Assembly: GCA_030526765.1 (NCBI GenBank)
Contig: JAUNCB010000034.1
Location: forward strand, 1-8,678
DNA from: Bacillota bacterium
Lineage (GTDB): Bacteria; Bacillota; Clostridia; Lachnospirales; Anaerotignaceae
Reading direction: 5' to 3'
Length of the DNA: 8,678 nucleotides
In this document: piece after piece, positions 1 through 8,678 of the stretch
Layout of the letters: each line of letters begins with the position of its first letter
How positions within the stretch are numbered: position 1 is the stretch's first letter
Notes under the pieces: model-generated
Told to the model about the DNA's origin: nothing
What the model saw: only the letters and a program-made list of their open reading frames with translations
Databases searched by the model: none
Position numbers and translations under genes: made by a program

Positions 1-3
1 AAT

Positions 4-37
4 AAGGCCGCCAACCGAAAAGGAAGGTGGTTTTTTC
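4..37 (+). terminator. Intrinsic terminator of an unseen upstream gene
   Basis: Bases 4-12 (AAGGCCGCC) can pair with 26-34 (GGTGGTTTT, with G-U pairs), and a small inner CC/GG pair closes a GAAAA loop. The 3' arm runs straight into six T residues (31-36). This is the usual shape of a rho-independent terminator. It probably ends transcription of a gene to the left of the window, which would isolate the aromatic operon from read-through. It could instead be an attenuator for the micro-ORF that follows. Confidence 0.6.
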
Positions 38-62
38 ATGCCCAAAAGAAAGGAGGCGCACC

Positions 63-128
63 ATGAAAAAGTACACCAGATACGGAAGCGGAGGGGATCC
101 ATCCTATCTCATCGTGGGACAGATGTAA
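63..128 (+). CDS. Possible 21-residue micro-ORF of unknown function
   Basis: An ATG at 63 lies 7 bases after a strong Shine-Dalgarno sequence (AAAGGAGG, about 48-55), and the frame ends at TAA 126-128. The product would have 21 residues: it starts MKKYTRY, has a Gly-rich middle (GSGGDPSY) and ends in a short hydrophobic stretch (LIVGQM). I do not recognise it. There is no signal peptide and no complete membrane segment. It contains three Tyr codons but no Phe or Trp clusters, and no terminator follows it closely, so it is unlikely to be the attenuator peptide. It sits between the upstream terminator and the operon promoter, so it may belong to a read-through transcript. The strong ribosome site is the main support; with so few codons, chance is a real alternative. 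Confidence 0.35.
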   Translation: MKKYTRYGSGGDPSYLIVGQM

Positions 129-225
129 AACAGATTCGGAACGATCGGTTTGAGTAGAAAGATAAAATCTGTCTTGTGTAGAAAGAAGAATGTTTCTCAC
201 AGAAAATATTTTTCCCCTGGAAGGG

Positions 226-257
226 TTTACATTCCTCTTTTGTTATGCTAGTATGAT
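226..257 (+). promoter_or_regulatory. Candidate sigma-A type promoter of the aromatic operon
   Basis: TTTACA at 226-231 (one mismatch to TTGACA) is followed 17 bases later by TAGTAT at 249-254. A TG dinucleotide at 246-247 gives an extended -10 (TGCTAGTAT). An overlapping TATGAT at 252-257 is a better -10 hexamer, but its spacing of 20 bases is poor. Transcription would start near 260-264, about 40 bases before the leader peptide. The surrounding DNA is AT-rich. No operator palindrome was seen. Confidence 0.55.
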
Positions 258-302
258 AAAAACCGAAAAAAGCAGGGAAATAAAAGAAAGAGGATGCAAA
301 TT

Positions 303-371
303 ATGAGACAGAATCATATTTTCGCAAACGAATATTTTTATTCCTACCGTGTTTTCAAAGATTCAAAGTGA
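303..371 (+). CDS. Phe/Tyr-rich leader peptide of the aromatic operon attenuator
   Basis: A 22-codon ORF starts at ATG 303 and stops at TGA 369-371. An AGAGG ribosome binding site (about 289-293) lies 9 bases upstream. Six of the 22 codons are aromatic: Phe7, Tyr11, Phe12, Tyr13, Tyr15 and Phe18, with the core YFYSY at codons 11-15. There is no Trp codon. This matches the end products of the operon, which holds pheA and tyrA but no trp genes. The stop codon lies one base before a segment (373-384) that can pair with the 5' arm of the terminator at 431-463, which is the spacing expected of ribosome-mediated attenuation. Shortage of charged tRNA-Phe or tRNA-Tyr would stall the ribosome on codons 11-18 and leave 373-384 free. 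Normal translation to the stop would cover it. The peptide itself probably has no function. The mechanism is inferred from the sequence; the ORF and its composition are seen directly. Confidence 0.87.
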   Translation: MRQNHIFANEYFYSYRVFKDSK

Positions 372-372
372 G

Positions 373-444
373 TTTTACTGTGAGAAAAGACGGCTTGTTT
401 TCGTGGTTTTTTCTTGGAAAAGGCATTAGGGCTTCGCAGTGAAA
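373..444 (+). promoter_or_regulatory. Candidate antiterminator hairpin
   Basis: Bases 373-384 (TTTTACTGTGAG) can pair with 433-444 (TTCGCAGTGAAA) in 12 consecutive pairs, three of them G-U. The adjoining 385-391 can pair with 406-412 and extend the structure inward. The distal strand is the 5' arm and part of the loop of the terminator at 431-463, so the two folds are mutually exclusive. The proximal strand begins one base after the leader peptide stop codon, so a terminating ribosome would mask it. I saw no convincing protective hairpin that would sequester 373-384 in the absence of translation; the best is a weak, interrupted pairing of 364-369 with 377-382. Confidence 0.7.
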
Positions 445-463
445 TTCGCTGCGAAGCTTTTTT
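431..463 (+). terminator. Intrinsic terminator (attenuator) upstream of aroF
   Basis: GCTTCGCAGTG at 431-441 pairs with CGCTGCGAAGC at 447-457: 11 pairs with one G-U, closing an AAATT loop. Six T residues follow directly (458-463). It is a textbook rho-independent terminator. It lies between the leader peptide and the first structural gene, in the same orientation, so it would stop transcription before aroF unless the competing antiterminator forms. An ATG at 439 lies inside this hairpin and is in frame with aroF. It has no ribosome binding site and is not a credible start. Confidence 0.9.
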
Positions 464-468
464 ATTTG

Positions 469-502
469 GCTCTGCGGCAGGAGGCAGAGCATGACAGAAT
501 AA
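469..502 (+). other. Hairpin and three-codon mini-ORF just before aroF
   Basis: GCTCTGC at 469-475 pairs perfectly with GCAGAGC at 484-490 around an 8-base loop. An AGGAGG (479-484) lies in the loop and at the edge of the 3' arm. Six bases after it, an ATG at 491 opens a minimal frame (Met-Thr-Glu-stop, 491-502) whose stop overlaps the start of the aroF ribosome binding site. The pairing and the frame are plain in the sequence; whether either is used is unknown. Confidence 0.35.
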
Positions 503-516
503 GGAGGGAATTTTTT

Positions 517-1533
517 ATGGTAGTTGTACTGAGACCGGATACAAAAGCGGAACAGATAGAAAACCTGAAGGCGTGGCTTTCCAGCATGGGCATTGTGACC
601 CATATCTCTCAGGGGGTAAATCATACCATCATTGGTCTGGTGGGGGATACCTCTGTGGTGGATATGGATCTGATCCGTGCGCTGGATATTGTGGAAAATG
701 TGCAGCGGATTCAGGAGCCTTTCAAAAATGCCAACAGAAAATTTCATCACGATGATCTGGTGGTGGATATTGCGGGCAAAAAGATTGGCGGCGGCAATTT
801 CCAGATCATTGCAGGCCCCTGCTCTGTGGAAAGCGAAGAACAGGTTTGCGAGATCGCACAGCGGGTAAAGGAAGCAGGGGCAGGGCTCCTGCGGGGCGGC
901 GCATTCAAGCCCAGAACCTCTCCCTATGCTTTTCAGGGGCTGAAGGGGGACGGTCTGAAGCTTCTGATGGAAGCAAAGGAAAAAACAGGACTTCCCATCG
1001 TATCGGAGATCATGAATGCGGTGCATATCCCCATGTTTGAGGAGGCAGTGGATCTGATTCAGGTTGGGGCAAGAAATATGCAGAATTTTGAACTGCTGAA
1101 GGAACTGGGAAAAATCAACAAACCCATTCTGCTGAAAAGAGGGCTGGCAAATACGATCGATGAAATGCTGATGAGTGCGGAATACATCATGGCAGGCGGC
1201 AATGAAAATGTGATTCTCTGCGAAAGAGGCATCCGCACCTTTGAAACCAGAACCAGAAATACACTGGATCTGAGTGCGATCCCTGTGCTGAAAAAACTGA
1301 CCCATCTTCCCATTGTGATCGATCCCAGCCATGCCATGGGCTATGCCCATCTGGTAAAGCCGATGGCAATGGCGGCAACGGTGGCAGGGGCAGACGGTCT
1401 GATGATCGAGGTGCATAATAATCCTTCCAAGGCACTGTGCGACGGGCCCCAGTCTCTGACACCCGATCAGTTTGATGAGGTGGCAAGACTGGTATTGGAG
1501 CTGCGTCCGCTGGCTTGCAGATACAATGACTGA
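517..1533 (+). CDS. aroF: 3-deoxy-7-phosphoheptulonate (DAHP) synthase, type I-beta with N-terminal regulatory domain
   Basis: This cytoplasmic enzyme joins phosphoenolpyruvate and erythrose 4-phosphate, the first step of the shikimate pathway. From ATG 517 it has 338 residues, the usual length for the thermotogal-type enzyme. This start is chosen because AGGAGGG lies 8 bases upstream and the product begins MVVVLRPDTK; the longer in-frame start at 439 lies inside the terminator. Residues 1 to about 70 form the ferredoxin-like regulatory domain, followed by the TIM barrel. Visible motifs are GPCSVES (100-106), GGAFKPRTSPYAFQG (127-141), LLKRG (205-209), CERGIRTFE (235-243) and IDPSHA (268-273). 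The metal ligands expected for the family are present at Cys102, His272, Glu298 and Asp309. His29 and Ser31 match the positions I recall as the tyrosine-binding residues of the Thermotoga maritima enzyme, so Tyr feedback inhibition is likely (inference). It is the first gene of the operon, directly controlled by the leader. Confidence 0.97.
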   Translation: MVVVLRPDTKAEQIENLKAWLSSMGIVTHISQGVNHTIIGLVGDTSVVDMDLIRALDIVENVQRIQEPFKNANRKFHHDDLVVDIAGKKIGGGNFQIIAGPCSVESEEQVCEIAQRVKEAGAGLLRGGAFKPRTSPYAFQGLKGDGLKLLMEAKEKTGLPIVSEIMNAVHIPMFEEAVDLIQVGARNMQNFELLKELGKINKPILLKRGLANTIDEMLMSAEYIMAGGNENVILCERGIRTFETRTRNTLDLSAIPVLKKLTHLPIVIDPSHAMGYAHLVKPMAMAATVAGADGLMIEVHNNPSKALCDGPQSLTPDQFDEVARLVLELRPLACRYND

Positions 1534-1547
1534 CAGGAGGGACGGAT

Positions 1548-2396
1548 ATGAAGGTTGGCGTAGTAGGTCTGGGGCTGATCGGCGGCTCCATGGCAAAGGC
1601 GGTAAAAAAGAAAACAGACCATGAGGTCATTGGCTGGGATGCTTCGGAAACCATTCGCTACAGTGCCCTTCTGATGGAAGCGGTGCATGGCTTTATGGAA
1701 AACGGCAATCCCAAGGATTGTGATATTGTCATCATCGGGCTGTATCCGCAGCTGACGGTGGATTATATTAAGGAACATGCGAAGGATTTCAAAAAAGGTG
1801 CTGTCGTGGTAGACGTTGCAGGTGTAAAGCGGCTGGTCTGCCGTCAGGTGCAGGAGGTCGCAGCGGAAAACGGCTTCAGCTTCGTGGGGGCGCACCCCAT
1901 GGCGGGGGTGGAGCGTTCCGGCTTCACCTATTCCACAGCGGATATGTTCAATCATGCCACTCTGATCGTGACTCCTTATACGGGAACGGATATCGGCATG
2001 ATGAATGCCCTCAGTATGTTTTTCAAGAAGCTGGGCTTCGCCAGACTGCAGGTGGCAACGGATACAGAGCATGATCAGATGATCGCATATACCTCTCAGC
2101 TTGCCCATGTGGTTTCCAGTGCATATATCAAGAGTGAGCTTTCTCCGAATTTCAAGGGCTTTTCTGCGGGCAGCTTCCATGACATGACCCGTGTGGCAAA
2201 GCTGAATGAAACGATGTGGACGGAGCTGTTTTTGGCAAACGGCGATTTTCTTGCAGACGAGGTGGATGCCCTCTGTGAACGGATGCAGGCATACAGCAGA
2301 GCCATCCGTGCAAAGGATGCGGAGGAGCTGAAAAGACTGCTGAAGGAAGGCAAGGAGCGCCGTCTTGCGGTGGATGAGATCAAGGAATTTGACTAA
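1548..2396 (+). CDS. tyrA: Prephenate dehydrogenase
   Basis: This enzyme oxidatively decarboxylates prephenate to 4-hydroxyphenylpyruvate, the committed step to tyrosine. The start at ATG 1548 follows CAGGAGGGA and lies 14 bases after the aroF stop. The 282-residue product opens with a Rossmann fold: GLGLIGGS at 7-14 and an Asp at 31 ending the second strand, which favours NAD+ over NADP+. Substrate and catalytic motifs are HPMAG (116-120, with the family's catalytic His at 116), EHDQ (174-177), His187, and the HDMTR segment, whose Arg215 fits the prephenate-binding Arg. The protein ends after the helical dimerisation domain. There is no C-terminal ACT domain and no fused chorismate mutase. 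It therefore depends on the mutase domain of PheA, encoded further down the operon, for prephenate. An arogenate-dependent activity cannot be excluded from the sequence. Confidence 0.95.
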   Translation: MKVGVVGLGLIGGSMAKAVKKKTDHEVIGWDASETIRYSALLMEAVHGFMENGNPKDCDIVIIGLYPQLTVDYIKEHAKDFKKGAVVVDVAGVKRLVCRQVQEVAAENGFSFVGAHPMAGVERSGFTYSTADMFNHATLIVTPYTGTDIGMMNALSMFFKKLGFARLQVATDTEHDQMIAYTSQLAHVVSSAYIKSELSPNFKGFSAGSFHDMTRVAKLNETMWTELFLANGDFLADEVDALCERMQAYSRAIRAKDAEELKRLLKEGKERRLAVDEIKEFD

Positions 2397-2408
2397 GGGC
2401 GTGAATAG

Positions 2409-3464
2409 ATGAAAAAGATAATCGTAAAGGCTTCGGTGGAGTACCCTGTGCTTATCGGTCGGGGGATTCTGGAGCGGCTGGGAGAAGAGGTAAAGCAGCG
2501 CATTCGCCCCTGTAAGGCGGCTATCATTACAGATACAACGGTAGAAGCATTATATGCTGCACAGGCGGAATGCTCTCTGCAGGAGGCAGGCTTTACAACC
2601 TGCCGCTATGCATACCCTGCAGGAGAAGGCTCCAAGCATATCGGAACACTCAGCGAAATACTGGAATTTCTGGCGGAAGCGGAGATCACCCGACAGGATA
2701 TCATCATTGCCCTTGGGGGCGGTGTCTGCGGAGATATGGCAGGCTTTGCGGCGGCGGTGTATCAGCGGGGGATCCGCTTTGTGCAGGTGCCCACGACATT
2801 CCTTGCGGCAGTGGATTCCTCTGTAGGCGGAAAAACAGCGATCGATCTGAAGGCGGGCAAAAATATGGCAGGGGCATTTTATCAGCCCCATCTGGTGCTG
2901 TGCGATGTGGATACACTGGATACCCTGCCGCAGGAGGTTTTTGCCGACGGGATTGCGGAAACGCTGAAATACGGCATCATTGGGGATGCGGCTTTATTCG
3001 GGAAAACAGCCTCGGGCGCTTATCGGGCGGAGCTGGAGGAAATCATTGCAGCCTGTGTAGAGATGAAGCGGGATATTGTGATGGAGGATGAGTTTGATAA
3101 CGGTGTGCGGCAGCTGCTGAATCTGGGGCATACCTTAGGGCATGCCATCGAAAAAAGAAGCGGCTTTTCCATTACCCACGGTCACGCTGTAGCCATTGGG
3201 ATGTATCTGATCGCAAAGGCGGCAGAGGAACGGGGGATTGCGGAGCGTGGACTTTCTGATGTGATCAGAGATGCACTGGAAAGCAATGGACTGCCGTATT
3301 CTGTGGAGTATTCTGCGGAGGAGATCGCAGAAGGGGTACTGAAGGACAAAAAACGAAGAGGCGGCGAGATCAGCTTTGTTTTTCCCGTGCGGATCGGTCA
3401 TTGTGAGATCGTGAAGATCCCTGTGGAGGAAGTGACGGAGCTGGTGGAGAAAGCATTGAAATAA
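2409..3464 (+). CDS. aroB: 3-dehydroquinate synthase
   Basis: This enzyme converts DAHP to 3-dehydroquinate using NAD+ and a divalent metal, normally zinc, in the cytoplasm. The 351-residue product has the family's standard length. Signature motifs are GEGSKH (72-77), the glycine-rich ALGGGVCGDMAGF (101-113), VPTTFLAAVDSSVGGKTAID (127-146), KNMAGAFYQP (151-160) and DGIAETLKYG (180-189). The metal ligands fit Glu184, His241 (in NLGHTLGHAIE) and His257 (in THGHAVAIG). It starts 12 bases after tyrA. Its ribosome binding site is weak (only AAGGG about 10 bases upstream), the poorest in the operon, so it may rely on coupling to tyrA translation. No alternative start with a better site exists nearby: the upstream GTG at 2401 runs into a stop within three codons. 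The next gene, aroA, begins 11 bases later. Confidence 0.97.
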   Translation: MKKIIVKASVEYPVLIGRGILERLGEEVKQRIRPCKAAIITDTTVEALYAAQAECSLQEAGFTTCRYAYPAGEGSKHIGTLSEILEFLAEAEITRQDIIIALGGGVCGDMAGFAAAVYQRGIRFVQVPTTFLAAVDSSVGGKTAIDLKAGKNMAGAFYQPHLVLCDVDTLDTLPQEVFADGIAETLKYGIIGDAALFGKTASGAYRAELEEIIAACVEMKRDIVMEDEFDNGVRQLLNLGHTLGHAIEKRSGFSITHGHAVAIGMYLIAKAAEERGIAERGLSDVIRDALESNGLPYSVEYSAEEIAEGVLKDKKRRGGEISFVFPVRIGHCEIVKIPVEEVTELVEKALK

Positions 3465-3475
3465 GAGGTATTGAT

Positions 3476-4744
3476 ATGAATGTGAAAATTGGAAAGAATC
3501 CATTGAATAAAGGACAGGTGCGGATCATTTCTTCCAAATCTGATGGACACCGCTCCCTCATTGCGGCAGCATTGGCGGAGGAGGAGAGCGTATTATTTGT
3601 TGACGGCTGGTCGGAGGATCTGGAGGCAACGGTACGCTGTCTGAAAGGACTGGGGGCGGAAATCTATCAGGAGCCCTCGGGGATCGAGATCGTGCCCATT
3701 CCGAGAAACGGAGGAAGGGAAGCTCTCCTTGACTGCGGGGAAAGCGGCTCAACCCTGCGTTTTCTTCTGCCTGTGGCGGCGGCACTGGGCAGAAAGGTGA
3801 CCTTTGACGGGAAGGGCAGGCTGCCCGAACGCCCCATCGGCATCCTGCTGGAGGAGCTGGCGCAGCATGGCTGTACCGTCAGCGGCGATAAGCTGCCTGT
3901 GGAGATTTCGGGAAAACTGGAAAGCGGCGTATACAGACTGCCGGGGAATATCAGCTCTCAGTTTATTACAGGGCTTTTATTTGCGCTGCCTCTTCTGGAG
4001 GGGGACAGCGAGATCCGTCTGACAACAGATGTGGAATCCAGAGGATATATTGATATGACCCTGAAGACATTAAAAATCTTTGGTGTGGAGATCATAGAAA
4101 ATGAGCATGGATGGTTCATCCCCGGCGGACAGACCTATCATGGTCCCCGTATGCGCTTTACGGAAGGCGACTGGAGCAATGCAGCCTTCTGGCTGACAGC
4201 AGGTGCCATCAAGGGCAGTATCGGCTGTCAGGGGCTGGATATGGAGTCTGCCCAGGGAGACAGAGCGATCGTATCCCTGCTGGAGGAATTCGGTGCGGAA
4301 TCGAAAGCCATTCTGAATCAGATCACGATGACCCATCGGGAAATGAAGGGCATCCGTATTGATGCGGCACAGATTCCTGATCTGGTGCCGATCCTCTGTA
4401 TTGCAGGGGCTGCGGCGGAAGGAGAAACGGTTATTTATAACGCAGGCAGACTGCGGATGAAGGAAAGTGACAGATTGGCTGTCATGGCGGAATGTCTGAA
4501 GAAAATCGGTGTGGCTGTGGAGGAAAGGGAAGAAGGTCTTCTGATCAAAGGCGGCTGCAATCCGCCCGAAGGAGAGGTCGTTCTGGATGCCCATAATGAC
4601 CACCGCATCGTGATGGCAATGGCGATCGCAGCGGTGAGTCTTGGTGTGGATATCATCATAGAACAGGCGGATGCGGTAAAGAAATCCTATCCTTCCTTCT
4701 TCGCAGAGCTGACGAAGCTGGGAGGTGTGGTGCATGTCCTCTGA
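3476..4744 (+). CDS. aroA: 3-phosphoshikimate 1-carboxyvinyltransferase (EPSP synthase)
   Basis: This enzyme transfers the enolpyruvyl group of PEP to shikimate 3-phosphate, the sixth step of the shikimate pathway. It has 422 residues, full length, and an AGAGGT site upstream of ATG 3476. Visible motifs are SKSDGHR (20-26, with Lys21 and Arg26), CGESGSTLRF (87-96), LPERPIG (116-122), GDWSNAAFW (231-239), IPDLVPI (300-306, with Asp302 in the catalytic Asp position), RMKESDRL (327-334), HNDHRIVMAMA (373-383) and KKSYPSFF (402-409). The PEP-binding loop reads GESGSTLRF where the Escherichia coli enzyme has GNAGTAMRP. Gly96 of E. coli is kept, but the position of Pro101 is Phe, so glyphosate response cannot be predicted simply. 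The last 11 bases overlap the start of aroC, whose ribosome binding site lies within the aroA coding sequence. The shikimate kinase that makes its substrate is not in the window. Confidence 0.97.
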   Translation: MNVKIGKNPLNKGQVRIISSKSDGHRSLIAAALAEEESVLFVDGWSEDLEATVRCLKGLGAEIYQEPSGIEIVPIPRNGGREALLDCGESGSTLRFLLPVAAALGRKVTFDGKGRLPERPIGILLEELAQHGCTVSGDKLPVEISGKLESGVYRLPGNISSQFITGLLFALPLLEGDSEIRLTTDVESRGYIDMTLKTLKIFGVEIIENEHGWFIPGGQTYHGPRMRFTEGDWSNAAFWLTAGAIKGSIGCQGLDMESAQGDRAIVSLLEEFGAESKAILNQITMTHREMKGIRIDAAQIPDLVPILCIAGAAAEGETVIYNAGRLRMKESDRLAVMAECLKKIGVAVEEREEGLLIKGGCNPPEGEVVLDAHNDHRIVMAMAIAAVSLGVDIIIEQADAVKKSYPSFFAELTKLGGVVHVL

Positions 4745-5813
4745 TTTCGGTAAAAAAGTAAGGATACAGATATTCGGTCAGTCCCATTCGGAGGCCATCG
4801 GTATTGTGATTGATGGGCTGCCTGTGGGAGAGGCTGTTGATCTGGAGGAAGTGCAGAAATTCATGGAGCGCAGGGCACCCGGCAGAAATGCCTATTCCAC
4901 CTCCAGAAAGGAAGGGGATGTGCCCCGTGTGGTTTCCGGCCTGTTTGAAGGGAAAACCTGCGGTGCGCCTCTTTGCGCTGTCATTGAAAATACAAATACA
5001 AGATCGCAGGATTATGATAAGCTGAAGGATATGCCCAGACCCGGCCATGCAGATTATACGGCATGGGTGAAATACGATGGCTGTAACGATCATCGGGGCG
5101 GCGGGCATTTCTCAGGCAGGCTGACAGCACCTCTTTGCTTTGCGGGGGCGGTTTGTAAGCAGATATTGGAAAGAAAAGGGATCCATGTGGGCGCCCATAT
5201 CCTTTCCATAAAGGGGATAAAGGATGCGCCCTTTGATGCCGTTTCTGTTTCTGCAGAGGAGCTGCAGGCAGTTGCGGAAAAGGCATTTCCCGTGCAGACG
5301 GATGTGGCGGGAGAAGCCATGCAGGCGGCCATTGCGGCGGCAAAGGCGCAGGGGGATTCTGTGGGAGGCATTGTGGAATGTGCGGTGACAGGACTGCCCG
5401 TGGGGGCAGGGGAGCCCATGTTTGATGGGCTGGAAAGTGTGCTGGCACAGGCGATTTTCGCCATTCCTGCTGTGAAGGGTGTGGAATTTGGCGCAGGCTT
5501 TGCTGTGGCGGAGCTTTTTGGTTCGGAAAATAATGACGATTTTATATATGAAGATGGCAGGGTAAAAACGAAAACAAACCACCACGGCGGTGCGCTGGGG
5601 GGGATTTCCAGCGGGATGCCTCTGGTGTTCCGTGCAGCCTTTAAGCCGACACCCTCCATTTCCATAGAGCAGGACACTATTTCTCTCAGCAAGGGAGAGA
5701 ATGACAGGCTGGCTGTGACAGGGCGGCATGATCCCGGTATTGTACCACGGGCAGTGCCTGTGGTGGAGGCTGCGGCAGCGGTGGCAATTCTGGATCTGCT
5801 GTGCAGGATGTAA
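4734..5813 (+). CDS. aroC: Chorismate synthase
   Basis: This enzyme eliminates phosphate from EPSP to give chorismate, using reduced FMN. I place the start at ATG 4734 (359 residues) because GGGAGG at 4720-4725 lies 8 bases upstream; a GTG at 4725 in the same frame overlaps that ribosome site and is less likely. Family motifs are FGQSHSEAIG (14-23, with His18), RRAPGRNAYSTSRKE (46-60), RPGHADY (102-108, with His105), the basic GCNDHRGGGHFSGR stretch (116-129), TNHHGGALGGISSG (281-294) and GRHDPGIVPRAVPV (330-343). The first motif reads GQSHS where many bacteria have GESHG. It overlaps aroA by 11 bases, which suggests coupled translation. Chorismate made here feeds PheA, encoded 15 bases downstream. 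Confidence 0.97.
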   Translation: MSSDFGKKVRIQIFGQSHSEAIGIVIDGLPVGEAVDLEEVQKFMERRAPGRNAYSTSRKEGDVPRVVSGLFEGKTCGAPLCAVIENTNTRSQDYDKLKDMPRPGHADYTAWVKYDGCNDHRGGGHFSGRLTAPLCFAGAVCKQILERKGIHVGAHILSIKGIKDAPFDAVSVSAEELQAVAEKAFPVQTDVAGEAMQAAIAAAKAQGDSVGGIVECAVTGLPVGAGEPMFDGLESVLAQAIFAIPAVKGVEFGAGFAVAELFGSENNDDFIYEDGRVKTKTNHHGGALGGISSGMPLVFRAAFKPTPSISIEQDTISLSKGENDRLAVTGRHDPGIVPRAVPVVEAAAAVAILDLLCRM

Positions 5814-5828
5814 GGAAGGTGAGAATAT

Positions 5829-6968
5829 ATGGATCTGAATGAATTAAGAGAGCGGATCAACAGCATTGATGATGAAATGGTCAGGCTGTTTGTGGAGCGG
5901 ATGCAGGTGGCTGCGCAGATTGCAGGCACAAAGGCGGAAAAAAATCTGCCCGTACTGGATCTGAAACGGGAACAGGCTGTTTTGCAGAAGGTGATGGATA
6001 AAGCGGGAGAGGAATTTGAAATCTATGCATATAAGCTGTATCAGACCCTGTTTGATGTGAGCAAAAGCTATCAGTCCGGTATTCTGGGCAGAGAAACGGC
6101 CCTTTCCGAAGAAATTCTGAAAAATATTCAGAATCCGAAAATGGAATTTCCCAGAAAGGCTGTGGTTGCCTGTCAGGGCGTGGAGGGATCCTTTGCGTCC
6201 CGTGCCTGCGACAAGATTTTCGGTATGCCCAGCAAAATGTTCTTCAATAATTTTGAAAGTGTGTTTCATGCGGTGGAATCGGGTCTTTGCAGATATGGGG
6301 TTCTGCCTGTGGAAAACAGCTCCGCAGGATCTGTAACGGAAGTGTATGACCTGATGGTGAAGCATAAATTCTATATCGTGAAAAGTCTGAAGCTGCACAT
6401 CAACCATGCCCTTCTGGCAAAGCCCGGTGTAAAGCTGGAGGATGTGAATGAGGTTATTTCTCATTCTCAGGCGCTGCAGCAGTGCAGTAACTTTCTGAAA
6501 GCCCATCCCGGCATCAAGGTGACGATCTTTGAAAATACTGCAACGGCGGCAAAATTTGTAGCAGAGAGCGACAGAACGGATATAGCAGCCCTTTCCTCCA
6601 CAGACTGCGCGAAGCTTTACGGTCTGCATGTGCTGATGGACGGGATGCAGAATAATGAAAATAACTATACCCGTTTTATCTGTATTGCAAAGGATATGGA
6701 ATTGTTTGCAGGCTCCAATAAAATCAGCCTGATGCTTTCCGTAGACCACAGACCCGGCTCTCTCCATGAGCTGATCGGCAAATTTGCCTGTCGCGGCATC
6801 AATCTGTGCAAACTGGAAAGCAGACCCATCCCCGGGAAGGACTTTGAATTCCGTTTTTACTTCGATCTGGATGGTTCTGTATTTTCTCCGGAAATGATCA
6901 CTGTGCTGAAGGATATTGAGCAGGCGGCAGAAAGCCTGTCCTTCCTTGGCTGCTATTCCGAAGGATAA
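5829..6968 (+). CDS. pheA: Bifunctional chorismate mutase / prephenate dehydratase (P-protein) with ACT domain
   Basis: This cytoplasmic enzyme rearranges chorismate to prephenate and then dehydrates it to phenylpyruvate, the committed step to Phe. The 379-residue product has three parts. Residues 1 to about 85 are an AroQ-type helical chorismate mutase. Aligned by eye with E. coli PheA, its catalytic residues are all present: Arg7, Arg24, Lys35, Asp44, Arg47, Glu48, Ser78 and Gln82. Residues about 109-290 are the dehydratase, with QGVEGSFAS (116-124), LPVENSSAGSV (159-169) and the catalytic NNYTRF (278-283). Residues about 297-375 form an ACT domain with RPGSLHEL (308-315) and ESRP (330-333), the usual Phe-binding motifs, so feedback inhibition by Phe is expected. 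ATG 5829 follows GGAAGGTGAG, 15 bases after aroC. No other chorismate mutase lies in the window, so this domain probably also supplies prephenate to TyrA. Confidence 0.96.
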   Translation: MDLNELRERINSIDDEMVRLFVERMQVAAQIAGTKAEKNLPVLDLKREQAVLQKVMDKAGEEFEIYAYKLYQTLFDVSKSYQSGILGRETALSEEILKNIQNPKMEFPRKAVVACQGVEGSFASRACDKIFGMPSKMFFNNFESVFHAVESGLCRYGVLPVENSSAGSVTEVYDLMVKHKFYIVKSLKLHINHALLAKPGVKLEDVNEVISHSQALQQCSNFLKAHPGIKVTIFENTATAAKFVAESDRTDIAALSSTDCAKLYGLHVLMDGMQNNENNYTRFICIAKDMELFAGSNKISLMLSVDHRPGSLHELIGKFACRGINLCKLESRPIPGKDFEFRFYFDLDGSVFSPEMITVLKDIEQAAESLSFLGCYSEG

Positions 6969-6980
6969 GGAGGGAAGGAA

Positions 6981-7436
6981 ATGAAGCTGCTTGTGATCAA
7001 TGGCCCCAATCTGAATATGCTGGGAATACGGGAAAAGAATATTTACGGGACAGAAACCTATGAGGATCTGAAAAAACTGCTGGAAAAAACCTTTCTGGAG
7101 CAGAAGATCAAAGGAGAGATCTTTCAGTCCAATCACGAAGGGGTACTGGTGGATCGGATCCAGCAGGCATATTTCGATGGAACAGATGCCATCGTGATCA
7201 ATCCTGCGGCCTATACCCATACCAGCGTAGCAATACTGGATGCCCTGAAGGCGGTCAGTCTGCCTGCGGTGGAGGTGCATCTTTCCGATGTGAAGGAAAG
7301 GGAGGATTTTCGGCAGATATCCTATGCGGGAAAGGCCTGTGAAAAAACAATCATGGGGAAAGGGTTCGGCGGATATGTGGAGGCGATCCTGTATCTGACG
7401 GAAAAATACAAAAGGGAAGAAGGCGAATCTGTATGA
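6981..7436 (+). CDS. aroQ: 3-dehydroquinate dehydratase, type II
   Basis: This enzyme dehydrates 3-dehydroquinate to 3-dehydroshikimate, the third step of the shikimate pathway. The small product (151 residues, normal for the family) forms a flavodoxin-like fold and usually assembles as a dodecamer. Visible motifs are the N-terminal INGPNLNMLGIRE (6-18) and the active-site lid with Arg17 and the catalytic Tyr22 (in IYG). Further on are SNHEG (50-54), INPAAYTHTSVA (73-84) and EVHLSD (98-103), with the catalytic His100. A strong AGGAGGG overlaps the pheA stop and sits about 6-7 bases before ATG 6981. The stop codon shares the sequence ATGA with the start of the next gene. The unrelated type I enzyme (aroD) is not present here. 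Do not confuse the symbol with the AroQ-fold chorismate mutase in PheA. Confidence 0.97.
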   Translation: MKLLVINGPNLNMLGIREKNIYGTETYEDLKKLLEKTFLEQKIKGEIFQSNHEGVLVDRIQQAYFDGTDAIVINPAAYTHTSVAILDALKAVSLPAVEVHLSDVKEREDFRQISYAGKACEKTIMGKGFGGYVEAILYLTEKYKREEGESV

Positions 7437-8623
7437 TTTCGGATAGAATGGCAAAATTACTGGAGCGCAGTGCGCCCATGAGCAATATGTATACGGAGGG
7501 TGCCCGTATGAAGGCACTTTACGGCGTGGAGAATGTGTATGATTACGGGCTGGGCAATCCCAATCTGCCTGCACCTGACATTGTGCGGGAAACAAGTGTA
7601 CGCATTTTGAATGAAACCGATCCATGGTATCTGCATCACTATATGCCCAATAATGGATTTATTGAAGCGAGAGAAAAGATCGCTGCCAGCCTGAACCGTC
7701 GTTTCGGCGAGTCCTATGGCATCGATAATATTATTTTCTGCACCGGTGCTGCCGGCGGGATCAACTGTCTGCTGAAGGTTCTGATGGATCCGGGGCAGGA
7801 GGTGCTGACCTTTGCCCCTTATTTCGGGGAATATGACCGCTATGCAGACAATGTGGGATGTACGCTGGTGGCAGTGCCTGCCAATGCGCCGACCTTCCAG
7901 CCGGATGCAAAGGAAATGGCAAAATATATCACGGAGAAAACGAGATCCGTTCTGCTGAATAATCCCAACAACCCGACGGGTGTGGTCTACAGCGCCCAGA
8001 CCATTCGGGAGATCTGTGATGTGCTGGCGGAGAAGGAAAAGGAATATGGCCATGCCATTTATCTGATTTCCGATGAGCCTTACAGAGAACTGGTTTATGA
8101 TGGAGCGGAGGTTCCCTGGATCCCTGATTTTTATAAAAATACCATCGTGGCGTATTCCTTCTCGAAATCCCTCTCTCTGCCCGGTGACCGTGTGGGCTAT
8201 CTTGCCTTTGCTAATGATGTGGAGGATTTTGACAACATTGTGTATGGTGTGGCTGTGGCGGCCCGAATCATGGGATTTATCAATGCCCCCTCTCTGCAGC
8301 AGCTGGTGGTTGCGGAATGCTGTGAGGAAACAGTGGATATTTCCTTCTATGACAGAAACAGAGAACGGCTGTATGCAGCGCTGACAGAGTATGGCTATGA
8401 GGTGGCAAAGCCGCAGGGCGCATTCTATATGTTTGTGAAAACACCGACGGCGGATGATAAGCTTTTTGCGGAAAAGGCAAAGGAATATCGTCTGATCGTT
8501 ACACCCGGCAGCGGCTTTGGCTGCAGCGGCTATGTGCGCCTGTCCTATTGCGTGAAATATGAAACGGTGGAAGGCTCTCTGCCTGCATTTCAGGCATTGA
8601 TGGAGGATTTTACAAAGAAATAA
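7433..8623 (+). CDS. Pyridoxal-phosphate aminotransferase, class I/II, probable aromatic or aspartate-type
   Basis: This is a fold-type I PLP enzyme of 396 residues, full length for the aspartate aminotransferase-like group. Visible features are YGLGNPNLPAP (38-48) near the N terminus, NNPNNPTGVVY (176-186), ISDEPYRELVYDG (212-224, with Asp214 and Tyr217 contacting the cofactor), YSFSKSLSLPGDRVGY (241-256, with Lys245 as the PLP-binding lysine and Arg253 near the phosphate), KPQGAFYMF (326-334) and GYVRLSYC (366-373, with Arg369 binding the substrate carboxylate). It starts within the aroQ stop (ATGA overlap), with only a weak ribosome site, so translation is probably coupled. By context it is a candidate for the last step of Phe and Tyr synthesis, transaminating phenylpyruvate and 4-hydroxyphenylpyruvate. 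Substrate specificity cannot be read from sequence; aspartate, alanine or prephenate are alternatives. Confidence 0.93.
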   Translation: MISDRMAKLLERSAPMSNMYTEGARMKALYGVENVYDYGLGNPNLPAPDIVRETSVRILNETDPWYLHHYMPNNGFIEAREKIAASLNRRFGESYGIDNIIFCTGAAGGINCLLKVLMDPGQEVLTFAPYFGEYDRYADNVGCTLVAVPANAPTFQPDAKEMAKYITEKTRSVLLNNPNNPTGVVYSAQTIREICDVLAEKEKEYGHAIYLISDEPYRELVYDGAEVPWIPDFYKNTIVAYSFSKSLSLPGDRVGYLAFANDVEDFDNIVYGVAVAARIMGFINAPSLQQLVVAECCEETVDISFYDRNRERLYAALTEYGYEVAKPQGAFYMFVKTPTADDKLFAEKAKEYRLIVTPGSGFGCSGYVRLSYCVKYETVEGSLPAFQALMEDFTKK

Positions 8624-8655
8624 GCGAAAAAAAGGAGTAGCTTCTGTGCGAAAAA

Positions 8656-8664
8656 TGATATGAT
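8656..8664 (+). promoter_or_regulatory. Possible extended -10 promoter element downstream of the operon
   Basis: TGATATGAT reads as TG-N-TATGAT, a good extended -10. No -35 hexamer is visible at 16-18 bases upstream. No gene is visible before the window ends, so this may serve a downstream gene or be chance. No intrinsic terminator follows the aminotransferase within the remaining 55 bases; the AGGAG (8633-8637) and CTCCT (8666-8670) inverted pair lacks a T run. Confidence 0.25.
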
Positions 8665-8678
8665 CCTCCTAAAGTAGA

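What the first reader, a model, noticed from the sequence alone, without database searches (positions are those of the whole stretch)
303..463. Ribosome-mediated Phe/Tyr attenuator in a likely Clostridia aromatic operon
A 22-codon peptide with six Phe/Tyr codons and no Trp codons is followed at once by an antiterminator strand and then by a strong terminator ahead of aroF. The codon choice matches the operon's two end products. This layout is classical in Proteobacteria (pheA, trp), whereas T-boxes and TRAP are the better-known controls of aromatic genes in Firmicutes. I saw no T-box motif here. One leader sensing two amino acids, and controlling nearly the whole shikimate pathway plus both branches, is unusual.
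Basis: partly seen in the sequence, partly recalled or inferred. Interest (0 to 1): 0.8.

Follow-up and report, generated by a model that had tools for sequence, protein, structure and literature searches.

The report
Phe/Tyr leader-peptide attenuator of shikimate operon
Ahead of an eight-gene aromatic amino acid operon lies a 22-codon reading frame with six phenylalanine or tyrosine codons, followed by stretches that can pair in two mutually exclusive ways, and a ribosome that runs short of either amino acid there is predicted to let transcription into the operon continue; the same layout precedes the same first gene in many of the related Clostridia examined.

Summary
Confirmed. Window 303-371 encodes MRQNHIFANEYFYSYRVFKDSK (three Phe, three Tyr, no Trp) behind an SD-like and a promoter-like site. 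The strand over its stop codon (368-384) can make 17 unbroken pairs with 433-449, the 5' arm, loop and start of the 3' arm of a -20.8 kcal/mol terminator (430-458 plus U-tract). The operon is aroF-tyrA-aroB-aroA-aroC-pheA-aroQ-aminotransferase.

Comparative tests support ribosome-mediated attenuation. Of 80 aroF loci, 60 have an SD-led ORF with at least 6 Phe/Tyr in 12 codons, against 1.0% of shuffles; in a class-wide set, 52 of 85. In two sets (58 and 37 loci) the antiterminator strand fits its own terminator far better than other loci's (0 of 5000 permutations each). Leader/strand-2 pairing is likewise locus-specific; the control pairing is not. All 86 and 47 leaders of the two structural sets carry both Phe and Tyr codons. 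No T-box lies here.

So the mechanism is classical, and where the leader occurs dual Phe/Tyr codons are the rule. Phe/Tyr uORFs before shikimate genes are already in print. By-product: Rfam's trpB "riboswitch candidate" is preceded by WQxW leader peptides in 14 of 14 members above cut-off read here. Response to Phe/Tyr is untested.

The parts
226..254 (+). promoter-like site: TTTACA, 17-base spacer, TAGTAT with TG ahead of it
   Evidence: pattern scan, (9 of 12 matches; a consensus match, not proof)
289..294 (+). Shine-Dalgarno-like AGAGGA, 8 bases before the leader ATG
   Evidence: sequence; a purine run at this place in the 19-sequence alignment
303..371 (+). leader ORF MRQNHIFANEYFYSYRVFKDSK, control codons F7 Y11 F12 Y13 Y15 F18
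368..384 (+). strand 2 (antiterminator 5' half), overlapping the leader stop codon
   Evidence: 17 standard pairs with 433-449; locus-swap tests
382..415 (+). linker hairpin between strands 2 and 3 (also the part aligned to P1 of Rfam RF04312, below its cut-off)
   Evidence: folds
433..449 (+). strand 3: 5' arm, loop and start of the 3' arm of the terminator; can pair with strand 2 or within the terminator, not both
430..463 (+). intrinsic terminator hairpin (430-458, -20.8 kcal/mol) and U-tract (458-463)
517..1533 (+). aroF, DAHP synthase with ferredoxin-like N-terminal domain
   Evidence: PF00793, PF18152; TIGR01361
1548..2396 (+). tyrA, prephenate dehydrogenase
   Evidence: PF02153, PF20463
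2409..3464 (+). aroB, 3-dehydroquinate synthase
   Evidence: PF01761, PF24621
3476..4744 (+). aroA, EPSP synthase
   Evidence: PF00275
4725..5813 (+). aroC, chorismate synthase
   Evidence: PF01264
5829..6968 (+). pheA, chorismate mutase-prephenate dehydratase
   Evidence: PF01817, PF00800
6981..7436 (+). aroQ, type II 3-dehydroquinase
   Evidence: PF01220
7433..8623 (+). class I/II aminotransferase (NF005305), likely the last transamination step
   Evidence: PF00155; NF005305

Best explanation
This is most likely a leader-peptide attenuator of the trp/pheA type: a 22-codon ORF with three Phe and three Tyr codons precedes a strand (368-384) that can pair with 433-449 only if the terminator does not form, and a ribosome stalled for want of charged tRNA-Phe or tRNA-Tyr would leave that strand free, so that the antiterminator likely forms and RNA polymerase reads on into aroF and the seven genes behind it. 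With both amino acids in supply the ribosome would reach the stop codon at 369-371, cover strand 2, free strand 3 for the terminator and end transcription near 463. Shown here: the ORF, its codons, the exclusive pairings as sequence, their locus-specific recurrence in relatives, and the operon content. Predicted only: the order of folding on the nascent RNA (RNA from 346 to 449 folds as antiterminator, -31.4 kcal/mol; from 382, as with a ribosome on the stop codon, it cannot). Untested: transcription, translation of the leader, and any response to Phe or Tyr.
For: Phe/Tyr leader ORFs upstream of 60 of 80 aroF homologues against 16 of 1600 shuffles and 0 of 80 reverse complements; 52 of 85 in the class-wide set (slightly looser ORF rule: 450 bases, up to 55 codons), with shuffles 6 of 860 and reverse complements 4 of 86. 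Both Phe and Tyr codons in 86 of 86 leaders of the first structural set and 47 of 47 of the second. Strand 2 with the locus's own terminator arm: -18.2 against -12.9 kcal/mol with other loci's arms (58 loci, 0 of 5000 permutations as good); repeated in 37 loci unlike the first set: -17.7 against -11.9 (0 of 5000). Leader strand with strand 2: -14.3 to -19.7 against -11.0 to -14.5, and -20.4 against -14.5 (0 of 5000 each). Control pairing, leader strand with terminator arm, which would share any effect of base composition: no signal (2031 and 1926 of 5000). In the nearest 19 sequences the Tyr and Phe codons vary mainly at the third base, and the indels before the Tyr-Phe-Tyr cluster are of three bases; one single-base gap, in L002, lies between Y15 and F18. 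Run end to terminator is 42-122 bases in 85 of 86 loci (L034 at 0) although the stop codon's distance varies from -18 to 85. The next gene found after aroF is tyrA in 63 of 85 leader-bearing loci. Ribosome-position model for the window: share of strand 3 held by upstream RNA 0.87-0.89 with the ribosome on any Phe/Tyr codon, 0.32 on the stop codon.
Against: No expression data. In the window's finished RNA the terminator fold (-43.6) beats the antiterminator fold (-35.0), so the switch must be kinetic. With no ribosome at all the model still predicts strand 3 held (0.886), so the classical shut-off in the absence of leader translation is not predicted for this copy; strand 1:2 pairing is clear across loci but weak here. 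Across 58 loci the stall value (mean of maxima 0.72) hardly exceeds swapped-terminator controls (0.64, 290 swaps), so that model is not discriminating by itself; only 27 of 58 loci pass a strict on/off rule in it. 16 of 80 loci of the first collection, 55 of 76 of the genus/order collection and 33 of 85 class-wide loci did not enter the leader sets; 2 of 9 genomes of the same genus lack the element. The close alignment is so conserved in both strands that it gives little covariation.
Confidence: 0.88

Rival explanations
1. The leader peptide is a nascent-chain arrest peptide that senses free Phe or Tyr (or another ligand) in the ribosome tunnel; the residues, not the codons' tRNA supply, cause the stall.
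For: The peptide is not random outside the control codons: FA(A/T) before the run recurs in distant loci, and another group shares FFFSWGYFYFSAGxFCC or close variants.
Against: Phe and Tyr replace each other and the run's length and order vary (YFYFY, YYYYF, YFYSY). Leader and strand-2 pairing is locus-specific, which can explain kept stretches without a peptide effect; by eye FA(A/T) lies in strand 1, but I did not test that stretch alone.
Confidence: 0.05
2. The switch is a ligand- or protein-binding RNA (as proposed for Rfam's trpB motif) and the ORF is incidental.
For: Window 381-468 matches RF04312 weakly (32.1 bits, cut-off 59).
Against: Below the family's cut-off; 2 of 58 family-level genomes match at E 0.001, none above the cut-off. 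The ORF and its codons recur where sequence and hairpins differ. RF04312 members themselves carry leader ORFs.
Confidence: 0.04
3. The ORF is a small protein gene or chance frame and the hairpin a plain terminator with constant read-through.
For: No expression data; many aroF homologues have no such leader.
Against: Chance is excluded by shuffles; the exclusive pairing is locus-specific in two sets.
Confidence: 0.03

Closest known systems
Ribosome-mediated attenuators of trp and pheA (Proteobacteria; recalled)
   Same: SD-led short ORF rich in codons for the end products, four-strand leader, terminator with U-tract, strand 2 next to the stop codon.
   Different: Two amino acids (Phe and Tyr) in one leader, most of the shikimate pathway behind it, Clostridia; the no-translation shut-off is not predicted for this copy.
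Two candidate uORFs before shikimate genes with F and Y (PMC6429828, Fig. 6b legend; five genomes incl. Clostridium novyi NT; passages read)
   Same: Short ORF with Phe and Tyr before shikimate genes; probably the same kind.
   Different: I could not see the figure or the supplement, so organism, sequence and extent are unknown to me.
uORFC-13-1 motif before aroF (PMC8632094; passages read)
   Same: uORF with Phe upstream of aroF and a terminator.
   Different: 24 sequences, Acholeplasma and environmental, at least one Phe; not compared here.
T-box leaders (RF00230)
   Same: Read charging of one tRNA and act on a terminator (recalled); two aroF homologues of the class-wide set have one and no leader by my rule (L248, L257).
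   Different: No T-box at this locus; the genome's 9 T-box matches lie on other contigs.
trpB motif RNA (RF04312; PMC11109978, passages read)
   Same: Hairpin then terminator; members read here carry leader ORFs.
   Different: Different strand order: the antiterminator is in the right shoulder of P1 there; the window scores below the cut-off.
Leader peptides replacing T-boxes in Firmicutes hisS (PMC2965389; passages read)
   Same: Leader peptide in Firmicutes where a T-box is common elsewhere.
   Different: Histidine, hisS, bacilli.

Membership tests
ribosome-mediated leader-peptide attenuator | short ORF with SD and start codon upstream of the operon | tested here: met
   303-371
ribosome-mediated leader-peptide attenuator | run of codons for the pathway's end products | tested here: met
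   six Phe/Tyr codons; operon has tyrA and pheA; recurs in relatives
ribosome-mediated leader-peptide attenuator | intrinsic terminator before the first gene | tested here: met
   (sequence pattern and fold)
ribosome-mediated leader-peptide attenuator | antiterminator that excludes the terminator, located at the end of the ORF | tested here: met
   17 pairs; swap tests
ribosome-mediated leader-peptide attenuator | leader strand 1 pairing with strand 2 (shut-off without translation) | tested here: inconclusive
   locus-specific across loci; for this copy the no-ribosome model predicts read-through (0.886)
ribosome-mediated leader-peptide attenuator | termination responds to charging of the tRNAs and to leader translation | not testable with these tools
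   needs expression data
T-box (RF00230) | match to the covariance model | tested here: not met
   no match up to E = 1
trpB motif (RF04312) | score at or above the gathering cut-off | tested here: not met
   32.1 of 59 bits
uORFC-13-1 | consensus of the published alignment | not tested
   alignment not held here; passage only

The most novel reading that the evidence does not exclude
Leader-peptide attenuation reading Phe and Tyr together is the standing control of the shikimate pathway across much of the class, traded for T-boxes in a few lines, and Rfam's orphan trpB 'strong riboswitch candidate' is not a riboswitch but the Trp arm of the same principle: a leader ending in WQxW directly before the motif, with Phe/Tyr leaders (LYFSYYR, FYFSYYR) on lower-scoring copies before aroE-like genes. 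Reading its strands, a five-segment switch would result: a ribosome stalled on the Trp codons leaves the end of the ORF free to pair with the left shoulder of P1, which frees the right shoulder as antiterminator.
Probability: 0.65. Interest if true: 0.68.

Novelty: new member of a known kind. Interest (0 to 1): 0.5.

Why it matters
T-boxes and TRAP are the textbook controls of aromatic amino acid genes in Firmicutes (recalled). If the prediction holds, a large part of the Clostridia, including gut species, controls the entry to all aromatic biosynthesis by ribosome stalling on a mixed Phe/Tyr leader. That gives a direct test of how one leader weighs two amino acids, and a natural series in which leader, T-box and no RNA control replace one another before the same gene. 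The side result would settle the nature of a published riboswitch candidate.

Tried and rejected
Trp auxotrophy as the reason for a leader without Trp codons: trpE (PF04715) has no match in 9 of 9 genomes of the genus (5 of the 9 are under 90% complete) and IGPS none in the own genome and G007, but F/Y-only leaders also occur in G021, G023 and G025, which have IGPS, so this does not explain it. Trp codons in leaders against presence of the Trp pathway: too few genera; dropped. Ribosome-position model as proof: not discriminating against swapped terminators. Membership in RF04312: below cut-off. Covariation in the close alignment: too conserved to count.

Rows dropped or left out before counts: L038, L128, L150 (ORFs of 5-6 Phe/Tyr judged spurious by eye); L021 and L054 (leader present, no terminator by my rule); L034 (terminator -3.8) from the 58-locus test; L183 (contig edge) and L239 (150 bases only) from the class-wide set; G694 (contig edge) and G620 (passed over) not fetched. 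Leaders seen only by the frame-free scan or outside the ORF rule are not counted: L074, L077, L111, L115, L116, L118; by eye L194, L198, L204, L210, L250, L254. That scan also gave aromatic runs in other stretches (e.g. L131, L133, L134) that I did not judge or follow. Five class-wide leaders (L187, L196, L234, L247, L251) had no strong terminator by my rule.

Full report
WHAT IS THERE. The window is a whole contig (G000:C114, 8678 bases) that starts with a leader region and carries one row of genes: aroF, tyrA, aroB, aroA, aroC, pheA (chorismate mutase-prephenate dehydratase), aroQ and a class I/II aminotransferase (Pfam; four of the eight also by NCBIfam). No ORF of the window was identified as aroE or aroK. 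Before aroF lie a promoter-like site (226-254), an SD-like AGAGGA (289-294), the ORF 303-371 (MRQNHIFANEYFYSYRVFKDSK; F7 Y11 F12 Y13 Y15 F18) and a terminator hairpin 430-458 with a U-tract. The strand 368-384, which contains the stop codon, can form 17 consecutive standard pairs (5 of them G-U) with 433-449; this uses the terminator's 5' arm, loop and the start of its 3' arm, so the two folds exclude each other.

IS IT MORE THAN CHANCE. I collected 80 aroF loci by protein similarity alone (the best 80 of 575). In the 340 bases upstream, 60 of 80 have an SD-led ORF with at least 6 Phe/Tyr in 12 codons; reverse complements 0 of 80; dinucleotide shuffles 16 of 1600. A frame check on 86 leaders gives 68.5% Phe/Tyr in frame against 20.1% and 16.6% in the other frames. 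A second collection comes from 292 genomes drawn evenly from the class, 220 of which have a match. From it I took one upstream stretch from each of 87 genomes, nearly in order of similarity from the top of the list, so this set leans to the nearer homologues; 85 were usable, 3 of them the same stretches as in the first collection (L175, L179, L185). 52 of 85 have at least 6 Phe/Tyr in 12 codons under a slightly looser ORF rule, with shuffles at 6 of 860 and reverse complements at 4 of 86. Of 76 loci from the genus and an order-wide sample (87 of 146 genomes with a match, many of them weak or partial), 21 entered the structural set. Of the 40 distant ones fetched as L120-L159 none has a leader that I accept, and no Rfam family reaches its cut-off in those 40 upstream stretches.

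THE RNA SWITCH. For each locus I took, without regard to complementarity, the leader's 5' part (strand 1), the stretch after the Phe/Tyr run (strand 2) and the 5' arm plus loop of the best terminator (strand 3). Among 58 non-redundant loci strand 2 pairs with its own strand 3 at -18.2 kcal/mol on average, and with other loci's at -12.9 (0 of 5000 permutations as good). Strand 1 with strand 2 gives -14.3, -16.6 and -19.7 for three cut-offs of strand 1, against -11.0, -12.5 and -14.5 (0 of 5000 each). Strand 1 with strand 3, which should not pair, shows nothing (2031 of 5000, there with 59 loci). In 37 further loci whose strands are unlike the first set's: 2:3 -17.7 against -11.9 (0 of 5000), 1:2 -20.4 against -14.5 (0 of 5000), 1:3 1926 of 5000. 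Examples of changed but kept pairing are L064, L046, L015 and L023. In the 19 nearest sequences both strands are nearly invariant, so they add little.

HOW IT WOULD WORK. With a ribosome on any of the Phe/Tyr codons the nascent RNA is predicted to fold as antiterminator (share of strand 3 held upstream 0.87-0.89); with a ribosome on the stop codon it mostly is not (0.32). RNA from 346 to 449 folds at -31.4 kcal/mol with the antiterminator; from 382 on, as a ribosome at the stop codon would leave it, the linker hairpin and then the terminator form. Against a simple reading: the finished RNA prefers the terminator (-43.6 against -35.0), so timing must decide; and without any ribosome the model still gives 0.886, unlike the classical trp leader (recalled). 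Over 58 loci the model's stall value is not clearly above that of swapped terminators (0.72 against 0.64), so I lean on the swap tests, not on this model.

TWO AMINO ACIDS IN ONE LEADER. All 86 leaders of the first structural set and 47 of 47 of the second have both Phe and Tyr codons; 13 and 10 also have a Trp codon. After aroF comes tyrA in 63 of 85 loci, aroB in 7, pheA in 6. So where the leader occurs the dual form is the rule. The genus has no trpE match (0 of 9 genomes), and IGPS has none in the own genome and G007, so here the operon likely serves Phe and Tyr and not Trp; but F/Y-only leaders also occur in G021, G023 and G025 (same family, leaders like those of the Anaerotignum loci L007-L009), which have IGPS, so the missing Trp codons have another reason.

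WHERE IT IS MISSING. In the genus 7 of 9 genomes have the element; in G006 and G008 aroF stands 92 and 96 bases behind another frame (in L088, by eye, a NAD synthetase), with no Phe/Tyr leader and no strong terminator. Of 71 loci outside the structural set, 26 have an open frame of 90 codons or more ending within 120 bases of aroF, against 3 of 85 inside it (a crude measure): the element goes with an operon head. Two class-wide loci without the leader have a T-box in aroF's orientation (L248, L257; 2 of 19 scanned), against none in a scan of 20 stretches, 19 of them with leaders. The own genome has 9 T-box matches, all on other contigs; the genes behind several look like aminoacyl-tRNA synthetases by eye.

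WHAT IS KNOWN. Passages read: PMC6429828 shows in Fig. 6b two uORFs before shikimate genes with F and Y, from five genomes that include Clostridium novyi; PMC8632094 describes uORFC-13-1 before aroF in Acholeplasma; PMC2965389 reports His leader peptides in bacilli; PMC1262725 saw no conserved RNA structures before Phe/Tyr operons in Actinobacteria; PMC11109978 describes the trpB motif. Searches gave listings only (no paper) and, apart from these, I saw no title on a Phe/Tyr attenuator of aroF in Clostridia; that is a statement about these searches in an open-access library, not about print at large. I therefore file it as a new member of a known kind.

SIDE RESULT. The window's weak match to RF04312 led me to that family. 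In one bacterial family (unnamed, f129) 27 of 29 genomes match it, at 34 places. I read 30 of the 34. All 14 above the cut-off have an SD-led ORF ending in W-Q-x-W plus two residues (L267: a longer tail), its stop codon 15-21 bases before the motif; of the 16 below the cut-off 10 have the same ending, 2 have LYFSYYR/FYFSYYR before a gene that looks like aroE (by eye), 2 have NWQRYYCMYGF, 2 have none. No shuffle control was run for this, and the loci are related to each other, so they are not 30 separate events. In 12 loci that I picked, my script found a complement of the terminator arm in or near the right shoulder of P1 in 9 (not in L262, L268, L281), and several folds pair the end of the ORF with the left shoulder of P1. 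The motif was published as a strong riboswitch candidate whose authors did not rule out a classic attenuator; a search for the motif's name with leader-peptide terms (10 of 111 listed) showed that name only in that paper.

Noticed in passing
L169, L260-L288 (RF04312 loci): Rfam's trpB 'strong riboswitch candidate' is preceded by a leader ORF ending in WQxW in 14 of 14 members above the cut-off and 10 of 16 below it (30 of 34 places read); two lower-scoring copies before an aroE-like gene have LYFSYYR/FYFSYYR instead.
   Followed up: partly
L248:149-415 (-), L257:338-603 (+): T-box leaders upstream of aroF in two class-wide loci that lack the Phe/Tyr leader: the same gene under a different tRNA-sensing RNA.
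   Followed up: no
L101, L103, L105, L107, L117, L111, L115, L116, L118: A second leader type with a shared peptide like FFFSWGYFYFSAGxFCC, including a Trp codon, before aroF in other families of the order.
   Followed up: partly
window 63-128 (+): SD-led 21-codon ORF MKKYTRYGSGGDPSYLIVGQM upstream of the promoter; no relative among the loci held at that time, apart from the window itself and a chance-level match.
   Followed up: partly
G000-G008: No match to the anthranilate synthase I N-terminal domain in 9 of 9 genomes of the genus: the genus likely cannot make Trp, though 5 of the 9 genomes are under 90% complete.
   Followed up: partly
L027, L030, L035, L073, L061: Phe/Tyr leaders before aroF in MAGs labelled Treponema, Pyramidobacter and Thermoguttaceae; gene transfer or wrong binning not separated.
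   Followed up: no
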